From: Candidatus Saccharimonadota bacterium | Lineage (GTDB): Bacteria > Patescibacteriota > Saccharimonadia > Saccharimonadales > Saccharimonadaceae | Reading direction: 5' to 3' | NCBI GenBank assembly: GCA_009785325.1 | Contig: WQWN01000002.1 | Coordinates: 62,001 to 126,000, forward strand | DNA length: 64,000 nucleotides | Shown here: one piece after another, positions 1-64,000 of the stretch | How positions within the stretch are numbered: position 1 is the first letter of the stretch | How the letters are laid out: the number at the start of each line of letters is the position of its first letter | Notes under the pieces: generated by a model | What the model saw: the letters and a program-made list of their open reading frames with translations, nothing else | What the model was told of the DNA's origin: nothing | Database searches by the model: none | Made by a program: the position numbers and the translations under genes

Positions 1-7
1 AAGACAA

Positions 8-38
8 AAACCTCTCCCGTGTTGAGTTGGGAGAGGTG
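8..38 (-). terminator. Terminator of the gene at 58-852
   Basis: CCTCTCCC (11-18) pairs with GGGAGAGG (29-36). Read on the minus strand the hairpin is followed by a run of five T (complement of 6-10). It lies just past the stop of the minus-strand gene. Confidence 0.8.
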
Positions 39-57
39 ATTAAGGAAAAAGAAAGCG

Positions 58-852
58 TTATTTATTTCTCTTTTTGGAGATGGAGAGATGTAGTCTACTG
101 CGTTCGTTTGCTGCATTGAAATGAGTGTTCCATTGTAGAGCGATACCGTCCTCTATGCCGATACGTGGGTCGTTGTAGGTATTTATGCGCAGTTGCCATT
201 CTTGATCACGGGGGTGTTGGATTGTTGTCGCATAAAAGGTGTCGAGTATGCTGTCGTAGGGTGATTCTGAATTCATGCAATAAAGCATATGTGCGAAGAT
301 TAACTCACTTACTGTTGCTTCTGCGACCTTGATTTTGCCTTTTGACTGAGCGACATAGGACGCTTGAACTTCTGCGAGAGCTGTGAGTTTCTCATCGTGG
401 AATGTTGGTCTATCGTCGTGGTGATCTTCGGGATATTCGTAGTCGTCGTAGGCGTCGTAGTCGTAGAATCCTGCATCGGGTGAGTGTATTAGTGCGGTGA
501 AAGTGATGTGTTTATGGGGGTTTGCGGCGTTTATGGCGCCTAAGATGTTGTCGTCACAGACATGGATATACCCTGAGTTGCGGTGACAAGGAAATGCGTT
601 GACGGTTTGAAGCAAGTCGTTTGATATATTAATTAGTTTTGAGATTGGTAGGTATTTGCTGGGGACGGCTGGGACTATGGCGATGATATTTTCTCTGATG
701 TCGGGCGGTATGCTGTCGAGTAGACCTTTGATGGTAGAGCTGATTTCGGTATCGGATTTGGCGATATCGCAACGGTTTAACAGTAATCGCATGTCCATAA
801 CTGTGGACGCCAGGCTGGACTGAGGGACTTTGAATCTGTTAACTAATGACAT
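58..852 (-). CDS. Hypothetical protein, 264 aa
   Basis: I do not recognise the family. The protein has no visible signal peptide or membrane segment. The middle, about residues 128-150, carries an acidic and aromatic stretch (DYDAYDDYEYPEDHHDD); the rest looks like an ordinary mixed helical domain. The start at 852 is supported by GGAGG seven bases upstream. The gene is a single transcription unit with a consensus promoter (930-958), a ~70-nt leader that can fold over the ribosome binding site, and its own terminator (8-38). Expression is therefore probably controlled at translation. Function unknown. Confidence 0.75.
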   Translation of the reverse strand: MSLVNRFKVPQSSLASTVMDMRLLLNRCDIAKSDTEISSTIKGLLDSIPPDIRENIIAIVPAVPSKYLPISKLINISNDLLQTVNAFPCHRNSGYIHVCDDNILGAINAANPHKHITFTALIHSPDAGFYDYDAYDDYEYPEDHHDDRPTFHDEKLTALAEVQASYVAQSKGKIKVAEATVSELIFAHMLYCMNSESPYDSILDTFYATTIQHPRDQEWQLRINTYNDPRIGIEDGIALQWNTHFNAANERSRLHLSISKKRNK

Positions 853-859
853 ATATATT

Positions 860-917
860 CCTCCTTTTTTGGAGGCTTTCTTTTTGACTGGGGTTTTAAT
901 GTTCGAGGCGAAAGCCT
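860..917 (-). promoter_or_regulatory. Leader with mutually exclusive hairpins over the Shine-Dalgarno site
   Basis: In the minus-strand transcript three segments compete. The first is AGGCTTTC (917 to 910), the second GAAAGCCTCC (880 to 871), the third the Shine-Dalgarno GGAGG (864 to 860). The second can pair with the third across a loop of six A, hiding the ribosome site, or with the first, freeing it. Pairings are seen directly; the switching role is inference. Confidence 0.5.
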
Positions 918-929
918 GCTAAGTCGTGT

Positions 930-958
930 ATTTTAGCATAGTATGCTGATATTGTCAA
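930..958 (-). promoter_or_regulatory. Consensus promoter of the 58-852 gene
   Basis: On the minus strand TTGACA, a 17-base spacer and TAAAAT, with TG-C before the -10 box (extended -10). It overlaps the promoter of the divergent HAD gene. Confidence 0.8.
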
Positions 959-973
959 TAGGCGAAAGATGAG

Positions 974-982
974 TGATATAAT
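974..982 (+). promoter_or_regulatory. Extended -10 promoter of the HAD gene
   Basis: TGATATAAT (974-982); a weak -35 TTGTCA lies at 952-957. The ATG at 990 begins after 7 intervening bases, so the mRNA should start at or next to the start codon. Confidence 0.65.
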
Positions 983-989
983 TAGGGAG

Positions 990-1415
990 ATGAGTGATAT
1001 AAGCGATAAGGTAGGTAGGGCGATTGTTTTTGATATTTTTGGAGTACTGATTAGTAATGGGAAAAATTTGGAGCTTTTTGAATCGATTCGCGAGTGGCGG
1101 AGTGAAGGCTGGATGATCGGGGTGATGAGCAATACGAGTAGGGGAGTTTTTGAACGATGTTTTACAGAGGTAGAGCGGGGACTGTTTGATGTTGTGGTGT
1201 TGTCTGGAGAGGTGGGAATATCGAAGCCAAACGTGGGGATTTATGAGGTGACTATCAATAAGTTAAGGGTTGAGGTTGAGGAGATAGTTTTTGTGGATGA
1301 TGTAGTGTGGAATGTGGAGGCGGCGGAGAGTTTAGGGATGAAGGGTGTGGTGTTTCGGGGGAATGATGATTTGGTGGAGAATATCAAAAGGATCGCTTTG
1401 ATCAAGCGATCCTAA
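990..1415 (+). CDS. HAD-superfamily hydrolase, small
   Basis: A 141-residue HAD-fold protein, shorter than typical HAD phosphatases (about 200 aa). Motif I is degenerate: the family's DxDxT/V reads VFDIFGVL near residue 15, keeping the first Asp but with Phe in place of the second. The SNTS motif II segment (VMSNTS) and motif III/IV (GISKPNVGIY, then FVDDVVWNVEAA) follow in order, resembling the C-terminal half of YihX/HAD-IA proteins. The cap domain is reduced or absent. An ATG at 969 is also in frame, but the -10 box lies inside that extension, so 990 is preferred. The second-Asp loss makes a non-phosphatase role possible. Substrate unknown. Confidence 0.75.
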   Translation: MSDISDKVGRAIVFDIFGVLISNGKNLELFESIREWRSEGWMIGVMSNTSRGVFERCFTEVERGLFDVVVLSGEVGISKPNVGIYEVTINKLRVEVEEIVFVDDVVWNVEAAESLGMKGVVFRGNDDLVENIKRIALIKRS

Positions 1416-1537
1416 TTGATTCTAATTGAAGTTACTGAGTCTGAATAATTGTTGCGGAGTCGCGTGGCGATCCGTTCACCGATAAGTTTCGCGAGTAGCG
1501 CGGGGGCTATCGAGTAGTTATCGTCTCCAGAGTAACG
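1383..1537 (-). ncRNA. Candidate small structured RNA, ~155 nt
   Basis: A perfect minus-strand promoter (TTGACA at 1567-1572, 17-base spacer, TACAAT at 1544-1549, preceded by TG-A) predicts a start near 1537. The transcript would open with GTTACT (1536-1531), which pairs with AGTAAC (1436-1431) and closes a ~105-nt domain. Inside are CGATAA/TTATCG (1523-1518 with 1485-1480), CGCG/CGCG (1502-1499 with 1493-1490) and GGTGA/TCGCC (1480-1476 with 1470-1466). It ends in a terminator (1386-1412). The same strand has a stretch of ~45 sense codons with no ATG, GTG or TTG start, stopping at 1412-1414, so a peptide with an unusual start or a gene remnant is the alternative. No tRNA, SRP or 6S signature seen. 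Confidence 0.45.
1386..1412 (-). terminator. Terminator of the minus-strand RNA, inside the HAD gene end
   Basis: GGATCGCTT (1390-1398) and AAGCGATCC (1404-1412) form a 9-bp stem. The T-run is on the minus strand (complement of 1386-1389), so it serves the minus-strand transcript, although it overlaps the last codons of the plus-strand HAD gene. Confidence 0.65.
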
Positions 1538-1702
1538 TTTATAATTGTATCACATGTAATATACATTGTCAAGAGCCTATAAAATAATGTGGTGCGTTTG
1601 TAAATTGTTAGTCAGAGTTGACTGAGGTGGAGGAGGAGAGTTGCTTTTTGAAGATAATATGTTTGGTTTTGTCGAGGGGTTTTTGAGTGAGTGGAGATGG
1701 TG

Positions 1703-1708
1703 TATACT
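1703..1708 (+). promoter_or_regulatory. -10 box TATACT
   Basis: TATACT ends nine bases before the ATG at 1718, which argues for that start rather than the in-frame GTG at 1691 lying upstream of the box. Confidence 0.45.
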
Positions 1709-1717
1709 GAGAGTATT

Positions 1718-2053
1718 ATGATAAGCTTATGGATTTTTGCAAATGGAGCAGCAGGTGGAGTGAACTGGACAGTGCCGATAATAGGAGTTGTGGTGGGAGT
1801 AGTGATTGTGTTGGTCGCGCGGACGAAGTTGAAAAATAGAAGTAAGGAACTGGAAGGTGTTGGCTTGCAGGCGGAGATGGATGCAGAGGCGCTGATCGCT
1901 AGAGCAAAGGCGGATTTGGCGGCAAGAGAAGGGAAGTCTTCTGATGATATAGAGGAAAAAGAGAAATCGGACGAAGAGAATGATGATGGTGATGATACTG
2001 GGGAGAGTGATAATGTCGAAACAGACGAGAGTGGAGAGGTTGAAGAAGAATGA
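1718..2053 (+). CDS. Small single-pass membrane protein with acidic tail
   Basis: About 111 residues and no recognised family. A hydrophobic segment (WTVPIIGVVVGVVIVLVA, about residues 16-33) is followed by a basic stop-transfer patch, a short helical linker and a highly acidic tail rich in Glu and Asp. The predicted topology is one N-terminal transmembrane helix with a cytoplasmic charged tail. The stop overlaps the next start (ATGA), so the two genes are translationally coupled. A GTG at 1691 is an alternative start but precedes the -10 box. Confidence 0.6.
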   Translation: MISLWIFANGAAGGVNWTVPIIGVVVGVVIVLVARTKLKNRSKELEGVGLQAEMDAEALIARAKADLAAREGKSSDDIEEKEKSDEENDDGDDTGESDNVETDESGEVEEE

Positions 2054-2466
2054 CAGAGCTGGTGATTTTTCTAGTTGCTGTTTTGGTGGTGGGGGTGTTG
2101 CTTTTTGGGGTTGTGTCGGTGACGCGAAAAAAGGGTGTTGTACTAGATAAGGAAAAATACCAGACGCGATGGCTGGAAATCGAACAACAGTTGAAGAAAG
2201 AAGAGGAAATGAGTTATACGTTGGTGATTTTGGAGGCTGACAAGCTCTTGGATCATGCGATGAATGAAATGGGGGTTTTAGGGAAGACCATGGGCGAGAG
2301 AATGAAGGCGGTAAATTCGCGATGGAGTAGTGCAAATTCGGTATGGCATGCGCATAAATTACGAAATAAAATTGCACACGAACATGGCTTTAAAGTGAAT
2401 CACGATCAGGCGAAGAGAGCGTTAGCGGCGTTTCGGCAAGGATTGAAGGATTTAGGAGCGGTTTAG
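2050..2466 (+). CDS. Single-pass membrane protein with HEPN-like helical domain
   Basis: 138 residues: one N-terminal transmembrane helix (LVIFLVAVLVVGVLLFGVV) and a soluble helical domain. The region VWHAHKLRNKIAHE (residues about 97-110) resembles the R-N-x-x-x-H type motif of HEPN/DUF4145-like helical domains. That is an inference from the motif only; the family is not certain. The gene starts within the previous stop codon (ATGA overlap) and is followed by a terminator at 2488-2506, so the pair forms a two-gene operon. Confidence 0.6.
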   Translation: MTELVIFLVAVLVVGVLLFGVVSVTRKKGVVLDKEKYQTRWLEIEQQLKKEEEMSYTLVILEADKLLDHAMNEMGVLGKTMGERMKAVNSRWSSANSVWHAHKLRNKIAHEHGFKVNHDQAKRALAAFRQGLKDLGAV

Positions 2467-2487
2467 AAGAGTTTAAATATTACGAGT

Positions 2488-2506
2488 AGCCCTTTGAGGG
2501 CTTTTT
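2488..2506 (+). terminator. Intrinsic terminator
   Basis: AGCCCT (2488-2493), loop TTG, AGGGCT (2497-2502), then a T-run. It closes the two-gene operon upstream of galU. Confidence 0.8.
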
Positions 2507-2515
2507 GTTTGTGTT

Positions 2516-2545
2516 TTGACTGGGTGGAGTAGCGGATGATATAAT
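2516..2545 (+). promoter_or_regulatory. galU promoter
   Basis: TTGACT (2516-2521), 18-base spacer, TATAAT (2540-2545). Transcription should start near 2552, giving a leader of about 70 nt before the ATG at 2623. Confidence 0.8.
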
Positions 2546-2622
2546 GAAGACTCGTGGGGATTTTGGATCCCCATCTTTCAGAGAAAGTTAATAAAGGGCT
2601 GGAAAGCCTAAAGGAGCTTCAG

Positions 2623-3507
2623 ATGATATATAAAATGCCAACGAAAGCCGTGGTTACGGATGCAGGGTTTGCTAGTCGCTATTTGCCGATAACAAAGACA
2701 GTACCAAAAGCGATGATGCCGCTTGGAAATAAGCCAGTGATGCAGTTTGTGGTAGAAGAGTGTGTGCAGGCGGGAATTAAAGAGATTATTATTGTCGCTA
2801 CTCCTGAAGGTAAGCCGATTTATGAGGACTATTTCAATAATAACGTGAACAGGATCAGGAAACAGCTGGCGAGCCAAGGTAAATCTGACAGATATGCGCC
2901 AGTGCAGCATGTTTTGGATTTTCCGAAGATCGTGGTAATTGAACAAGATTCTGCGCTGCCATATGGAAATGGATCACCGATTGCGAGTGCGAAGAAGTTT
3001 TTGAAGAAGGATGAGCCATTTTTGGCAATGTATAGTGATGATGTAGTGTTTGGAAAAGTCGGGGCAGCGAAGGCGTTGGTGGATGCGTATGAAAAAGATC
3101 CGACAGCGGAGGCTATTATCGCAGTACAGACTGTAGAAGGGGCGGAGATCGAGAAATATGCTAGTGTGAAGTTTAAGAATGGTAAAGATGGTGAAGTAGA
3201 GATGCTAATCGAGAAGCCGAAAGCGAAAGAAGCACCAAGCCAATTAGCGAGCTATGGGCGATACTTGTTGAAGTACTCGATTTTTGAATATTTAACACCA
3301 GACAGGATCGGGAAAGATGCAGAGCTCTGGACGGCGGATGCTATTGATCAGGTTGCTCAAAGTGGAAGGAAGGTCTTGACGGCGGAGGCGCAAGGACACT
3401 GGTGGACGACAGGAGATCCGAAGAACTACTTCTTGGCACATCTGAATTTTGTGCTGGAAAATGAAGATTATGCGGACGATGTAAGAAAGGCTGTGAAGGC
3501 GAAGTAA
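2623..3507 (+). CDS. galU: UTP-glucose-1-phosphate uridylyltransferase
   Basis: Nucleotidyltransferase-fold enzyme making UDP-glucose from UTP and glucose-1-phosphate for glycan synthesis. The 294-residue length fits the GalU family. The N-terminal signature is KAVVTDAGFASRYLP followed by K-T-V-P-K-A-M-M-P; the usual AAGxGTR loop is changed to DAGFASR. Later landmarks are YGNGSPIASAKK, MYSDDVVFG (metal- and sugar-binding Asp pair) and LIEKPK. Start 2623 is chosen because AAAGGAG lies six bases upstream; an upstream in-frame ATG at 2554 would fall at the transcription start without a ribosome site. A related NDP-sugar pyrophosphorylase specificity cannot be excluded. Confidence 0.85.
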   Translation: MIYKMPTKAVVTDAGFASRYLPITKTVPKAMMPLGNKPVMQFVVEECVQAGIKEIIIVATPEGKPIYEDYFNNNVNRIRKQLASQGKSDRYAPVQHVLDFPKIVVIEQDSALPYGNGSPIASAKKFLKKDEPFLAMYSDDVVFGKVGAAKALVDAYEKDPTAEAIIAVQTVEGAEIEKYASVKFKNGKDGEVEMLIEKPKAKEAPSQLASYGRYLLKYSIFEYLTPDRIGKDAELWTADAIDQVAQSGRKVLTAEAQGHWWTTGDPKNYFLAHLNFVLENEDYADDVRKAVKAK

Positions 3508-3552
3508 TAGAGTATTGTTTTGTTGGGTGGTTTTTGAAGATTGTTTTAAGGT

Positions 3553-3567
3553 ATTGAACTGTTCAAT
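3553..3567 (+). promoter_or_regulatory. Perfect 7-1-7 palindrome, candidate operator
   Basis: ATTGAAC-T-GTTCAAT lies 16 bases upstream of the extended -10 box TGATATAGT (3581-3589), where it could cover the -35 region. Operator function is inferred. Confidence 0.35.
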
Positions 3568-3580
3568 CATGTGCAGTATG

Positions 3581-3589
3581 TGATATAGT
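3581..3589 (+). promoter_or_regulatory. Extended -10 promoter of the 3639 gene
   Basis: TG-A-TATAGT (3581-3589). Predicted transcription start near 3596, leaving a ~43-nt leader with GAAAGGA before the ATG at 3639. Confidence 0.6.
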
Positions 3590-3638
3590 GGAAAAAACTA
3601 TAAGCTTTTTAGCGTTTAAGAGTGAAAGGATAGCTAGG

Positions 3639-5105
3639 ATGAATCCAGACGAGAATACAGACCAAATGGCGCCAGAGGGAGCGCCAGAAGTAGTGGCGGA
3701 TACGGAGCAAGGGGTAGAGGTGAGTGTGTCAGGAGATAGTGCGGAAAATGTAGAAGCAGGACCAGCGATGAAAGTAGGACAATCAATTGATGGGATGTTG
3801 CCGGGATCTGGTAGTAGTGAACCGACTGTAGATAGGGGAGCACAGGAAGATGGACCGGCTGATGGAGGGGCGGCAGTTGTAGCGCAAGATGTACAGGCAG
3901 CGCAACCAGAGGCTCCAATAACTCCGGCGGGCGGCAAGAAGAGTAAAGGTGCGTTGGCGATAATTTTGGCGATTGTTGGCGTGTTGTTGATTGGTGGTGG
4001 AGTAGCAGCATTTTTTATCGTGAATAACGTACTAAATAGCGACGAGAGGATTCTCGGTGATGCGTTGATGAATACGTTGCGTGCAGAAGAGATGACTGTC
4101 AGAACTACGACAACTGTGGATGCTGATGATGTGAGTCTGACAATGACGGCGGACATAGCGTCTAGGCAAGATGCGATGCATATGGATACGAGACTTGAGG
4201 TGGATATGGGTGGACTTGCAGTTCGTGGCGGTCTAGAGTTGAATTGGCAAGGGTACGAAGGATGGAATGAGCCTGGTGATCTGTATTTCAGAACGAGAGA
4301 TATAGGGTCGCTACTAGAGCTATCGGTGCCAGAATTGGGTGGTGTAGCAGACCTGTTGGATGAGTGGGTGGTGGTAAGAGGCGATATGATGACAGATCTA
4401 CAAGAAGAGATTCCTAGCGATGTCAACGACGCAATGCAATGTTTGATGGATGTGTCTCAGACAATTCGTGACAAGGATGTGGCGCGAAATATTGTAGATG
4501 TATTTAGTGAAGAAGACTTCTTAGGGATTGAGAGGGATGGCGAAGAAGAGATAGGTGGACGGAGGACTCTCAAGTATAGTATGCGATTGAATGATCGGGC
4601 GATGCGAAGGGCAATGACAGCTTTTGAGGCGACAGATCTATATAGGGCAATGAACCGATGTATTGAAGACTTTGAGGATGATGCGGATATAGATACAGAC
4701 TTGATGGGTATGTTTGACTTCGATGGGAGTGTACGATTGAATCTATGGATAGATCGATCGGCGCGCGAGCCAGTGAAAATGGAGATGCGACATACGTCTG
4801 AAGATGGTACAGAAATATTGTTTGTGGCGGAGATCGAGCTGGGTGTAGCGGAGATTCCTGGAGCGCCATCTGGAGCAATTGATCTAGAGGATTACATCGA
4901 GGAGCTGGTTGAAGTAGTGATGGACGCGATGTTCTTTGGTGGAATGGGTGGAATGCTTGACTTCGGTTTTGATGGGATAGGTGGAATGGGCAGAGATTTT
5001 GATTTTGATTTTGATCTCGACTGGGATTTTGAATTTGATGACTTTGATTGGGACGGAATCGACTGGGACGACTTCGACTGGGATAGTATTGACTGGGGAT
5101 TTTAG
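3639..5105 (+). CDS. Membrane-anchored extracytoplasmic protein with Asp/Trp tail
   Basis: 488 residues and no recognised family. A disordered, acidic, Pro/Ala-rich N-terminus (about 1-105) precedes a lysine patch and one transmembrane helix (ALAIILAIVGVLLIGGGVAAF, about 108-128). A large domain then resembles the extracytoplasmic lipoprotein-like folds that measure averaged hydrophobic ligands: long amphipathic strands and two conserved-looking Cys around residues 263 and 331. The C-terminus is striking: about 40 residues built of alternating Asp with Phe, Trp or Ile (DFDWDGIDWDDFDWDSIDW). Start 3639 has GAAAGGA upstream; the GTG at 3588 overlaps the -10 box and is rejected. Surface function and possible metal binding are inference. 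Confidence 0.65.
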   Translation: MNPDENTDQMAPEGAPEVVADTEQGVEVSVSGDSAENVEAGPAMKVGQSIDGMLPGSGSSEPTVDRGAQEDGPADGGAAVVAQDVQAAQPEAPITPAGGKKSKGALAIILAIVGVLLIGGGVAAFFIVNNVLNSDERILGDALMNTLRAEEMTVRTTTTVDADDVSLTMTADIASRQDAMHMDTRLEVDMGGLAVRGGLELNWQGYEGWNEPGDLYFRTRDIGSLLELSVPELGGVADLLDEWVVVRGDMMTDLQEEIPSDVNDAMQCLMDVSQTIRDKDVARNIVDVFSEEDFLGIERDGEEEIGGRRTLKYSMRLNDRAMRRAMTAFEATDLYRAMNRCIEDFEDDADIDTDLMGMFDFDGSVRLNLWIDRSAREPVKMEMRHTSEDGTEILFVAEIELGVAEIPGAPSGAIDLEDYIEELVEVVMDAMFFGGMGGMLDFGFDGIGGMGRDFDFDFDLDWDFEFDDFDWDGIDWDDFDWDSIDWGF

Positions 5106-5135
5106 TTGAAAAGAAGATTGTGCTTGTGTTAAAAT
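5106..5135 (+). promoter_or_regulatory. Promoter of the 5174-5660 operon
   Basis: TTGAAA (5106-5111), 18-base spacer, TAAAAT (5130-5135) with TG-T in front. Confidence 0.7.
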
Positions 5136-5173
5136 AACGGAGAGTCGAAAAAAAATAAAACAGAAAGGAAAAT

Positions 5174-5437
5174 ATGAGTGAAGCAGCGCAGATTTTGGTC
5201 ATAATCTTATCGTCAGCGTTGGCTATATTTCTGGTGCTGAGTATTGTGTTGGTAGTAAAGCTGATTAAGCTTACGAATCAGATAAATAAAACCGCACGGT
5301 CTCTGCAGCATACGTCGGAGACGATTGAAGAGATGGTAGCGAGCTTTTCGCACCTAGCATCACCACTGGCGGTGATTAAGTTGGTGAGGAATTTGTATCT
5401 AAAATTTAAGGGAAAGGAAATAGAAGAAGATGAGTAA
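5174..5437 (+). CDS. Small single-pass membrane protein
   Basis: 87 residues. An N-terminal transmembrane helix (ILVIILSSALAIFLVLSIVLVV, quoted in part: ALAIFLVLSIVLVV) is followed by an amphipathic helix with a Ser/Thr face and a short basic-acidic tail. The layout resembles DUF948-type general stress membrane proteins that commonly accompany YtxH. AAAGGAAAAT precedes the ATG. It overlaps the YtxH gene by eight bases, so the two are co-translated. Confidence 0.65.
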   Translation: MSEAAQILVIILSSALAIFLVLSIVLVVKLIKLTNQINKTARSLQHTSETIEEMVASFSHLASPLAVIKLVRNLYLKFKGKEIEEDE

Positions 5438-5660
5438 AGGTAATAAATTAGTTCTAGGGTTGGCGTTGGGTGCAGTAGCAGGAGCGGCTCTTGGTATTTT
5501 GTTTGCACCAAAGAGTGGTAAAGAAACACGTGCTGACCTGAAGAAGCAGTGCGACAAGCTGGGTAAGAAGCTCGGTGAGTTTGGTCAGCATATGGAAAAT
5601 GCGGCTGAAGGCGCAAAGGCTGGATTTGCTAAAGAGCTGCCAAAAGAACAACAGCAATAG
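5430..5660 (+). CDS. YtxH-domain protein
   Basis: 76 residues, recognisable as the YtxH family: a glycine/alanine-rich membrane segment with the signature GALLAGAALGILFAPKSGKE-like core, here LGILFAPKSGKETR, followed by a long lysine-rich amphipathic helix. In Firmicutes such proteins belong to general stress membrane sets; the exact role is not known. It is the second gene of a two-gene operon and overlaps its partner by eight bases. A strong terminator follows. Confidence 0.85.
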   Translation: MSKGNKLVLGLALGAVAGAALGILFAPKSGKETRADLKKQCDKLGKKLGEFGQHMENAAEGAKAGFAKELPKEQQQ

Positions 5661-5679
5661 TAATCTGTAATAAACTAGA

Positions 5680-5714
5680 GAAGACCTCTTTTGTCGAAGG
5701 GGTCTTCTTTATTA
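5680..5714 (+). terminator. Intrinsic terminator after the YtxH gene
   Basis: AGAAGACCTC (5680-5689) pairs with GGGGTCTTCT (5700-5709), then TTATT. Confidence 0.8.
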
Positions 5715-5765
5715 TTGAAGAAGGTGAGGATTACTGGGGGTTTTGTGGGAATGGGACGGAAAGTT

Positions 5766-5774
5766 TGGTATAAT
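5766..5774 (+). promoter_or_regulatory. Extended -10 promoter of dnaE
   Basis: TG-G-TATAAT (5766-5774). The ATG at 5785 follows after ten bases, so the leader should be only a few nucleotides. Confidence 0.65.
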
Positions 5775-5784
5775 CGTGAGTGAT

Positions 5785-8700
5785 ATGGGAGGTAAGAACG
5801 AGGCTTTGACGCCAGCGGATTTTGTGCATTTGCATAATCATACGCAACACTCGTTGTTGGATGGGATGACACGCATTGACGAACTTGCGGAGCGGGTGAA
5901 AGAACTGGGGATGGAAGCGGTGGCGATTACGGATCACGGGACGATGTCGGGAGTAATTGAGCATTATCAGGCAGCGCAGGAGGCGGGAGTGAAGCCGATT
6001 TTAGGGTTTGAGGCGTATGTGGCAATGAGAAGTCGACACGATCGTGATCCTGCGAAAGATAAGGAACGATTTCATGTAACCCTGCTCGCGATGAATGATA
6101 TAGGACTACAGAATATCATGTATCTGTCGACGGAAGCGAACTTGCATGGGATGTACTATAAGCCGAGGGTGGATCATGAGATTTTGGAGTCGCATAGTGA
6201 AGGAGTGATTTGTTTGTCGGGATGTGCGAGTGGGGAGATTGCGGAGAAGCTCAGAGTTGATGACTATGAAGGGGCGAAGGAGTTGGCGAAATGGTATTTT
6301 TCGGTCTTTGGAGATCGTTTTTATTTGGAGTTGCAAGATCATGGTCATCCAGAAGCGCCGAGTAACTGGGCGGTACAGACGAAGATTAATGAGGGGTTAG
6401 TTAAACTAGGGAAGGATATGGACTTGCCGCTGGTGGTGACGTGTGACGGGCATTATCTCAAAAAAGAAGATCAGGATGCGCATGAGATTTTACTGTGTGT
6501 AGGGACAGGATCATATTTGAGTGATGAGAAGCGGATGAGTATGAAAGATTTTGAGTTGTATGTAGCGGATCCGAAAGATATCATCGCGCGGTGGGGAGAG
6601 GAGTTTCCGGAAGCGATACGAAATTCGCGACGAATTGCGGATCGGTGTGAGTTGAACTTGGAGTTTGGGAGGATCTTGATCCCACATTTTCCATTACCTG
6701 AAGGAGAGGTGGACGAGGCGAGCTATTTAGATAAGCTGGTGTTTCGGGGGTTGGCGTGGCGATATGGTGGAAAGACGAAGCGAGAGGTGGCGGATCTGAG
6801 TGTGGAGGCGATTCGGCCGATGCTTCCGCAGAATATTCTGAATAGGATAGATATGGAATTAGAGGTGCTTCATAGAATGGGATTTGCGGGGTATTTTTTG
6901 ATTGTTCAAGATTTTATCAACTGGGGGAAAGAGCGGGGGATTATTTTTGGTCCTGGACGTGGAAGTGCAGCGGGAGCGATTATCGCGTATAGTTTGGGTG
7001 TGACGGAGTTGGATCCGTTGAAGTATGATTTGCTTTTTGAGAGGTTTTTGAACCCTGATCGTATATCGATGCCTGATATTGATATTGATATCATGGACTC
7101 GAGGCGGGATGAGGTGGTGCAGTACTGTGCGGATAAATATGGGGACGGGCGAGTGGCGAATATTTGTACTTTTGGTAAGATGATGGCGAAGAACGCTGTG
7201 AGGGATGTGGCGCGAGTACTAGAAGTGCCGTATGCGGAGGCGGATCGGCTAGCGAAACTAGTACCAGATCCGATTCAGGGGCGGCATATTCCGTTAGTGA
7301 AATCGATTGCAGACAATCAGGATTTGAAACACGAGTATGATACGAACCCTGTAAGTAAGCAAGTGCTGGACTTTGCGCAACAGCTGGAAGGGACGATTCG
7401 GTCGCATGGCGTGCATGCATGTGGGGTAGTGATCGCGGATGATGATCTGGTGAAATATGTACCGCTAGAAATGGCGCAAAAAGGCGTGGTGGCGACGCAG
7501 TTCCCGATGGGGCAAATTGAAGACCTGGGGCTGTTGAAGATGGACTTTTTAGGACTGAGTAACTTGACGATTATTAATCAAGCGCTCAGGATTGCGAGGA
7601 AAGTTTATAAGGCGGATATTGATCTTGCGACATTGCCGCTGGATGATAAAAAGACGTACGAATTATTTCAGAGAGGGGAGACGACGGGAGTATTTCAGTT
7701 TGAATCTGCGGGGATGAAGAGGTATTTGAAAGATCTGAGGCCGACGGTTTTTGATGATATTATCGCGATGGCGGCGTTGTATAGACCTGGACCGATGCAG
7801 TTTATTGAATCGTTTATCGATCGAAAACATGGGCGGGAAAAAATTACATATCTACATCCTGGGATGGAAAGTTCGCTGAAGGATACGTACGGAATTTTGG
7901 TGTATCAGGAGCAGTTTATGAAAATCTCGAAGGAATGGTGTGGGTTTACGGGTGGGCAGGCGGATACTTTACGTAAGGCGGTGGGTAAGAAAAAGATGGA
8001 TCTGATGATGCAGGTGAAGCCGGAGTTTGTGGAGGGGGCAGTGAAGGTGGGTGGGGCGACGCGAGAGATGGCGGAGAAATTCTGGGATCAACTAGAAGAG
8101 TTTGCGAATTATTGTTTCAATAAGAGTCACGCTGCGTGTTATGCGTTGATTGCGTATTGGACGGCGTATATCAAAGCACATTATCCAGATGCTTTTATGG
8201 CGGCGTTGATGACGAGTGATGCAGATAATACGGATCGGTTGTCGATTGAAATTTCGGAATGTAAGCACATGGGAATTGGAGTACTCAGTCCGAATATAAA
8301 TGAGAGTTATCTGGAATTTGGTGTGGTGCCAGGGGAGATGAAGGTAAGGTTTGGGTTACCAGCAGTGAAAGGTGTGGGGATGGCAGCGGCGGAGGAAGTA
8401 CTGAGAGTGCGGGAAGAAAGTGGGAGATTTACGGGTATGGAGGATTTCGCAAAACGAGTGAGTTCGCAAAAGTTCAATAAAAGGGCGTATGAGAATTTGA
8501 TTAAGGCGGGGGCATTTGATGAGTTCGGGGATCGGAGTGATCTTTTATTTAATCTGGAGAAGATTCAAGCGTATGGGAGTAAGATCCAAAAAGAGGCGCT
8601 GAGTGGACAGGCGGATTTGTTTAGTATGATGGGTGATGACACAACGATGGCATTGCCGTCGATTGAGATTTCGGTGGCGCCGATCAGGCACGAATCGAAG

Positions 8701-9537
8701 GAAAGACTGATGTGGGAGAGGGAGCTTCTCGGGCTATATCTGAGTGCGCATCCGCTGGACGCGTATGAGAAGTTTTTTGAGGAGCAGGTGGTGGATTTTG
8801 CGGAAGTGAAGCCGGAACTGGATGGGGCGGGTGTAGTGGTCGGAGGGATTATCTCGTCGGTGCGGACGATTTTGACGAAGGGCGGAAGTAAGATGGCTTT
8901 TGTAAAATTGGAAGATAAAGTAAGTGAGCTTGAAGTGATTGTTTTTCCGAACTTGTTTGAGCAAGTGGGTGGGAAACTGGAACAGGATGTAGTACTAAAG
9001 GTGAGCGGGACGATCAGCGGGAAAGATCGGGAGGGGCGGATAATGAGCGATGCGAAAGTGATCGCGAATGAGGTGATGGTGATTACGGACGAGGACCTGA
9101 AAACATACGAATCGACGGGAGAAAAGCCGCGGGTGATTGCAGCGCCGAAGAAGAAATCTAGTGGAAAGAATTGGGGCGGAGGAGCTGGTAGTTCTGGAGG
9201 AAGTTGGGGTGGAGGGAGTGCAAAAAAAGCAGTGGGGCGGGCGATGGCGAAGGCGACAGGACAGACAAAGGCAGTACTAGAAGTAAATTCGGTGCCGAGG
9301 CGGCCGAGTGAAGAAAAGAAATTATTTGTGCATGTGAAAGATCCGCATGATCATGGGAAGTTAGTGGAGTTGAAACAGTCATGTACGAAACATCCGGGAT
9401 TGGAGGAGGTGATTCTGGTGCTGGGAGACGGCGAAGATAAGAAGGCGATGCGGATGCCATTTAAGATTGATACGGAGAGTGCGTTAGTGGGAGATTTGGC
9501 GCGGGTGTTTGGTGAAGAGTGTGTAGTGTTGAGATAG
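5785..9537 (+). CDS. dnaE: DNA polymerase III subunit alpha
   Basis: Replicative polymerase catalytic subunit, about 1250 aa and of DnaE1 type. The PHP domain begins at once (HLHNHTQHSLLDG, then ITDHGTMSG). The polymerase core carries GPGRGSAAGAI and the catalytic PDIDIDI (about residues 430-436). The finger and thumb segments (GVFQFESAGMK, ALYRPGPMQFI, FNKSHAACYA), tandem helix-hairpin-helix and an OB domain (VVVGGIISSVRTI) follow. Between the OB domain and the C-terminal tail lies a Gly/Ser/Trp linker (about 1122-1145, NWGGGAGSSGGSWGGG). Start 5785 is taken because the -10 box lies upstream at 5769-5774; GTG 5776 and ATG 5743 are in-frame alternatives. No 3'-5' exonuclease domain is present. 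Confidence 0.95.
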   Translation: MGGKNEALTPADFVHLHNHTQHSLLDGMTRIDELAERVKELGMEAVAITDHGTMSGVIEHYQAAQEAGVKPILGFEAYVAMRSRHDRDPAKDKERFHVTLLAMNDIGLQNIMYLSTEANLHGMYYKPRVDHEILESHSEGVICLSGCASGEIAEKLRVDDYEGAKELAKWYFSVFGDRFYLELQDHGHPEAPSNWAVQTKINEGLVKLGKDMDLPLVVTCDGHYLKKEDQDAHEILLCVGTGSYLSDEKRMSMKDFELYVADPKDIIARWGEEFPEAIRNSRRIADRCELNLEFGRILIPHFPLPEGEVDEASYLDKLVFRGLAWRYGGKTKREVADLSVEAIRPMLPQNILNRIDMELEVLHRMGFAGYFLIVQDFINWGKERGIIFGPGRGSAAGAIIAYSLGVTELDPLKYDLLFERFLNPDRISMPDIDIDIMDSRRDEVVQYCADKYGDGRVANICTFGKMMAKNAVRDVARVLEVPYAEADRLAKLVPDPIQGRHIPLVKSIADNQDLKHEYDTNPVSKQVLDFAQQLEGTIRSHGVHACGVVIADDDLVKYVPLEMAQKGVVATQFPMGQIEDLGLLKMDFLGLSNLTIINQALRIARKVYKADIDLATLPLDDKKTYELFQRGETTGVFQFESAGMKRYLKDLRPTVFDDIIAMAALYRPGPMQFIESFIDRKHGREKITYLHPGMESSLKDTYGILVYQEQFMKISKEWCGFTGGQADTLRKAVGKKKMDLMMQVKPEFVEGAVKVGGATREMAEKFWDQLEEFANYCFNKSHAACYALIAYWTAYIKAHYPDAFMAALMTSDADNTDRLSIEISECKHMGIGVLSPNINESYLEFGVVPGEMKVRFGLPAVKGVGMAAAEEVLRVREESGRFTGMEDFAKRVSSQKFNKRAYENLIKAGAFDEFGDRSDLLFNLEKIQAYGSKIQKEALSGQADLFSMMGDDTTMALPSIEISVAPIRHESKERLMWERELLGLYLSAHPLDAYEKFFEEQVVDFAEVKPELDGAGVVVGGIISSVRTILTKGGSKMAFVKLEDKVSELEVIVFPNLFEQVGGKLEQDVVLKVSGTISGKDREGRIMSDAKVIANEVMVITDEDLKTYESTGEKPRVIAAPKKKSSGKNWGGGAGSSGGSWGGGSAKKAVGRAMAKATGQTKAVLEVNSVPRRPSEEKKLFVHVKDPHDHGKLVELKQSCTKHPGLEEVILVLGDGEDKKAMRMPFKIDTESALVGDLARVFGEECVVLR

Positions 9538-9563
9538 TAGAGTGGAGAGGTGTAGTAGGAGAG

Positions 9564-10067
9564 CTAGTTTGGGGTGATGTGAGTGAGATGGTAGAGGGCG
9601 ATACCTGTGGCGACGGAGACATTGAAGGAATTCTTTGAGCCGAGCATGGGGATTTCGAGAGTGTGGTCGGCTAGTTTTAGGATTTCTAGGGGGATACCGT
9701 TTACTTCTTCGCCGAGGATGAGGGCGAAAGAGTTGGATGGGGCGAAATCGGAGAGATTAATGGAGGTGGGGGATTGTTCGAGGGCGAGAGTGGGGATTTT
9801 TTGGGATTTTAAAGTTTTGATTGTTTGTGAGATGTCGGGGGAATGACTGAAGGGAACTGTGTTTTCTGCGCCGAGGGCGGTTTTGGAGATTTGGGTGGTG
9901 AGTTTGCGGCGGATGTGAGGGAGGCGAGGGTCGTTCTGTAGTAGTTCGGGATAGGGCGAGTAGCCGGAGAATATGATCTCGGTGACGCCGAAGCCGTCGG
10001 CGGTGCGGAAAATGCTGCCGATGTTGTGAGTGGAGCGGATGTTGTGGGCGATGAGGATTTTTTGCAT
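9564..10067 (-). CDS. SpoU/TrmH-family RNA 2'-O-methyltransferase
   Basis: 167-residue SPOUT-fold methylase acting on tRNA or rRNA ribose 2'-OH with S-adenosylmethionine. Motif 1 reads NIRSTHNIGSIFRTADGFG (19 residues) at the N-terminus. Motif 2 is ALILGEEVNGIP and motif 3 is IPMLGSKNSFNVSVATGIAL, which together form the knotted cofactor site. Length suits the short TrmL-like or TrmH-like type without an N-terminal domain. An extended -10 box (TG-A-TACTAT, complement of 10076-10084) leaves eight bases before the ATG at 10067, so the ATG at 10085 is upstream of transcription. It is convergent with dnaE. The target nucleotide is not determined. Confidence 0.85.
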   Translation of the reverse strand: MQKILIAHNIRSTHNIGSIFRTADGFGVTEIIFSGYSPYPELLQNDPRLPHIRRKLTTQISKTALGAENTVPFSHSPDISQTIKTLKSQKIPTLALEQSPTSINLSDFAPSNSFALILGEEVNGIPLEILKLADHTLEIPMLGSKNSFNVSVATGIALYHLTHITPN

Positions 10068-10075
10068 ATGAAGTA

Positions 10076-10084
10076 ATAGTATCA
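10076..10084 (-). promoter_or_regulatory. Extended -10 promoter of the SpoU gene
   Basis: Minus-strand TG-A-TACTAT, eight bases upstream of the start codon at 10067. Confidence 0.55.
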
Positions 10085-10088
10085 CAAT

Positions 10089-10116
10089 GAAAAACCGCCC
10101 CTGGTGTGGGGCGGTT
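10089..10116 (-). terminator. dapB terminator
   Basis: AACCGCCCC (10093-10101) pairs with GGGGCGGTT (10108-10116). On the minus strand it is followed by a T-run (complement of 10090-10094). Confidence 0.85.
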
Positions 10117-10124
10117 GGTGGTGC

Positions 10125-10979
10125 TTACATTCCCTGTAACTCCTCCAGCTCCGCGATTATGAGCGGTATGAATCTTTGTGCGATGAGACTGGAGTAGTTA
10201 ATGAGGCCTTTGAGGTTGTTTTGGGTGATACTTAAGGCAGCGTCGAGTGCGCCATTTGCGAAACCTGAGCGGTTGCCTGCCTCGTGAAGGAGGCGGATAG
10301 TATCGTTTTTCTGTGAGCCATCACGGACGTCGTTTGTGTAGGTGACTTGGTGGAATCCTACAACGCCGGCGCGTCTCTCTGAGGCTATGGAGAGTTCGTG
10401 GAGCTGGAGTGGTCGGCCGTCTAAGACTGTTTTAAGTGTAGATTTTCCGAAAAAGCCACCGCGAATTATGTCTTCGCCCATCGTGATACCTGTGCCTGAA
10501 GGGTCTAATTTCATAGGATGGTGAGCCTCGTGGATGGAAACATCGTAGAGTTCTTCGTTGTGGAGCATGGCGGCTATGAGTCGGTTGGCGATCATGGTGA
10601 CGTGAACTGGAGTTGAGAAGTTTGAGCCGTGTACGAGCGCGATACCCGCTTCTTCTACTAGTTGTTGAGTGAGAATTAGATTTTCGGGTTTGCGCCAGTA
10701 ACCAGTAGTGCCGATGACGCAGTTGAGTTTATTCTTACAATAGAACTCGATGTTACTTAGTGCTGAGTTGGGTTCGGTGAAGTCAATAAAGATGCATTCG
10801 CGGAAATGGTCGGGAGCGAGATGAATAGGTAGGTCGTGAAGAGTTTTGTAGAAGTTGGGGGGTGTTTCGTGCTGGGGTGGCCAGCAGTTTACGATGGCGA
10901 CAATTTCGATACCTCTTTCCTTTGCGGCATATTCGATTATATGGCCCATTTTGCCATAACCGACAATGACGATTTTCAT
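10125..10979 (-). CDS. dapB: 4-hydroxy-tetrahydrodipicolinate reductase
   Basis: Reductase of the diaminopimelate/lysine branch using NAD(P)H, 284 aa. The N-terminal Rossmann loop is VGYGKMGHII. The middle has CVIGTTGYW (family GTTG), and the substrate-binding loop reads EAHHPMKLDPSGT, matching the E-x-H-H-x-x-K-x-D-x-P-S-G-T signature with the catalytic His and Lys. GAGGAG lies nine bases before the ATG. A TTGACC-N18-TATATA promoter is at 11067-11096 on the minus strand. No other dap gene is within the window, so it stands alone. It may feed peptidoglycan cross-linking, which also needs Alr and PBP1A encoded further along. Confidence 0.9.
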   Translation of the reverse strand: MKIVIVGYGKMGHIIEYAAKERGIEIVAIVNCWPPQHETPPNFYKTLHDLPIHLAPDHFRECIFIDFTEPNSALSNIEFYCKNKLNCVIGTTGYWRKPENLILTQQLVEEAGIALVHGSNFSTPVHVTMIANRLIAAMLHNEELYDVSIHEAHHPMKLDPSGTGITMGEDIIRGGFFGKSTLKTVLDGRPLQLHELSIASERRAGVVGFHQVTYTNDVRDGSQKNDTIRLLHEAGNRSGFANGALDAALSITQNNLKGLINYSSLIAQRFIPLIIAELEELQGM

Positions 10980-11066
10980 GGCTAGAATCTCCTCTCAAAG
11001 ATGGTTTTTGGGGTGAAAAATAAGCGTGTAAATGTGCGCGTAGTGATTTTACTTCTACAGCCTGTA

Positions 11067-11096
11067 TATATAATCATGTTTTGGCTGTATGGTCAA
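11067..11096 (-). promoter_or_regulatory. dapB promoter
   Basis: Minus-strand TTGACC (11096-11091), 18-base spacer, TATATA (11072-11067). The leader would be about 80 nt. Confidence 0.5.
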
Positions 11097-11131
11097 TTTA
11101 AGGAGGTTTGAGGAAGTGGAGTTCCCTAGAT

Positions 11132-11160
11132 TTGGATTTGTGGGTGAGATATGGTATCTG
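11132..11160 (+). promoter_or_regulatory. Promoter of the wHTH-NUDIX gene
   Basis: TTGGAT (11132-11137), 17-base spacer, TATCTG (11155-11160) with TG-G in front. GGGAG follows at 11171-11175, before the ATG at 11184. Confidence 0.6.
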
Positions 11161-11183
11161 TATAAGTAACGGGAGAAGTGAAA

Positions 11184-11894
11184 ATGGCACATGAAGCGAA
11201 GATACATGAGGCGCAGACGAAGATTTTGAGGGATCTGTTGTTTGTGAAGAGTTTGAGATTTGCGGACTTGGTGACGGTGACTGGGCTGGAGGCGGATCAT
11301 GCAAAGTTTCACATCAAGCGACTGGTGGAGCTGGGATATCTAGATAGGAAGAGCGGGAAATACGCGCTATCTGTGAAGGGGAAAGAGTATGCGAATAAGT
11401 TAGATACGGATGATAATACGATCGAAAGGCAGCCGAAATCGACGTGCTTTCTTATCTTGCACGACACAAAGACGGGGAAGGTCCTGTTGCAGGAACGGCT
11501 TAAAAATCCATATTATGGCTTTTGGGGGTTTTATACGGGGAAAGTGAAGTGGGGCGAGTCGATCTACGAGACGGCGGTGCGAGAGACGCTGGAAGAAACT
11601 GGACTAGTGACGAGTCCGAAAGACTGGAAGCATCGGGGGATTTATCATGAGATTGTAAAGCATGAGGAGACAGGCGAAATCGTGGAGGATAAGATTTTTC
11701 ATGCAATGTATTGTGAGGAGTTTAGTGGGAAGTTGATGGAGAAGTTTGAAGGTGGGCGGAATTTTTGGGCAACGACAGAGGAGCGGCGAGCGTATCCGAA
11801 AACCTACAAGAGTATAGAAGTAGAGGAGCGGGCTGTGAAGCGGAATATAGGATTTGTGGAGCGAGTAGATACTTATGGGGCGGATGAGTTTTGA
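11184..11894 (+). CDS. Winged-helix + NUDIX hydrolase
   Basis: 236 residues in two parts. Residues about 1-75 form a DNA-binding winged helix (ILRDLLFVKSLRFADLVTV, then HIKRLVELGYLDRKSGKYAL). Residues about 85-225 are a NUDIX hydrolase with the full box G-x5-E-x7-R-E-x2-E-E-x-G: GKVKWGE, then RETLEETGL. This resembles NUDIX-type regulators such as NrtR, but with the wing domain N-terminal. It could be a transcription regulator sensing a nucleotide or a housecleaning hydrolase with an added domain. The ATG at 11184 has GGGAG eight bases upstream; GTG 11178 is too close to it. Confidence 0.8.
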   Translation: MAHEAKIHEAQTKILRDLLFVKSLRFADLVTVTGLEADHAKFHIKRLVELGYLDRKSGKYALSVKGKEYANKLDTDDNTIERQPKSTCFLILHDTKTGKVLLQERLKNPYYGFWGFYTGKVKWGESIYETAVRETLEETGLVTSPKDWKHRGIYHEIVKHEETGEIVEDKIFHAMYCEEFSGKLMEKFEGGRNFWATTEERRAYPKTYKSIEVEERAVKRNIGFVERVDTYGADEF

Positions 11895-11916
11895 TTGAGA
11901 AACTAGGGGGTGAGTG

Positions 11917-11925
11917 TGGTAGAAT
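11917..11925 (+). promoter_or_regulatory. Extended -10 promoter of the PilB/GspE gene
   Basis: TG-G-TAGAAT (11917-11925), embedded in the string GTGAGTGTGGTAGAAT that recurs before radA and clpP. Confidence 0.6.
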
Positions 11926-11961
11926 CAGTCGCTTGTGGCGAGTGTTTTACGTCCTCACTCG

Positions 11962-11986
11962 GAAAAGAGAACGTGGTTCTCTTTTC
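11962..11986 (+). promoter_or_regulatory. Perfect hairpin in the pilB-like leader
   Basis: GAAAAGAGAAC (11962-11972), loop GTG, GTTCTCTTTTC (11976-11986): an 11-bp perfect stem between the promoter and the ATG at 12016. Possible attenuator or translation control element, unless the gene starts at GTG 11935. Confidence 0.45.
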
Positions 11987-12015
11987 GCTCGTTTCGTAGT
12001 AAAATCATAAGCAGG

Positions 12016-13644
12016 ATGAATGAGGAACAAGTACGGCTGAAGCGGCGAGAGAATGATGAGGCGGCGACAGAGAAGCGGGCGCAGATTTTAGGACTGCCGT
12101 ATTTAGATACGCGAGATTTTGAGGATTCGATAGATTTAGTATGGGGAGTGGTGGATGTAGACGAAATGCACAAGGCGAGGCTTTTGCCTCTACAGAAGGG
12201 TGACGGGGAGATTCCGTATCAATTCATGGCGACGAGCGAGACGCCGAAGTCTGCGATTGAGGAGAAAATCAAGCACTATAAGGATGTCGGGGACTTGGTG
12301 CAGGTATTTTTGATTAGTGTGAGTGCGTATAACGTATTTATGCTTAGGTATGACCCGCCACCAGAAGCGCACTATGAGGATATCAAAATTGCGAAAGAAG
12401 GTGATAGTGCGACGTTAGTAGAGGTGAGTCGGACGCTAAATGCGGTGGCGCCAGATAAAGTTTTTGATTTTTTGATTGACCAGGCAGATAAACTAGCGGC
12501 GAGTGATATTCATGTGGAAAATTTGCGAGATGTAATCAGGATTAGGATGCGTGTAGACGGGATTCTGCACCCTGTGGCAAATCTGGAGCGGGATCGATAT
12601 AGGATTTTGATGGGAGATCTGAGTAGTCGGGCGGGCGTGTCGATCGCGGCGAATACTCCGCAATCGGGACATATCCATAAAGATATCACGCGGGACGGAG
12701 CGACACATCTTTTGAATATTCGTATCGAGACGGTGCCGACGCTATATGGGCAGGATGCTGTGATGCGTTTGTTTAATTTCGATGAGTCGATGTTGAATTT
12801 GGATCTATTGGGACTTATGGATGATGAGATTGGGAATATCCGTGAAATCGTGAGTCATCCGCGAGGGATGGCGCTGATGGTGGGACCGACTGGATCGGGT
12901 AAGTCGACAACTCTGTACTCGATGTTAAATGCGCTAAACCAGACGGATAAGAAGATTATTACGCTGGAGGATCCGATCGAGTACGGAATTACAGGGATTA
13001 GTCAAATCCCGATTCGGACGAATAAAGGTGGGAGTTTTGCGGATGGGTTGAGGAGTGTTTTGAGGCTTGATCCGGATGTGGTGATGGTAGGCGAGATTCG
13101 TGATCAAGACACAGCGCGGACGGCGATTCAGGCGTCGATTACGGGGCATTTAGTGCTTTCGAGCTTCCATGCGAACTCGACGAGTGCGGCTTTTGCAAGG
13201 ATGATTGATTTGATTGGAGTGAATCCGATCTTCAGTACGGCTATTCGAATGATGATTGCACAGAGACTGGCACGGCGGCTGGATGATGAGTCGAAAGAGG
13301 AATATGAGCCAGATGAGGCGACGAGGAGCTGGGTGCGAGATGTGATGGAAGATGTGCCAAGTGAGAAAATGGATGGAATTGACTTACATGGGAATTTCAA
13401 GCTTTGGAAACCTGTATCGAGTGAGAAATCACCTTTTGGATATAAGGGGCGTGTGGTGGTGATGGAGCAGTTGATCGTACAGGAGAATATCCAGAAGTTT
13501 TTGCGTGGAGATGTGATGGATGTGAATACGGAAGCGATTGAGAAGCAAGCGAAGAAGGATGGGATGTTGACGCTGACACAAAAAGGAGTGCTGGCGAGTT
13601 TGCGCGGGCAGACGACGTTGGACGAGGTGAATAGGATTATATAG
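12016..13644 (+). CDS. Type IV pilus / type II secretion assembly ATPase (PilB/GspE family)
   Basis: 542-residue hexameric ATPase that powers pilus extension or pseudopilus secretion on the inner face of the membrane. An N-terminal T2SSE-N-like domain precedes the core. The core has SDIHVENLRDVIRIRMRVDG, Walker A (GPTGSGKSTTLYSML), the Asp box (ITLEDPIEY), Walker B (DPDVVMVGEIRD) and the His box (TGHLVLSSFHANS). The tetra-cysteine zinc motif found in many GspE/PilB proteins is missing. An in-frame GTG at 11935 lies nine bases after the -10 box and would add 27 basic residues; I prefer 12016 because the intervening DNA forms a perfect hairpin. No other pilus genes are here. Confidence 0.88.
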   Translation: MNEEQVRLKRRENDEAATEKRAQILGLPYLDTRDFEDSIDLVWGVVDVDEMHKARLLPLQKGDGEIPYQFMATSETPKSAIEEKIKHYKDVGDLVQVFLISVSAYNVFMLRYDPPPEAHYEDIKIAKEGDSATLVEVSRTLNAVAPDKVFDFLIDQADKLAASDIHVENLRDVIRIRMRVDGILHPVANLERDRYRILMGDLSSRAGVSIAANTPQSGHIHKDITRDGATHLLNIRIETVPTLYGQDAVMRLFNFDESMLNLDLLGLMDDEIGNIREIVSHPRGMALMVGPTGSGKSTTLYSMLNALNQTDKKIITLEDPIEYGITGISQIPIRTNKGGSFADGLRSVLRLDPDVVMVGEIRDQDTARTAIQASITGHLVLSSFHANSTSAAFARMIDLIGVNPIFSTAIRMMIAQRLARRLDDESKEEYEPDEATRSWVRDVMEDVPSEKMDGIDLHGNFKLWKPVSSEKSPFGYKGRVVVMEQLIVQENIQKFLRGDVMDVNTEAIEKQAKKDGMLTLTQKGVLASLRGQTTLDEVNRII

Positions 13645-13656
13645 GGAAGGTGGTTG

Positions 13657-13665
13657 TGGTAAAAT
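13657..13665 (+). promoter_or_regulatory. Extended -10 promoter of cls
   Basis: TG-G-TAAAAT (13657-13665), seven bases before the ATG at 13673. Confidence 0.6.
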
Positions 13666-13672
13666 ATGAGAG

Positions 13673-15181
13673 ATGTTGAAGCTGTTATTTAGTCGAGTGC
13701 CTTTTGTGGTCTTAGTGGTGGCGATTCAGGTGGCGGGGATCGCGGTGATGTTTTGGGTGTTTAGTGAGTACGTGATGTGGTTTTATGCGGCTTCGTCGCT
13801 TTTGAGTATCGTGCTGGTATTATATATTGCGAATAGTAACGGAAATCCGAGCTTCAAGGTGTTCTGGCTGGTGGTGATTTTCCTTGTGCCGATCGTGGGG
13901 ATGATTTTGTATCTGATGATGCAAGGGACGAGTATTAAGAAAAAGAGCAAGACACTGTCTGGGCATATGATGCGAAAGATCGAGCGGTATCTGGAGCAAG
14001 ATGAGGCGGTGTTGAAGAGGTTAAAGAAAGAGTCGAGTGTGGCGGCGGGGCAGGTGCAATATCTGAGAAGTAAAGCGGCAGCGCCGGTTTATGATGGGAC
14101 GAAAGTGGAGTATCTGGCGAGTGGAGAGGAGTACTTTGCGCGAATGATTCGGGAGATGAAGAAAGCGGAGAAATTTATTTTTATGGAGTATTTTACGATC
14201 TCGCAAGGTGAGCTTTGGGATGAGATTTTGGAGATTTTGAAGGAGAAGGTGGGGGCGGGTGTGGAAGTGAGGATTATGTATGACGATTTGGGGTGTCTCA
14301 AGACGTTGCCGTTTGGGTATGTGAAGAGACTTAGGAGGATGGGGATTCGAGCAGTTGCGTTTAATCCGCTGATGAGTGTGGTAGCGGCGAGATTTAATCA
14401 TAGAGATCATCGAAAAATTACGGTGATTGATGGGAGGGTTGGATTTACGGGCGGGGCTAATATCGGGGATGAGTATGTGAATGTGGTAGAGAAATTTGGG
14501 CACTGGAAGGATGCGGGAGTAGTGATACAAGGAGATGCGGTGTGGAGTTTGACGGTAATGTTTTTGGCGCTATGGGATACGGTGAGTGGTGGGCGGAGTG
14601 ATGATCTGAAATATCAGTCGGAGGCGATGGAGAGTGATGGATATGTGGCGCCTTTTGCGAGTGCGCCGACGCGGGATTATTCAGTAGCACCGACGGTTTA
14701 TTTAAATATGATAACGAAGGCGACGGAGGAAGTGTTTATTACGACTCCGTATTTGATTTTGGATGATGGTTTTGTGATGGCACTACGGAATGCGGCAGAG
14801 TCTGGTGTGGATGTACGGATAATCGTGCCAGGCGTGCCAGATAAGAAAGTGGTAAATATGGCGACGAAAGCGCATTACAAATATCTGCTGGAGAGTGGGG
14901 TAAAGATCTATGAATATAATGGATTTATGCATGCAAAGACCTTGGTGGTCGACGGTGAGTTTGCGGTGGTGGGGACGGTGAATTTGGATTATCGGAGCTT
15001 GTATCTGCATTTTGAGTGCGGGGTGTATCTGTACGGGTGTGGGGCGATTCGGGATCTGAGGAAGGATTTTTTAGATTCGGTGGGTGAAAGTAAGGAGATA
15101 ACGAGATTGGTGTATGGGCGGGCGAGCTTGATCGTGAGAATGAATAGGGCGATTGTGCGGGCTTTTTCGGCGTTGATGTAA
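13673..15181 (+). CDS. cls: Cardiolipin synthase
   Basis: 502-residue membrane phospholipase-D-family enzyme that joins two phosphatidylglycerol molecules into cardiolipin. Two N-terminal transmembrane helices (about 8-30 and 35-85 region, including LVVIFLVPIVGMILYLMM) precede two PLD domains. The first HKD motif is HRKITVIDG (about residue 246), followed by FTGGANIGDEY. The second is HAKTLVVDG (about residue 420), followed by VGTVNLDYRS. Length and order match bacterial ClsA/Cls. The ATG follows the extended -10 box by seven bases, implying a leaderless mRNA. No neighbour shares its operon. Confidence 0.93.
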   Translation: MLKLLFSRVPFVVLVVAIQVAGIAVMFWVFSEYVMWFYAASSLLSIVLVLYIANSNGNPSFKVFWLVVIFLVPIVGMILYLMMQGTSIKKKSKTLSGHMMRKIERYLEQDEAVLKRLKKESSVAAGQVQYLRSKAAAPVYDGTKVEYLASGEEYFARMIREMKKAEKFIFMEYFTISQGELWDEILEILKEKVGAGVEVRIMYDDLGCLKTLPFGYVKRLRRMGIRAVAFNPLMSVVAARFNHRDHRKITVIDGRVGFTGGANIGDEYVNVVEKFGHWKDAGVVIQGDAVWSLTVMFLALWDTVSGGRSDDLKYQSEAMESDGYVAPFASAPTRDYSVAPTVYLNMITKATEEVFITTPYLILDDGFVMALRNAAESGVDVRIIVPGVPDKKVVNMATKAHYKYLLESGVKIYEYNGFMHAKTLVVDGEFAVVGTVNLDYRSLYLHFECGVYLYGCGAIRDLRKDFLDSVGESKEITRLVYGRASLIVRMNRAIVRAFSALM

Positions 15182-15245
15182 ATTCTGGTCATTTGGCAAA
15201 TTTAAGTTCTTTAGTCGAAAGGGGCTAGGCAGGGGTGGAGGTTTG

Positions 15246-15254
15246 TGATATAAT
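15246..15254 (+). promoter_or_regulatory. Extended -10 promoter of rplS
   Basis: TG-A-TATAAT (15246-15254); leader about 25 nt with AAAAAAGGT before the ATG at 15287. Confidence 0.65.
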
Positions 15255-15286
15255 CCGTAGCTAGTTGAAAGTAAAAAAGGTAATAT

Positions 15287-15751
15287 ATGAGTTTTGAATT
15301 AATCAAAAAAGTTGGCGACGCTCAAAAGAAAGTGGCTGTCGTAGATGTGCGTAGTGGTGACTCAGTGAAAGTGAGTCAGAAGATTAAGGAAGGATCAAAA
15401 GAAAGAATTCAGGTGTTTGCGGGGACGGTGATCCGAGTGGATCGACGTGGGTCGCATACGGCGCGGATCACGGTGCGAAAAATTGCAAGTGGTGTAGGTG
15501 TAGAAAAGAGCTTCTTGCTGCACAGCCCGTTGGTGACACAGGTAGAAATCGTGAAGCGAAGTAAAGTGCGAAGGAATTATCTGTCGTATCTGCGTGAGCG
15601 AAGCGGTAAAAGTGCGCGTCTGGCTGGTAAGGATTTCGACCGTGTGGCAGTGAATGATGTTTCGGTGGAAGAAGTTGTCGAAGAAGTCGAGGCTGAGGTT
15701 GCGGCTGATGAACCTGAAGTAAAAGCGGAAGTTGCTGAGGCGACTGCGTAG
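15287..15751 (+). CDS. rplS: Ribosomal protein bL19
   Basis: Large-subunit protein at the 30S-50S interface. The conserved body (about residues 1-115) includes GDSVKVSQKIKEGSKERIQ, FAGTVIRVDRRG and SKVRRNYLSYLRERSGKSARL-type C-terminal signature (VRRNYLSYLRERSGKSAR). Beyond it is an additional ~40-residue acidic Ala/Glu/Val tail, absent from the usual ~115-residue bL19. The tail is low complexity and probably disordered. The gene stands alone between its own promoter and terminator, not in the rpsP-rimM-trmD-rplS operon common elsewhere. Confidence 0.93.
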   Translation: MSFELIKKVGDAQKKVAVVDVRSGDSVKVSQKIKEGSKERIQVFAGTVIRVDRRGSHTARITVRKIASGVGVEKSFLLHSPLVTQVEIVKRSKVRRNYLSYLRERSGKSARLAGKDFDRVAVNDVSVEEVVEEVEAEVAADEPEVKAEVAEATA

Positions 15752-15768
15752 TTTCTAAGAAAACAAGA

Positions 15769-15797
15769 AGCACTCTGGTGAAAACTGGGGTGTTTTT
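15769..15797 (+). terminator. rplS terminator
   Basis: CACTCTGG and CTGGGGTG pair fully with G-T wobbles around a GTGAAAA-type loop, followed by TTTTT. Confidence 0.6.
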
Positions 15798-15832
15798 GAT
15801 TTTAGGGAATTTGTATTGATGGGAGTGGGGCG

Positions 15833-15841
15833 TGATAAAAT
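15833..15841 (+). promoter_or_regulatory. Extended -10 promoter of rnhB
   Basis: TG-A-TAAAAT (15833-15841), six bases before the ATG at 15848; TTGTAT at 15811-15816 is a loose -35. Confidence 0.6.
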
Positions 15842-15847
15842 TGAGAG

Positions 15848-16879
15848 ATGATAAAACTTGGGATCGATGAAGTGGGGCGCGGGGTGTGGGCAGGTCCGTT
15901 GGTCGTGGGGGCGGTGGTGCTGGGTGACGTGAAAATTGATGGACTGGCGGATAGTAAAGTATTGACGGCGAGACGAAGGGAGGAGTTGAGTGAGGTGATA
16001 TGGGAGGAGGCGGCGAGTGTGGGGTTGGGCTGGGTAAGTGCTAGTGAAGTGGATGAGGTCGGATTGAGCGAGGCTCTGAGGCTGGCGACGAGGCGGGCTG
16101 TGGAAGAGATTGATGCGACTTATCATGAGATTGTGATTGATGGGACGGTGAATTTTCTCAGAGGGACGAAACTGGAGAAATATGTGACGTGCTTGAGGAG
16201 GGCAGACCAGTCGATTGCGGCAGTGAGTGCAGCGGCGATCGTGGCGAAAGTGGCGAGGGATAGGTATATGTGTGGGGTGGCGGAGAAGTTTCCGGGTTAT
16301 GGGTTTGAGAGAAATGTGGGGTATGGGACGCGTGGGCATCGAGAGGCTTTGGTGGGGTTGGGGGTTTGTGAGGAGCATAGGAGGAGTGTGAGGCCGGTGA
16401 GGGAGATCATTGATGGCAGTTCCCAGCTTGATAATTCTGCGACACGCTCCTCGAGCCTGTCGTCACAGGTCTCGCGTACTAATTCCTCGCCGTCCTGCGG
16501 GGTTGCCGCAGAATCATCAAACGGAAAACCGCAGTCAATATTACCTTTGACGAAAGAGATAGGGGATAGGGCGGAAGGAGTGGTGTGTGAGTATTTACTC
16601 GGGCTGGGGTATGAAGTGGTGGCGAGGAATTGGCGGACGCGGTGGTGCGAGATTGATGTGGTGGCGGAGTTGGACGGGGTGAGGTACTTTGTGGAAGTGA
16701 AATATAGAAAGAGTACTGAGTGTGGCGGCGGGCTAGGGGCGATTACAGCAGAGAAACTGGAGCGAATGGGGCGGGCGGCGGAGATGTATATAGATAGGGA
16801 GGGTTTTAAGGGAGAGGTGCGGCTGGCGGTGGGAGTGGTGGAGGGAGATTTTGAAGTTGTGGATTTTATTGTGTTGTAG
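15848..16879 (+). CDS. rnhB: Ribonuclease HII fused to a YraN/UPF0102 endonuclease-like domain
   Basis: 343 residues in two domains. Residues 1-185 are RNase HII, which removes RNA from RNA-DNA hybrids: GIDEVGRGVWAGPLVVGAVV carries the catalytic Asp-Glu pair and GRG motif, EIVIDGTVNFL the third Asp, and AAVSAAAIVAKVARDR the fourth. Residues about 235-343 are a YraN (UPF0102) domain of the PD-(D/E)xK type: EIDVVAELDG and YFVEVKYRK hold the Asp, Glu and Lys. rnhB and yraN are neighbours in many bacteria; here they are one chain. The linker (about 188-235) is Ser-rich, C-rich in DNA and unlike the flanks. Leaderless start. Confidence 0.9.
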   Translation: MIKLGIDEVGRGVWAGPLVVGAVVLGDVKIDGLADSKVLTARRREELSEVIWEEAASVGLGWVSASEVDEVGLSEALRLATRRAVEEIDATYHEIVIDGTVNFLRGTKLEKYVTCLRRADQSIAAVSAAAIVAKVARDRYMCGVAEKFPGYGFERNVGYGTRGHREALVGLGVCEEHRRSVRPVREIIDGSSQLDNSATRSSSLSSQVSRTNSSPSCGVAAESSNGKPQSILPLTKEIGDRAEGVVCEYLLGLGYEVVARNWRTRWCEIDVVAELDGVRYFVEVKYRKSTECGGGLGAITAEKLERMGRAAEMYIDREGFKGEVRLAVGVVEGDFEVVDFIVL

Positions 16880-16894
16880 AATTTGACACGAGTA

Positions 16895-16924
16895 TTGATA
16901 TATGCGAGTAGTGTGTGATAGAGT
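16895..16924 (+). promoter_or_regulatory. Promoter of the large non-coding RNA
   Basis: TTGATA (16895-16900), 18-base spacer, TAGAGT (16919-16924) with TG-A in front. A consensus TTGACA at 16883-16888 could serve an alternative start. Confidence 0.55.
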
Positions 16925-17383
16925 AGGTGTGTAAGATCGCGGAGGCGATAGAACGTTAATTTTGTTAGATTTTTCGATAAAGTTGTGAGGCAGAGTCGTG
17001 GACATGGTGAAAGTGTCTAGGATCCTGCTTCACGACGCTATCACGACGGCGACGTGCAGGGAATCTTCATACGGAGGAGGTTTTCAGAGAATGTTCTTAG
17101 GAATACAGGCACTTGCTCCACATTTTTTTCTGGTTCAGGAAATATGTGATACAGCAAGTGTGTCGGGATGCTCGGGTGAAATTTTGCCCAGTAGTCCCGA
17201 AGGAGGGGTGTCGAGTCGAGTAGTTCCGTATACCCGAGGCTTGACAGCCAGACCGGACACTTGACTTAGGCGTACTAGTAGCGTAGGCCTGCAGGCTGCG
17301 TACTGGTGCGCGGAAACCAGCACAACCCATTCCTGCCGGTTTTTCCGGCACATACTATGCGACAAACTCAACGACGCAATAAT

Positions 17384-17405
17384 CAATGATCGTACAATGA
17401 TCGTA
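17384..17405 (+). repeat. 11-bp tandem duplication
   Basis: CAATGATCGTA occurs twice back to back (17384-17394, 17395-17405) inside the large RNA. Confidence 0.85.
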
Positions 17406-17600
17406 GGTAGTGTGGACTACTCTCATCCGGAGTGGTAGGGAGTAACCTGGCAAGTCGTGACGCCGTAGTTTAGGCTCTCTTAAACGCTATATCCAGTAGT
17501 GAGGCGAGAAGCCTAAGGCGGAAAGTATCTAACCAACCCGAGAGCGACCGTTAGGTCTTTATGCGCATTTCACCGCTCCTAGCGGTCGCTCACAACACAA

Positions 17601-17630
17601 GGCGGCACATTAAAGTGCCGCCGTTTTTTT
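17601..17630 (+). terminator. Terminator of the large RNA
   Basis: GGCGGCAC (17601-17608), loop ATTAAA, GTGCCGCC (17615-17622), then G and seven T. Confidence 0.9.
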
Positions 17631-17680
17631 GGTGGGGATTAAAGTCGAGGTTGTCGGTGTGAGTTTATTTTCGGAGGGAA

Positions 17681-18448
17681 TCAGTTGAAGGAGGGGGCGT
17701 ATTCGAGGACGCGCTGATCAGGGCAGGACTGGAGGACGCGGTATTTGGCGTCGTGCTCGGCTTGGGTGACCCAGAGATTATGTTTGAATTTGACGGAAAT
17801 TTGACGGGCGACGAACTGGCAGCGAAAGGGGCGGTGTGGTGGAAGCCAAGAGGCGGCGTCGGAGTCGCCTTTTTGCATGTTGGCGGGGCCGTCGACAGCG
17901 AGGAGGTTAAGGGGGTCGTTTGAAAAGGCGATGCGCTGCTCGCGGGTGAGGTTTTGAGCGCCTTTTTGCCAGGCGTCAGAGAGGGCGACAACGTGGTCGA
18001 TGTGGACTTCGTTACTTGTTTCGGGTCCACGGATGAAGTTGATGATTTGATCTGTGTAGGGGCAGTGGAGAGTACCGGAAAGAACGAGGCAGCCGTCGAG
18101 GACGACGTCGGTGAGGTCGCGGTAGAGGATGACGTTTCTGGCATCGCAGCCGTTGATGTTACCCCAACCGGAACCAAATTCGGAGCGGGAGTAGCCTGTG
18201 CGTGGAGCGCGGCCTTTGATTTCTAGGCGAGAGAGTATCTCGGTGGCGAGGGGGAGGTCGCTGGAGTCGCCGTGGGTGGCGGGTGTGATAGTGGTGTGTT
18301 GTTGATCGTCTGTGGGGGCGGGTTCGTAACTGTTGGGGTCGGTGAGGATGAGTGCGGCAGCGGCGCCCATGAAGACGAGGAGGGCGAGGAGTTGGCGGAG
18401 TTTGTGCTTAGGGGATTTGTTTTTGCGGGGTTTTCTGTTGGGATTCAT
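17681..18448 (-). CDS. Secreted/membrane-anchored HNH nuclease (DUF1524 type)
   Basis: 255 residues. A basic N-terminus (KPRKNKSPKHK) and one hydrophobic helix (LLALLVFMGAAAALIL, about 20-35) form an export signal or anchor. The catalytic domain matches the actinobacterial extracellular HNH (DUF1524) nucleases: GSGWGNINGCDARNVILYRD, VHIDHVVALSDAWQKGA with the HNH His-Asp-His, NDPLNLLAVDGPANMQKGD and SDAASWLPP. It probably degrades DNA outside the membrane, for nutrient scavenging or DNA uptake. The ATG at 18448 comes six bases after TATAAT (complement of 18455-18460), preceded by TG-G. It is divergent from pepN. Transfer from or to an actinobacterial host is plausible but not shown. Confidence 0.85.
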   Translation of the reverse strand: MNPNRKPRKNKSPKHKLRQLLALLVFMGAAAALILTDPNSYEPAPTDDQQHTTITPATHGDSSDLPLATEILSRLEIKGRAPRTGYSRSEFGSGWGNINGCDARNVILYRDLTDVVLDGCLVLSGTLHCPYTDQIINFIRGPETSNEVHIDHVVALSDAWQKGAQNLTREQRIAFSNDPLNLLAVDGPANMQKGDSDAASWLPPHRPFRCQFVARQISVKFKHNLWVTQAEHDAKYRVLQSCPDQRVLEYAPSFN

Positions 18449-18454
18449 TGCTCG

Positions 18455-18488
18455 ATTATACCACTTGTGTTTGGGTTGGTGGTAGAAT
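18455..18488. promoter_or_regulatory. Back-to-back extended -10 promoters (HNH nuclease / pepN)
   Basis: Minus strand: TG-G-TATAAT (complement of 18455-18463). Plus strand: TG-G-TAGAAT (18480-18488). Both lie in 46 bases between divergent start codons, each six bases from its own start. Confidence 0.6.
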
Positions 18489-18494
18489 GAGAGT

Positions 18495-20999
18495 ATGGAA
18501 AAAGTTGAGCGATTAATTGAGAATTTTGTGCCGGAGCGGTACGAGTTGGAGTTGAGAGTGGATAAGGGGGAGAGGAGAGTGGAGGGAGTGGTGAGGATTT
18601 TTGGGGAGGTGAAGAGTGAGAGTGTGAGATTACATGCGAAAGATCTGAAGATTGAGAAAGTGTCGGTGAGCGAGACAGTGGGGCATGAGAGTAGGATACG
18701 GGAGCTAGAGTGGAAGATGGATGGGGAGGTGGTGGAGGCTGAAGGGGTGGAGCGAGGAGTTGTGGAGTTGGAGGTGATATATTCTTTTGAACTGAATGAG
18801 CAGATGCACGGGGCGTATTTGTCGACATATGAATATGGGGGGCGAGCGGAGACTGTGGTGGCGACGCAATTTGAGAGTCATTATGCGCGGGAGGTTTTGC
18901 CGTGTGTGGATGAGCCTGAAGCGAAGGCGGTGTTTGAGCTGACGGTGATCGTGCCTGATGATAGTGATGAGGTGCTGGGGAATATGCCTGTGGCTTTTGA
19001 GCGGACGGTAGATGGAGTGAGAGAGGTGCATTTTGAGGAGACGCCGAGAATGAGTACTTATTTGCTGGCGTTTGTGGTGGGTAAGTTTCAGAAAGTAGAG
19101 GCGAAGACGGAGCGAGGGGTGGAGGTGCGGACGTGGGCGAGTTTGGCGCAGCCTGCGAAATCGCTAGTGTTTGCGAATGAGGTGGCGGTGAAGACATTGG
19201 ACTTTTTTGAGGATTATTTCGGAGTTGAGTATCCGTTGCCGAAATGTGATCAGGTGGCATTGCCTGATTTTGAGGCGGGAGCGATGGAGAACTGGGGGCT
19301 GGTGACGTATCGGGAGATGGCGCTTTTGGTGGATCCTGCGTTGACGAGTGTGGATGCGAAGAGGTGGGTGGCGACGGTAATTACGCATGAGTTGAGTCAT
19401 ATGTGGTTTGGGAATTTGGTGACGATGAAGTGGTGGGATGATCTGTGGTTGAATGAGAGTTTTGCAAGTATCATGGAGTATGTGGCGGGGGAGGCGGTTT
19501 GTCCCGAGATGGAGGTATGGAAGGATTATTATGAAGGTTTTGTGGTGGCGGCGATGAGGCGGGATTGTTTGAGTGGAGTGCAGGCGGTGAAGCAAGATGT
19601 GGCGCATCCTGATGAAATTCAGACTTTGTTCGATGGGGCGATTGTGTATGCGAAGGGTGCGAGGTTGATTTATATGTTGATGGAGTTGATGGGCGAGGAG
19701 AAGTTTCGGGCGGGGATGCGGGAGTATTTTAGGGAGTTTGCGTATGAAAATACGGTGGAGGAGGATCTGTGGGGGTGTTTGCAGGAGTTTGCGGAGTTTG
19801 ATGTGAAGGAACTGATGGAGGGGTGGATTTATCAGCCGGGGTATCCGGTGGTTGAGGTGGGTGAGGGTGTGGTGAGGCAGAGACGATTTGTGGTGGATGA
19901 AGAGATGAGGGGTGGAGATGTGTGGAAGGTGCCGTTGTTTGCGGGGGAGGGAGTTGGGTTTTTGGCGGGGAGTGAGATGAGTGTGGGGGGTGAGGTTGGT
20001 GAAGTGAATCGAGGGATGCGTGGTCACTACGTGACGAAGTATAGTGATGAGTATTTGAAGAAGTTAATGGAGGGCGAGCTGGATGCGACGGCGAAGTTGA
20101 AGCTGCTGATGGATCAGTCGCTTCTCGCGAAGACGGAGTTGGTGGAGAGTGTGAGTTTGTTTGATGTGGTGGAGCGGATGCGAGACGAGACTGATGATGC
20201 GGTTTGGAGTTTGGTGAGCTTGGCGGTGGCAGATCTGAAGGTTTTTGTGGAGGAGGAGACGGAGGAAGAGCGGAAGTTTAAAAAGTTCGTGAAAGATCTG
20301 GCGGAAGTGCAGTATGAGCGACTAGGATGGGACGGCGTAGAGGGGGAAGGTGGGGCGGATGTGAGGTTGAGATGTGTGGTGGTCGGGATGCGGATATATG
20401 GTGAGGATGAAGAGGCTATTGGCGAGGCGCTGAGGCGTTATGATGCGGTGGATGGTGATTTGGAGAAGCTGGATAAGGAGACGCGGGCGTATGTAGTGGC
20501 GGCGAAGGTGAAGTGGGATTTTTCGGAAGAGTTAGGGGAGGATTTGCTGGAGAAGTATCAAAAGTCGGTGAATGTGGAGGTAAGAGATGATATTTGTGGG
20601 GCGCTAGTAGGGGCGAGAAATGAGGTGTTTTTGGGGAGGATGTTAGGGCTGATGAAAGATCAGAAGATGGTGCGGTCGCAAGATGTGTTGAGGTGGTATA
20701 TGGGGATTTTGAGAAATCCAAAAGGACGAGAGATGGCATGGAAGTGGCTACGGGACGAGTGGGGATGGGTGGCGGAAAAGTTCGGTGATGGAAAGGGATA
20801 TGATTATTATCCGAGAGGTGTAGCGGCGGTGTTAAAGACCGAGATGGAACTGGCGGAATATCGAGAGTTTTTTGAGCCGATGCTGGGGGAGTTGAGTTTG
20901 AAGCGAAATATTGAGATCGGGATGAAAGAGATTGAGGCGCGAGTGAGACTGATCGAGGGGGATGGTGTGGGTGTGCGGGGATACTTGCGGGGGTTATAG
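18495..20999 (+). CDS. pepN: Aminopeptidase N (M1 family)
   Basis: 834-residue zinc metallopeptidase that trims N-terminal residues from peptides in the cytoplasm. The M1 hallmarks are in order: the exopeptidase motif GAMENWG, then the zinc site HELSHMWFGNLVTMKWW and the downstream Glu in LNESFASIMEY (HExxH-x18-E). The C-terminal half is a helical ERAP1-like domain. Length matches bacterial and archaeal M1 enzymes of the tricorn-factor type. No signal peptide is seen. The DNA is strongly G-rich on the coding strand. Start codon six bases after the -10 box, so probably leaderless. Convergent with the CobW gene, with only four bases between stops. Confidence 0.93.
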   Translation: MEKVERLIENFVPERYELELRVDKGERRVEGVVRIFGEVKSESVRLHAKDLKIEKVSVSETVGHESRIRELEWKMDGEVVEAEGVERGVVELEVIYSFELNEQMHGAYLSTYEYGGRAETVVATQFESHYAREVLPCVDEPEAKAVFELTVIVPDDSDEVLGNMPVAFERTVDGVREVHFEETPRMSTYLLAFVVGKFQKVEAKTERGVEVRTWASLAQPAKSLVFANEVAVKTLDFFEDYFGVEYPLPKCDQVALPDFEAGAMENWGLVTYREMALLVDPALTSVDAKRWVATVITHELSHMWFGNLVTMKWWDDLWLNESFASIMEYVAGEAVCPEMEVWKDYYEGFVVAAMRRDCLSGVQAVKQDVAHPDEIQTLFDGAIVYAKGARLIYMLMELMGEEKFRAGMREYFREFAYENTVEEDLWGCLQEFAEFDVKELMEGWIYQPGYPVVEVGEGVVRQRRFVVDEEMRGGDVWKVPLFAGEGVGFLAGSEMSVGGEVGEVNRGMRGHYVTKYSDEYLKKLMEGELDATAKLKLLMDQSLLAKTELVESVSLFDVVERMRDETDDAVWSLVSLAVADLKVFVEEETEEERKFKKFVKDLAEVQYERLGWDGVEGEGGADVRLRCVVVGMRIYGEDEEAIGEALRRYDAVDGDLEKLDKETRAYVVAAKVKWDFSEELGEDLLEKYQKSVNVEVRDDICGALVGARNEVFLGRMLGLMKDQKMVRSQDVLRWYMGILRNPKGREMAWKWLRDEWGWVAEKFGDGKGYDYYPRGVAAVLKTEMELAEYREFFEPMLGELSLKRNIEIGMKEIEARVRLIEGDGVGVRGYLRGL

Positions 21000-21003
21000 T
21001 CAC

Positions 21004-21969
21004 TTATAGTCGGAGCATGTTTTCGGGTGTGAGGTCGGTGGGGTTTTTGTCGATGAGGTTGTGGAAGGATTGTTTGAGTTGGTCTTTGTTTATTTCAGGA
21101 CCGAGGAAGACGAGTTTGGTGATGGGTTTTTCAGAGTCGAGCCATTCGTGGTGAGTGAGTTCGTAGCGAGAACCGACTTTTTGGAAGAGGAACTTCTGCT
21201 CGTAGCCTTTGAGGCCAAAATAAACGATACCTTTGGCACGGTAGATTTCTGGAGGGAGGGTGCGGATGAATTTGGTGAAGGCGACGGGGTCGATGGAAAA
21301 TTTTTCGGTGAAGGATGCGGAGGTGAAGTTGTCGTGGAGGTGTGGAGTGGGTTCGAGTACGGCGGATAAGGCGAGTTGCTTGGTGCGGTTGGGGCGGAGG
21401 TCGAAGAGGAGTTTGGGGTTGATTGTGGCGTCTGGGGTGGAGATTATGGGGGTGTCTGTTATTGATTTGATCTGGTTGATGATGTTGGTGGGATTTTTGG
21501 ATTTGTTGACGATGATGAGGTCGGAGGATTTGAGAGAGGCGGTGATTTGGGCTTGGTGTTTTTGGAAGGTGGAGGGGAAATTGAGGGCGTCGACAAGGTA
21601 AACGAGGCCGCCGTAAGTGGTGAATTTATTGTCGGTGGTGACGACTTTATGGGCGAGGTCGCGTGGCTCGGCGAGACCTGACGCTTCGATGATGATGACG
21701 TCGAGTTGGGAGTTTTCGTGGGCGAGAAGGGCGAGAGGTTCGTCGAGGGAGTTTTCATCCATGAGGCAGCAGATGCAGCCGCTGGCGAGTTCGATAAGTT
21801 CGTCGGTTTGGTGGGCGACGAGGAGGGCGTCGATGTTGATCGCGCCGAAATCGTTCATGATGATGCCGACTTTTGTGCCCTGAGAATCGGCGAGGAGATT
21901 ATTGATTGTGGTGGTTTTGCCTGCGCCGAGGAAACCGGTGATGCAGAGGACGGGGATTTTTTTGGTCAT
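21004..21969 (-). CDS. CobW/G3E-family GTPase
   Basis: 321-residue G3E P-loop GTPase of the COG0523 group, involved in metal delivery or metal homeostasis. Walker A is GFLGAGKTTTINNLL. The metal-binding CxCC is GCICCLMDE (Cys-Ile-Cys-Cys), typical of zinc metallochaperones such as ZNG1/ZigA. Switch and Walker B follow (VIIIEASGLAEPRDL), then the NKSK guanine-specificity motif. A C-terminal CobW_C domain is present (YRAKGIVYFGLKG, residues about 240-320). The ATG lies six bases after TG-A-TACAAT (complement of 21976-21984). Metal identity is not determined; zinc supply is the likeliest reading. Confidence 0.9.
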   Translation of the reverse strand: MTKKIPVLCITGFLGAGKTTTINNLLADSQGTKVGIIMNDFGAINIDALLVAHQTDELIELASGCICCLMDENSLDEPLALLAHENSQLDVIIIEASGLAEPRDLAHKVVTTDNKFTTYGGLVYLVDALNFPSTFQKHQAQITASLKSSDLIIVNKSKNPTNIINQIKSITDTPIISTPDATINPKLLFDLRPNRTKQLALSAVLEPTPHLHDNFTSASFTEKFSIDPVAFTKFIRTLPPEIYRAKGIVYFGLKGYEQKFLFQKVGSRYELTHHEWLDSEKPITKLVFLGPEINKDQLKQSFHNLIDKNPTDLTPENMLRL

Positions 21970-21975
21970 AGGGTA

Positions 21976-22006
21976 ATTGTATCATGGTGGTGGGGTGGTG
22001 TATGAT
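21976..22006. promoter_or_regulatory. Back-to-back -10 boxes (CobW / ABC exporter)
   Basis: Minus: TG-A-TACAAT (complement of 21976-21984). Plus: TATGAT (22001-22006). Each ends six bases from its own start codon in a 43-base divergent gap. Confidence 0.55.
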
Positions 22007-22012
22007 AGTGTG

Positions 22013-23734
22013 ATGTGGAAATTGTTTCGTTTGGCGCGGATCCGATGGTGGAAGATTGTATTGCTTTTGGTACTGATTACGGCACAGATTTTGGGGACTC
22101 TGTATTTGCCGACTTTGACTGCGGATATAATAAATGAAGGTGTTGTTGCGGGAGATCTGGATCGGGTGCGGGAGATTGGAATTTTGATGATTTTGGTGGC
22201 AGCGGGGACTGGTGTAGCTTCGATTACAGGAACTTATGTGTCGGCTTGGGTTTCTACGACTTTTGCGATGAGGGTTCGGAAGAAGCTATTTCGGCATACG
22301 CAGAAGTTGAGTTATCAAGATTTTCGAAAGGTGAACACTTCGTCGTTGATCACGCGGGCGACGAATGATATCGAGCAGTTGCAGACGATGCTTTCGAGCT
22401 TTTTTGAGATGATGTTACCAGCGCCGTTTGTGATCGTGGTGGGAATGGTGTTGGCGGTGCGGCGAGATGCTTCGATGGCACTTTTGATTTTGGGTGTAGC
22501 GGTGGCGCTACTACTAGTATTTATTTTGGTTGCTCGGGCGGTTTTGCCGTTGTTTGCGAAAGTTCAGCTGAAATTGGATGCGATGAATGCGGTGGTGGGG
22601 CAGTTTATTTCGGGAGTGAGGGTGGTGCGGGCATATGGACGGACGAAGAAAGAGCGCGAACGTATGGATGCGACTTTTAGTGATTCGGCGAGGTTGAATA
22701 TTCGGATAAATCGGATGTTTGCGGCGGTGATGCCGTTTGTGGTTTTAGTGATGAGTGGGGCGATGGTGATGATTTTGTGGTTTGGGGGTCACAGGATCCA
22801 GACAGGGGAGATGCAGATCGGTGATATTATGGCGATAACTGAATATACAATGAATATTTTGATGTATGTGTTGATGGCGGTGTTTGTTTCGATTTCGATT
22901 CCGAGGGCGAAAGTTTGTGCGGAGAGGATTAATGAAGTACTGAGTATGGATCCAGAGATTATGGATGGAGAAGGGAAGAGTGGTGGGGAGCTGCGACTGG
23001 AATTTGATGATGTAGACTTTAGATATATGGATGCGGAACATGCGGCGCTGCATGATCTGAGTTTTGTGTGTGAGAAAGGGACGACTACGGCGATAATCGG
23101 GGGGACGGGGAGCGGGAAGAGTTCGATTGCTCGGCTGATTCCGCGGCTGGTGGATGCGAGTGAAGGGGAGGTGTTTTTAGGTGGTGTGAACGTGAAAGAA
23201 TTGAAGCAGAGTGAAGTGAGGCGCAGAGTGGGGTATGTGCCGCAGAAAGCGTTTTTGTTTAGTGGGACGGTGCTAGAGAATCTGAAACATGGAAATCCGA
23301 AAGCTACACTGGAGGAAGTGCGAGAGGCGGCGCGGATTGCGCAGGCGGATGGGTTTATTATGGAAATGGAAGGTGGGTATGACGCGGAAGTATCGCAGGG
23401 TGGGAAGAACTTTTCTGGGGGGCAGCGGCAGCGGCTGGCGATTGCGAGGATGTTGGTGAAGAAGCCGGAGGTGATAGTGTTTGATGACTCATTTTCTGCG
23501 CTGGATTTTAAGACGGATGCGCAGCTAAGGAAGGCGCTGAAAAAGGTGACGAAAGAATCGATCGTGATAAATGTGGCGCAGAGGATCAGTACGATCAAAG
23601 ATGCGGATCAGATCTTGGTGTTGGATGATGGGCGGATCGTAGGGGTTGGGACGCACGAGGATCTGTTGAGGTCGAATGAGGTTTATCTGGAAATTGCGAA
23701 GTCGCAGCTGAGTGAGAAGGAGCTAGAGATATGA
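22013..23734 (+). CDS. ABC exporter subunit A (degenerate catalytic site)
   Basis: 573-residue half-transporter: a six-helix type IV ABC transmembrane domain (about 1-320) and an ATPase domain. Walker A is IGGTGSGKSSIARL, the Q-loop GYVPQKAF, the signature NFSGGQRQRLAIARM, and Walker B VIVFDDSFSALD, where the catalytic Glu is Asp. The H-loop His is replaced: the position reads NVAQRIST. Such asymmetry is typical of one half of heterodimeric exporters (TM287/288, BmrCD). The stop overlaps the next start by four bases (ATGA). ATG 22013 sits six bases after the -10 box, excluding the in-frame ATG 21977. Substrate unknown; MdlA-like drug or lipid export is likely. Confidence 0.9.
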   Translation: MWKLFRLARIRWWKIVLLLVLITAQILGTLYLPTLTADIINEGVVAGDLDRVREIGILMILVAAGTGVASITGTYVSAWVSTTFAMRVRKKLFRHTQKLSYQDFRKVNTSSLITRATNDIEQLQTMLSSFFEMMLPAPFVIVVGMVLAVRRDASMALLILGVAVALLLVFILVARAVLPLFAKVQLKLDAMNAVVGQFISGVRVVRAYGRTKKERERMDATFSDSARLNIRINRMFAAVMPFVVLVMSGAMVMILWFGGHRIQTGEMQIGDIMAITEYTMNILMYVLMAVFVSISIPRAKVCAERINEVLSMDPEIMDGEGKSGGELRLEFDDVDFRYMDAEHAALHDLSFVCEKGTTTAIIGGTGSGKSSIARLIPRLVDASEGEVFLGGVNVKELKQSEVRRRVGYVPQKAFLFSGTVLENLKHGNPKATLEEVREAARIAQADGFIMEMEGGYDAEVSQGGKNFSGGQRQRLAIARMLVKKPEVIVFDDSFSALDFKTDAQLRKALKKVTKESIVINVAQRISTIKDADQILVLDDGRIVGVGTHEDLLRSNEVYLEIAKSQLSEKELEI

Positions 23735-25734
23735 GCGACGGTGAGGAGAATAAAACAGACGCAATGGGAGATATGATGGATGGCGGGATGAGCGCGGAGA
23801 AGGCGAAAGATACAAAGAAGACTCTGAAGCGGCTGATTTCGGCGTTGAAGCCTCAGCGGTGGGTTTTAGTGATGGCATTTATACTCGCGACTGGTGCGGT
23901 AATGCTGAATCTCTACGCGCCGCGGGTATTTGGTGATGCTTTTAATGTGATCGGGGAAGGGCTGTTTCCGAGCGAAGAGCAGGTGGAGGAACTGATTGAT
24001 TTCGAGCGGCTGGCGGAACTGGGTGTGCGGGCGGAGGCTGGCGATGTGACGGAAGAATTTATCGAGATGATGGAGTTACTGGAGAGACTGGAGGCGGCGA
24101 GTGAAGCGGAAGATATGGCGGGAGCGCTGGATGTTTTGACAATTATGGGTTGGGAAGTGAGTATCGACCTGAGTCGACTGGGAGAGTTGTCGATGATTCT
24201 ACTTGGGATCTATTCGTTTGGGGCGATGTTGACTTATTTTCAAGAGTTTATCATGGCGGGAGTGGGGCAGAAGTTAGTGTTAAGTCTCAGGAAAAGGGTG
24301 AGTGCGAAGCTGGCGAAAGTACCGCTAAGGTATTATGACACGCATAAAAAAGGTGAGATTTTGAGTCGCGTAGTGAATGATCTAGAGCAGGTGAATTTGA
24401 TTATCCAGGCAGCGATAATGAGACTATTTACGTCAATGATTACGATTATTGGGGCGGTAGTTTTGATGTGGCGAATTCATTGGTCTTTGACGTTGATCGC
24501 GGTAGGGGCGATATTTGCTGGACTGATAATTACTGCAGTAGTGATGACGAAGAGTGGGAAGTTGTTTGGGAATCGACAGGCGTCTTTGGGGAAGTTTAAT
24601 GCGAAAATTGAGGAGTATTTTTCAGGGCAAGTGGAAATTAAGGCGTTTGGTTTAGAGTCGAGGGTGGAGCGTAAGACGGATGGGGCTATCGAGCAGCTCT
24701 ATGCGGATGATCGGAAGGCGCAGTTTATTATGTTTGCGGTGATGCCTATTATTCGCTTGGCGAATCAAATGGGATATGTTTTGATTGCGTGGCGAGGGGC
24801 GACGATGGTGGTAGGAGGGTATATTTCGATAGGGCAGGTGGTGTCGTTTTTCCAATATGTACAGATGAGTCAAGAGCCGCTGACGGAGGCGAGTTATGTT
24901 TTGAATTCTTTAAACTCGGCGATTGCAAGTGCGGAAAGAGTATTTGAAGTGCTGGATGAGGCGGAAGAACTAGCGGATAGGAAAGGTGCGGTGAAAATTA
25001 AGAATCTGCGGGGCGAGATTGAGTTTGAAGGTGTGAAGTTCGGGTATGGAGAGGAGCTTTTAATGAAAGATGTAAGTTTCAAAGTTAGCCCTGGGCAGAA
25101 GGTAGCTATCGTGGGGCCGACCGGGGCGGGGAAGACTACGCTGGTGAATCTTCTAATGAGGTTTTATGAGACGAATAGTGGAGTAATCCGAGTGGATGGG
25201 GTGGATATACGGGATATTCGTAGGGATGATCTACGAGCGATGTTTGGGATGGTATTGCAAGATTCATGGATGTTTGAGGGGACGGTGGAGGAAAATATAG
25301 CGTACGGGCGAGTGGGGGCGACGTGCGAAGAGGTAGTGGAGGCGGCGAAGATGGCGCGAGCGCATCATTTTATCAGGACTTTGCCGAAGGGGTATGAGTC
25401 GGTTATGGGTGATGAGGATGCGATTCTTTCGCAAGGGGAGAAGCAGCTGCTTTGTATTGCGCGGTGTATTGTGGCGGATCCGACATTTCTGCTGCTGGAT
25501 GAGGCGACGAGTAGTGTAGATACGCGGACGGAACTGCATATCCAAAAGGCGATGGTGGAATTAATGAAGGGGAGGACGAGTTTTGTGATCGCGCATCGTT
25601 TAAGTACGATCCGGGATGCGGATGTGATTTTAGTGATGAATCATGGGAATATTGTGGAGATGGGAGCGCATGCGGAGTTGCTTTTGGCGGGTGGAATGTA
25701 TGCGGAGATTTATAATAGTCAGTTTGCGGAGTAG
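23731..25734 (+). CDS. ABC exporter subunit B
   Basis: 667-residue partner half-transporter. Walker A is VGPTGAGKTTLVNLL, Q-loop MVLQDSWMF, Walker B FLLLDEATSSVD with an intact Glu, and switch His in VIAHRLST. The signature motif is ILSQGEKQLLCIAR, changed from LSGGQ to LSQGE. With the Asp of subunit A, one of the two composite ATP sites is competent and the other degenerate. Between the first two membrane helices is an extra acidic helical stretch (about residues 78-150) not found in most exporters; by topology it faces outside. The two subunits overlap by four bases and surely form one complex. Confidence 0.9.
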   Translation: MSDGEENKTDAMGDMMDGGMSAEKAKDTKKTLKRLISALKPQRWVLVMAFILATGAVMLNLYAPRVFGDAFNVIGEGLFPSEEQVEELIDFERLAELGVRAEAGDVTEEFIEMMELLERLEAASEAEDMAGALDVLTIMGWEVSIDLSRLGELSMILLGIYSFGAMLTYFQEFIMAGVGQKLVLSLRKRVSAKLAKVPLRYYDTHKKGEILSRVVNDLEQVNLIIQAAIMRLFTSMITIIGAVVLMWRIHWSLTLIAVGAIFAGLIITAVVMTKSGKLFGNRQASLGKFNAKIEEYFSGQVEIKAFGLESRVERKTDGAIEQLYADDRKAQFIMFAVMPIIRLANQMGYVLIAWRGATMVVGGYISIGQVVSFFQYVQMSQEPLTEASYVLNSLNSAIASAERVFEVLDEAEELADRKGAVKIKNLRGEIEFEGVKFGYGEELLMKDVSFKVSPGQKVAIVGPTGAGKTTLVNLLMRFYETNSGVIRVDGVDIRDIRRDDLRAMFGMVLQDSWMFEGTVEENIAYGRVGATCEEVVEAAKMARAHHFIRTLPKGYESVMGDEDAILSQGEKQLLCIARCIVADPTFLLLDEATSSVDTRTELHIQKAMVELMKGRTSFVIAHRLSTIRDADVILVMNHGNIVEMGAHAELLLAGGMYAEIYNSQFAE

Positions 25735-25803
25735 GGTGGTCTAAAACTGGAGATTTAATGATTGATTAGTGGACTGTCTTGACTGGCGAGGTATCATAAT
25801 AAG

Positions 25804-25830
25804 TTAGCAGTCTTGACGAGGGAGTGCTAG
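25804..25830 (+). promoter_or_regulatory. CIRCE element (HrcA operator) upstream of clpC
   Basis: TTAGCAGTC (25804-25812), nine-base spacer, GAGTGCTAG (25822-25830). This matches the CIRCE consensus TTAGCACTC-N9-GAGTGCTAA with one change per arm. The spacer holds the -35 box, so bound HrcA would block RNA polymerase. Confidence 0.85.
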
Positions 25831-25841
25831 GACGGTAAAAT
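25813..25841 (+). promoter_or_regulatory. clpC promoter
   Basis: TTGACG (25813-25818), 17-base spacer, TAAAAT (25836-25841), six bases before the ATG at 25848. Confidence 0.85.
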
Positions 25842-25847
25842 TGATGT

Positions 25848-28316
25848 ATGGTAGATGATTTCTCCGAGATGATGAACATGATGACAGATAATGCGAAATT
25901 TGCGCTCCAGAAGGCGGATGTTTTCAGTCGGAGGTATGGGAGTAATTATGTGGGGACGGAGCATATTTTGCTGGGACTTCTGGCACAGGATACGAGTCTC
26001 GGAGCGAAGTTTTTGGCGGATGAGAGCATTACGCTGGAGCGAGCGGAGAAGGTGTTAAATTTGACGCCGCGGGAGCTGGCGGGGGCTTTTTCGATGGTGA
26101 AGGCGCTGAGTGAGGCGGCGGTGTTGGCGTTGAAGATGAGCCTGAATTTGGCGAAGGATTTGAATCAGAGCTATATCGGGACGGAGCATATTTTGTACTC
26201 GCTTATTGCGCAGAAGAATTCGCGGGCGGTTGTGTTGCTTCATGATATGAAGGTGGATATGGGGAAGATTTCGGGAGAGTTGGATAAGTTTTTTGATCGG
26301 CAGAGTGAGGCGGGGTTGGCGGAAAAAGGCGAGGGCGTGAAGGGGAAGAGGCTGAAGCGGCGGTTTTTGAGTAAGTATGGGCGAGATCTGACAGCGGCGG
26401 CGAAGAATGGAGAGTTGGATACTTTAATTGGAAGAGATGCGGAGGTGGAGAGGGTGGTGACGATTTTGTGTCGGCGGACGAAGAGCAACCCGGTTTTAAT
26501 TGGGGAGGCAGGTGTAGGTAAGACGGCGGTGGTGGAAGGATTGGCGGTGAGGATTGCGGAGGAGAAGGTGCCGGAGATGCTTCTTGGAAAACAGATTATT
26601 CAAGTTGACTTGGCGGGGATGATTTCGGGTACGAAGTTCCGAGGGGAATTTGAGGAGAGGTTGAAGGGTTTGATTGATGAAGTGATGGGGGATCCTGATG
26701 TGGTTTTGTTTATTGATGAATTACACTTACTGGCGGGAGCGGGGAGTGCGGAGGGGTCGATGGATGCGGCGAATATTTTGAAGCCGAGCCTGGCGAAGGG
26801 GAGGATACGACTGATCGGGGCGACGACTTTTGATGAATATCGGAAGCATATTGAGAAGGATAAGGCGCTCAGTAGGCGATTTCAGACGGTGACTATTGGG
26901 GAGCCGGGGCGAGAGGCGGTATTTCAGATTTTGAAGGGGATACGGGAACATTACGAGAAGTATCATGATGTGAAGATCGCGGACGAGGTACTGAGAGATG
27001 CGATCGATATGAGCGAGCGGTATATCTCGGACCGATTTATGCCGGATAAAGTGATAGATGTGGTGGATGAAGCGGCGGCGCTGGCGCGGGTGAGGTGTGG
27101 GCGGAAAGAGGATGTGGAACTTAGGAAGTTGATGAGTGAACAGAAGCGACTGGAGGGGAAGATCGAGGAGGCGGCTGTGGGGGAGGATTATGAGAAGGCG
27201 GCGCTGTACAAGACGAGACTGGCGCAGGTGGAGGCGGGGGTGAAGAAGTTGAGGAAGAAGGTGCCGAAGGGAGAACGGGAGCTGACTGTGGAGCATTTGG
27301 CGCAGGCGATAAGTTTGAAGACGGGGATTCCGGTGAGTAAGGTGCAGGCGAAGGAGGTGAAGGTACTGACGGAGCTGGAGGGATATTTGAAGAAGTATAT
27401 TGTGGGGCAGGATGCAGCAGTTGAGAAGGTGGCGCGGGCGATTCGGCGGGGGAGGAGTGGGGTGGCGAGTGATCGGCGACCGATTGGGAGTTTTATGTTT
27501 ATGGGTCCGACAGGGGTCGGGAAGACGGAACTGGCGCGAGTGATTGCGCGAGAGGTGTTTGGGGGAGATGATGCTTTAGTGAAGATTGACATGAGTGAAT
27601 TCTCTGAGAAACATAATGCGAGTCGGCTGGTGGGGGCGCCGGCGGGGTATGTGGGGTATGATGATGGCGGTAAGTTGACGGAGATGGTGAGGCGGCGGCC
27701 GTACTGTGTGGTATTGTTTGATGAAGTGGAGAAGGCGCATCCAGAGGTGTTTAATTTACTTTTGCAGATTTTAGAGGATGGAGTTTTGACGGATGGGCAA
27801 GGGACACGCGTGCGATTTAATAATACGGTGGTGATTTTGACGTCGAACTTGGGGGCGGAGAAGATGCATAAGGAGAGCGAGCTGGGGTTTGCGGTAAAGA
27901 CGCGGCGGGACAGGATGGTGGTAGAGCGAGAGCATGAGGTGAATGAGGCGGCGGCGAAGAGGGAGTTGGCGAAGATGATGAGACCGGAGCTGGTGAACCG
28001 ACTAGATGGAGTGATGGTTTTTCGGGCGCTGGAGAGGAAGGGAGTGGAGAAGATTTTTGATGGGCTAGTGAAGGAGTTGAATGAGAGGTTGACAGTGAAA
28101 GGGATTCGAGTGGTAGTGGAGAAGGGGGCGAAGAGATATTTGATAGGAAAGGGGTGGGATGCGAAGAATGGGGCTAGGCCGCTGAGGCGAGTGGTTGAGG
28201 ATGAAGTGGAGCATCTGGTGGCGGAGGGAGTTATCCAAGGGGAGTATGGAAAGGGAACTGTTTTAGTGGTGGAGAAGGGAAAGAGGGGTTTGAAGCTGGA
28301 GGTGAGGGGTGAGTAA
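25848..28316 (+). CDS. clpC: ATP-dependent Clp protease ATPase subunit ClpC
   Basis: 822-residue Hsp100 unfoldase that feeds substrates to ClpP. The N-domain has two Clp_N repeats (about 1-145; YVGTEHILLGLL and YIGTEHILYSLI). The first AAA module has GEAGVGKTAVVEG (about residue 219) and VLFIDELHLL. A short UVR-like coiled middle domain (about 440-480) separates ClpC from ClpB. The second AAA module has GPTGVGKTELARV (about 553) and VVLFDEVEKAHP. The ClpP-docking loop tripeptide is LGF (about 679), so it should pair with the ClpP at 55839. A CIRCE operator covers the promoter. It overlaps the following gene by eight bases. Confidence 0.93.
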   Translation: MVDDFSEMMNMMTDNAKFALQKADVFSRRYGSNYVGTEHILLGLLAQDTSLGAKFLADESITLERAEKVLNLTPRELAGAFSMVKALSEAAVLALKMSLNLAKDLNQSYIGTEHILYSLIAQKNSRAVVLLHDMKVDMGKISGELDKFFDRQSEAGLAEKGEGVKGKRLKRRFLSKYGRDLTAAAKNGELDTLIGRDAEVERVVTILCRRTKSNPVLIGEAGVGKTAVVEGLAVRIAEEKVPEMLLGKQIIQVDLAGMISGTKFRGEFEERLKGLIDEVMGDPDVVLFIDELHLLAGAGSAEGSMDAANILKPSLAKGRIRLIGATTFDEYRKHIEKDKALSRRFQTVTIGEPGREAVFQILKGIREHYEKYHDVKIADEVLRDAIDMSERYISDRFMPDKVIDVVDEAAALARVRCGRKEDVELRKLMSEQKRLEGKIEEAAVGEDYEKAALYKTRLAQVEAGVKKLRKKVPKGERELTVEHLAQAISLKTGIPVSKVQAKEVKVLTELEGYLKKYIVGQDAAVEKVARAIRRGRSGVASDRRPIGSFMFMGPTGVGKTELARVIAREVFGGDDALVKIDMSEFSEKHNASRLVGAPAGYVGYDDGGKLTEMVRRRPYCVVLFDEVEKAHPEVFNLLLQILEDGVLTDGQGTRVRFNNTVVILTSNLGAEKMHKESELGFAVKTRRDRMVVEREHEVNEAAAKRELAKMMRPELVNRLDGVMVFRALERKGVEKIFDGLVKELNERLTVKGIRVVVEKGAKRYLIGKGWDAKNGARPLRRVVEDEVEHLVAEGVIQGEYGKGTVLVVEKGKRGLKLEVRGE

Positions 28317-29322
28317 GGTAGTTGAGCGGCGGCGGAGTGGAAAGTTTGTTTTGAAGTTTTTGTTAGTCGTGATGGTGCTAGTAGTGGGGATGTTGGTGTT
28401 GACGAATACGCAAAAGATCAGTGATGAGCTAGCGGCGCGGAGATTTGAGCCTAGCTTGGAGATGAGTGAGTTGATTGAAAGACTGGAGCTGACGGATAGG
28501 GGGAGGAGAGTGATGTTAGCGAGCAGGCCTCAACTGGGTGAAGGCGAATGGTTTAATCATAGATGTACGCGGATGGAGAGAGAGGTAAATGTGTTGGGGT
28601 GTTTTAGGGCGGGCGGGATTTATGTATTTAATGTGCAAAATGAAGATTTGGTGGGGATGAATGAGGTGACACTGGCGCACGAACTGCTACATGCGGTGTG
28701 GAGTAGGATGAGGGGTGCAGATCGAGAGAGACTGGAGAGGTATTTGAGGGAGGTGTGGTATGGTGGCGCGGATGATATTTTGGAGAGTAGGATGGCTTAT
28801 TATGATCGGATGGGGGCTGATTTTTATAATGAGTTACACTCGATTATCGGGACGGAGTTTCGGGATTTGCCAGTGGTTCTCGAGGAACATTATGCGAGGT
28901 ATTTCCGGAATAGAGAGAGAATTGTGATGAAGTACGAATCTTATATCGGGAGGTTTCATGAGTTGATAGCGAGGTCGGAGGAATTGATTAAGGGGATCGA
29001 GGCGCTGGTGGGCGAGATAAATGAGGTTACTTTGGTATATAACTACGATGTACGAGAATGGAATCGGCAAGTGGGTGAATTTAATCGGAGGGCGGAAACG
29101 GGGGATTTTGCGGATGAGGCGGAGTTTTTGGTGGAGAGGAGAATTTTGGAGTTGGATCAGCAGAGACTTCAGGAGGTGTCTGTGATAATTTCTGAGAAAA
29201 TGCGGAAGTATGAGGAATTGAGAGAGGGATTGAGTGAAGTTGCGGGGTTGATTGCGGCGTTGAATCGGAGTATCGACAGTACAGTGATCGAAGTAGAGAT
29301 GATACCAGAGAGTGTTTGGTGA
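28309..29322 (+). CDS. Membrane-anchored HExxH protein
   Basis: 337 residues. A basic N-terminus and one transmembrane helix (FLLVVMVLVVGMLVL, about 15-30) anchor a domain with the zinc-metallopeptidase motif HELLH (residues 124-128, in TLAHELLHAVW). An acidic helical stretch follows. The C-terminal half is a long coiled coil (about 220-330). Two Cys (about 85 and 98) could form a disulfide if the domain is outside. Family not recognised beyond the motif. It starts inside the end of clpC (GTG 28309, GGAGG upstream), so it may share clpC's heat-shock control. A role in envelope quality control or wall remodelling is inference. Confidence 0.7.
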   Translation: MSKVVERRRSGKFVLKFLLVVMVLVVGMLVLTNTQKISDELAARRFEPSLEMSELIERLELTDRGRRVMLASRPQLGEGEWFNHRCTRMEREVNVLGCFRAGGIYVFNVQNEDLVGMNEVTLAHELLHAVWSRMRGADRERLERYLREVWYGGADDILESRMAYYDRMGADFYNELHSIIGTEFRDLPVVLEEHYARYFRNRERIVMKYESYIGRFHELIARSEELIKGIEALVGEINEVTLVYNYDVREWNRQVGEFNRRAETGDFADEAEFLVERRILELDQQRLQEVSVIISEKMRKYEELREGLSEVAGLIAALNRSIDSTVIEVEMIPESVW

Positions 29323-29413
29323 TAAGATTTTGTGGTTAGAATTTGGATTTTGACGTGGTGTTTTGGTGGAAAAAGCTGTATACTGTGTGGAGTATTAGCG
29401 GGATGAGTAGATA

Positions 29414-29608
29414 GTGTCAAAACAGATAGTTAGTGAGGGTGATTTGGGGGGAGTAGTGGGTATGCCTGGGAAAGGGATCTTAGTTTGGGGTATTGGAATT
29501 TTGGCAGCGACGATGATGCTGATGGTTTTAGTAGTGATGGCGAAACAGAGAAAGATGGCAGAAAAGCGAGTGAGGCGGATGGATGACGGTGTGGTAGAGT
29601 GTGAATGA
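29414..29608 (+). CDS. Small membrane protein
   Basis: 64 residues with a GTG start. One transmembrane helix (ILVWGIGILAATMMLMVLVV, residues about 22-41) is followed by a basic, cytoplasm-type tail (KQRKMAEKRVRR). A TATACT box lies at 29379-29384. The stop overlaps the next gene by eight bases. No recognised family. Confidence 0.5.
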   Translation: MSKQIVSEGDLGGVVGMPGKGILVWGIGILAATMMLMVLVVMAKQRKMAEKRVRRMDDGVVECE

Positions 29609-29909
29609 TGAAGTAAGAGAGAGTGGGCTGGAGTGGCGGGATGGCAGGTTGAGGAAGATAATAACTTATATATGTCAGGGGTGTGGAGGGAAATTTAAGG
29701 TGTGGAGTGGTGTTTGTGAGGTGTGTGGAGAAGGGAATCCGATTGTGGAGCAGGTGGAGGATAAGGATGAGGTTTTGGAAGTGGAAAGTCAGATGAGGCT
29801 GAGGACAGAGACAGAGATGAAGGTGATGAAAGAGCGGAGTTGGATGGGTGATATTTTTGTGGTGCTGGCGGGAGTAGTGATCTGGGATGCGGGGAGGCGC
29901 GGTAGGTGA
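29601..29909 (+). CDS. Stand-alone RadA-type zinc ribbon protein with C-terminal hydrophobic helix
   Basis: 102 residues. The N-terminal half reads YICQGCGGKFKVWSGVCEVC, closely matching the zinc finger that opens the next gene, radA (YVCQGCGASYVKWMGKCENC), including the following x-N-x-x-V-E-Q-V. So it is a paralogue of the RadA zinc finger without ATPase or Lon domains. After an acidic helix it ends in a hydrophobic segment (MGDIFVVLAGVVIW) that may sit in the membrane. It lies 18 bases upstream of radA. It could be a partial duplication or a modulator of RadA. Function unknown. Confidence 0.65.
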   Translation: MNDEVRESGLEWRDGRLRKIITYICQGCGGKFKVWSGVCEVCGEGNPIVEQVEDKDEVLEVESQMRLRTETEMKVMKERSWMGDIFVVLAGVVIWDAGRRGR

Positions 29910-29912
29910 GTG

Positions 29913-29921
29913 TGGTAGAAT
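29913..29921 (+). promoter_or_regulatory. Extended -10 promoter of radA
   Basis: TG-G-TAGAAT (29913-29921), six bases before the ATG at 29928. Confidence 0.6.
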
Positions 29922-29927
29922 TGGTGT

Positions 29928-31286
29928 ATGGCGAAGAGTAAGACGAGGTATGTATGTCAGGGGTGTGGGGCGAGTTATGTAAAGTGGATGGGAAAGTGTG
30001 AGAATTGCTCGGAGTGGAATACGCTCGTGGAGCAGGTGGTGGAGGATGAAAAGGCGGTGAAGTCGGCTCTTAAGAAGGCGGAAAAGAGCGGGAGGAAGTT
30101 GGAAGTGGAGTCGGTGAACGAGATACGGGCGGATCGATATGGAGAGAGGTATGGAACGGGGTTCTCTGATCTGGATGTAGTGCTGGGTGGAGGGATTTTG
30201 CCTGGAGCGGTGATGCTTCTCGCTGGTCAGCCGGGGATCGGGAAGTCGACGCTACTACTGCAGTTGGCGTCGAAGGTAGCAGAAAAACAAGCGGTGTTGT
30301 ATGTGAGTGGAGAGGAGTCGGCGAGCCAGGTGAAGATACGGGCGGAGAGATTGAAAGGAAAACATAGCGAAGACTTAAGTTTTGCGGGGAGTACGAGTGC
30401 GAATGATATCGCAGCGACGGTGGCGAGTGGGGATTATGGGTTTGTGATTGTGGATTCTATACAGACGCTGGCTCTGGATGAGATTACGAGTGCACCTGGG
30501 ACGGTGAGTCAAGTGAGTGGGGCGGGGAATTTGTTAATCAGGGCGGCGAAAGCGACAGGAACGGCGGTAGTGATCGTGGGGCACGTAACGAAAGAAGGGA
30601 CGCTGGCGGGGCCGAAGACTTTGGAGCATATGGTGGATGTGGTTTTGCAGTTTGAAGGGGATCGGTATGGGGGATTTAAGACGGTGCGAGCGGTGAAGAA
30701 TCGTTTCGGTAGTACGAATGAGGTGGCTATTTTTGAGATGGGTTCGTCTGGGTTAAAGCTAGTGGAGAATCCGAGTGAGGCGTTACTGCGGGAGAGGCAA
30801 AATACGGATGGGTCGGTGATAATGGCGACGATGGATGGGACGCGACCACTACTGGTGGAGATACAGGCGCTTGTAAATCCGACGAGTTTCGGGTATCCTA
30901 AAAGGACTGCTAGTGGGTTTGATTTAAATCGTTTGAACTTGTTAGTAGCGGTGCTGGAAAAGCGCACGAAACTGAAATTATCTGAAAAAGACATTTATGT
31001 GAATGTCGTGGGTGGACTGAAGTTGAGCGACTCGGCGGCGGATTTGGCGGTGTGTATGGCGATCGCGAGTGCTTCGGCTGGCAGGCGTCTGGACGATAAG
31101 ATAGTGGTCTTTGGTGAGGTGGGGTTGGGTGGCGAGATTCGCTCGGTGTACGCTAGTGACAGGCGGATTGCAGAGGCGAAGAAGCTCGGATTTACGGCAG
31201 CGATTGCGCCGTATACGGTAAAAGATAAATTCGTGCTACCCGTGAAGGATATGCGGGATGCACTTGTAAAATATATGAATAGATAA
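29928..31286 (+). CDS. radA: DNA repair protein RadA
   Basis: 452-residue DnaB-like helicase/branch migration factor acting in recombination and, in competent bacteria, in transformation. The order is: N-terminal C4 zinc finger (CQGCG then CENC), RecA-type core with Walker A (GQPGIGKSTLLLQ), Walker B (YGFVIVDSIQTL), the RadA-specific KNRFG motif (VKNRFGSTNEVAIFEM), and a C-terminal Lon-like domain (VNVVGGLKLSDSAADLAV). The catalytic Ser-Lys pair of Lon is not expected to be active in RadA. Leaderless start. Together with the secreted nuclease and the pilus-type ATPase it would suit DNA uptake, though that link is inference. Confidence 0.95.
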   Translation: MAKSKTRYVCQGCGASYVKWMGKCENCSEWNTLVEQVVEDEKAVKSALKKAEKSGRKLEVESVNEIRADRYGERYGTGFSDLDVVLGGGILPGAVMLLAGQPGIGKSTLLLQLASKVAEKQAVLYVSGEESASQVKIRAERLKGKHSEDLSFAGSTSANDIAATVASGDYGFVIVDSIQTLALDEITSAPGTVSQVSGAGNLLIRAAKATGTAVVIVGHVTKEGTLAGPKTLEHMVDVVLQFEGDRYGGFKTVRAVKNRFGSTNEVAIFEMGSSGLKLVENPSEALLRERQNTDGSVIMATMDGTRPLLVEIQALVNPTSFGYPKRTASGFDLNRLNLLVAVLEKRTKLKLSEKDIYVNVVGGLKLSDSAADLAVCMAIASASAGRRLDDKIVVFGEVGLGGEIRSVYASDRRIAEAKKLGFTAAIAPYTVKDKFVLPVKDMRDALVKYMNR

Positions 31287-31368
31287 ACTTCAGGTGATTT
31301 GCTTGAGGTGACCTGGCAGGAATGCTGGGGTAGAAGCTTGGTTGGAAACTGGGCACAGAAAGGAAAAT

Positions 31369-32289
31369 ATGTTTAAGAAAAAAACAGGAAATAGTGGTGC
31401 GGCTAGAAGGCGCGTATTGGTGGATACATCGACATTGATCGATGGGAGGATTTTAGCAGTGGCGAAGTCGGGGTTTGTTGGTGACGAATTGGTGATCTCG
31501 CGAAGCGTGCTTGGTGAATTACAGATGTTGGCTGATAGTGGTAATAGTGAGAAGCGTACGAGAGCGAGGTTCGGACTGGATGTAATCAGGGAACTACAAG
31601 AACTTAAGGGAGTGGTTGTGACAATTCTGTCAGACGAACGCGAAGCTACTGAAGGTGTAGATGCAAGGCTGATGGATCTAGCGCGACGACAGCGAATGCT
31701 GATTATGACAAACGACTTCAATATGAATAAAGTAGCGACAGTAGAAGGAATTAAAGTGTTGAATATTAATGATTTAGCGCAAGGGCTAAGATCTACGTAT
31801 CTGCCTGGAGATAAGTTAGTGCTGGAGTTGATACAAAAAGGCAGTGAAGGTGGGCAGACGGTGGGATATCTAACAGATGGTACGATGGTGGTCGTGGAAA
31901 ATTCTGCGAACAGCCTAGGGAAGAAAGTAGAAGTGGAGTTTATCCGGTATCTACAGACAAGCGCTGGAAAGATGATGTTTGCGAAACTGGCTAGTGTAGT
32001 GAAAGAAGTGAAGGATGAAGAGAAAAAAATAGAGCCGAAGCAAGTACAAGGCGTGAGGCGTAGTGGTTTGGTGCGAGATGTGAAGCGTAGGGATAGGAAT
32101 TCGAAAAAGGAAGCGCAAAAGAATGCACGGGGACTAAGGAAAGATCGTGAGCTGGGGCGACGTGCGAAGACGCTAGGTGTGAAAAGTAAGAAAGCTGCGA
32201 AGACTGGACGAGCGGCACTAGTGAGTGGTAAAAAGCGACCAACGAGTGCGAGTAAAGAAGATGAACTGATGAAGTTAGTGAATCAATAA
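31369..32289 (+). CDS. PIN-TRAM domain protein (YacL-like)
   Basis: 306 residues. The PIN nuclease-fold domain (about 15-130) starts VLVDTSTLIDGRI, with a conserved Glu in VLGELQML and acidic pair in DARLMDLARRQ and MTNDFNMNKVA. A TRAM RNA-binding domain follows (about 140-205; GDKLVLELIQKG then GYLTDGTMVVVEN). The last 90 residues are a lysine/arginine-rich disordered tail. Firmicute relatives such as YacL also have membrane helices, which are absent here. It is likely an RNA-binding nuclease. AAAGGAAAAT precedes the ATG at 31369; the ATG at 31342 lacks a ribosome site. Confidence 0.88.
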   Translation: MFKKKTGNSGAARRRVLVDTSTLIDGRILAVAKSGFVGDELVISRSVLGELQMLADSGNSEKRTRARFGLDVIRELQELKGVVVTILSDEREATEGVDARLMDLARRQRMLIMTNDFNMNKVATVEGIKVLNINDLAQGLRSTYLPGDKLVLELIQKGSEGGQTVGYLTDGTMVVVENSANSLGKKVEVEFIRYLQTSAGKMMFAKLASVVKEVKDEEKKIEPKQVQGVRRSGLVRDVKRRDRNSKKEAQKNARGLRKDRELGRRAKTLGVKSKKAAKTGRAALVSGKKRPTSASKEDELMKLVNQ

Positions 32290-32309
32290 ATCAGTTGTAG
32301 CTGTAGTAA

Positions 32310-32338
32310 AAAACTCCTCGCGGAATGCGGGGAGTTTT
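32310..32338. terminator. Bidirectional terminator
   Basis: AAAACTCCTCGC and GCGGGGAGTTTT pair around GGAAT. There is a T-run on both strands, so it serves the PIN-TRAM gene (+) and the PBP gene (-). Confidence 0.8.
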
Positions 32339-32353
32339 AGTTTAGCTTGTCGA

Positions 32354-35062
32354 CTATAGAGTGCCAGATATAGAAGTAGTACTTTCGTGACCGAGGCTAT
32401 CGGTGAGACGGACAGTGATAGTGTAAGAGTCGCCAGAGGTGAGACCATGTACGAAAGTGAGAGTAGTGGTGCCGAAAGTACCCGTGCCAATAACAGTGCC
32501 GTTAAGAGTGACCGTATAGTTGCGAAGAGGTCGATGTGAGGCTCCTGGTGAAGCGGCGACTACAACAAAGGAGCTATTGATACTGATGGAAGCTGATGGT
32601 GCAGCAGTGTCTCCGCAGATATGAATGTCTTCATATTCGTCTGGGTACCAGCCGTCGGCGACAAAGCGTTCTTCGTTGGTGACAGGGTCTATGAATCGCA
32701 TAACTTCCACTTCGACACGAGCAGAGTCTGGAGTACACTCGGTAGCTTTACGACGAGAAATAGAGTCGAAAACCATAGAGATACGAGAGACACCTGTGTT
32801 GTTTTGGTTCATCCATGACGGCCATAGATCGGTAACACCACCAAGACTGATATGCTGGATGCCTTCTGGGCGGGGAATTTGCTGACCTTGATACCAGCGT
32901 CCTGAAGGGCCGAGGATGCGATGATGTACATGTTCCATAAAGTAGGCGGTAACACCAGCGACCACAGCATGCCCGTCGCGAGTGAGTGGGCCACCGTCGT
33001 GGACTCCTGCCCAAACACCGGAAGAGATTGTAGCGGAGTAAGTCATCATCCAAGAATCTTTTGCTTGGCCACGTCCATTATCTGTAGTACCTGTTTTTGT
33101 AGCTGTCCATACACCGGGTATAGTAAAGCCTTCTGGGTTTGCGAACATACGCGATCGGGCGGCACGGTCGGCGAGGATATCAGTAACTAGGAATGCTGCT
33201 TGGGGGTTGATGACCTGAACTCCGGGAGTGTCTTCCCAAGCTTTAAGAACTTCGCCATCGCTATTAGTAACTTCGAGAACGAAAGCCTGAGGCTTGTAAA
33301 CGCCGTTGCGAGCTAAAGATGCATAGGCATTTGTGAGGTCGGCAGGAGTGACAGCACAGCCGCCGCCGATAGCCATGGCGAGACCCGGATGAGGGTTGTC
33401 CATACAGTATGAGTGGGCGCCAAGTTCGCGAGCAATACGGAGGGATTCATCAATACCGACAATATAGGTGGCGAGTACGGCTGGGCGATTTAGTGACATG
33501 GCGAGTGAGTTACGGATACTGATATCACCGAAAGTCTGACGAGTAGCATTTTGGACGGTACATGGAGCGGGAGCGCCACGACAATAGATATGGTCAATGT
33601 TTTCGTCACGAAGATTGGATCCTGGGCCGAAGTTTATGCCCTGGCGTTGTTCGAAGAGACCAGCGTAGCCGACGATTGATTTAATTGCGGAGCCTGGCTC
33701 AAGGGGCGACGTAGCGGCATTGTTGGCGCCGAAACCTGGACGATGAAAGTCGACAGAGCCAACCATACTAAGAACCTGACCTGTGTCGTTATCAATGGAA
33801 ACGTGAGCGATATTGTCGGCACCAATAATATGTAGGCGATGTGAACCGTGGTAGACGGCGGCTTGGGCGATATACTGGACTCCCCAGTCGAGGGTAGTAT
33901 ATATAGTAAGACCTCCTTGGCGAATAGTGCGAATACCGAACTCTTCTTCGAGCTGGCGGCGTACTTCTAGGACGAAATGAGGGGCTTTAACTCCTTCAAA
34001 TTGATCTGACTCTGGGCGGATAGTGTCGAGAATAGGATAAGCTTTTGCTTCTTCGGCTTCATCGCGGGTAATAAAGCCAGCAATAACCATATCATCGAGA
34101 ACGCGATGTTGGCGAGCAATGAGGAGATGGTTGTTCGGGACGTTATATGGGTCTAGTACGGCAGGATTATTAGGAATAGCAGCGAGGAGAGCAGCTTGAG
34201 GGAGGTTGAGTTCGCTAGCTGAAATACCGAAATAAGTACGAGCAGCCGATTCGACGCCGTTGCGACGACCACCGAAAGGAGATTCGTTAAGGTAGAGTGT
34301 GAGAATTTGTTCTTTACTATACATACGTTCAATTTCGATGGCGAGTATGATCTCGCGAATTTTACGTAAGTATCCCTCAAAACCACCACGATGATGAGCC
34401 TCATCATACATAAAGACCTGTTTAACTAATTGCTGGGTGAGCGTGGAGCCGCCTTGGACGTCTTCAGACTGGAGGTTGTTTAGAAATGCGCGAACCAGAG
34501 CCATAGGGCTGACGCCGCGATGGTTGAAAAAGTCGCGGTCTTCGACAGCAATAATGGCTTGACGCATGACTTCAGCGATTTCGTCATGTTCGACGACAAT
34601 GCGATAGTTACCGATACCGCGGTCTTCCCAGAGTAAGATGCCATTTCTGTCGTAATAGCGGCTGACGGTAGTTTGGACGCGACGAGCGAGTTGTCCGGGG
34701 CTGATAGCGTCTAGCTCACGTCGGAAATAAGCAAAGAGGGCGAAAACGCCGATAGCGATAACGAGAATGGTGACACCTGTGATCTTTAGCATCATGAAGA
34801 AGCCGCGTTTAGAGAACCAGTAGCCCCAGAAGCGTTTCGGATGGAGGCGATAGAGGGCGCGGAGGAATGGGTTTTTGGGGAGACTAGCTAGGTATTCGGC
34901 GCGTTTTCTAGCTTCTTGGTCTTTTTTTGTTTTACGTTTGTGGGCGAGATTAGAATAGAGGCTGAGATTGTTTTTTGAACGACGCGGAGTAGTAGGCGCC
35001 GGGCGCTTTTGAGCGGCTTTTTTACGTGCTTTGATGACGTTTGATAGCTTTTTCTTGACCAC
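32354..35062 (-). CDS. Bifunctional penicillin-binding protein 1A
   Basis: 902-residue class A PBP that polymerises and cross-links peptidoglycan. A long basic cytoplasmic N-terminus (about 1-85) is followed by one transmembrane helix (ITGVTILVIAIGVFALFAYF). The glycosyltransferase domain has VEDRDFFNHRGVSP and QGGSTLTQQLVKQ. The transpeptidase has the active-site SxxK in EPGSAIKSI, SLN in AMSLNRP, and KTGT in ATKTGTTDNG. A C-terminal fibronectin-III-like domain follows (about 815-902). The GTG start at 35062 has GCGAGGAAA upstream; a minus-strand TG-C-TATACT box is near 35095-35103. Convergent with the PIN-TRAM gene through a shared terminator. Confidence 0.93.
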   Translation of the reverse strand: MVKKKLSNVIKARKKAAQKRPAPTTPRRSKNNLSLYSNLAHKRKTKKDQEARKRAEYLASLPKNPFLRALYRLHPKRFWGYWFSKRGFFMMLKITGVTILVIAIGVFALFAYFRRELDAISPGQLARRVQTTVSRYYDRNGILLWEDRGIGNYRIVVEHDEIAEVMRQAIIAVEDRDFFNHRGVSPMALVRAFLNNLQSEDVQGGSTLTQQLVKQVFMYDEAHHRGGFEGYLRKIREIILAIEIERMYSKEQILTLYLNESPFGGRRNGVESAARTYFGISASELNLPQAALLAAIPNNPAVLDPYNVPNNHLLIARQHRVLDDMVIAGFITRDEAEEAKAYPILDTIRPESDQFEGVKAPHFVLEVRRQLEEEFGIRTIRQGGLTIYTTLDWGVQYIAQAAVYHGSHRLHIIGADNIAHVSIDNDTGQVLSMVGSVDFHRPGFGANNAATSPLEPGSAIKSIVGYAGLFEQRQGINFGPGSNLRDENIDHIYCRGAPAPCTVQNATRQTFGDISIRNSLAMSLNRPAVLATYIVGIDESLRIARELGAHSYCMDNPHPGLAMAIGGGCAVTPADLTNAYASLARNGVYKPQAFVLEVTNSDGEVLKAWEDTPGVQVINPQAAFLVTDILADRAARSRMFANPEGFTIPGVWTATKTGTTDNGRGQAKDSWMMTYSATISSGVWAGVHDGGPLTRDGHAVVAGVTAYFMEHVHHRILGPSGRWYQGQQIPRPEGIQHISLGGVTDLWPSWMNQNNTGVSRISMVFDSISRRKATECTPDSARVEVEVMRFIDPVTNEERFVADGWYPDEYEDIHICGDTAAPSASISINSSFVVVAASPGASHRPLRNYTVTLNGTVIGTGTFGTTTLTFVHGLTSGDSYTITVRLTDSLGHESTTSISGTL

Positions 35063-35133
35063 TTTTTGAAATTTCCTCGCAGGTTATTTGCTCCTCAGTA
35101 TAGCACAAAAACGTGCTTGTGTTTGTAAAAAAC

Positions 35134-35163
35134 TTGGATTTCGAAGTGAAAACGGGGTATACT
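35134..35163 (+). promoter_or_regulatory. tyrS promoter
   Basis: TTGGAT (35134-35139), 18-base spacer, TATACT (35158-35163). The leader of about 22 nt carries AGGAG before the ATG. Confidence 0.65.
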
Positions 35164-35192
35164 AAATAGATAAAACGTAACAGGAGAACATC

Positions 35193-36407
35193 ATGAAGTT
35201 GTCTGAGGAATTGGTGTGGCGCGGATTTAAGGCGCAGAACACTTTTACCGATATATCAGAATTAGACAAGGGCGCGAGAAAGTTCTATCTTGGGGCGGAT
35301 CCTAGTGCGGATTCGCTGACGATTGGGAATTTGGCGGCGTTGATGATGGTTTATTGTTTTGTGAGGCATGGGTATGAGCCGTTTATGCTGGTGGGGGGAG
35401 CGACGGGGCAGATTGGGGATCCGAAGGATAATGAGGAGCGACAACTGAAGGCGCTGGAGGAGGTGGAATATAATAAGGGGAAGATTGCGGAGCAGTTTAG
35501 ACGAATAATTCGGGCGGATTTCACGCTGGTGGATAATTATGATTGGTTTAAAGATATTGGGTATTTGGAATTTCTCAGGCTGGTCGGGAAACAGTTTTCA
35601 ATGACGCAGTTACTGGATCGAGAATTTGTGAAAGCGAGGATTGGCGAAGGCAAGAGCGGAGTGAGTTATGCAGAGTTTAGTTATTCATTAATTCAAGGAT
35701 ATGATTTTCTGCATCTGTACCGTGAATATGGAGTAGATCTGCAGCTTTGTGGGGCGGATCAATATGGAAACTGTGTGTCGGGAGTACATCTAATTAAGCG
35801 GCTTGGGGATGAAGGGGCGCGAGCGGATGTGTGGAGTACGCCGCTGGTGATCGATAAGGTTTCGGGGAGGAAATTTGGGAAGAGTGAGGGGAATGCGATT
35901 TGGTTGGCGGAGGAGAAGACGAGTGTATTTGATTTTTATCAGTTCTGGGTCGGACTGGCGGATGAGGGGATTGATTATTATATGAAGATTTATACACTAC
36001 TGGGGCGAGAGGAGTTAGAGGCGGTGATAGCGGAACATATGAAAGATCCGAGTAAGCGAGTGGCGCAGAAGACGTTGGCGTATGAAGTGACGAAAGTGGT
36101 GCATGGCGAGGAGAAGGCGGAGATGGCACGGAAGATTACTGAAGTACTATTTGGTGGTGGGGATGTTTCGGAGTTGGGTGGAGCGGAGTTGGAGCTGTTA
36201 GCAGAGAGTTTACCTGTGGTGAAAAGCGGGCAAATGGTGACAGATGTTTTAGTTGAGTCTGGAGAGGTGAAGAGTAAGGGTGAGGCGCGGAGGTTGATTT
36301 CTGGTGGGGCGATTGAAGTGAATAACGAAAAGATCACCGACGATATGGAGCTTACGGGTGTGAGTCTGGTAAAGAAGGGTAAGAATAAATTCGTGCTAGT
36401 GAGGTAG
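35193..36407 (+). CDS. tyrS: Tyrosyl-tRNA synthetase
   Basis: 404-residue class I synthetase charging tRNA-Tyr. The N-terminal catalytic fold has YLGADPSADSLTIGNL, where the HIGH signature reads T-I-G-N; the second change (H to N) is common in TyrRS but the first (H to T) is unusual. The tyrosine-binding QGYDFLHLYREYGVDLQLCGADQ-type region is intact (LCGADQYGN). KMSKS reads KFGKSEGN. The C-terminal S4 RNA-binding domain (about 340-404; LVESGEVKSKGEARRLISGG) is present. Family length is normal. AGGAG lies eight bases before the ATG. Confidence 0.94.
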   Translation: MKLSEELVWRGFKAQNTFTDISELDKGARKFYLGADPSADSLTIGNLAALMMVYCFVRHGYEPFMLVGGATGQIGDPKDNEERQLKALEEVEYNKGKIAEQFRRIIRADFTLVDNYDWFKDIGYLEFLRLVGKQFSMTQLLDREFVKARIGEGKSGVSYAEFSYSLIQGYDFLHLYREYGVDLQLCGADQYGNCVSGVHLIKRLGDEGARADVWSTPLVIDKVSGRKFGKSEGNAIWLAEEKTSVFDFYQFWVGLADEGIDYYMKIYTLLGREELEAVIAEHMKDPSKRVAQKTLAYEVTKVVHGEEKAEMARKITEVLFGGGDVSELGGAELELLAESLPVVKSGQMVTDVLVESGEVKSKGEARRLISGGAIEVNNEKITDDMELTGVSLVKKGKNKFVLVR

Positions 36408-36499
36408 CGCAAAAAGAGTGGATGTGGTGTGCGTGGGGTTCTGGCGGGAATTTAGTCGAGTTGTAAGTGTCGTAGTGGTAGTGCTTGCGGCGATGTTTG

Positions 36500-36508
36500 T
36501 GGTAAAAT
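36500..36508 (+). promoter_or_regulatory. Extended -10 promoter
   Basis: TG-G-TAAAAT (36500-36508). A ~17-nt leader with GGAGG (36522-36526) leads to the ATG at 36532. Confidence 0.6.
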
Positions 36509-36531
36509 GGAGACACGAAATGGAGGTAAGT

Positions 36532-37311
36532 ATGAAAAAAGTTTTGGCGTTTGATGTGGATGAGACTCTGAATGTTTCTAAGATGCCTATCACGGAGGAG
36601 ATGGCGAAGATTTTAGGGACACTAATAGAGCATTATGAAGTTTGTCCGATTTCGGGGCAGAAATATGAGCAGTTTTTAGTGCAATTAGTGGAACCGATGA
36701 AAAAAGTGGGGGTGAGTGATGAGGCACTTGCGAGATTTCATATGTTTGTGGCACAAGGGACGCAATATTACAGATTTGAAGGTGGTGAGCCGAAGCTGGT
36801 TTATAATGAGGCGTTATCTAGCGAGCAGGCTGAGGAGATTTCGGTGGCACTAGAGAAGGCGGCTCGTGAAATGGGGTACTGGGAGGAGGATAAGTTGATG
36901 GAGGGTGACGAGATAATCGAGAACCGAGAGAGTATGATGGCGTTTTCGGCGCTGGGTCAAAAGGCGAGTGTAGATGCGAAAAAAGCTTGGGATCCAGACA
37001 TGAAGAAAAGAAATGCGATGGCGAAGAGGGCGAAAGAATTGGCGCCTGCGTATGAATTTGAGGTGGGAGGGACGACGACGATTAATGCGTTTATACCTGG
37101 GATGAATAAGGTGTTTGGGATGACGCGCATGATGGAGTATTTGGAAGTGGAAAAAGATGAGATTCTGTATTTTGGAGATATGACACAGCCAGGAGGGAAT
37201 GACTTCCCGGTCGTAGAGATGGGTGTGGATACGATTACTGTGCATGGATGGCGAGATACAGCGTATGCGATTAGGGGGATTTTGGGGCTTAAGGGAGTGA
37301 TTGTAGAGTAG
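36532..37311 (+). CDS. HAD-IIB family phosphatase / phosphomannomutase-like
   Basis: 259 residues. Motif I is VLAFDVDETLNVS, with the nucleophile Asp and the second Asp. Motif II Ser-Gly is CPISGQKYEQF, the cap region carries EVGGTTTINAFIPGMNKV, and motif IV is LYFGDMTQPGGNDFPVVEMG. The arrangement is that of the HAD-IIB group that includes eukaryotic-type phosphomannomutase and sucrose-phosphate phosphatase. Start 36532 is decided by GGAGG five bases upstream; longer in-frame starts (36418) lie before the promoter. The next gene, recG, begins four bases after its stop, so the two may be co-transcribed. Substrate not determined. Confidence 0.8.
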   Translation: MKKVLAFDVDETLNVSKMPITEEMAKILGTLIEHYEVCPISGQKYEQFLVQLVEPMKKVGVSDEALARFHMFVAQGTQYYRFEGGEPKLVYNEALSSEQAEEISVALEKAAREMGYWEEDKLMEGDEIIENRESMMAFSALGQKASVDAKKAWDPDMKKRNAMAKRAKELAPAYEFEVGGTTTINAFIPGMNKVFGMTRMMEYLEVEKDEILYFGDMTQPGGNDFPVVEMGVDTITVHGWRDTAYAIRGILGLKGVIVE

Positions 37312-37315
37312 ATAA

Positions 37316-39349
37316 GTGAACCTAGACTCGTCGATTACTAGTGTAAAAGGCGTGGGAGAGAAGACGGCGGAATTGTTTGCGCGTGTGGGGGTGAGGACGG
37401 TGCGGGATCTGCTGTATTATTTTCCGCGAGCGTATGAGGATTTCTCGCGGGCGGGCGCGATTAGCGATATAAAACCGGGGCGGATAGTTGTAAAAGCGCG
37501 GGTGGAGAATTTGAAACTAAGTCGGAGGAGGTGTGGGTTAACGATCGTGGAGGCGAGCTTGGTGGATGGGTCGGGTGCTTGTCGGGCAATTTGGTTTAAT
37601 CAGCCGTATCGGATGACGGCGTTTAAGGAGGGGGTGGAGTATTATTTCGCTGGGGAGTTCGATATGGGAGCTGGGAGGTATTCGTTAACTAATCCGAGCG
37701 TGGAAGAGGCTAGCGAAGTAGTTGAAGGTGGAGTGAAGATACAGGCGATCTATCGGGCGATTGGGAAGCTGAAATCAAGGGATATTGGGAGGGTTATGGG
37801 GAAGGTGCGGGCTGTATGTGGAGATATGAGGGAATTGCTACCTGAAGGAGTGGTGGGGGGTTTGATGCGGAGGGGCGAGGCGGTTTATCAGATGCATTTC
37901 GGTGAAGCGGAGGAGGAGATGACGAGGGCGAGAGAGCGACTAGGGTTTGATGAGTTGTTTGCTCTGGTGCTTGCGGGAAAACTGAATAAGATCGAGAATC
38001 AGAAACTGAAGGCGATGAGTGTGAAATTTGATGCGGAGAGGGTGCGAGAGTTTGTGAAGGGTTTGCCGTACGAGTTGACGGGGGCGCAGAGGCGGAGTGC
38101 TTGGGAGATCGTGCAGGATTTGGAGCGGACGGTTCCGATGAATCGGTTGTTGCAAGGGGATGTGGGGAGCGGGAAGACGGTGGTGGCGGGGCTGGCTTGT
38201 TACTCGGCGGTGCTAGCTGGTGGGCAAGTGGCGGTGATGGCTCCGACGGAGATTTTGGCGGGACAACATGCGGAGACATTGGAGAAGATGTTGGGTGGGC
38301 ATGGGGTAAAGGTGGGGTTATTGACGGGTAAAAGTCGGAATCGGAAGGAATTGGTGGGGAAGATTACGGATGGGGATGTGGATGTAGTGGTGGGGACGCA
38401 CGCTTTAATCTCGGAGGGGGTGGAGTATCGGAATTTAGTTTTGGCAGTGATTGATGAACAACATCGTTTTGGGGTGAAGCAGAGGCAGAAATTGATGGAA
38501 AAGGCGGCGGATGGAGCTGCACCGCACTTGTTAGCGATGACGGCGACACCGATTCCGAGGTCGCTTCAGTTGACGCTTTTTGGGGAGCTGGATGTGAGTG
38601 TGTTGGATGAAATGCCGAAAGGGCGAGTGGAAATTAAGACGGAGATTGTGTCACCAAATAGTGTGGAGCAGCTATGGGAGAAGGTGCGAGTGGAGCTGGA
38701 GGCGGGGAGGCAGATTTATTATGTATGTAGTCAGATCGAGGAGAGTGAAGATTTGGATAGTCGAGGGGATGTGCGGGCGGTGAAGAAAGAATTTGATAAG
38801 ATGCGGAAGGTCTTTACAGGGTATGAGGTGGGGTTACTGCACGGCAAGATGACGAGTGAAGAGAAGGATGTGGTGATGGAGGATTTTGTGAGTGGAAAGG
38901 TGAAGGTGTTGGTGGCGACGACAGTAGTGGAAGTGGGGGTGAATGTGCCGAATGCGACAGTGATGGTGGTGCGAGATGCGGACAGGTTTGGGCTGAGTCA
39001 ACTACACCAATTGAGAGGGCGTGTGGGGCGTGGGAGTTTTCAGAGTTATTGTTATTTGGTGACGAGTACGAGTGTAAAACCGACGCGGAGATTGAGGGAG
39101 ATTGAGAAGAGTACAGATGGTTTTTATCTAGCGCAAAAAGACTTGGAGATACGAGGACCGGGGGAAATTTATGGGGCGGCGCAGCATGGAGAATTGGATT
39201 TGAAGATTGCGAAAGTTGATGATATGGCGCTAGTACGGAAGGCGACGCGGGCCGCAGATGAGTTTTTGAAAAGCGGTGGAGATTTGTTAAACTATGAGGA
39301 GTTGGCTGGAATTGTGCGACGATATCAGAGGCTGACGACACTGAACTAG
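37316..39349 (+). CDS. recG: ATP-dependent DNA helicase RecG
   Basis: 677-residue helicase that regresses stalled forks and processes Holliday junctions. The N-terminal wedge/OB domain begins ITSVKGVGEKTAELFARVG and includes VRDLLYYFPRAYED. Superfamily 2 motifs follow: Walker A GDVGSGKTVVAG, motif Ib APTEILAGQH, DEQHRFG (DEAD-like box), TATPIPRSLQL, VCSQIEES, then LHGKM, VGVNVPNATVMVV and QLRGRVGRG. Length fits RecG. A GTG start four bases after the previous stop; translation probably depends on read-through from the HAD gene. Confidence 0.95.
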   Translation: MNLDSSITSVKGVGEKTAELFARVGVRTVRDLLYYFPRAYEDFSRAGAISDIKPGRIVVKARVENLKLSRRRCGLTIVEASLVDGSGACRAIWFNQPYRMTAFKEGVEYYFAGEFDMGAGRYSLTNPSVEEASEVVEGGVKIQAIYRAIGKLKSRDIGRVMGKVRAVCGDMRELLPEGVVGGLMRRGEAVYQMHFGEAEEEMTRARERLGFDELFALVLAGKLNKIENQKLKAMSVKFDAERVREFVKGLPYELTGAQRRSAWEIVQDLERTVPMNRLLQGDVGSGKTVVAGLACYSAVLAGGQVAVMAPTEILAGQHAETLEKMLGGHGVKVGLLTGKSRNRKELVGKITDGDVDVVVGTHALISEGVEYRNLVLAVIDEQHRFGVKQRQKLMEKAADGAAPHLLAMTATPIPRSLQLTLFGELDVSVLDEMPKGRVEIKTEIVSPNSVEQLWEKVRVELEAGRQIYYVCSQIEESEDLDSRGDVRAVKKEFDKMRKVFTGYEVGLLHGKMTSEEKDVVMEDFVSGKVKVLVATTVVEVGVNVPNATVMVVRDADRFGLSQLHQLRGRVGRGSFQSYCYLVTSTSVKPTRRLREIEKSTDGFYLAQKDLEIRGPGEIYGAAQHGELDLKIAKVDDMALVRKATRAADEFLKSGGDLLNYEELAGIVRRYQRLTTLN

Positions 39350-39360
39350 GAAAGACAAAA

Positions 39361-40182
39361 ATGTACGCAACGACAACGATAATTAAGCACTCGAAAAAGT
39401 CTGGTAGGATTTTCGGGGTGCATCAGCGAGTGAATAAGCTGGCACATGGGCAGTTTTTAAAGCTAGAGGGTAGGCGAGCGAAGTTTCCGACGATCAAGGA
39501 AGTGCAGTATTTTGAGGGGACGAATGGACCTGATGGACTGAAGCGGAAGAGTCCTGACCAAGATGGTACGGATGCTTTTTTGGAGCCTGACAATGATGAT
39601 GGGCGATTGATTAAGCAGATTATGAATCATCATCATAATCTAGTGGTTGCGCTACGGAAGGGAGATATGGTGAAGGCGAGTTTTAGTGCGGCGTGGATGG
39701 CGCATGATGTGGTGGATGGGCTAACACCTGCGCATCATTATCCGTATGTGGGTAAGAAAAAAGAGATGCGGGATGGGCGGGATTTTTTGAAGATTTTTGG
39801 GATAAAGACGCAAGGACTGATGCCTGGGGATAACTTGTTTGAAGTTTTGAAAAATAACTGGCTGTATTTGGGACCGGACGGGATGTTTACGGAACATGCG
39901 CTGTTTGAGTTTGGGGTGGCGATGGTGACGGCGCCGACGCGAGATGGGGTGCTGAGGCGGATGCCGACAAAGGAAGAGGTGGTAGATTTGAGGAAGGTTG
40001 GATTTCAAGAGATGTATTATCGGTCGGTGAGAAAGGTGTACGAGATGGGGATGTATACGAAGTTTCTGGAACAAGGATGGACGACGGAGCTGGCGCTAGA
40101 GACGAAAAAAGTGCTGATACCTGAGGCGGTGAAATGTGTGACGATGGCGTGGATGAGTGCATACGAAAAGGTGAGTAAGTGA
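39361..40182 (+). CDS. Conserved hypothetical, possible zinc-binding helical protein
   Basis: 273 residues, no confident family. His-rich elements stand out: NHHHNLV (about 89-95) and AWMAHDVVDGLTPAHHYPY (19 residues, about 116-134). The latter resembles the H-x-x-x-D-x-x-x-P-x-H motif of zinc-dependent phospholipase C / S1-P1 nuclease-like helical proteins, so a metal centre is plausible but unproven. No signal peptide is present. It sits between recG and rsmD; its stop overlaps the rsmD start (GTGA), and AGGAAAG precedes the ATG, indicating one operon. Confidence 0.65.
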   Translation: MYATTTIIKHSKKSGRIFGVHQRVNKLAHGQFLKLEGRRAKFPTIKEVQYFEGTNGPDGLKRKSPDQDGTDAFLEPDNDDGRLIKQIMNHHHNLVVALRKGDMVKASFSAAWMAHDVVDGLTPAHHYPYVGKKKEMRDGRDFLKIFGIKTQGLMPGDNLFEVLKNNWLYLGPDGMFTEHALFEFGVAMVTAPTRDGVLRRMPTKEEVVDLRKVGFQEMYYRSVRKVYEMGMYTKFLEQGWTTELALETKKVLIPEAVKCVTMAWMSAYEKVSK

Positions 40183-40730
40183 AGACGGTGAGGTTGATTT
40201 CGGGGAGGTTTGGGGGGCGGATAATCCGAAGTCCGGGGTCGCACAGGACACACCCAATGAGCGAGCGAGCGCGAGCGGCGATATTTAATATGATTTTCCG
40301 GGAAGTGGTCGGGGCAAAAGTGCTGGATGCTTTTGCGGGGACGGGTGCGCTTGGGTTAGAGGCGCTGAGTCGGGGGGCGGAGAGTGTAGTTTTTGTGGAG
40401 CGAGACGCGAAGGCAGTGAAGATTTTAAAGGAGAATGTAGAGTTGCTGGGTGTGGGAGATGAAGTGAAGGTGGTGGGGAGTGGGTTGGGGAGTTGGTTGG
40501 CGGGGGTTTTGAGTGAGGAGGAAGAGTTTGATGTGGTGTTTTCGGATCCGCCATACATCGAGCCGCAGTGGAATTTAGTGATTAAGTTGAGTGGAGCGGT
40601 GAGAATTGGTGGGTTGTTTATTATTTCGCGGACGAAAGCGGAGGAGGTTTTGAAGCTGAAAGGCTTTGAGGTTTTGAGCTCGCGGGAGTATGCGGAGGCG
40701 GGAGTGGATATTTACGAGAGAGTGTTTTAG
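40179..40730 (+). CDS. rsmD: 16S rRNA (guanine966-N2)-methyltransferase
   Basis: 183-residue Rossmann methylase modifying 16S rRNA. The N-terminal ISGRFGGRIIRSP and TRP-like THPMSERARAAIFNM are typical of RsmD. SAM-binding motif I is VLDAFAGTGALGLEALSRG, and the catalytic motif IV is VVFSDPPYIEP (DPPY, amino-methylating). Length matches the family. The GTG start overlaps the upstream stop by four bases, so translation is coupled. A hairpin follows at 40747-40769. Confidence 0.93.
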   Translation: MKTVRLISGRFGGRIIRSPGSHRTHPMSERARAAIFNMIFREVVGAKVLDAFAGTGALGLEALSRGAESVVFVERDAKAVKILKENVELLGVGDEVKVVGSGLGSWLAGVLSEEEEFDVVFSDPPYIEPQWNLVIKLSGAVRIGGLFIISRTKAEEVLKLKGFEVLSSREYAEAGVDIYERVF

Positions 40731-40746
40731 TCGAATAAAGGGAAAA

Positions 40747-40770
40747 CCCCGCCGATATTGATGGCGGGGT
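40747..40770. terminator. Hairpin between rsmD and the small minus-strand gene
   Basis: CCCCGCC (40747-40753) pairs with GGCGGGG (40763-40769). The better T-run is on the minus strand (complement of 40743-40746), ending the small basic-protein transcript. Confidence 0.7.
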
Positions 40771-40811
40771 TGCTACTGTTGGAAGGTGCGATTAAGGTAC
40801 TGGAGGGTGAG

Positions 40812-40913
40812 TTACTTCTTCTTTTTACGATTTGTACCGCTGCCTTTTTTCTTGTTGTTTTTTAGCCTGTGTGGCTTGTAGTTTGGTTTCTTCGTCTTTT
40901 TTTGTTGTGGCAT
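40812..40913 (-). CDS. Very small Lys/Arg-rich protein, 33 aa
   Basis: A 33-residue ORF reading MPQQKKTKKPNYKPHRLK, then NNKKKGSGTNRKKKK. About half the residues are Lys or Arg, and there is no acidic residue. It is supported by an excellent ribosome site (AGGAGGTGA seven bases before the ATG at 40913), a minus-strand TG-C-TATGTT box near 40943-40951, and a downstream terminator. The composition suggests an rRNA- or DNA-binding peptide, possibly a small ribosomal protein like bTHX. No family is recognised. Confidence 0.65.
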   Translation of the reverse strand: MPQQKKTKKPNYKPHRLKNNKKKGSGTNRKKKK

Positions 40914-40964
40914 TTGGTCACCTCCTGATAAGTAGTCCGCAACATAGCAAGAGCGTATCACGTG

Positions 40965-40973
40965 TGATAAAAT
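40965..40973 (+). promoter_or_regulatory. Extended -10 promoter
   Basis: TG-A-TAAAAT (40965-40973) upstream of the YfiH-family gene at 41000; leader about 20 nt. Confidence 0.5.
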
Positions 40974-40999
40974 TTAGATAGCATGAGCGGGATGGATTT

Positions 41000-41665
41000 A
41001 TGAAAGTTTTTGAGATGGGGCGAGTAAGGATCGGTCTGAGTGATATTTCTGATGGGAATATGAAAACTTTTACGGAGTCAGAGGAGGTTTTGGCGAATCG
41101 GCGACGGTTTTTGAGTGAGATGAGAGTGGTTTTTGAGCGAGCGGGGTTTGTGAAGGTGGAGTATGATGGGGTTGAGGATTTTTGTGTGTTTAGCGAGATG
41201 GCTGGTGGGAATTTATTAAGTTTAAATCTGGGGGCTGAGCGGGCGGATGGGTTAGCTGTGCGAGGAGAGGGTGTGGGGTTGTTTTTGCCGCTGGCGGACT
41301 GTTTAGGATTGGTGCTGTTTGATGAGATGAGGGGTGTGTTGATGGTAGTGCATTGTGGGCGACAGACGGTAGTGCAGGATGGAGCGAGGAAGGCGGTGGA
41401 GTTTATGAAGCGAGAGTGTGGGGCGAGTGCGGAAGATGTGCGAGTGTGGATGAGTCCGAGTGCGGGGAAAGAGAATTATCCGGTGTTTGACCTGGGCGGA
41501 AAAGGAATGCAAGAGGCGGTGGTAGAGCAGCTGGTGGGAGCGGGGGTTTTGTTGGAGAAGATGGTTTTGAGTGAGGTGGATACGACGGAAGATGAGAATT
41601 ATTGGTCGCATAGTCGGGGAGATACGGGGGAGAGGTTTGCGATTTGTGCGGTAATGGAGCAGTGA
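41000..41665 (+). CDS. YfiH/PgeF family protein (polyphenol oxidase / LACC1-like)
   Basis: 221 residues. The family core is present: LPLADCLGLVLFD (family xADCxP) and VVHCGRQTVVQDGARKAVEFM, which aligns with VVHAGWRGTxxG. The His of that motif is kept, but the Trp-Arg-Gly is changed to Arg-Gln-Thr. MSPSAGKENYPV (family GPxIG) and YWSHSRGDTGERFAICA (family RRDGxTGR) complete the pattern. Relatives act as purine nucleoside phosphorylase/adenosine deaminase or as peptidoglycan-editing factor. Motif changes mean the activity may differ. The stop overlaps the following ATG (TGATG). Confidence 0.8.
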   Translation: MKVFEMGRVRIGLSDISDGNMKTFTESEEVLANRRRFLSEMRVVFERAGFVKVEYDGVEDFCVFSEMAGGNLLSLNLGAERADGLAVRGEGVGLFLPLADCLGLVLFDEMRGVLMVVHCGRQTVVQDGARKAVEFMKRECGASAEDVRVWMSPSAGKENYPVFDLGGKGMQEAVVEQLVGAGVLLEKMVLSEVDTTEDENYWSHSRGDTGERFAICAVMEQ

Positions 41666-42069
41666 TGGATCTAGTACAGAAGGATCACTATCGAACGCTG
41701 GGACTGAGGCCTGGGGCGAGTGATGCGGCAATTCACAAGGCGTATACGGATCGGGCGAAGCTAGCGCATCCCGATATGGGTGGGAGTTATGAGGCGATGG
41801 TGAGTTTGAATGAGGCGTATAATATATTAAAAGATAGTAGTCGGAAGTTTTGGTATGACCGCGAGATGGGCTTTGATACTGTGAGACCGTTTGAGAGAGG
41901 TGAGAAGAAGGCTGGTCCGAGCAAGGTGCGGGCGAAGCGGACGGCGGTACGGAGTTTGAAGAAATGGGATACGGCGGCGAGTTTGGCAATTAAGATTGCG
42001 GTGTTGATGAATTTGGTCGTGTTGTTGACGCTGCTTTTTGCGTTTTTATTTGTGAATTATCTGAGATAG
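41665..42069 (+). CDS. Membrane-anchored J-domain protein
   Basis: 134 residues. An N-terminal J domain (about 5-65) begins KDHYRTLGLRPGAS and has the invariant HPD in KLAHPDMGGSYEAM, so it should stimulate a DnaK-type ATPase. After a basic linker, the C-terminus is a transmembrane helix (AVLMNLVVLLTLLFAFLFVNYL, quoted in part: VVLLTLLFAFLFV). It lacks the Gly/Phe and zinc regions of DnaJ proper. The ATG overlaps the previous stop by one base. It may recruit Hsp70 to the membrane. Confidence 0.85.
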   Translation: MDLVQKDHYRTLGLRPGASDAAIHKAYTDRAKLAHPDMGGSYEAMVSLNEAYNILKDSSRKFWYDREMGFDTVRPFERGEKKAGPSKVRAKRTAVRSLKKWDTAASLAIKIAVLMNLVVLLTLLFAFLFVNYLR

Positions 42070-42078
42070 GAGGAAGTC

Positions 42079-42402
42079 GTGGCGTCGAGCGAGGGTTTTG
42101 TGGAATATGTGATGGAGCAGTTGGAGGACGTGGGGATACTCAGGTATCGAAAGATGTTTGGGGAGTTTTGTGTGTACGTGAACGAAAAGCCGATTGTGCT
42201 AGTTTGTGATGATCGGATTTATCTGAAGAAGGTGGCGGAGTTGGAGGAGGTTATGGTGGGGCAGGAGGTGGGCGTGCCGTATGATGGGGCGAGCGAGCGA
42301 TGGGTGGTTGATGTGGATGATCGAGAGTTGCTGCGGGAGGCTGTGGAGATTTTGGATGCTGTGACGCCGGTACCGATGCCGAAGAAAAGGAAGGAGAAAT
42401 AA
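42079..42402 (+). CDS. TfoX N-terminal domain protein
   Basis: 107 residues matching the TfoX_N domain alone: YVMEQLEDVGILRYRKMFGE with the typical K/R-x-M-F-G-E, then VYVNEKPIVLVCDDRIYLK and a basic tail. Full TfoX/Sxy is a competence activator, but single-domain TfoX_N proteins are common and of unknown role. GTG start with GGAGG eight bases upstream. It is the third gene of the run starting at 41000. Confidence 0.85.
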   Translation: MASSEGFVEYVMEQLEDVGILRYRKMFGEFCVYVNEKPIVLVCDDRIYLKKVAELEEVMVGQEVGVPYDGASERWVVDVDDRELLREAVEILDAVTPVPMPKKRKEK

Positions 42403-42430
42403 AAAAAGCAGCCTGATGGGGACTGTTTTT
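42402..42430. terminator. Terminator between the TfoX gene and tRNA-Leu
   Basis: CAGCC and GGACTG form a short stem flanked by A7 and T5, giving T-runs in both directions. It serves the TfoX gene (+) and the tRNA (-). Confidence 0.65.
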
Positions 42431-42441
42431 GTTTCTTGATA

Positions 42442-42526
42442 TGGTGCGCGAGAAAGGACTTGAACCTTCACGCCGTGAGGCACATGCTCCTAAGGCATGC
42501 GTGTCTACCAATTCCACCACTCGCGC
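42442..42526 (-). tRNA. tRNA-Leu (anticodon UAG)
   Basis: Acceptor GCGCGAG pairs with CTCGCGC, followed by discriminator A and an encoded CCA. The anticodon stem GCATGC encloses loop CTTAGGA (anticodon TAG). A long variable arm (GTGCCTCACGGCGT) marks class II tRNA-Leu, and the T-loop reads GGTTCAAGTCC. The -10 box TAAAAT (complement of 42535-42540, preceded by TG-C) ends eight bases before the first tRNA base, so the transcript should begin at or next to the mature 5' end. Confidence 0.95.
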
Positions 42527-42534
42527 ATGATGGT

Positions 42535-42543
42535 ATTTTAGCA
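42535..42543 (-). promoter_or_regulatory. Extended -10 promoter of tRNA-Leu
   Basis: Minus-strand TG-C-TAAAAT, eight bases from the tRNA 5' end. Confidence 0.6.
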
Positions 42544-42584
42544 CAGAAAAGCTGACGAGAGAAGATGTCGGAAGCGGAAGCGGT

Positions 42585-42613
42585 TTGACGCGAGGTGAAG
42601 TGGGGGTTATAAT
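42585..42613 (+). promoter_or_regulatory. Consensus promoter of the 42647-43684 operon
   Basis: TTGACG (42585-42590), 17-base spacer, TATAAT (42608-42613). Confidence 0.85.
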
Positions 42614-42646
42614 GGGTGGGCAACTTAAAGGTTAAGGAGATATGAA

Positions 42647-43015
42647 ATGAAAATATTGATTACAGCATTGATGGTAGCGGTATTGGCGGTGGCGCCAGTG
42701 TATGCGGTTGAAGGGGATCTTTTGGATGAGTGGGTGAATGAGAATCCACAGTCGAATATCATGCCTACGAGTGAGGATCTAGGTGAAGGGTTTTTGCCGG
42801 GGTCTGAAGGTTGGAGCTGGGATGGAGATGAAAGTATTTTGCCGATTTTGGACGATCTAGTAGAGCCAACTGACGAGCCAGGGCAAGTAAGCGAGGATAT
42901 CGAAGAGGAGGAAGATGAAAATGGAGTGTGGATGTGGGCTTTGATCGGAGGGGCGGGATTGGTGTTGTTGCTGGCTGTGGTAGTTCTGGTAGCTAGAAGC
43001 AAGAAGAAGAACTAG
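42647..43015 (+). CDS. Exported acidic protein with C-terminal membrane anchor
   Basis: 122 residues. A signal peptide (MKILITALMVAVLAVAPVYA) is followed by an acidic, Pro/Gly-containing disordered region and a C-terminal transmembrane helix (WALIGGAGLVLLLAVVVLVA) ending in RSKKKN. This type I layout puts the middle outside the cell. It recalls sortase substrates, but I see no LPxTG. AAGGAGAT precedes the ATG. It is followed after 12 bases by a membrane-anchored orphan in the same operon. Surface role inferred. Confidence 0.7.
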   Translation: MKILITALMVAVLAVAPVYAVEGDLLDEWVNENPQSNIMPTSEDLGEGFLPGSEGWSWDGDESILPILDDLVEPTDEPGQVSEDIEEEEDENGVWMWALIGGAGLVLLLAVVVLVARSKKKN

Positions 43016-43027
43016 CAGGAGAAAAAC

Positions 43028-43684
43028 ATGCAAGAAGAGGGTGGCTTGTTAGAACAAACTGGGAAAGTGCGGCGCGGCGTAGGGTGTGGTAAGAAGTGTG
43101 TAGTGCCGATGGTTATTTTGAGTGTACTAGTGTTGGTACTGGGAGGTTTCGCGGTCTTTAGTGTAGTTAGTGATAGGGGTGAGAGTAGGAAGGGGGCTTG
43201 TAGTGGTAATGGTGCGAGTGGGGAAGTGATAGGTGTGGAGGAGTGTCAAGAGATGGTTGCTGGTGCGGGTGGAGCGGTGGTAGTGGATAGGATGAGGATC
43301 GAGGAGTGGAATTTGGAGTTCGTAGTACCTGGTTCGATTAGAGATGTGGAATATGTGATTGACGGGGACACAATTTATTTCTTTGCGATGCCGGCCGGTA
43401 GAGATGCGGAGTGGGTTGAGCGTACGGCGTTTGCGATCTTGTATAGGAGTAGTCAGGCTATACGTGAAATATCCTCTGGTATTGAGCGGCGTGGGAGGGA
43501 TATTGGGGATGGATTCTATTATTATACGGCGTGGAGTTTTAGTAATTTGGCGACAGGAATGGGTATCCCGGGACAGTTCGGTGACGATGAAGGTAGTATA
43601 GCGGCGGCTACGAGCGTTTTCTGGGCGTTAAATGAGATGTTGAATACGATCAGAACAACTAACCCTGTATGGACGGGTCGATAA
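43028..43684 (+). CDS. Membrane-anchored extracytoplasmic protein, FYY family member 1
   Basis: 218 residues. A short cytoplasmic N-terminus, one transmembrane helix (VVPMVILSVLVLVLGGFAVF region, about 26-46) and an outside domain. The domain has the pattern MRIEEWNLEFVVPGSIRDV, then DGDTIYFFAMPAG, and IGDGFYYYTAW. This pattern recurs in the proteins at 50449 and 51105, defining a local paralogous family not known to me. Two Cys (about 58 and 74) may pair. It shares an operon with the preceding exported protein. Confidence 0.65.
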   Translation: MQEEGGLLEQTGKVRRGVGCGKKCVVPMVILSVLVLVLGGFAVFSVVSDRGESRKGACSGNGASGEVIGVEECQEMVAGAGGAVVVDRMRIEEWNLEFVVPGSIRDVEYVIDGDTIYFFAMPAGRDAEWVERTAFAILYRSSQAIREISSGIERRGRDIGDGFYYYTAWSFSNLATGMGIPGQFGDDEGSIAAATSVFWALNEMLNTIRTTNPVWTGR

Positions 43685-43707
43685 GTTAGCTTTAGCTCGG
43701 GCAGGGG

Positions 43708-43736
43708 TTGATTTCTGGGTGAGATTGATGTAGACT
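43708..43736 (+). promoter_or_regulatory. rpsL-rpsG promoter
   Basis: TTGATT (43708-43713), 17-base spacer, TAGACT (43731-43736). The ~80-nt leader that follows may hold an autoregulatory site, not identified. Confidence 0.65.
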
Positions 43737-43824
43737 AACTGGGAGTTTCGTGCGACGTACGGGAATTGCTGAACCTGTGGTCGCCATCTAACAAGTCATA
43801 AAGGTTTTTAAGGGAGACAAGAAA

Positions 43825-44238
43825 TTGCCGACTATTAATCAGTTGGTCCGAAAGCCTAGGAAGACGACCTCGAAGAAGAGTAAGTCGCCTGCGCTGGGGA
43901 CAATTCAAAATACGCTCAAGACGCGTTATTATAAGCAAAATGCACCGCTGAAGCGAGGTGTGTGTATCAAAGTAACAACAAAAACACCAAAGAAGCCAAA
44001 CTCAGCTCTACGAAAAGTAGCTCGTGTGCGACTTACGAACGGACAGGAAGTCTGGGCGTATATCGGTGGTGAAGGACATAATCTACAAGAGCATGCTGTC
44101 GTGCTAGTGCGCGGTGGTCGTGTGCCGGATCTTCCTGGTGTGCGATATCATATCGTGCGTGGTACGCTAGATTTACAGGGAGTGCAAGGTAGGAAGCAGG
44201 GTCGTAGCAAGTATGGTACGAAGAAGGAGGGCAAGTAG
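43825..44238 (+). CDS. rpsL: Ribosomal protein uS12
   Basis: 137-residue decoding-centre protein. It begins [12 protein letters not shown] and contains the conserved [18 protein letters not shown] and [17 protein letters not shown] regions, which hold the lysines altered in streptomycin resistance. Both key lysines (TPKKPNS and GRVxDLPG neighbourhood) appear wild type, except that the second reads GGRVPDLPG, with Arg-Val-Pro where many bacteria have Arg-Val-Lys-Asp. The start codon is TTG, supported by AGGGAG eight bases upstream and by the invariant PTINQL N-terminus. Followed by rpsG after two bases. Confidence 0.95.
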
Positions 44239-44240
44239 TC

Positions 44241-44720
44241 ATGCCTAGGAAAGTAACAGCAGCTTTGCAGCGACAAGTGCAGCCTGATCGTAGGTATCAG
44301 AGTATTTTAGTGCAGAGGCTTATCAATAAATCGATGTTGCAAGGTAAGAAGCACATAGCAGAGAAAGCGGTTTACTTCGCTCTCGAGAATGCTGCGAAGA
44401 AATTGAAGAGCGAAAACCCACTTGAAGTGTTTGAGAAAGCACTGAAGAATGTAAGTCCGGCTTTTGAGGTAAAATCTCGAAGGGTCGGTGGTGCGAACTA
44501 CCAAATTCCATTTCCAATTCAGGGACATAGGCAGCTACATTTTGCGTTTAGTTGGCTAGTGCAGTCGGCTAGGGCGCGAAAAGGAATGTCTTATGCTGAG
44601 CGTTTGAGTGCTGAGATTGTGGATGCACACAATCAAACCGGTGCGGCGTTTAAGAAGAAAGAAGACACACATAGAATGGCGGAAGCAAACAGGGCGTTTG
44701 CGCATTTCGCACGATCGTAA
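44241..44720 (+). CDS. rpsG: Ribosomal protein uS7
   Basis: 159-residue head-domain protein that nucleates 30S assembly. It begins MPRKVTAALQRQVQPDRRYQS and keeps LINKSMLQGKKHIAEKAVY, the VKSRRVGGANYQIPFP loop, and a C-terminal helix KKEDTHRMAEANRAFAHF. Length is normal for bacterial uS7. It is translated directly after rpsL. In the classical str operon fusA would follow, but here a terminator does; fusA lies 2.5 kb away with its own promoter. Confidence 0.96.
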   Translation: MPRKVTAALQRQVQPDRRYQSILVQRLINKSMLQGKKHIAEKAVYFALENAAKKLKSENPLEVFEKALKNVSPAFEVKSRRVGGANYQIPFPIQGHRQLHFAFSWLVQSARARKGMSYAERLSAEIVDAHNQTGAAFKKKEDTHRMAEANRAFAHFARS

Positions 44721-44741
44721 GATAGAAACAAACAAGAAAAA

Positions 44742-44771
44742 CCCCGATATTGTGATAGTGTCGGGGTTTTG
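44742..44771 (+). terminator. rpsL-rpsG terminator
   Basis: CCCCGA (44742-44747, embedded in AAAAACCCCGATA) pairs with TCGGGG (44761-44766), then TTTT. Confidence 0.8.
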
Positions 44772-44794
44772 GTTTTGGCTGATTTCTGGCCTAA

Positions 44795-45448
44795 TTAGGT
44801 GTCAAAGTGGTCATGATTAGTCTCTGCTGTGATTCGAGCTTTTGCGAGGTTAATAGCGTTACTCCAGGAGCCGAAGCGTAGCTTATATACCTGCGGCGTG
44901 GGGTTACTGTGGTAGGACCCAGCTTTGCGGAAGTCTCGATTTGCTGAAGGGTATCGGCCGAATTCTATATAGAACTTGCAGATAATATGGAGGAGATAGT
45001 TATCGTCATCGAGATGTGGAACTTCGGCGAGCTTGCAAGCTTCAGCTATAGTGCCGAATGTGCGGTTGTAAGTGGATGCAGAATGGGTGATGTGTGGGTT
45101 GTCGCTAAAGTCGCCACTAGTGATGGGTCGCTTAACGATTTCGTAATACACTCGAATATTTTGGAGCATTGCGCTTTTGTCGCGCTTCGTGGGGGTATGA
45201 TTACTGGTAAGTCCAACTTTTTTAAGTAGTTCGTTCCATGTACAGCCAAAATGCCTACACATAGTACTGGATGGATAACTATCTCCGAAAGCGCAGGACT
45301 TTTTGAAATCATTATAAGTGGGTGTACGACCATGTGTTTCATGGAAAAGAACTAGATCTTGCAGAGCTTCTTCTTCGGTACGGGGATCTAGTCGTACTTT
45401 GACACCTTTTTCGTTTGTAATAATGCGCGCTTTGAAATATACGATCAT
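44795..45448 (-). CDS. Protein of three homing-endonuclease-associated repeats
   Basis: 217 residues. Three ~50-residue repeats follow a short N-terminal strand, each of the form helix, G-R-x-P-t, D-F, P-s, Y/F-x-x-x-F-G-s-W-x-x-A/L. Copies begin FHETHGRTPTYNDF, YYEIVKRPITSGDF and FYIEFGRYPSANRDF, and end HFGCTWNELLKKVG, TFGTIAEACKLAEV and RFGSWSNAINLAKA. This is the repeat found next to HNH homing endonucleases, thought to bind DNA. No nuclease domain is present. AAGGAGAG lies before the ATG, and a minus-strand TTGCTT-N17-GATAAT promoter is upstream. It interrupts the str gene cluster. Function likely DNA binding. Confidence 0.75.
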   Translation of the reverse strand: MIVYFKARIITNEKGVKVRLDPRTEEEALQDLVLFHETHGRTPTYNDFKKSCAFGDSYPSSTMCRHFGCTWNELLKKVGLTSNHTPTKRDKSAMLQNIRVYYEIVKRPITSGDFSDNPHITHSASTYNRTFGTIAEACKLAEVPHLDDDNYLLHIICKFYIEFGRYPSANRDFRKAGSYHSNPTPQVYKLRFGSWSNAINLAKARITAETNHDHFDT

Positions 45449-45542
45449 CTTATCTCTCCTTTGAGTAAAAATCTCATAAAATGCGATGAATATATTATCT
45501 CACATAAGATACACATAAGCAAACGTTGGGATAGTTCTGTGG

Positions 45543-45571
45543 TTGACGTGAGATGTGATGTTGCTTATAGT
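45543..45571 (+). promoter_or_regulatory. Promoter of the 45578 gene
   Basis: TTGACG (45543-45548), 17-base spacer, TATAGT (45566-45571), six bases before the ATG at 45578. Confidence 0.8.
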
Positions 45572-45577
45572 TTTGGT

Positions 45578-46555
45578 ATGAATAATGATCCAAATCAACA
45601 GTTGGGAGGTGGGATGAGCCAGCCACTTCCACCGAATATGCCACCACCAATGACTCCGATGGGCGGTCAGGCGTCTCAGGGGATGCAAGGAAGTATGCAG
45701 CCGACGCCCGAGATGGGAATGCCGGCTGGACAACCACAAATAGGCGGTATGCACGGGACGTGGAATAATGGAATGTCGCAAGGTGGAATGATGGGCGGTG
45801 GAATGCCGCAGCAAGGTTTTCAGCAGCCGATACCTCAACATATGCAGCAGCAGAGTGATCCGGCGGTTGGGCTGGGTATTGCAGCGATAATTTGTGGTTT
45901 TTTAATCGCGCCGATTGGGTTGATTTTGTCGATTGTGGGGCTGGTGCAGGCGGGGGAATTTAGGAGGCGAACTGGTACGCCGAGTGCTGGAGTGGTTCCG
46001 AATATAATTGGACTGGTTGTGTCGGCGTTAATGATTATCTTGTTTGTGGTGTTCATGGGGTGGATTGTGACGAATGTGATGGAATTTGATACGGAAAGAT
46101 TGCACGGGACTTGGAATTGTACGGATGAGACGAGGGTCGGTGCCACGGGGTGGACATGGGAGACGAATACAACGTTTACTTTTCGGAGTGGTTTTAGGTT
46201 TAGTTATGACATGGGAGATTTAGGGAGGCGTGGAGAGGGGACTTTTGTGCTGATCCGGGCGACAATAGACGAGAATAGAAGCATAGGAGGGGATGTGCGT
46301 AGTTCATGGCCAGATGTGGGGGAGTTTGATGTGGCGTACAGTATGACGATGTCGTATTTGGGTGGTGGGTCAAATACACTACACTGGGTGCTTTATAGAG
46401 GGCGAGGTGGAGTGATGAACGCGACAGTATCAGATGAAAATGCGACGTGGGTGAGGTATTGTATGTTGAACTATTATCGTGGTATCGAGACTGATCGCGA
46501 GCAGGATCGCGAAGAGTTGGATGATAGGCGACAACAGAATCAAGGTTTTTGGTAG
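45578..46555 (+). CDS. Membrane protein with Met/Pro/Gly-rich N-terminus and DUF4190-like segment
   Basis: 325 residues. The first ~90 are low complexity (Pro, Gly, Met, Gln), cytoplasmic and disordered. Two hydrophobic helices follow (VGLGIAAIICGFLIAPIGLI and VVPNIIGLVVSALMIILFVV), with an intervening QAGEFRRRTG like DUF4190 proteins. The C-terminal ~150 residues are a beta-rich domain with two Cys (NCTDETR and YCMLNYY), probably outside. Start 45578 is set by a consensus promoter six bases upstream; the longer ORF starting at 45461 is rejected. The next gene starts four bases after the stop. Confidence 0.65.
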   Translation: MNNDPNQQLGGGMSQPLPPNMPPPMTPMGGQASQGMQGSMQPTPEMGMPAGQPQIGGMHGTWNNGMSQGGMMGGGMPQQGFQQPIPQHMQQQSDPAVGLGIAAIICGFLIAPIGLILSIVGLVQAGEFRRRTGTPSAGVVPNIIGLVVSALMIILFVVFMGWIVTNVMEFDTERLHGTWNCTDETRVGATGWTWETNTTFTFRSGFRFSYDMGDLGRRGEGTFVLIRATIDENRSIGGDVRSSWPDVGEFDVAYSMTMSYLGGGSNTLHWVLYRGRGGVMNATVSDENATWVRYCMLNYYRGIETDREQDREELDDRRQQNQGFW

Positions 46556-46559
46556 AGCG

Positions 46560-47084
46560 ATGAAGCAAGAAATAGAAAGATCCTTTTTGGTCGATAAGAC
46601 AAAATCAATTAATGGGATGTGTTTTGAGGATTTTGTCCGAACTCATCCTCACGAAGAGAGTTTTAGCGCTATGCTGGACGGCTTTAATAAGGGAAAAACG
46701 ACACGCAGACTTAGAAAAGAGGGCGCGAAATATACTTTTGTTTACAAGGGGATATTTAACGAAGAGACTAAGTCGCGAGAAGAGCGTGAAGAGGTTCTGT
46801 CGCGGGAGGAATTTGAGCGTAGGCTGGAGCAAGAACTAAACGAAAATACAGAAATTTTTAAGAAAAGTCGCTATAGGATTAAATTTGTTTGCGCGAATAG
46901 TATCGGAAGACTAGCTGAGCTAGACATATTTCATGGCAATCACGAAGGCTTCAGCACTATAGAAGTAGAGTTTGAAAATGAGCAGGATTGTAGGGATTTT
47001 ATTCCTCCAGATTGGTTTGGTGATGAATGTACCGGAGAGGTTATTGATATGTTGAAGGCGATTTCTTCGAAAAATAGTCAATAG
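46560..47084 (+). CDS. CYTH-domain protein (triphosphate tunnel metalloenzyme family)
   Basis: 174 residues. The N-terminal EIERSFLVD is the ExExK-type CYTH signature (the usual Lys is Ser here). Basic tunnel strands TTRRLRKEG and TFVYKG, the acidic EEREEVLSREEFE, RYRIKF, LAELDIFHG and TIEVEFENEQD then follow in the standard order, ending with FGDECTG. Family members hydrolyse inorganic triphosphate or thiamine triphosphate, or make cyclic AMP. Loss of the ExExK lysine may alter activity. It begins four bases after the preceding stop, so it is translationally linked to it. Confidence 0.82.
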   Translation: MKQEIERSFLVDKTKSINGMCFEDFVRTHPHEESFSAMLDGFNKGKTTRRLRKEGAKYTFVYKGIFNEETKSREEREEVLSREEFERRLEQELNENTEIFKKSRYRIKFVCANSIGRLAELDIFHGNHEGFSTIEVEFENEQDCRDFIPPDWFGDECTGEVIDMLKAISSKNSQ

Positions 47085-47133
47085 ATCAAAGCTATATGGT
47101 GTAGATGAGGTAGTTTACTAGGGTGGGGGCGTG

Positions 47134-47142
47134 TGATATAAT
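47134..47142 (+). promoter_or_regulatory. Extended -10 promoter of fusA
   Basis: TG-A-TATAAT (47134-47142) with TTACTA at 47114-47119. The ~93-nt leader ends in AGAGGAAG before the ATG. Confidence 0.65.
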
Positions 47143-47241
47143 TTTGCACGAAGTGTTGTTTTTTGGTGTCTGATTTTGGGATGATTACGAGACAGATGCA
47201 GAGCGACAAATTATCAATTTAACGAAACCAAGAGGAAGAAA

Positions 47242-49335
47242 ATGGCCGCACAGAACGTGGGATTAGAAAAGTTTAGAAATATCGGGATTATTGCGCATAT
47301 CGATGCGGGGAAGACGACGACGAGCGAGGCGATTTTGTATCGGACTGGGATGAAGCATAAGATTGCTCTAGTGAAGGGTGATGACGGCGGAGCGACGACG
47401 GACTGGATGGAGCAGGAGAAGGAACGCGGAATTACGATTACTTCTGCGGCTGTGACGGCTCACTGGAAAGGTTTTCAGGTGAATGTGATCGATACGCCAG
47501 GACATATTGATTTTACGGCTGAGGTGGAGAGGTCACTGCGTGTTCTCGATGGTGCGGTAACTGTTTTTGATGGAAAGATGGGCGTGGAGGCGCAGTCTGA
47601 GACAGTGTGGCGTCAAGCGAACAAGTACGGTGTACCAAGGATTTGTTTTATCAACAAGATCAATCAGATCGGCGGAGATTTTTATAAATCGCTAGATTCG
47701 ATCCATAGGCGTTTGAGTAAGAATGCTTTGCCGATTCATCTACCGATTGGGTTTGAGAAGGACATTTGCGGTGTAGTAGATCTCATAAATATGAAAGCTT
47801 ACACTTACAAGGAATACGCAGACAAAGAGTTGGTAGTGGGGGATATTCCTGCGGATATGGTGGACAAAGCGAACGAAGCTCGGGCGGCACTAGTAGAGGC
47901 GGCGGCTGAGGCTGAAGATGAATTGATGGAGAAGTTCTTTGATGGTGGGGTGGATGCTCTAACTGAGGAAGAGCTGAAGAGGGGACTACGGAAAAGGGTG
48001 CTTGCTGGTGATTTCTACCTAGTGACTGGTGGAGATGGTCGCGGTGTGATTGTGGAGAAGGTATTAGATCTCGTGGTAGATTTCTTGCCAAGCCCACTGG
48101 ATGTTTCGGCAATTTTGGGTAAGAATCCCAAGAATGGTGATGAGATTGAGCGAAAGCCTGACGTGAAAGAGCCGATGGCGGCATTGGCATTTAAAATCGC
48201 GACAGATCCGTTTGTGGGTAAATTGATTTTTATCCGTGTTTACTCTGGCGTGTTGAAGGCTGGAAGCTATATTTTAAACTCGACGACAGGTGAGAAAGAG
48301 CGTGTGGGGCGTCTGGTGAGGATGTTTGCAGACAAGCGAGAGGATATTACAGAGATCGGTGCTGGAGATATCGCGGCGGTCGTGGGGCTAAAGGATACAA
48401 CGACTGGTACAACTCTGTGTGATCCTGCGAATCCAATTTTGCTTGAGTCTATTACTTTCCCGGACCCACCTGTTTCGATTGCGGTGGAACCAAAGACAAA
48501 GAGCGATCAAGAGAAGATGGGTATTGCACTGAATAGGCTAGCGGAGGAAGATCCGACATTTAGAATTCATACTGATGACGAAACTGGTCAGACGATCATG
48601 TCGGGAATGGGTGAGTTGCACCTCGAGATCCTAGTTGATCGTATGAAGCGAGAATTTAATGTGGAAGCAAACGTGGGTGAGCCGCAGGTGGCTTTCCGTG
48701 AGACTATCCGTGGAATTTCTGAGACTCAAGGTAAGCATGTGAAACAGTCTGGTGGTCGTGGACAGTACGGTGATGTTTGGATTAAGCTTGAACCGAACGA
48801 AGCTGGTAAAGGGTTTGAGTTTGTGGATCAGATTAAAGGTGGTGTGGTTCCGCAGGAGTACCGTAAGCCTGTGATGCAAGGAATAGAGGAGACGCTGGCT
48901 AGTGGTGTGATCGCTGGGTATCCGGTAGTGGATGTGAAAGCGACACTGTATGATGGTAGTTACCATGATGTGGACTCTTCGGAGCTTGCGTTTAAGTTGG
49001 CTGGAGCTTTGGCTTGTCGAGAAGGTGTTAAGAAGGCAAAGCCTGTGATTTTGGAGCCTGTGATGAAGCTCGAAGCTACGACGCCTGAGGAATTCATGGG
49101 TGATGTAATTGGTGATATTAATTCGCGACGTGGTAGAGTTGATGCGATGGAAGACTTGCAGGGTGGAGCGAAGTTGATCCGGGCGTTTGTGCCGCTTGCT
49201 AATTTGTTTGGTTATACATCTGATCTGCGCTCGATGAGCCAGGGACGAGCTGCTAGTACGATGGAGTTGGCAGCATACGAAGAAGTGCCACCGAATGTTG
49301 CTGAAGAAATCATCGCGAAGCGAAGTACGAAATAA
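47242..49335 (+). CDS. fusA: Elongation factor G
   Basis: 697-residue translocase GTPase. G1 is [15 protein letters not shown]2 has [11 protein letters not shown]3 [15 protein letters not shown] and G4 FINKINQIG, where the usual NKMD reads N-K-I-N. Domains II to V follow, with [19 protein letters not shown] (domain III), [11 protein letters not shown] and [17 protein letters not shown] (domain IV), and [11 protein letters not shown]-type domain V. The G4 Asp to Asn change should weaken guanine recognition in principle and is worth noting. The gene is separated from rpsL-rpsG. The EF-Tu gene is not in the window. Confidence 0.95.
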
Positions 49336-49358
49336 TCTACGCTTTTGATGAAATAGAA

Positions 49359-49385
49359 AACACCTCTACTGTAGGGGTGTTTTTT
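49359..49385 (+). terminator. fusA terminator
   Basis: ACACCTCTA and TAGGGGTGT pair with one G-T, followed by TTTTT. Confidence 0.75.
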
Positions 49386-49397
49386 AGAGAAGTGAAA

Positions 49398-49426
49398 TTG
49401 ACTACTTAAGCGTATCATGCTATAAT
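49398..49426 (+). promoter_or_regulatory. Consensus promoter of the HD-domain gene
   Basis: TTGACT (49398-49403), 17-base spacer, TATAAT (49421-49426) with TG-C in front. A ~90-nt leader follows. It contains an 8-bp inverted repeat TTAAAGTA/TACTTTAA around 49453-49483. Confidence 0.8.
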
Positions 49427-49522
49427 GACAGCTCCTTCGGGCTTATGATATTAAAGTAAATTGTCCACTGGGGGTACTTTAACTTGTAGCTCAAAGAAAT
49501 ACTTGAAAGGGGTTGAGTATGA

Positions 49523-50335
49523 GTGAGAAACACTCAACAATCTACGCAATTCACATATGTACATCTCGATGCGGCACTGGCAGTATTGATGAGGTGGATC
49601 GAAGAAAATCGCAAAGAGTCTGATCTACTAAACAATATCAAAGAAGCGCATATCCGCCGCGTGGCGGGATTTGTGTGCGAGATGGGGGTCGCTGAAGAAG
49701 ATGCTCCACTAGCGGAACTGATCGCGTGGTTACATGATCTTGCGTTTTATGTTTCCGATGATGAAGAGAATCACGTTCACAATGCTCTCGAGATAGTGTT
49801 TGATCAGGGGTTGATCTATGATCTGATTCCTGCGATATTGCCTAAAAATGAGATCTATAAAATCATCCGCAAAGCGATCAAGCACCACGGAGACTTATTA
49901 GTTGATCGGGCGGATATGACGGAGCGTGAATGGCTTCATGTATGTATCGTTCGTGATGCTGACAAATTGGACAATCTTGTTCATGTAAAGCCCGGAACGT
50001 CAATCGAAGATTTGTTACGCCACAAGAAGGGAACTGACGGTAAGTCATTGACTGAAGCAGATTTGATCCATGGAGTGGTTTCAGATGAAGTGTACTCTAC
50101 TTTTATGTCTGGGAGTACAATCAACTACGCGATCGTCAAAACGGCGTGTGACTGGTGGGTCGCGTGGAGCGCTTATGCGTTTGATCTGTTACTGCCAGAA
50201 AGCAAGCGTCTAGTGCGAGAGTCGAGGGCGATTCGGAGTTTTATGAGCCGTGGGGAGTTTAGTGATCCTAAGACCTCTACTAGGTTTGCGGCGATGATCG
50301 CAAGAATGGATGGGTTTTTGGAAGAGCAAGACTAG
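49523..50335 (+). CDS. HD-domain phosphohydrolase
   Basis: 270 residues. The metal ligands of an HD domain appear in order: EAHIRRVAGFV (first His), AWLHDLAFY (the HD pair, about residue 74), AIKHHGDLL (about 115) and VRDADKLDNL (final Asp, about 150). It should hydrolyse a phosphate ester or nucleotide; substrate unknown. The GTG at 49523 overlaps an out-of-frame ATG at 49519 (ATGAGTG) that opens a 33-codon reading frame, so the start choice may matter for expression. AAAGGGG lies ten bases before the GTG. Terminator at 50363. Confidence 0.82.
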   Translation: MRNTQQSTQFTYVHLDAALAVLMRWIEENRKESDLLNNIKEAHIRRVAGFVCEMGVAEEDAPLAELIAWLHDLAFYVSDDEENHVHNALEIVFDQGLIYDLIPAILPKNEIYKIIRKAIKHHGDLLVDRADMTEREWLHVCIVRDADKLDNLVHVKPGTSIEDLLRHKKGTDGKSLTEADLIHGVVSDEVYSTFMSGSTINYAIVKTACDWWVAWSAYAFDLLLPESKRLVRESRAIRSFMSRGEFSDPKTSTRFAAMIARMDGFLEEQD

Positions 50336-50362
50336 ATATAGGAGGATGGGAGCTACAAAATT

Positions 50363-50389
50363 GAGCTGGCCGAAAGGCTGGCTCTTTTT
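50363..50389 (+). terminator. Terminator of the HD-domain gene
   Basis: GAGCTGGCC pairs with GGCTGGCTC (two G-T pairs) around GAAA, followed by TTTTTA. Confidence 0.85.
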
Positions 50390-50448
50390 ATTATGCGGAG
50401 GTAATGATGTGTGGTATTATTGTAGGTAATTAAGGCATAAGGATTATT

Positions 50449-51045
50449 ATGTATAGCAGGTCGTACAAACGGAAAAAGGAACAGCAGGTGCGATGGGATA
50501 TAGTTGTACCGATCGCGATTTTGGTGGTGGTAGTGATTGCAGTGAGTGTGGTTTTGGCACTCAGGTCGGGGGACGACGAAGAAGAGAATAGGCGAGAGGA
50601 CGAGACGGCGGTAGTGAATGAAGGTGGGCGAGAAGAGGAGGATATGGAGGAAGTGGTTAATGAAGAGGAGGACGAGGAGAGTGGTGTAGTGGCGGGTGAG
50701 GATGAAATACCAGAAATTGAACCTGGGACGGCGGGGTATTTAGAGATAGGTTTTGAAGGGATGTGGTTTTGGCCTGTGGCATACAGGATAGGTGCGGGGA
50801 TGAGTGGAATTTCGTTTAGGATGGGGACGGAAACAGAGCGAAATGATCGCTTAGTAGTAATGATAGGAGACTGTGAGGCTGGGTCGGTAATCAGGACGCG
50901 GACACAAAGAGGAAGTGATGATGGGGTGAGGATCGGGGAGTTTTATTACTACCCCAGTGTAGTTCAAGGAGAATGTCCTGGTGTGGATTCGCGAGCAATA
51001 CAGGGGATGTTGCGAAACCCAGTGAGGGTGCGTGGAGCTGAGTAG
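50449..51045 (+). CDS. Membrane-anchored extracytoplasmic protein, FYY family member 2
   Basis: 198 residues. Basic N-terminus, one transmembrane helix (IVVPIAILVVVVIAVSVVLA, about 18-37), a Glu/Asp-rich spacer (about 42-85) and an outside domain. The domain reads LEIGFEGMWFWPVAYRIG, FRMGTE, and VRIGEFYYYPSVVQGECPG, matching members at 43028 and 51105. Two Cys (VMIGDCEAG and GECPG) could bond. An extended -10 (TG-G-TATTAT, 50412-50420) lies upstream. No known family. It may be a surface ligand or sensor. Confidence 0.65.
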   Translation: MYSRSYKRKKEQQVRWDIVVPIAILVVVVIAVSVVLALRSGDDEEENRREDETAVVNEGGREEEDMEEVVNEEEDEESGVVAGEDEIPEIEPGTAGYLEIGFEGMWFWPVAYRIGAGMSGISFRMGTETERNDRLVVMIGDCEAGSVIRTRTQRGSDDGVRIGEFYYYPSVVQGECPGVDSRAIQGMLRNPVRVRGAE

Positions 51046-51104
51046 TAAGCATAGTTAATGCGTAGTGTGTGACGAGATTGATTCAGTAAAAAGAAAGGAA
51101 GATA

Positions 51105-51776
51105 ATGGAAGTTGATCCAATAGCAGAGCAAAAAGGCGGAATAGGAGTAGGGGCGTTTGTAGTGTCGGTGGTGGCAATAGTGCTGGCGACGGCAGGGCTG
51201 GGGTTGGCGATATTTGCAGCAGTGAAGGATGGGTCGCAAATTGCTAAAATTGACGTGATCGAAGGTGATCTGGCGGCGCTGATAGAAAGACTGGAAGATG
51301 AAAGGACGGCGGGAGTGACGACGGTAACATGGGCAAACGCGCCTATTGATGAGGATGGAGTGAGATATATTTTTATAGATAGATGGGGTGTTAGGTTTCG
51401 ATTTCCTGAAGAAATGAGGTCGATCAGTTGGAGGTTTCATGGAGACGAGCTTTGGGTTGCTGGGGCTCTGGCGGGTGAATCGAATACATATGCGTATAAC
51501 GATGTGAATCGATGTAGACTCAGTACGATGACGAGGTCATTACAGAATCGAATGAGTAGGCCTGGAGATGGAAACTTCGTAGATGGAATGAGAGTCGGAG
51601 ATCACTTCTACTATCCGTGGCACCCACAACATAACTGTGGGTATTCGAATGAAGAGAGTTTTGCGAGCGAGAATCAGGCAGCGAGTTATATATTTCACAT
51701 GCTGCAGTCGCCACGACGAATGGGTGAGTCGTTTTTGAGTGAAACTAATGAAGAAGGAGTAAGTGAAACAGAGTAG
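51105..51776 (+). CDS. Membrane-anchored extracytoplasmic protein, FYY family member 3
   Basis: 223 residues. One transmembrane helix (VGAFVVSVVAIVLATAGLGL, about 10-29), a short coiled coil and an outside domain. The domain has FIDRWGVRFRFPEEMRSISW, FHGDELWVAGA and MRVGDHFYYPWHPQHNCG, the same order as the paralogues at 43028 and 50449. Cys in VNRCRL and QHNCG match the disulfide positions of member 2. AAAGGAAG precedes the ATG. It is 59 bases downstream of member 2, probably in one operon with it. Confidence 0.65.
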   Translation: MEVDPIAEQKGGIGVGAFVVSVVAIVLATAGLGLAIFAAVKDGSQIAKIDVIEGDLAALIERLEDERTAGVTTVTWANAPIDEDGVRYIFIDRWGVRFRFPEEMRSISWRFHGDELWVAGALAGESNTYAYNDVNRCRLSTMTRSLQNRMSRPGDGNFVDGMRVGDHFYYPWHPQHNCGYSNEESFASENQAASYIFHMLQSPRRMGESFLSETNEEGVSETE

Positions 51777-51854
51777 GGAATCTCGGTGGGGTGCGTGAGG
51801 CGAGTAGGTATGTTATTATAGTGGTAAGAATAAGCGTTATCTAAAGGAGATAAA

Positions 51855-52154
51855 ATGGCCAAAAAAACAACTAGCAAGAAAAAACCAGCAAGTCGCGGAA
51901 AGGCGGAGCGTAAATATAAAGTAATGCCTAAAGAACGAGATTGGCGGCCGCTCGTGGTAGTGTTTGCTATCGCAACGGGAGTTTTTGCAGCAGCAGCAAT
52001 TTATTTGATCGTGATGGGTGCTGAGTTGATCGAGAAGATTGATCGTATTTATGCAACAACACAATATGCGAATGGTAGCGTGGTAGTTGACGATGAGGCG
52101 GAAGATAACGAATATAGCGAATATAATGAAGACATAGACGAGACTGAAGAGTAG
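51855..52154 (+). CDS. Small membrane protein with basic head and acidic tail
   Basis: 99 residues. A Lys-rich head (KKTTSKKKPASRGKAERK) is followed by a transmembrane helix (PLVVVFAIATGVFAAAAIYL, about 33-52) and an acidic outside tail rich in Glu, Asp and Tyr. AAAGGAG seven bases upstream of the ATG. A terminator follows at 52174. No family recognised. Confidence 0.65.
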   Translation: MAKKTTSKKKPASRGKAERKYKVMPKERDWRPLVVVFAIATGVFAAAAIYLIVMGAELIEKIDRIYATTQYANGSVVVDDEAEDNEYSEYNEDIDETEE

Positions 52155-52173
52155 TCTGTAGGGTTTATGAACG

Positions 52174-52204
52174 AAACACTCCTCAATGGGGTGTTTTGTT
52201 TTTG
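52174..52204 (+). terminator. Intrinsic terminator
   Basis: AAACACTCC pairs with GGGGTGTTT around TCAAT, followed by TGTTTTTG. Confidence 0.8.
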
Positions 52205-52237
52205 AGGTGAGGATTTGGTGAATTTTGAAGATGCTTG

Positions 52238-52246
52238 TGGTAGAAT
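52238..52246 (+). promoter_or_regulatory. Extended -10 promoter
   Basis: TG-G-TAGAAT (52238-52246); short leader with AAAGAGG before the ATG at 52264. Confidence 0.6.
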
Positions 52247-52263
52247 GGAGGAAAGAGGTAAGT

Positions 52264-53868
52264 ATGAATAAGATTGCGAAGTATTTGAATCAACATCTGG
52301 TCGGGAACGCGTATGCGGATGACGCGGTTCTGGAGAGGTTTTCGACAGATAAAAGTATTTTGAAAATCAAGCCACAAGTAGTTGTTGTGCCGCGAGTAAC
52401 TGATGACGTGAGGAAGTTGGTGAGGTTTGCTCACCAGATGACAGAAAAGGGTATCAAGGTGGGTGTGACGCCTCGTGGAAATGGAAATGATAAAACTGGG
52501 GCGGCAATAGGCGAAGGAGTTGTGGTGGCGGTCGGTGATGGAATGAAAAAGTTTCTAGAGATTGATGTACGGAAGCGATTGGTGCGTGTACAGCCTGGGT
52601 TGACTATTGGTGAACTGAATGGGGCGTTGGCGTTATATGGGATGAAAGTGCCTGTAGAGCCAGGTTACTCGGGACATACGATCGGGGGAATGATTGCAAA
52701 CGGGCTAGTAGGGGAGCGTTCGGCGCAGGGTGGAAGGATCGATGAATATGTAGAGCAGGTGGAAGTGGTTTTGGCGTCGGGTGAAGTGATTCAGACCGAG
52801 CGGCTGTCGAGGAGGGAGCTGAATCGGAAGAAGGGACTACAGAGCCTAGAGGGGGAGATTTATCGGGAATTGGATAATCTTTTAGAAGATAAAGCGGATG
52901 CGATTCGAGACTTGATTAATGAGGATAGTCTCGATAATGCTGGGTATGAGGCTATCAAGATAGTGAAAGCGAAAGATGGATCGTTTGATCTAACGCCGAT
53001 GTTTTTTGCGTCACAAGGTACGCTAGGTGTTGTGGTGGAGGTGATTTTGCGCGCGGAATTTGCGAGCGATGAGGCAGAGTACGTATTGGCGGAGTTTGAG
53101 AATCTAGATGTAGCGCGGGACGTGATCGATGCTGCTATAAAACTAGAGCCGAGCGTGTTAGATATGTATGACGCAGCGGTGGTTAAGGAGGTGAGGAAAT
53201 ACGGAAAAGTGGTGGATGTGGGTGAGGGGGAGTTTACAAGTAAAGTGTCGCTTCTGATAGGTTTTGGTGGACAAGGTAAGTCTAAGAGGAAATTGAGGCG
53301 GATGGAGAAGTTTCTCGCGAAACTGGAGGGTGTGAGATTTGTGACCACAGATGATGTCGAGGAGGAAAAACTGATAAAGATGCGAGATGTAGTGAATCTA
53401 TATCTAAATAGTAGTACGAAAGGGGTGCGAGTACCTGTGTTTGATGGGGCGAGTGTGCCGACAGGGTTTTTAGGGGAGTATATTAATCAGGTGGCGGCTC
53501 TCGGTAAGAAGTTCGGGGTGGAGATGTCGGTTTATGGGTCGGTTCTAAATGAGATATATAATGTGCGACCTGGGTTTGATTTGGGGAGTTTGAGCGATCG
53601 TCAGTCTATATTTAAAATTATGACGGAGTATGCAGCAGTTGTGAGTGCTTGCGAGGGAACACTGACGGGGAGTGGTGCGGAGGGGCGTGTGAAGTCGCTT
53701 ACTGTACAGAAGGGTATGAATGAACAACTGGTGGAGATCAACGAGAAGGTGAAGGAGATCTTTGATCCGAAGGGGATTTTGAACCCTGGAGTGAAGGTGG
53801 GAGTGGAAGTGAAGGATCTGGTGAGTGCGCTGAGGAAAGATTATCGGGAGGGGATAATTAGAGAGTAG
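52264..53868 (+). CDS. FAD-binding oxidoreductase (GlcD / D-lactate dehydrogenase type)
   Basis: 534-residue PCMH-type flavoprotein. The FAD-binding region has VVVPRVTDDVRKLVRFA, VTPRGNGNDKTGAAIGEGVV (the loop usually R-G-x-G-T), VQPGLTIGELN and EPGYSGHTIGGMIANG. The C-terminal FAD-oxidase cap ends KEIFDPKGILNPGVKVG, characteristic of GlcD and D-lactate dehydrogenases. Likely substrate is a 2-hydroxy acid such as D-lactate. No cysteine-rich Fe-S partner is nearby. Start 52264 is set by the promoter and AGAGG; the upstream ATG at 52225 precedes the -10 box. Confidence 0.87.
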   Translation: MNKIAKYLNQHLVGNAYADDAVLERFSTDKSILKIKPQVVVVPRVTDDVRKLVRFAHQMTEKGIKVGVTPRGNGNDKTGAAIGEGVVVAVGDGMKKFLEIDVRKRLVRVQPGLTIGELNGALALYGMKVPVEPGYSGHTIGGMIANGLVGERSAQGGRIDEYVEQVEVVLASGEVIQTERLSRRELNRKKGLQSLEGEIYRELDNLLEDKADAIRDLINEDSLDNAGYEAIKIVKAKDGSFDLTPMFFASQGTLGVVVEVILRAEFASDEAEYVLAEFENLDVARDVIDAAIKLEPSVLDMYDAAVVKEVRKYGKVVDVGEGEFTSKVSLLIGFGGQGKSKRKLRRMEKFLAKLEGVRFVTTDDVEEEKLIKMRDVVNLYLNSSTKGVRVPVFDGASVPTGFLGEYINQVAALGKKFGVEMSVYGSVLNEIYNVRPGFDLGSLSDRQSIFKIMTEYAAVVSACEGTLTGSGAEGRVKSLTVQKGMNEQLVEINEKVKEIFDPKGILNPGVKVGVEVKDLVSALRKDYREGIIRE

Positions 53869-53909
53869 GAGTAGTTTGGGTGTAGGGTTGAAGTGGGTGT
53901 TTTCGTGTG

Positions 53910-53918
53910 TGGTAAACT
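53910..53918 (+). promoter_or_regulatory. Extended -10 promoter of the SpoU gene
   Basis: TG-G-TAAACT (53910-53918), six bases before the ATG at 53925. Confidence 0.55.
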
Positions 53919-53924
53919 GGTGAA

Positions 53925-54455
53925 ATGGAAGATGCGCGGAATGTAATTGATCGATACAAGGGGTGGAGTCATGAAGATATCGTGGCGGATTTGGATAAGT
54001 CGCGCCTAGGGCTTCATGTGGCGATTGAGAATTTGGCGCATGATTTCAATATCGGGACAATTGTGCGAAATGCAAATGCGTGGAATGTCGCTGGGGTACA
54101 TATCGTGGGGAAGCGGAAATATAATCGGCGAGGAGCGATGTGTACGGATAAGTATTTGAAGATGTATCACTGGAATGATTTGTCGGGGTTTCTGGGGTTT
54201 TGTAAAGAAGAGGGACTGGCGGTGTTTGCTATTGATAATGTCGAAGGATCGGCAGGACTTGCGAGTGTGAAGTTTCCTAAAAAGTGTGCGTTTATTTATG
54301 GAGGGGAGAGTGATGGGGTGAGTGAAGAAGGGATTGCGGCGGCGGAGAAAGTGGTGGCGATTGAGCAGCTCGGAAGTACGCGAAGCGTGAATGTAGGAGT
54401 GGCAAGTGGAGTGACGATGTATGAATACGTGAAGCAGTGGCGACTGCGTGCTTAG
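53925..54455 (+). CDS. SpoU/TrmH-family RNA methyltransferase
   Basis: 176 residues, a second SPOUT methylase besides the one at 9564. Motif 1 is ENLAHDFNIGTIVRNANAW, motif 2 FIYGGESDGVSEEG, motif 3 EQLGSTRSVNVGVASGVTMY. The N-terminal ~30 residues add a short helical extension. Acts on tRNA or rRNA ribose; target not known. The ATG lies six bases after the -10 box, so the mRNA should be leaderless. tig follows 44 bases downstream with its own promoter. Confidence 0.87.
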   Translation: MEDARNVIDRYKGWSHEDIVADLDKSRLGLHVAIENLAHDFNIGTIVRNANAWNVAGVHIVGKRKYNRRGAMCTDKYLKMYHWNDLSGFLGFCKEEGLAVFAIDNVEGSAGLASVKFPKKCAFIYGGESDGVSEEGIAAAEKVVAIEQLGSTRSVNVGVASGVTMYEYVKQWRLRA

Positions 54456-54462
54456 TGTGTAT

Positions 54463-54491
54463 TTGGTTAGAGAGGTCTAATCTGTTACAAT
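54463..54491 (+). promoter_or_regulatory. tig promoter
   Basis: TTGGTT (54463-54468), 17-base spacer, TACAAT (54486-54491) with TG-T in front; eight bases to the ATG at 54500. Confidence 0.7.
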
Positions 54492-54499
54492 TGACAGAT

Positions 54500-55789
54500 A
54501 TGAAGACGACAATACGAGAAATATCAGAGACAAGGGTGGAGGTTTTATTTGAGCTAGGGAAAAAAGAATTGGAGGATGCGCGGCTGGTTTCGCTGAAGCG
54601 ACTAGCGGGAGATGTAAAGGTGCCGGGGTTCAGGAGTGGACGAGCACCTGCAAATGTGGTGGAGAAACATGTGGATCCGAACGTGCTGGCAGAAAAGACG
54701 CTCGAAAGTGCGATCAATAAGGCAGTGGCGAAAGGTTTTGTCGAGGAGAAGATTCAGGTGTTGGATCGACCTGCGGTAGAGGTGAAGAAATATGTACCTG
54801 GTGATATGTTGGAATTCACGGCGGAGGCGGAGGTGTTGCCGAAGATCAAACTGGGAGACGTGAAGAGGATTAAAGTGAAAGCGGAGAAGGTGACGGTGAG
54901 TGACGAGGAGATGGAGGAAGTACTTACAAATATTCGAAATGGGTATGCGGAGCGAAAAGAGGTGAAGCGGGCAGCGAAGAATGGGGATGAGGTAGTAATT
55001 GATTTTCTAGGGAAGAAGGACGGTGTGGAGTTTGATGGTGGGGCGAGTAAAGATTATACGCTGAGATTGGGGTCAGATTCGTTTATTCCTGGTTTTGAGA
55101 AGGGTGTAGTCGGGAAGAAAGCGGGTGAAGAGTTTGAATTGAAGTTGAAGTTTCCAAAAGATTATCATGCGGAGGATTTGAAGGGGGCGGATGTGGTGTT
55201 TGAGGTGAAGTTGCATGCGGTGAAAGAAGTGGTCGTGCCAGAACTGGATGCGGAGTTGGCGAAGAAGTGTGGGAACTTCAAGAGCGTGAAAGAATTGAAG
55301 GATGACGTCAAAGAGAATTTGAAGAAACAAAAAGAACATGAGGCGGGCGAGAAGCTGAAGGATGCGCTAGTGAAGGGACTAGTGGAGATTAGTGAAGTGA
55401 TGGCACCAGATGTCTTGGTGGAAGATCAGGTACGGGCGATCAAAAGGGACATGATGCAAAATTTAATGTATCGTGGAATGAATATGGAAGTGTTTTTGAA
55501 GCAGGTGGGTAAGACTGAAGAAGAGTGGGAGACTGAGGAGGCGAAACCGTTGGCTGAGGGGCGTGTGAAGGCGGGGCTGGTGCTGGCAGAGTTGTCGAAG
55601 GAGTGGGGACTAGCGGTGAGCGAGGAGGAAGTGGATGCGAAATTGAGTGAACTCAGGGATGTCTATCAGAAAGATGCAGGCGCGGTGGAGCAGCTCGGGA
55701 CAGATCAGGTGCGAGTGGATGTAAGAAATAGGCTATTGACGGAGAAGACGGTGGATGAACTAGTGAAGAGGACTGGGAACGCAAAGTAG
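54500..55789 (+). CDS. tig: Trigger factor
   Basis: 429-residue ribosome-bound chaperone and prolyl isomerase. The ribosome-binding N-domain carries the GFRxGxxP signature as PGFRSGRAP (about 40-48). The FKBP-type PPIase domain (about 155-240) includes GDEVVIDFLGKKDG, LRLGSDSFIPGFEKGVVG and FPKDYHAEDLKG. The C-terminal chaperone arms follow. Start 54500 is taken because the -10 box ends eight bases upstream; the longer in-frame ATG at 54437 lies before the promoter. It is followed by clpP, as in many bacteria, but each gene has its own promoter. Confidence 0.95.
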   Translation: MKTTIREISETRVEVLFELGKKELEDARLVSLKRLAGDVKVPGFRSGRAPANVVEKHVDPNVLAEKTLESAINKAVAKGFVEEKIQVLDRPAVEVKKYVPGDMLEFTAEAEVLPKIKLGDVKRIKVKAEKVTVSDEEMEEVLTNIRNGYAERKEVKRAAKNGDEVVIDFLGKKDGVEFDGGASKDYTLRLGSDSFIPGFEKGVVGKKAGEEFELKLKFPKDYHAEDLKGADVVFEVKLHAVKEVVVPELDAELAKKCGNFKSVKELKDDVKENLKKQKEHEAGEKLKDALVKGLVEISEVMAPDVLVEDQVRAIKRDMMQNLMYRGMNMEVFLKQVGKTEEEWETEEAKPLAEGRVKAGLVLAELSKEWGLAVSEEEVDAKLSELRDVYQKDAGAVEQLGTDQVRVDVRNRLLTEKTVDELVKRTGNAK

Positions 55790-55822
55790 AGCGAATGGGG
55801 TTGGGGTCGACTATGGTGAGTG

Positions 55823-55831
55823 TGGTAGAAT
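55823..55831 (+). promoter_or_regulatory. Extended -10 promoter of clpP
   Basis: TG-G-TAGAAT (55823-55831), seven bases before the ATG at 55839. Confidence 0.6.
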
Positions 55832-55838
55832 TGAGAGT

Positions 55839-56432
55839 ATGAAGAATTATTTGGTGCCGACGGTGATCGAGAAAACTCCGCAAGGAGAGCGGGTGTTTGA
55901 TATTTATTCGAGACTTCTGAATGAGAGGGTGGTTTTTGTGGGGGATGAGATAAATCATCATACTGCGGGATTGATCGTGGCGCAGTTGTTGCATCTGGCG
56001 TATGAAGATTCTGCGAGTGATATAAAAATGTATATAAACAGTCCTGGTGGGAGTGTTTATGATGGGTTAGCGATTTATGATACGATGCAATATATCAAGT
56101 GTGATATCCAGACGATTGGCGTGGGACTACAGGCGAGTATGGGGGCGTTTTTGTTGAGTAGTGGGACGAAGGGAAAGAGAGTGGCGTTGCCGAATGCGCG
56201 GGTGATGATTCATCAACCGAGTAGTGGGACGCAAGGTAAGGTGACGGATCAAGAAATTAGCTTGAAAGAGGTGATTTTTCTGAAGAAGCGGCTGAATGAG
56301 ATTTTGGCGAAAAATACTGGGAAGAAATTGACGGTGATCGAGAAAGATGTGGAGAGAGATTTTTGGATGAGTGCGGCGGAGGCGAAAGAATATGGGATTG
56401 TGGATGAGGTAGTAAAACAGGGGTCGAAGTAA
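55839..56432 (+). CDS. clpP: ATP-dependent Clp protease proteolytic subunit
   Basis: 197-residue serine peptidase forming the tetradecameric chamber. Catalytic Ser is in LQASMGAFLLSSG (GQAAS-type region, with QASMG), His in RVMIHQPSSGTQG, and Asp in the later VERDFWMSAAEA segment. YINSPGGSVYDGLAIYDTM is the oxyanion-hole region. It should pair with ClpC, whose docking loop is present. Leaderless start. The minus-strand terminator of the next gene overlaps its last codons. Confidence 0.95.
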   Translation: MKNYLVPTVIEKTPQGERVFDIYSRLLNERVVFVGDEINHHTAGLIVAQLLHLAYEDSASDIKMYINSPGGSVYDGLAIYDTMQYIKCDIQTIGVGLQASMGAFLLSSGTKGKRVALPNARVMIHQPSSGTQGKVTDQEISLKEVIFLKKRLNEILAKNTGKKLTVIEKDVERDFWMSAAEAKEYGIVDEVVKQGSK

Positions 56433-56440
56433 CCCCTGTT
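56413..56440 (-). terminator. Terminator of the DgkA-like gene, overlapping clpP end
   Basis: ACAGGGGT (56417-56424) pairs with ACCCCTGT (56432-56439); the T-run is on the minus strand (complement of 56413-56416). Confidence 0.7.
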
Positions 56441-56448
56441 ATGGCGAC

Positions 56449-56856
56449 CTAGAGTAGATATTCCCACCACGGGAAGTCGATTATGCGACATATAGTGAAG
56501 AATATCAGAACTAAGATACCCGTGATGTTGTGGATGAATACGGACCACGAAGCGATGTCTTTTGAGCGCTTGATGCGTTCATCGTAATTTGTGGTGACGG
56601 CGTCGTTGGTTTCTTCAATTGAAGAGTTAAGTGACTCGGACGAGATAATATGGCGGGCGAGTAGGGCAAAGATGACCCATTCTATAGGGCGAAACCCTAC
56701 GACGATGCCGACAATTACGAAGAATGCGGCAAAAATTGGAAGATATGTTTTCAAGGTTTGGCTGCTACTAAATACGTATCTGGCGCCGTCGAATGAGTCA
56801 AGAAACATAGCGCCGAGGCGGGCGAAGAAGGTCTTTCGGGGGCGTCCGTGTTGCAT
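56449..56856 (-). CDS. DgkA-family lipid kinase (diacylglycerol/undecaprenol kinase)
   Basis: 135-residue membrane protein. Three hydrophobic helices are visible (YLPIFAAFFVIVGIVVGF, WVIFALLARHII, WSVFIHNITGILVLIFFTI). The catalytic signature ESLNSSIEETND and RSKDIASWSVF match the E-x-x-N-x-x-I-E-x-x-x-D and K-D-x-A-x-x-x-V motifs of DgkA. In Gram-positive bacteria this family phosphorylates undecaprenol for cell wall synthesis. The ATG at 56856 has AAAGGAG nine bases upstream; an upstream TTG (56865) is in frame but poor. Promoter TTGCAA-N17-TATAGT on the minus strand. Confidence 0.78.
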   Translation of the reverse strand: MQHGRPRKTFFARLGAMFLDSFDGARYVFSSSQTLKTYLPIFAAFFVIVGIVVGFRPIEWVIFALLARHIISSESLNSSIEETNDAVTTNYDERIKRSKDIASWSVFIHNITGILVLIFFTICRIIDFPWWEYLL

Positions 56857-56951
56857 ACATGACAACTCCTTTCGTGAAAAGTACTACTTTCGTAGGATTC
56901 GTACTATATAACAATGTAGCGACAATTGCAACACTAAGTGCCTTGAACGGT

Positions 56952-58073
56952 CTATTTTTTGATTTGGCGGCGCATGACGATACAAAGGCGAGCGAGGAGT
57001 TCGTGGGGATAAATGTTGTGGTTTGATTCGAGGTTGATGAGGGAGTTGGGAGCGGATTTAGTAGAGCTGATAACAGTGACTTCGTCGCCAACTTGGAGGT
57101 CGGTATTAGTGATATCAATAGTAGTGTGATTCATACAGATGCGACCGACGATTGGGAGATTACCTTTTGGATATGTGAGAATACCACGAGAGCTGAGTTC
57201 GCGCGGGATGGCCTCGTGATAACCGAGGGGGAGGATGGCGATTTTCATCTTTTTCTTTGCGGTAAACGTGCCGTTGTAGCCGACTTTTTCGCCGCGCCTC
57301 AGGTCGATTGTTTGGATAATGGTGGATTTGAGTTCTAGAACGGGCTGGAGTTTTTTGAATTTTTCGAAATATTTGTCGCCTTTTTTGAGGGGATTGATGC
57401 CGTAGAGTCCGAGACCGAAACGGAGAGAGTTGGCGTAGCGAGATTTAACTTTGAGACTACCTGCGGTAGCAGCGATGTGGATGAACTCTGGGCGGAGGCC
57501 TGCGTCAAGGATTTTGCGAGTGAGTTTATCAAAAGTGGCGACTTGAGGAACGACGGAAGTGTCTTTAGGGTTATCGGCGTCGGCAAGGTGAGACATGATG
57601 CCTTCGAGGCGAATATTTTCGTGTTTTTGAAAGAGAGCGAGAGTTTCGTCGAGGTCTGACCCGGAGATACCTAGACGATTCATACCTGTATTGAGTTCGA
57701 GGTGGATACGGAGGGGCTTGCGACGGCGGGCGAGTGTGCGAAGCGTCTCGAGGTCATGGACGACGAAAGAGACTTTTTTTGTGTTGAGGAGACGGAAGTT
57801 GCGCGGGTCGATGTGACCGAGGACGAGGATGCGACCGCGGAAGGTGCGGAGGATTTGATTAGCCTCGTAGTAACTGTCGACGGCGATTATCTCACAGTCG
57901 GAATCGTTGAGGGTTTTGGCGATAAGTTTGATGCCGTGGCCGTAGGCGTTTGATTTGAGTACGGGAATGACTTTGTCGCCAGAGAGTTTACGAACGAGTT
58001 CAACATTGGCGAGAAGAGCCTCTGTGTCGAGTGTGATGAGGTTGAGGGTTTTGAAGCGTTGCTGGAAGATCAT
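56952..58073 (-). CDS. alr: Alanine racemase
   Basis: 373-residue PLP enzyme making D-alanine for peptidoglycan. The PLP lysine lies in PVLKSNAYGHG (about residue 39). The second catalytic base is the Tyr in KVGYNGTFTA (about residue 265), and VGRICMNHTTIDIT is the C-terminal-domain signature. Length is normal. The minus-strand -10 box TG-C-TAAACT (complement of 58081-58089) is seven bases before the ATG, so leaderless. It lies upstream of the DgkA-like gene, both serving wall synthesis with separate promoters. Confidence 0.95.
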   Translation of the reverse strand: MIFQQRFKTLNLITLDTEALLANVELVRKLSGDKVIPVLKSNAYGHGIKLIAKTLNDSDCEIIAVDSYYEANQILRTFRGRILVLGHIDPRNFRLLNTKKVSFVVHDLETLRTLARRRKPLRIHLELNTGMNRLGISGSDLDETLALFQKHENIRLEGIMSHLADADNPKDTSVVPQVATFDKLTRKILDAGLRPEFIHIAATAGSLKVKSRYANSLRFGLGLYGINPLKKGDKYFEKFKKLQPVLELKSTIIQTIDLRRGEKVGYNGTFTAKKKMKIAILPLGYHEAIPRELSSRGILTYPKGNLPIVGRICMNHTTIDITNTDLQVGDEVTVISSTKSAPNSLINLESNHNIYPHELLARLCIVMRRQIKK

Positions 58074-58080
58074 TAAGATT

Positions 58081-58089
58081 AGTTTAGCA
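58081..58089 (-). promoter_or_regulatory. Extended -10 promoter of alr
   Basis: Minus-strand TG-C-TAAACT, seven bases upstream of the alr ATG. Confidence 0.55.
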
Positions 58090-58121
58090 CGTGACGGAGG
58101 GACGGGGAAGGTGTGGGGTGG

Positions 58122-58487
58122 TTATGGGATTTGGGAATTTTTAATGAGGGCGGAGAAGCCGACGGAAAGTAAGAAGGCGACAACCCAGATGGCACCAGTG
58201 GCTTGGAGGTCGAGAGTGAAGAAGGTGCTGGTGGCGGAGAGGATAGTGATGAGACCGGCGACTGGAAGGAAGGCGCTGAACCAATTACGTTTCATAAATC
58301 CGTAAACAGAGAGTCCGATAGTTAGGACGCTGAGAACGAGCCATATTGTACTGATGTTGCCGATGGAGAAGGCTGTGAAAGTGGAGAGGAGGACGGTGAA
58401 GGCGGCAATAACGAGAAATACACCCCAATAAATTTGCCAAAAACGGCGTTCTTCGATGTTTTGTGACTTGTTGCGAGAGTTACTCAT
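58122..58487 (-). CDS. Small polytopic membrane protein, four helices
   Basis: 121 residues. After a polar N-terminus (SNSRNKSQNIEERRF) come four hydrophobic segments (WGVFLVIAAFTVLL, STIWLVLSVLTIGLSVYG, AFLPVAGLITILSATSTFF, AIWVVAFLLSVGFSAL). No motif identifies a function. AAAAAGGAG lies eight bases before the ATG at 58487, and a TG-C-TAAAAT box is upstream on the minus strand (58522-58530 complement). The longer start at 58529 overlaps that box and is rejected. Confidence 0.65.
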   Translation of the reverse strand: MSNSRNKSQNIEERRFWQIYWGVFLVIAAFTVLLSTFTAFSIGNISTIWLVLSVLTIGLSVYGFMKRNWFSAFLPVAGLITILSATSTFFTLDLQATGAIWVVAFLLSVGFSALIKNSQIP

Positions 58488-58554
58488 TTTGGTTGCTCCT
58501 TTTTGGGGTTGTTGATGGTATTTTAGCATAAATGGGGAATGTGATAGAAATTAA

Positions 58555-58576
58555 AACCCTCGATTACTCGAGGGTT
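58555..58576. repeat. Perfect hairpin, role uncertain
   Basis: AACCCTCGA (58555-58563), loop TTAC, TCGAGGGTT (58568-58576). T-rich DNA follows on the minus strand, yet no minus-strand gene lies upstream, so it may insulate the divergent pair or end an unseen transcript. Confidence 0.5.
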
Positions 58577-58697
58577 GTTTGGTGGGTGATTATAGTGAAT
58601 AAAATTAAAATACTCAAGTCTTTTTTTTCAGAAAAAAGCTCAGTATACTGAGGCGGGCTTAGATTTTAATGCCAATCAAAATAAATAAGGAGACACT

Positions 58698-59027
58698 GTG
58701 AATAAGAAAGTGAATAAATCAGATTTGGGGAGTCGGCGATGGATACTAGGTGGACTGTTACTGCTAGTGGTGGTCTATGCGGTGATAGGAGTGATTCAGA
58801 GTTGGAGTTTGACGAGATTTGGGACGTTATATGAGAATAATGCTGGTTTGGCAGTATGGGGAGCGGTGTTTGACGTGTCACTGATTTTATTGGGAGTAGT
58901 AAGCTTTGTGGTGGCGATGATGTTGTTTTTAAAGAAGCAGATACCGAAGTGTGTGCTGTATAAACTAGTGGTAATTATGGTGTTGTTTGTGATAGTATTT
59001 GTGGCAAATAAGTTTATAGGATACTAA
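58698..59027 (+). CDS. Small membrane protein, three helices
   Basis: 109 residues, GTG start with AAGGAGA five bases upstream. Three hydrophobic segments: WILGGLLLLVVVYAVIGVI, AVFDVSLILLGVVSFVVAM and LYKLVVIMVLFVIVFVA. The polar loop between helix 1 and 2 is probably outside. No family recognised. A TATACT box lies near 58643. Confidence 0.6.
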   Translation: MNKKVNKSDLGSRRWILGGLLLLVVVYAVIGVIQSWSLTRFGTLYENNAGLAVWGAVFDVSLILLGVVSFVVAMMLFLKKQIPKCVLYKLVVIMVLFVIVFVANKFIGY

Positions 59028-59093
59028 GGACGTAGATTATAGCGGTGCGAAAGATCTAGTATTTCTAAAACTATAAACGGGTTTAGAATGGGG

Positions 59094-59122
59094 TTGAAAG
59101 TAGGGTAGAATATGTGTATAGT
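59094..59122 (+). promoter_or_regulatory. rpoBC promoter and long leader
   Basis: TTGAAA (59094-59099), 17-base spacer, TATAGT (59117-59122). The ~165-nt leader (59129-59295) contains CTGAA/TTCAG (near 59160-59182) and other short inverted repeats, and ends in GAGGAG before the ATG. Confidence 0.7.
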
Positions 59123-59295
59123 GTCTAGTAAGAAGTAGTGTGGCCCTGGCTAGACACGTACTGAAGTTTGTGGCAGATTTCAGAGCGAGCTAAGAGGCAA
59201 GTGTTCTTCGGTGCCGCGTCTGAAGGGATTTGATTGATCACGGATCTCTCTAGATGACACGAACCAAATATAAATAATGCGAGGAGCAAAATCGA

Positions 59296-62200
59296 ATGGC
59301 AAAGAGTTCTACTAAGAACCAAGTCCAGCGCCAGTTTTTCACAGGCGGTGGAGACAAAGAGCTACCGATTCCAAACCTGCTAAAACATCAAACTGACTCG
59401 TGGCGCGATTTTGTCGATACGGGTCTTTCTGAGATTTTTGCAGAATTGAATCCGATAGACGACTATACGGGGCAAAAACTATCCCTGAAGTTCAAAAATT
59501 ATGAGTTCCGTGAACCAAAGAAGAGCGAGCGTGAAGCGAAGGCGAATTTGACGACTTTTGACGCGCCGCTACACGTAATGGTGGAGTTGACTAATAAAGT
59601 GACAGGCGAAGTAAAGGAGCAAGAGATTTATTTCGGGGAATATCCTTGGATGACGGATCGAGCTTCTTTTGTGATTAATGGAACAGAGCGCGTGGTAGTA
59701 AGTCAATTGGTACGCTCAGAGGGCGTATTCTTTACGTCTGAGACTGGTGCGGTGCGAAACTTGTATGGTGCAAAGGTGATTCCGAAGCGCGGTGCGTGGT
59801 TGGAATTTGAGACGGCGGCGAATGGTGCGATTTTTGTGAAGATCGATCGGCGCAGGAAACTGCCTGTGACGACGCTTCTAAGGGCGCTCGGATATCCGAA
59901 GAAGGCTGACATCAGGAAATTGTTTGAAGGTGTAGATACTGGTGAAGTGAAATATATTGATGCGACACTGGATAAAGATGTAACGAATGGAGTAAATGAA
60001 GCGCTAATTGAAGTTTATCGTAGGCTGAGGCCTGGTGATCTCGCGACGGTTGAAAATGCGCGTGGGATGATTGAGCGAACGTTCTTTGACTTCAAGCGAT
60101 ATGACTATGGTCGAGTAGGTCGCTATAAGATCAATGGACGACTTGGATTTGACACACTGAACGATGCTGAACATCGCGTGCTTCAAATGGAAGATTTGAT
60201 TGCGATCATCTCGGAGATAATTCGCCTAAATAACACACAAGAAGATGCAGATGACATCGACTCGCTGGCGAATCGCCGAGTGAAGTTGGTAGGAGAGCTT
60301 GTTGCTAGGCAGTTCCGTGTAGGTATGCTCAGGATGCAGAGGAATATCCTCGATCGTATGAGTATGGCGGACATGGAGAGTGTGGCGCCGTCGCAGTTGA
60401 TCAATGCACGGCCAGTAGTGGCGAGTGTGAAAGAGTTTTTTGCTTCTTCGCAGCTCAGCCAGTTGATGGATGAGACGAATCCGTTTGCGGAGTTGTCACA
60501 TAAGAGGCGTCTTAGCTCGATGGGACCTGGTGGTCTCAGTCGCGAGCGTGCAGGGTTTGAGGTGCGTGATGCACACTCAACACACTACGGACGAATTTGT
60601 ACGGTGGAGACGCCAGAAGGTGCGAACGTGGGGTTGGTACTTAACCTCGCGACTTTTGCCCGAATTAATGAGTATGGGTTCATTGAAACTCCGTATCGCA
60701 AGGTCGTAGACGGTAAGGTCACAGATGAAATCGTGTATCTGGATGCGGCGGCGGAAGGCGAAGTAGTAATTGCGGATGCAAGTGTGAAATTGAATAAAGA
60801 TGGAAGTTTTGCCGAAGAGCGTGTAAGTGCCAGGATTAATTTAATGCCTGGACAGGTGGAAGCTACAAAGGTTGATTATGTCGATGCAACATATAAGCAG
60901 ATTCTCGGTGTAAGTGCGGCGATGGTGCCGTTTGTCGAGAAGGACCGTGTTGACCGAGCGCTCACAGGATCAGCCATGCAGAAGCAAGCTGTACCTCTAC
61001 TAGTTCCTGAGTCGCCGACTGTGGGGACGGGAATCGAAGAGGCTGTGGCGCGAAATACGAGCCAGCTGGTGGTGGCGGAGGGTGCTGGTGAGGTTGTGAA
61101 GGCGGACGCAGTATCTGTGGAAGTGAAATACAAGGACGGCGTGAAGAAGTATGATTTGATCCATTTCGAGAAGTCGAATGATGATCGATCGATTAATCAG
61201 CGAACTGTCGTGAAGCGTGGCGACAAGGTGAAGGCGGGAGATATTTTGGTCGAAGGAGCTTCGATAAGCGGTGGCGAGTTGGCTCTGGGGCGGAACTTGA
61301 AAGTAGCATTTATGCCGTGGCGCGGATACAACATGGATGATGCGATCATCTTGAGTTCTGAGCTAGTATCTAATGACAAGCTGACGAGCGTGAATATCAA
61401 AGACTATATCGTGGAAGTGCGTGAGACGAAGCTCGGACCTGAGCAGGTGACGCGGGATATTCCGAATGTGAGTGAGATGAGCTTGCGACATCTAGGTGAG
61501 GACGGAATTGTGCAGGTGGGGTCCGAGGTGACATCGGGAGATGTACTTGTCGGGAAGATTACTCCGAAAGGTGAGCAAGAGTTGAGTTCGGAAGAAAGGC
61601 TTTTGCGAGCGATCTTTGGTGAGAAAGCTAAGGACGTGCGAGATACGTCTCAGCGAATGAATAATGCTGGTGGCGGAAAGGTTGTCGGCGTGAAGGTGTT
61701 TACACGTGAAGGTGGACATGAACTGAAAGCTGGCGTTTTGATGCAGATCCAGATTTTTGTGGCGGAGCTACGAAAGATTGCTGTAGGAGATAAGCTGGCA
61801 GGACGACACGGAAATAAGGGTGTGATCTCGAGGATCTTGCCTGTTGAAGATATGCCATATATGGAGGACGGAACTTCTGTGGATGTGATTTTGAATCCGA
61901 TGGGTGTACCGAGCCGTATGAATCTGGGACAGTTGTTTGAGACGCACCTCGGAATGGCAGCAGAAGCGTTGGGATATAAAGTTGCAACACAGCCGTTTAA
62001 TGGGGTGAGCGACGAGGTGATTAGTGACGAGCTGGAAAAAGCCGGACTACCGCGAGACGGTAAAGTGCAGCTATTTGATGGTCTGACGGGTGAGCCGTTT
62101 GAGAGTAGGACGACTGTGGGTGTGATGCATATGATCAAGCTGCACCACATGGTGAGCGACAAGATCCATGCTCGATCGACTGGACCGTACACGATGGTGA

Positions 62201-62709
62201 CGCAACAGCCGCTTGGTGGTAAGGCGCAAAACGGTGGACAGCGATTTGGAGAGATGGAAGTTTGGGCGCTGGAGGCTTACGGTGCGGCGACGACTCTACA
62301 GGAAATGTTGACGATTAAATCGGATGACGTTTTCGGACGTGCGAAGGCTTATGAATCCATTATCAAGAATGAGCAGATTGTCGGACCGAAACTACCGGAA
62401 GGATTTAATGTCCTCGTGAAGGAGTTACAGGGTCTAGGTCTGAGTGTTTCTCTAGTGAAGGGTGATGAGGCGATTGACGCTGAGGATGTGCTGACACAAG
62501 AGACGAGCGAGCCAGTTAAGCCTAGTGAAATTGACATGAGTGAGGCGGATATGGAAGTAGTGGTCGATGAAGTTGAGGCTGAAGTGAACGAAGAGGTGGA
62601 GGCTGAAGATGAGGAAAACGTGGACTTTGTGGAGGATGATACGGATGACGGGGGGATAAGTGTCACGGATATTGACGAGATGAACAATTTTGACGAGGAG
62701 GACATTTAA
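59296..62709 (+). CDS. rpoB: DNA-directed RNA polymerase subunit beta
   Basis: 1137-residue core subunit. N-terminal lobes start with [17 protein letters not shown]. The rifampicin region reads [24 protein letters not shown], here shown in part as [20 protein letters not shown], followed by [17 protein letters not shown]-like [18 protein letters not shown]. Within it the usual Gln-x-Asn-Pro-Leu is E-T-N-P-F. The [13 protein letters not shown] and [20 protein letters not shown] signatures and an acidic C-terminal tail complete the chain. Length is near the short end for bacterial beta. rpoC begins two bases after its stop. Confidence 0.97.
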
Positions 62710-62710
62710 G

Positions 62711-64000
62711 ATGGCTTGGATGGACGACAGAGTGAGTGCGAATGATTTCGATGCGATCCGCCTGAGCGTGGCAAAGTCTGGGGATATTCTCAGTTGGAGC
62801 TACGGCGAGGTGTTGAAGCCTGAGACGATTAATTATCGAACACAGAAGCCAGAACGCGATGGGCTTTTCTGTGAGAGGATTTTCGGACCAGTAAAAGATA
62901 TTAATCCACATGATAATAAACTAAAGGGCGTGAGGAGTCGTGAGGCTGCTGTCGATAAAGATGGTAACTTGGTGACAAAATCTATTTCGCGACGCGAGAG
63001 GATGGGACACATCACACTGGCGGCACCTGTAGCGCATATTTGGTTTATGCGCGGGACGCCAAGTGCGGCGAGTTTGTTGCTCGGGATTACGGTGAAGAAT
63101 ATCGAGAAGATCGTGTATTTTGCGAGCTATGTGATTCTCAGCGTGAACGAAGAAGAGCGTGATAAGCGGCTGGCGGATCTGGAGGCAGAGACGGTGGCGG
63201 CGCGTGAAGCGATTAAGATTCGATATGAGATGGCTGCGAAAGAAGATGGTGCGGATATAAAAGCGCTAGCTGAAGAGCAAACGAAAGAGATCGAAGATTT
63301 GAATTTGGGCTATGTCTCGAAGAAAGCGCAGCTTGAGAGTTTAGCGAAAGGTGCTTTGATTAATGAGACGGATTACAGGGAATTACCTGAAGAATACGAC
63401 GAGTTGATCGAGGTAGGAATGGGTGGAAAGGCTGTGAAGCAGCTTTTGGACGAGATCGATATGCCGAAGCTGATCGAAGAGTTACGTGAAGAGGTAGCGG
63501 AAGCAAAAGGTCAACGCGAAAAGAAGATTATGAAGAGGCTTAAGGTGCTAGAAGGTATGCAGTCGGCAGGGATTAGTCCTGCGGACCTAGTATTGACTGT
63601 GGTGCCTGTGATTCCGCCAGATCTACGACCGATGGTTTCGCTGGCTGGTGGACGATTTGCAACAAGTGATTTGAACGATCTGTATCGTCGTGTAATTAAC
63701 CGAAATAATCGTTTAAAGAAGTTGATTGATCTGAACGCACCTGAAGTAATTTGTCGGAATGAGATGAGGATGCTGCAAGAAGCAGTAGATTCGCTGATCG
63801 ACAACTCGGCTTCGAGGGGCGGACGCAGTGCGAGTTCGACAAATAATCGCCGACGACTGAAGTCGTTGAGTGATATGTTAAAGGGTAAACAGGGGCGATT
63901 TAGGCAGAACTTGCTCGGTAAGCGTGTGGATTACTCGGGACGATCGGTGATCGTAGTAGGGCCAGAGCTGGAAGTACATCAGTGTGGATTGCCGAAGAAG
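62711..64000 (+). CDS. rpoC: DNA-directed RNA polymerase subunit beta' (partial, N-terminal 430 residues)
   Basis: The frame is open from ATG 62711 to the window edge. It begins with [19 protein letters not shown] and has [34 protein letters not shown], a long coiled-coil clamp region, [27 protein letters not shown]-like [16 protein letters not shown], and [19 protein letters not shown]. The four cysteines of the N-terminal zinc ribbon, normally between FGPxxD and RRERMGHI, are absent; that 36-residue stretch instead reads [19 protein letters not shown] and onward. The catalytic NADFDGD motif lies beyond the window. Downstream of rpoB by two bases. Confidence 0.96.

Follow-up and report, generated by a model that had tools for sequence, protein, structure and literature searches.

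The segment that joins the two halves of an rnhB-yraN fusion gene in this bacterium is a copy of a hairpin-forming insertion element. This element is dispersed, carries no gene of its own and is found in one family of Saccharibacteria. Overall, we consider the best explanation of the observations, with a probability of roughly 0.75, to be that such elements are scattered through these genomes, mostly reside in frame within protein-coding genes, and usually bear stems whose sequence is particular to each copy. Saccharibacteria are tiny bacteria with small genomes that live on other bacteria. The stretch of DNA analysed here (the window) comprises 64,000 nt, corresponding to positions 62,001-126,000 on the forward strand of contig WQWN01000002.1 of assembly GCA_009785325.1.

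The host gene is a single ORF on the plus strand (15848-16879, 343 aa) that spans RnhB and YraN without interruption. Pfam assigns RNase_HII (PF01351) to residues 4-182 of the protein and UPF0102 (PF02021) to residues 242-316. An earlier interpretation made from the letters of the window (the sequence-only reading) had marked 16411-16555 as DNA whose composition is opposite to that of its surroundings, and the GC skew agrees, being -0.09 at 16400-16549 versus about +0.45 to +0.72 on both sides. Its remark that the minus strand has no stops through the segment is likewise correct, as this strand is open there within a stop-free stretch of 239 codons. The palindrome as measured extends from 16409 to 16539; neither the palindrome nor the repetition of the segment elsewhere in the genome had been mentioned. 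Beyond the host gene, the region at 16998-17630 lacks the strong GC skew of its neighbours and ends in a terminator-like hairpin followed by a run of T residues. This region is perhaps a structured RNA; it gave no Rfam family at gathering score and no tmRNA by ARAGORN. The minus-strand ORF at 17681-18448 (255 aa) may encode a secreted HNH-type nuclease.

The element at 16409-16539 was delimited by its inverted repeat, its fold and a covariance-model match. Its structured strand, which we term E+, is the minus strand in the window and is therefore antisense to the gene. In the E+ orientation, a 36 nt 5′ arm (16504-16539) and a 36 nt 3′ arm (16409-16444) that are 75% complementary enclose a conserved head of 59 nt (16445-16503). 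The head is predicted to form two hairpins, of which hairpin A lies at about 16485-16502 and hairpin B (CCTGT-GACG-ACAGG) at about 16456-16469. When folded as RNA, the minus strand reaches -64.9 kcal/mol (z -5.2), a value equalled by none of 200 shuffles, and the fold of the plus strand is weaker (z -2.6). The covariance-model match (16422-16524, 81.8 bits, E 6.9e-19) is the only one in the window up to E 10. An Rfam scan of the window returned only a tRNA and no family for the element, and a scan of the element copies gave three matches, all below gathering scores. If translated, the element would encode residues 188-231 of the fusion protein, a stretch that is predicted to be disordered. AlphaFold gives pLDDT values below 50 at residues 191-232, with folded domains on both sides, in the best of five models (mean pLDDT 52 to 79 among them) built on an alignment of seven sequences.

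A search for the segment elsewhere in the genome had been proposed in the sequence-only reading, and BLAST, pattern and model searches of the 678 kb available (the assembly is 76% complete) revealed three further copies, giving four in total. All three are in frame inside ORFs, which encode ValS, an O-antigen-ligase-like protein and an APH-family phosphotransferase-like protein. The copy in valS is antisense, as in the window, and the other two are sense. The four copies have about 60 nt of head in common and differ in the sequences of their arms, yet the arms pair within each copy; this pairing is clear in the window, valS and C3 copies and partly decayed in C1. Between the window and valS copies, for example, the heads are identical at 0.93 of positions and the arms at 0.23, so that the window's 5′ arm is specific to this copy. 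The reverse-strand peptide QDGEELVRETCDDRLEERV, which had been taken for a convincing stretch of soluble protein, is one frame in which host ORFs carry other copies, for instance as KDGERVSDEPRNDGREERR-like stretches. The earlier view, in which a small piece of foreign DNA with copies elsewhere had been inserted in reverse, is thus borne out by a palindromic element whose structured strand is antisense; the part of that view which had the insertion cause the gene fusion did not survive, as described below. A fifth BLAST match in this genome (C5, E 0.10) and a fifth model match (E 2.98) were taken as chance.

To define how widely the element occurs, we used two covariance models. The first, built from three copies, clearly matched 9 of 61 genomes, every one of them from the same family, which contributes 37 of the 61; matches in G002 and G040 (E about 0.45-0.56) were dropped, as was copy L077 (15.1 bits). 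The second, built from 61 copies, was applied with a cut of E <= 0.01, which probably lets in a few false matches, and matched 208 of 394 family genomes, representing 16 of 61 genera. At E <= 0.001 it matched 6 of 379 genomes from the phylum, all within the same family. Two genomes that were scored in full, G204 and G346, hold 16 and 14 copies respectively. Named relatives of the fusion protein come mostly from Candidatus Saccharibacteria and in one case from Candidatus Nanosynbacter, and the stretches fetched for 22 of their named loci contained the element in none. Pairs of copies in opposite orientation, some 20-140 nt apart, were observed at several places (L073, L233 and L243; G132:C2 at 155280/155523 and 62477/62640; G091:C4 at 277740/277981).

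Two-sided changes are seen at every modelled base pair of the element. In alignments fitted to the model, and hence biased towards it, two-sided changes occur at all 32 predicted pairs among 61 copies and at all 33 pairs among 88 rows (83 distinct) from the second model; in the latter, 86.7% of cells pair compared with 60.8% in shuffles, and the covariation score is 0.642 compared with 0.167 when shuffled and at most 0.114 with slid partners. Stems are roughly 16 to 45 bp long; three rows of the stem survey gave no stem and three gave only a stub (the first L169 row, L151 and L168). As judged by eye, a single base bulges from the 3′ arm of many stems roughly 12 nt away from the head, and in many cases there is a second bulge on the 5′ arm, lying farther out by about 5-8 bp. 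At paired positions of the E+ strand, G-T combinations exceed A-C combinations (142:76 and 139:78), compared with ratios near 1:1 in shuffles (214:187 and 281:286). Because of this excess, E+ is likely the strand that folds, either as RNA or as single-stranded DNA, with the proviso that the model was built on the E+ strand and may favour it.

Copies of the element reside in frame within genes far more often than expected by chance. A copy was considered to be in a gene if one open frame continued for at least 40 codons upstream and 25 codons downstream of it, and the chance expectation was calculated from the number of stop-free frames and random phase. Among 126 copies, which are the best-scoring and first-fetched rather than a random sample and are not all independent insertions (LepA of G005 and of G027, for example, share one site), 88 are in frame inside long ORFs versus about 20 expected. 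The two sets that make up this number gave 42 of 61 and 46 of 65, with about 10 expected in each; the second set counts 65 of the 88 rows and omits 23 that are same-place repeats, LeuS-locus rows or second rows of a locus. Hosts recognised by profile matches include ValS, TopA, PcrA, LepA, PheT (two copies), a Clp ATPase, UvrA and RecG, as well as QueA, RNase J, an amidase and an alanyl-type synthetase domain. All six frames and both orientations are represented among the in-gene copies, and therefore the head cannot be conserved for the sake of one peptide. We infer that the insert would be translated as a tolerated, disordered loop, and that selection removed copies that broke a reading frame.

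The orientation of the in-gene copies is biased, in that 63 of 88 are sense and so place E+ in the mRNA, whereas 25 are antisense (p 6e-5 if the copies are independent), and the number of open frames does not account for this excess. The bias would suit an element that acts at the RNA level, such as an intron, a spacer excised by RNase III or a translational bypass element, whose insert is missing from the finished protein. The strong covarying structure, the excess of G-T over A-C on the E+ strand and the conservation of the element relative to its flanks (see below) are also compatible with this possibility. However, an element that is removed has no need of an open frame, and thus the many open frames count against removal, as do the antisense copies and the lack of an Rfam family at gathering score. 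We therefore consider an RNA-level element to be quite improbable.

The location of the element exactly between the RnhB and YraN domains is what would be expected if its insertion had created the fusion. Nevertheless, 25 of the 28 family genomes that were aligned, including that of the window, carry the fusion, and the inter-domain stretch, as measured between fixed motifs, is shorter than the 76 aa of the window protein in 22 of the 24 other fused genomes. The two longer linkers are those of G015 and of G019, which holds its own weaker copy (21.8 bits) in the opposite orientation. Six named Saccharibacteria relatives are also fused, five of them with a clearly shorter linker. The fusion was found in neither of the two genomes of other families in the aligned set; in G045, which belongs to another family, both domain matches lie in one open frame of 412 codons. 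Since the fusion is widespread and its linkers are mostly shorter, the insert arrived later, into an existing linker. On this comparison of sequences RnhB and YraN were already joined before the insertion took place, and the proposal that the insertion made the fusion can be set aside almost entirely.

Empty sites are found for other copies as well. Of the 28 relatives shown for ValS, 27 have an empty site at the position of the insert (the ValS of G020 was filtered from this comparison), and the 28th carries an unrelated long insert. A long His/Ser-rich insert lies in the valS gene of G011 (L125), at the site where the genome of the window has the hairpin element. Between the sister species G204 and G346 there are two clean pairs of filled and empty sites (L255/L291 and L261/L290). 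By eye, hardly any arm sequence is recognisable in the empty site of either pair, and there is no clear target-site duplication between flanks that are only 84-96% identical. Seven of the 12 unshared copies in these genomes could be aligned to the other species, with one region running off its contig and four not located; judged by eye, two of the seven sites are empty, four hold a different hairpin and one is diverged with no evident hairpin. A second palindrome family, GACGGGTGNCG ... CAGGACCCGTC, was noted at L288:4063-4147, L289:6417-6496 and L248:1051-1135. In L288 and L289 it occupies sites that hold the studied element in the sister species, as if both palindrome families shared hotspots.

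Among copies with like heads the stems usually differ. Heads reach an identity of 90% or more in 73 same-genome pairs of copies; in 65 of these pairs the arm identity is 0.70 or less, and the median for all 73 is 0.48. The TopA and QueA copies of G029, for example, have identical heads on differing stems of 29 and 31 columns. The remaining eight pairs share more of their stems, and two share them completely at different places of one genome (ValS and RNase J in G024; C4 and C6 in G260), so that an insertion does not in every case bring a new stem. Two copies in G076 are 94% alike over 105 nt and then continue into different outer arms, each of which is self-complementary. In G096, G005 and G027, similar sequence recurs by eye at the outer edges of the element.

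The sister species also permit copies to be followed in place. G204 and G346 are 93.5% identical at leuS, and seven of the nine shared sites examined hold nearly unchanged, inherited copies (L262/L271, L264/L257, L268/L273, L272/L267, L274/L269, L279/L280 and L283/L282). In these seven, 25 of 1043 element sites differ versus 256 of 4048 sites in the 300 nt flanks, and therefore rapid drift of stems in place is not seen. The greater stability of the element than of its flanks is unexpected for a tolerated insert. Candidate causes would be conversion or selection that acts on the structure where it sits, and copies, once inserted, seem to be retained instead of drifting freely. At the other two shared sites, the arms are related and the head is of another subtype (L260/L265), or arms and head both differ (L270/L263). 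The ideas that the arms are target-site duplications or are fast-evolving were considered, and neither held between G204 and G346.

An indication of where stem sequence might come from is provided by LeuS, whose loop GAEIxF...VFTTR is an insertion hotspot. The set of 36 loops divides into 18 long and 18 short ones; loops that did not fit the motif were left out (G251, G286 and G349 from this set, G305 and G286 from an earlier one). A strong inverted repeat is present in 14 of the 18 long loops, compared with none of the 18 short loops; when the codons of the long loops were shuffled, 8 of 1800 sequences had one. The left arm extends into the GAEIxF codons in 13 of the 14 repeat-bearing loops, as placed by a local alignment whose ends may include chance matches. 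The LeuS gene of G292 has 16 nt, nine of which are in the conserved GAEIEF codons, that recur exactly inverted just before the native ITVFTTR, and in G315 it is the native flank on the right that the arm enters. A short inverted repeat (GACTTT...AAAGTC) is found in some LeuS sites that are still native, and thus part of the arm match may reflect target preference. Part of the LeuS stem looks like an inverted copy of the target flank. At one further locus (L190, leuS of G373) the stem is present and most of the head is gone, apparently following the same insertion as in G294.

The patterns in LeuS and G076 would fit fold-back copying of a flank at the time of insertion. We infer, at about even odds, that on insertion the head and some of the inner stem would be copied from a donor. 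The outer stem would often arise at the target, where one flank would be copied by folding back (a template switch), whereby most copies would gain a stem of their own, and the head would be conserved as the part that moves or is recognised. Stems made at the target have about even odds as well. The arms are mostly new sequence at the two clean empty sites, which argues against this origin, and its pure form is contradicted by the pairs that share more of their stems and by the recurring outer edges. In full, the proposed mechanism is that of a mobile hairpin with a conserved head that acquires a new stem at each target through fold-back copying of the flank there, preserves the reading frame, has neither terminal repeats nor a dedicated transposase, and is afterwards kept at the nucleotide level. 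We put this forward tentatively, as somewhat less than an even bet.

A different account of one head with many stems is that old stems evolve through compensatory changes and gene conversion homogenises the heads, with no stem being made at insertion. The massive two-sided change at base pairs is in keeping with this account, as are the recurring outer edges and the two of nine shared sites at which the element differs between G204 and G346, one of them in head subtype. Yet the seven other shared elements changed less than their flanks, arms included, stems extend into conserved LeuS codons, and the G076 copies differ in complementary outer arms next to 105 nt of near identity. For these reasons we regard homogenised heads on old stems as doubtful.

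As a small dispersed palindrome without genes, the element also resembles an ordinary MITE or REPIN that is moved in trans, for example by a Y1 transposase of the IS200/RAYT type that reads hairpins. The corresponding family, PF01797, which was the only transposase family searched, is matched in 4 of 9 clear carriers (G005, G019, G020 and G029) and in 4 of 28 other family genomes. It is unmatched in the other five carriers, which include G001 and G033 (stated to be 100% and 97% complete), the window genome, G024 and G027 being only 76-83% complete; no mobilising enzyme was found by this search. The arms, moreover, are mostly not shared terminal repeats, given that stems are shared more in only 8 of 73 pairs and that edges recur only in G096, G005 and G027. 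Movement of this conventional kind is unlikely.

If translated, the element would add a foreign loop of some 30-45 codons to tRNA synthetases, topoisomerase, helicases, a Clp ATPase and translation factors. Annotation would take such a loop for ordinary protein, and 208 of the 394 genomes searched carry the element. The copies offer a wealth of natural experiments on where essential enzymes accept an insert in their loops. In addition, the combination of one head with many stems makes the long-standing question of how protein-coding palindromes move testable by comparison of sister species.

No earlier report of such elements in Patescibacteria was among the matches listed by title and start of abstract, in a search that most subscription papers lie outside, and the literature searched contained no paper that combines 'palindromic element' with 'Saccharibacteria'. 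Among known systems, REP and REPIN sequences are short hairpins dispersed in bacterial genomes, and REPs are mostly extragenic with conserved ends. The element described here is likewise a short dispersed hairpin, but it is mostly intragenic and has variable stems, and PF01797 was not found in five of its nine clear carriers. In Magnusiomyces mitochondria, palindromes interrupt protein genes and, according to PMC6649704, are left untranslated through bypassing. Protein genes are interrupted by palindromes in both cases, whereas the frame is open through most of the elements studied here.

The same paper describes inverted repeats inside functional coding sequence of mitochondrial genes of Nematomorpha, both arms of which encode conserved residues; its authors consider that the arms may be kept perfect by template switching or repeat conversion, and set these perfect coding palindromes against Rickettsia palindromic elements (PMC6649704). 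In contrast to the nematomorph palindromes, a conserved head is dispersed here, and in the LeuS cases only one of the two arms looks new, the other having the look of native sequence.

Rickettsia palindromic elements, which were reportedly described by Ogata et al. in 2000 and 2002, have a stem sequence that is common to the copies of one family. They resemble the present element in being dispersed palindromes of about 100-150 bp, with several copies per genome, many of which lie in frame in unrelated protein genes. The present element differs in belonging to another phylum, in its conserved two-hairpin head, in its use of all six frames and in stems that are mostly not common to its copies. 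A review (PMC10969869) gives a length of about 150 bp and ten families for the Rickettsia elements, with nearly half of the copies in ORFs. Compared by description rather than by sequence, the Saccharibacteria element works like a Rickettsia palindromic element, and it shows that in-frame palindromic elements occur beyond Rickettsiales too, in bacteria with small genomes and a life on other cells.
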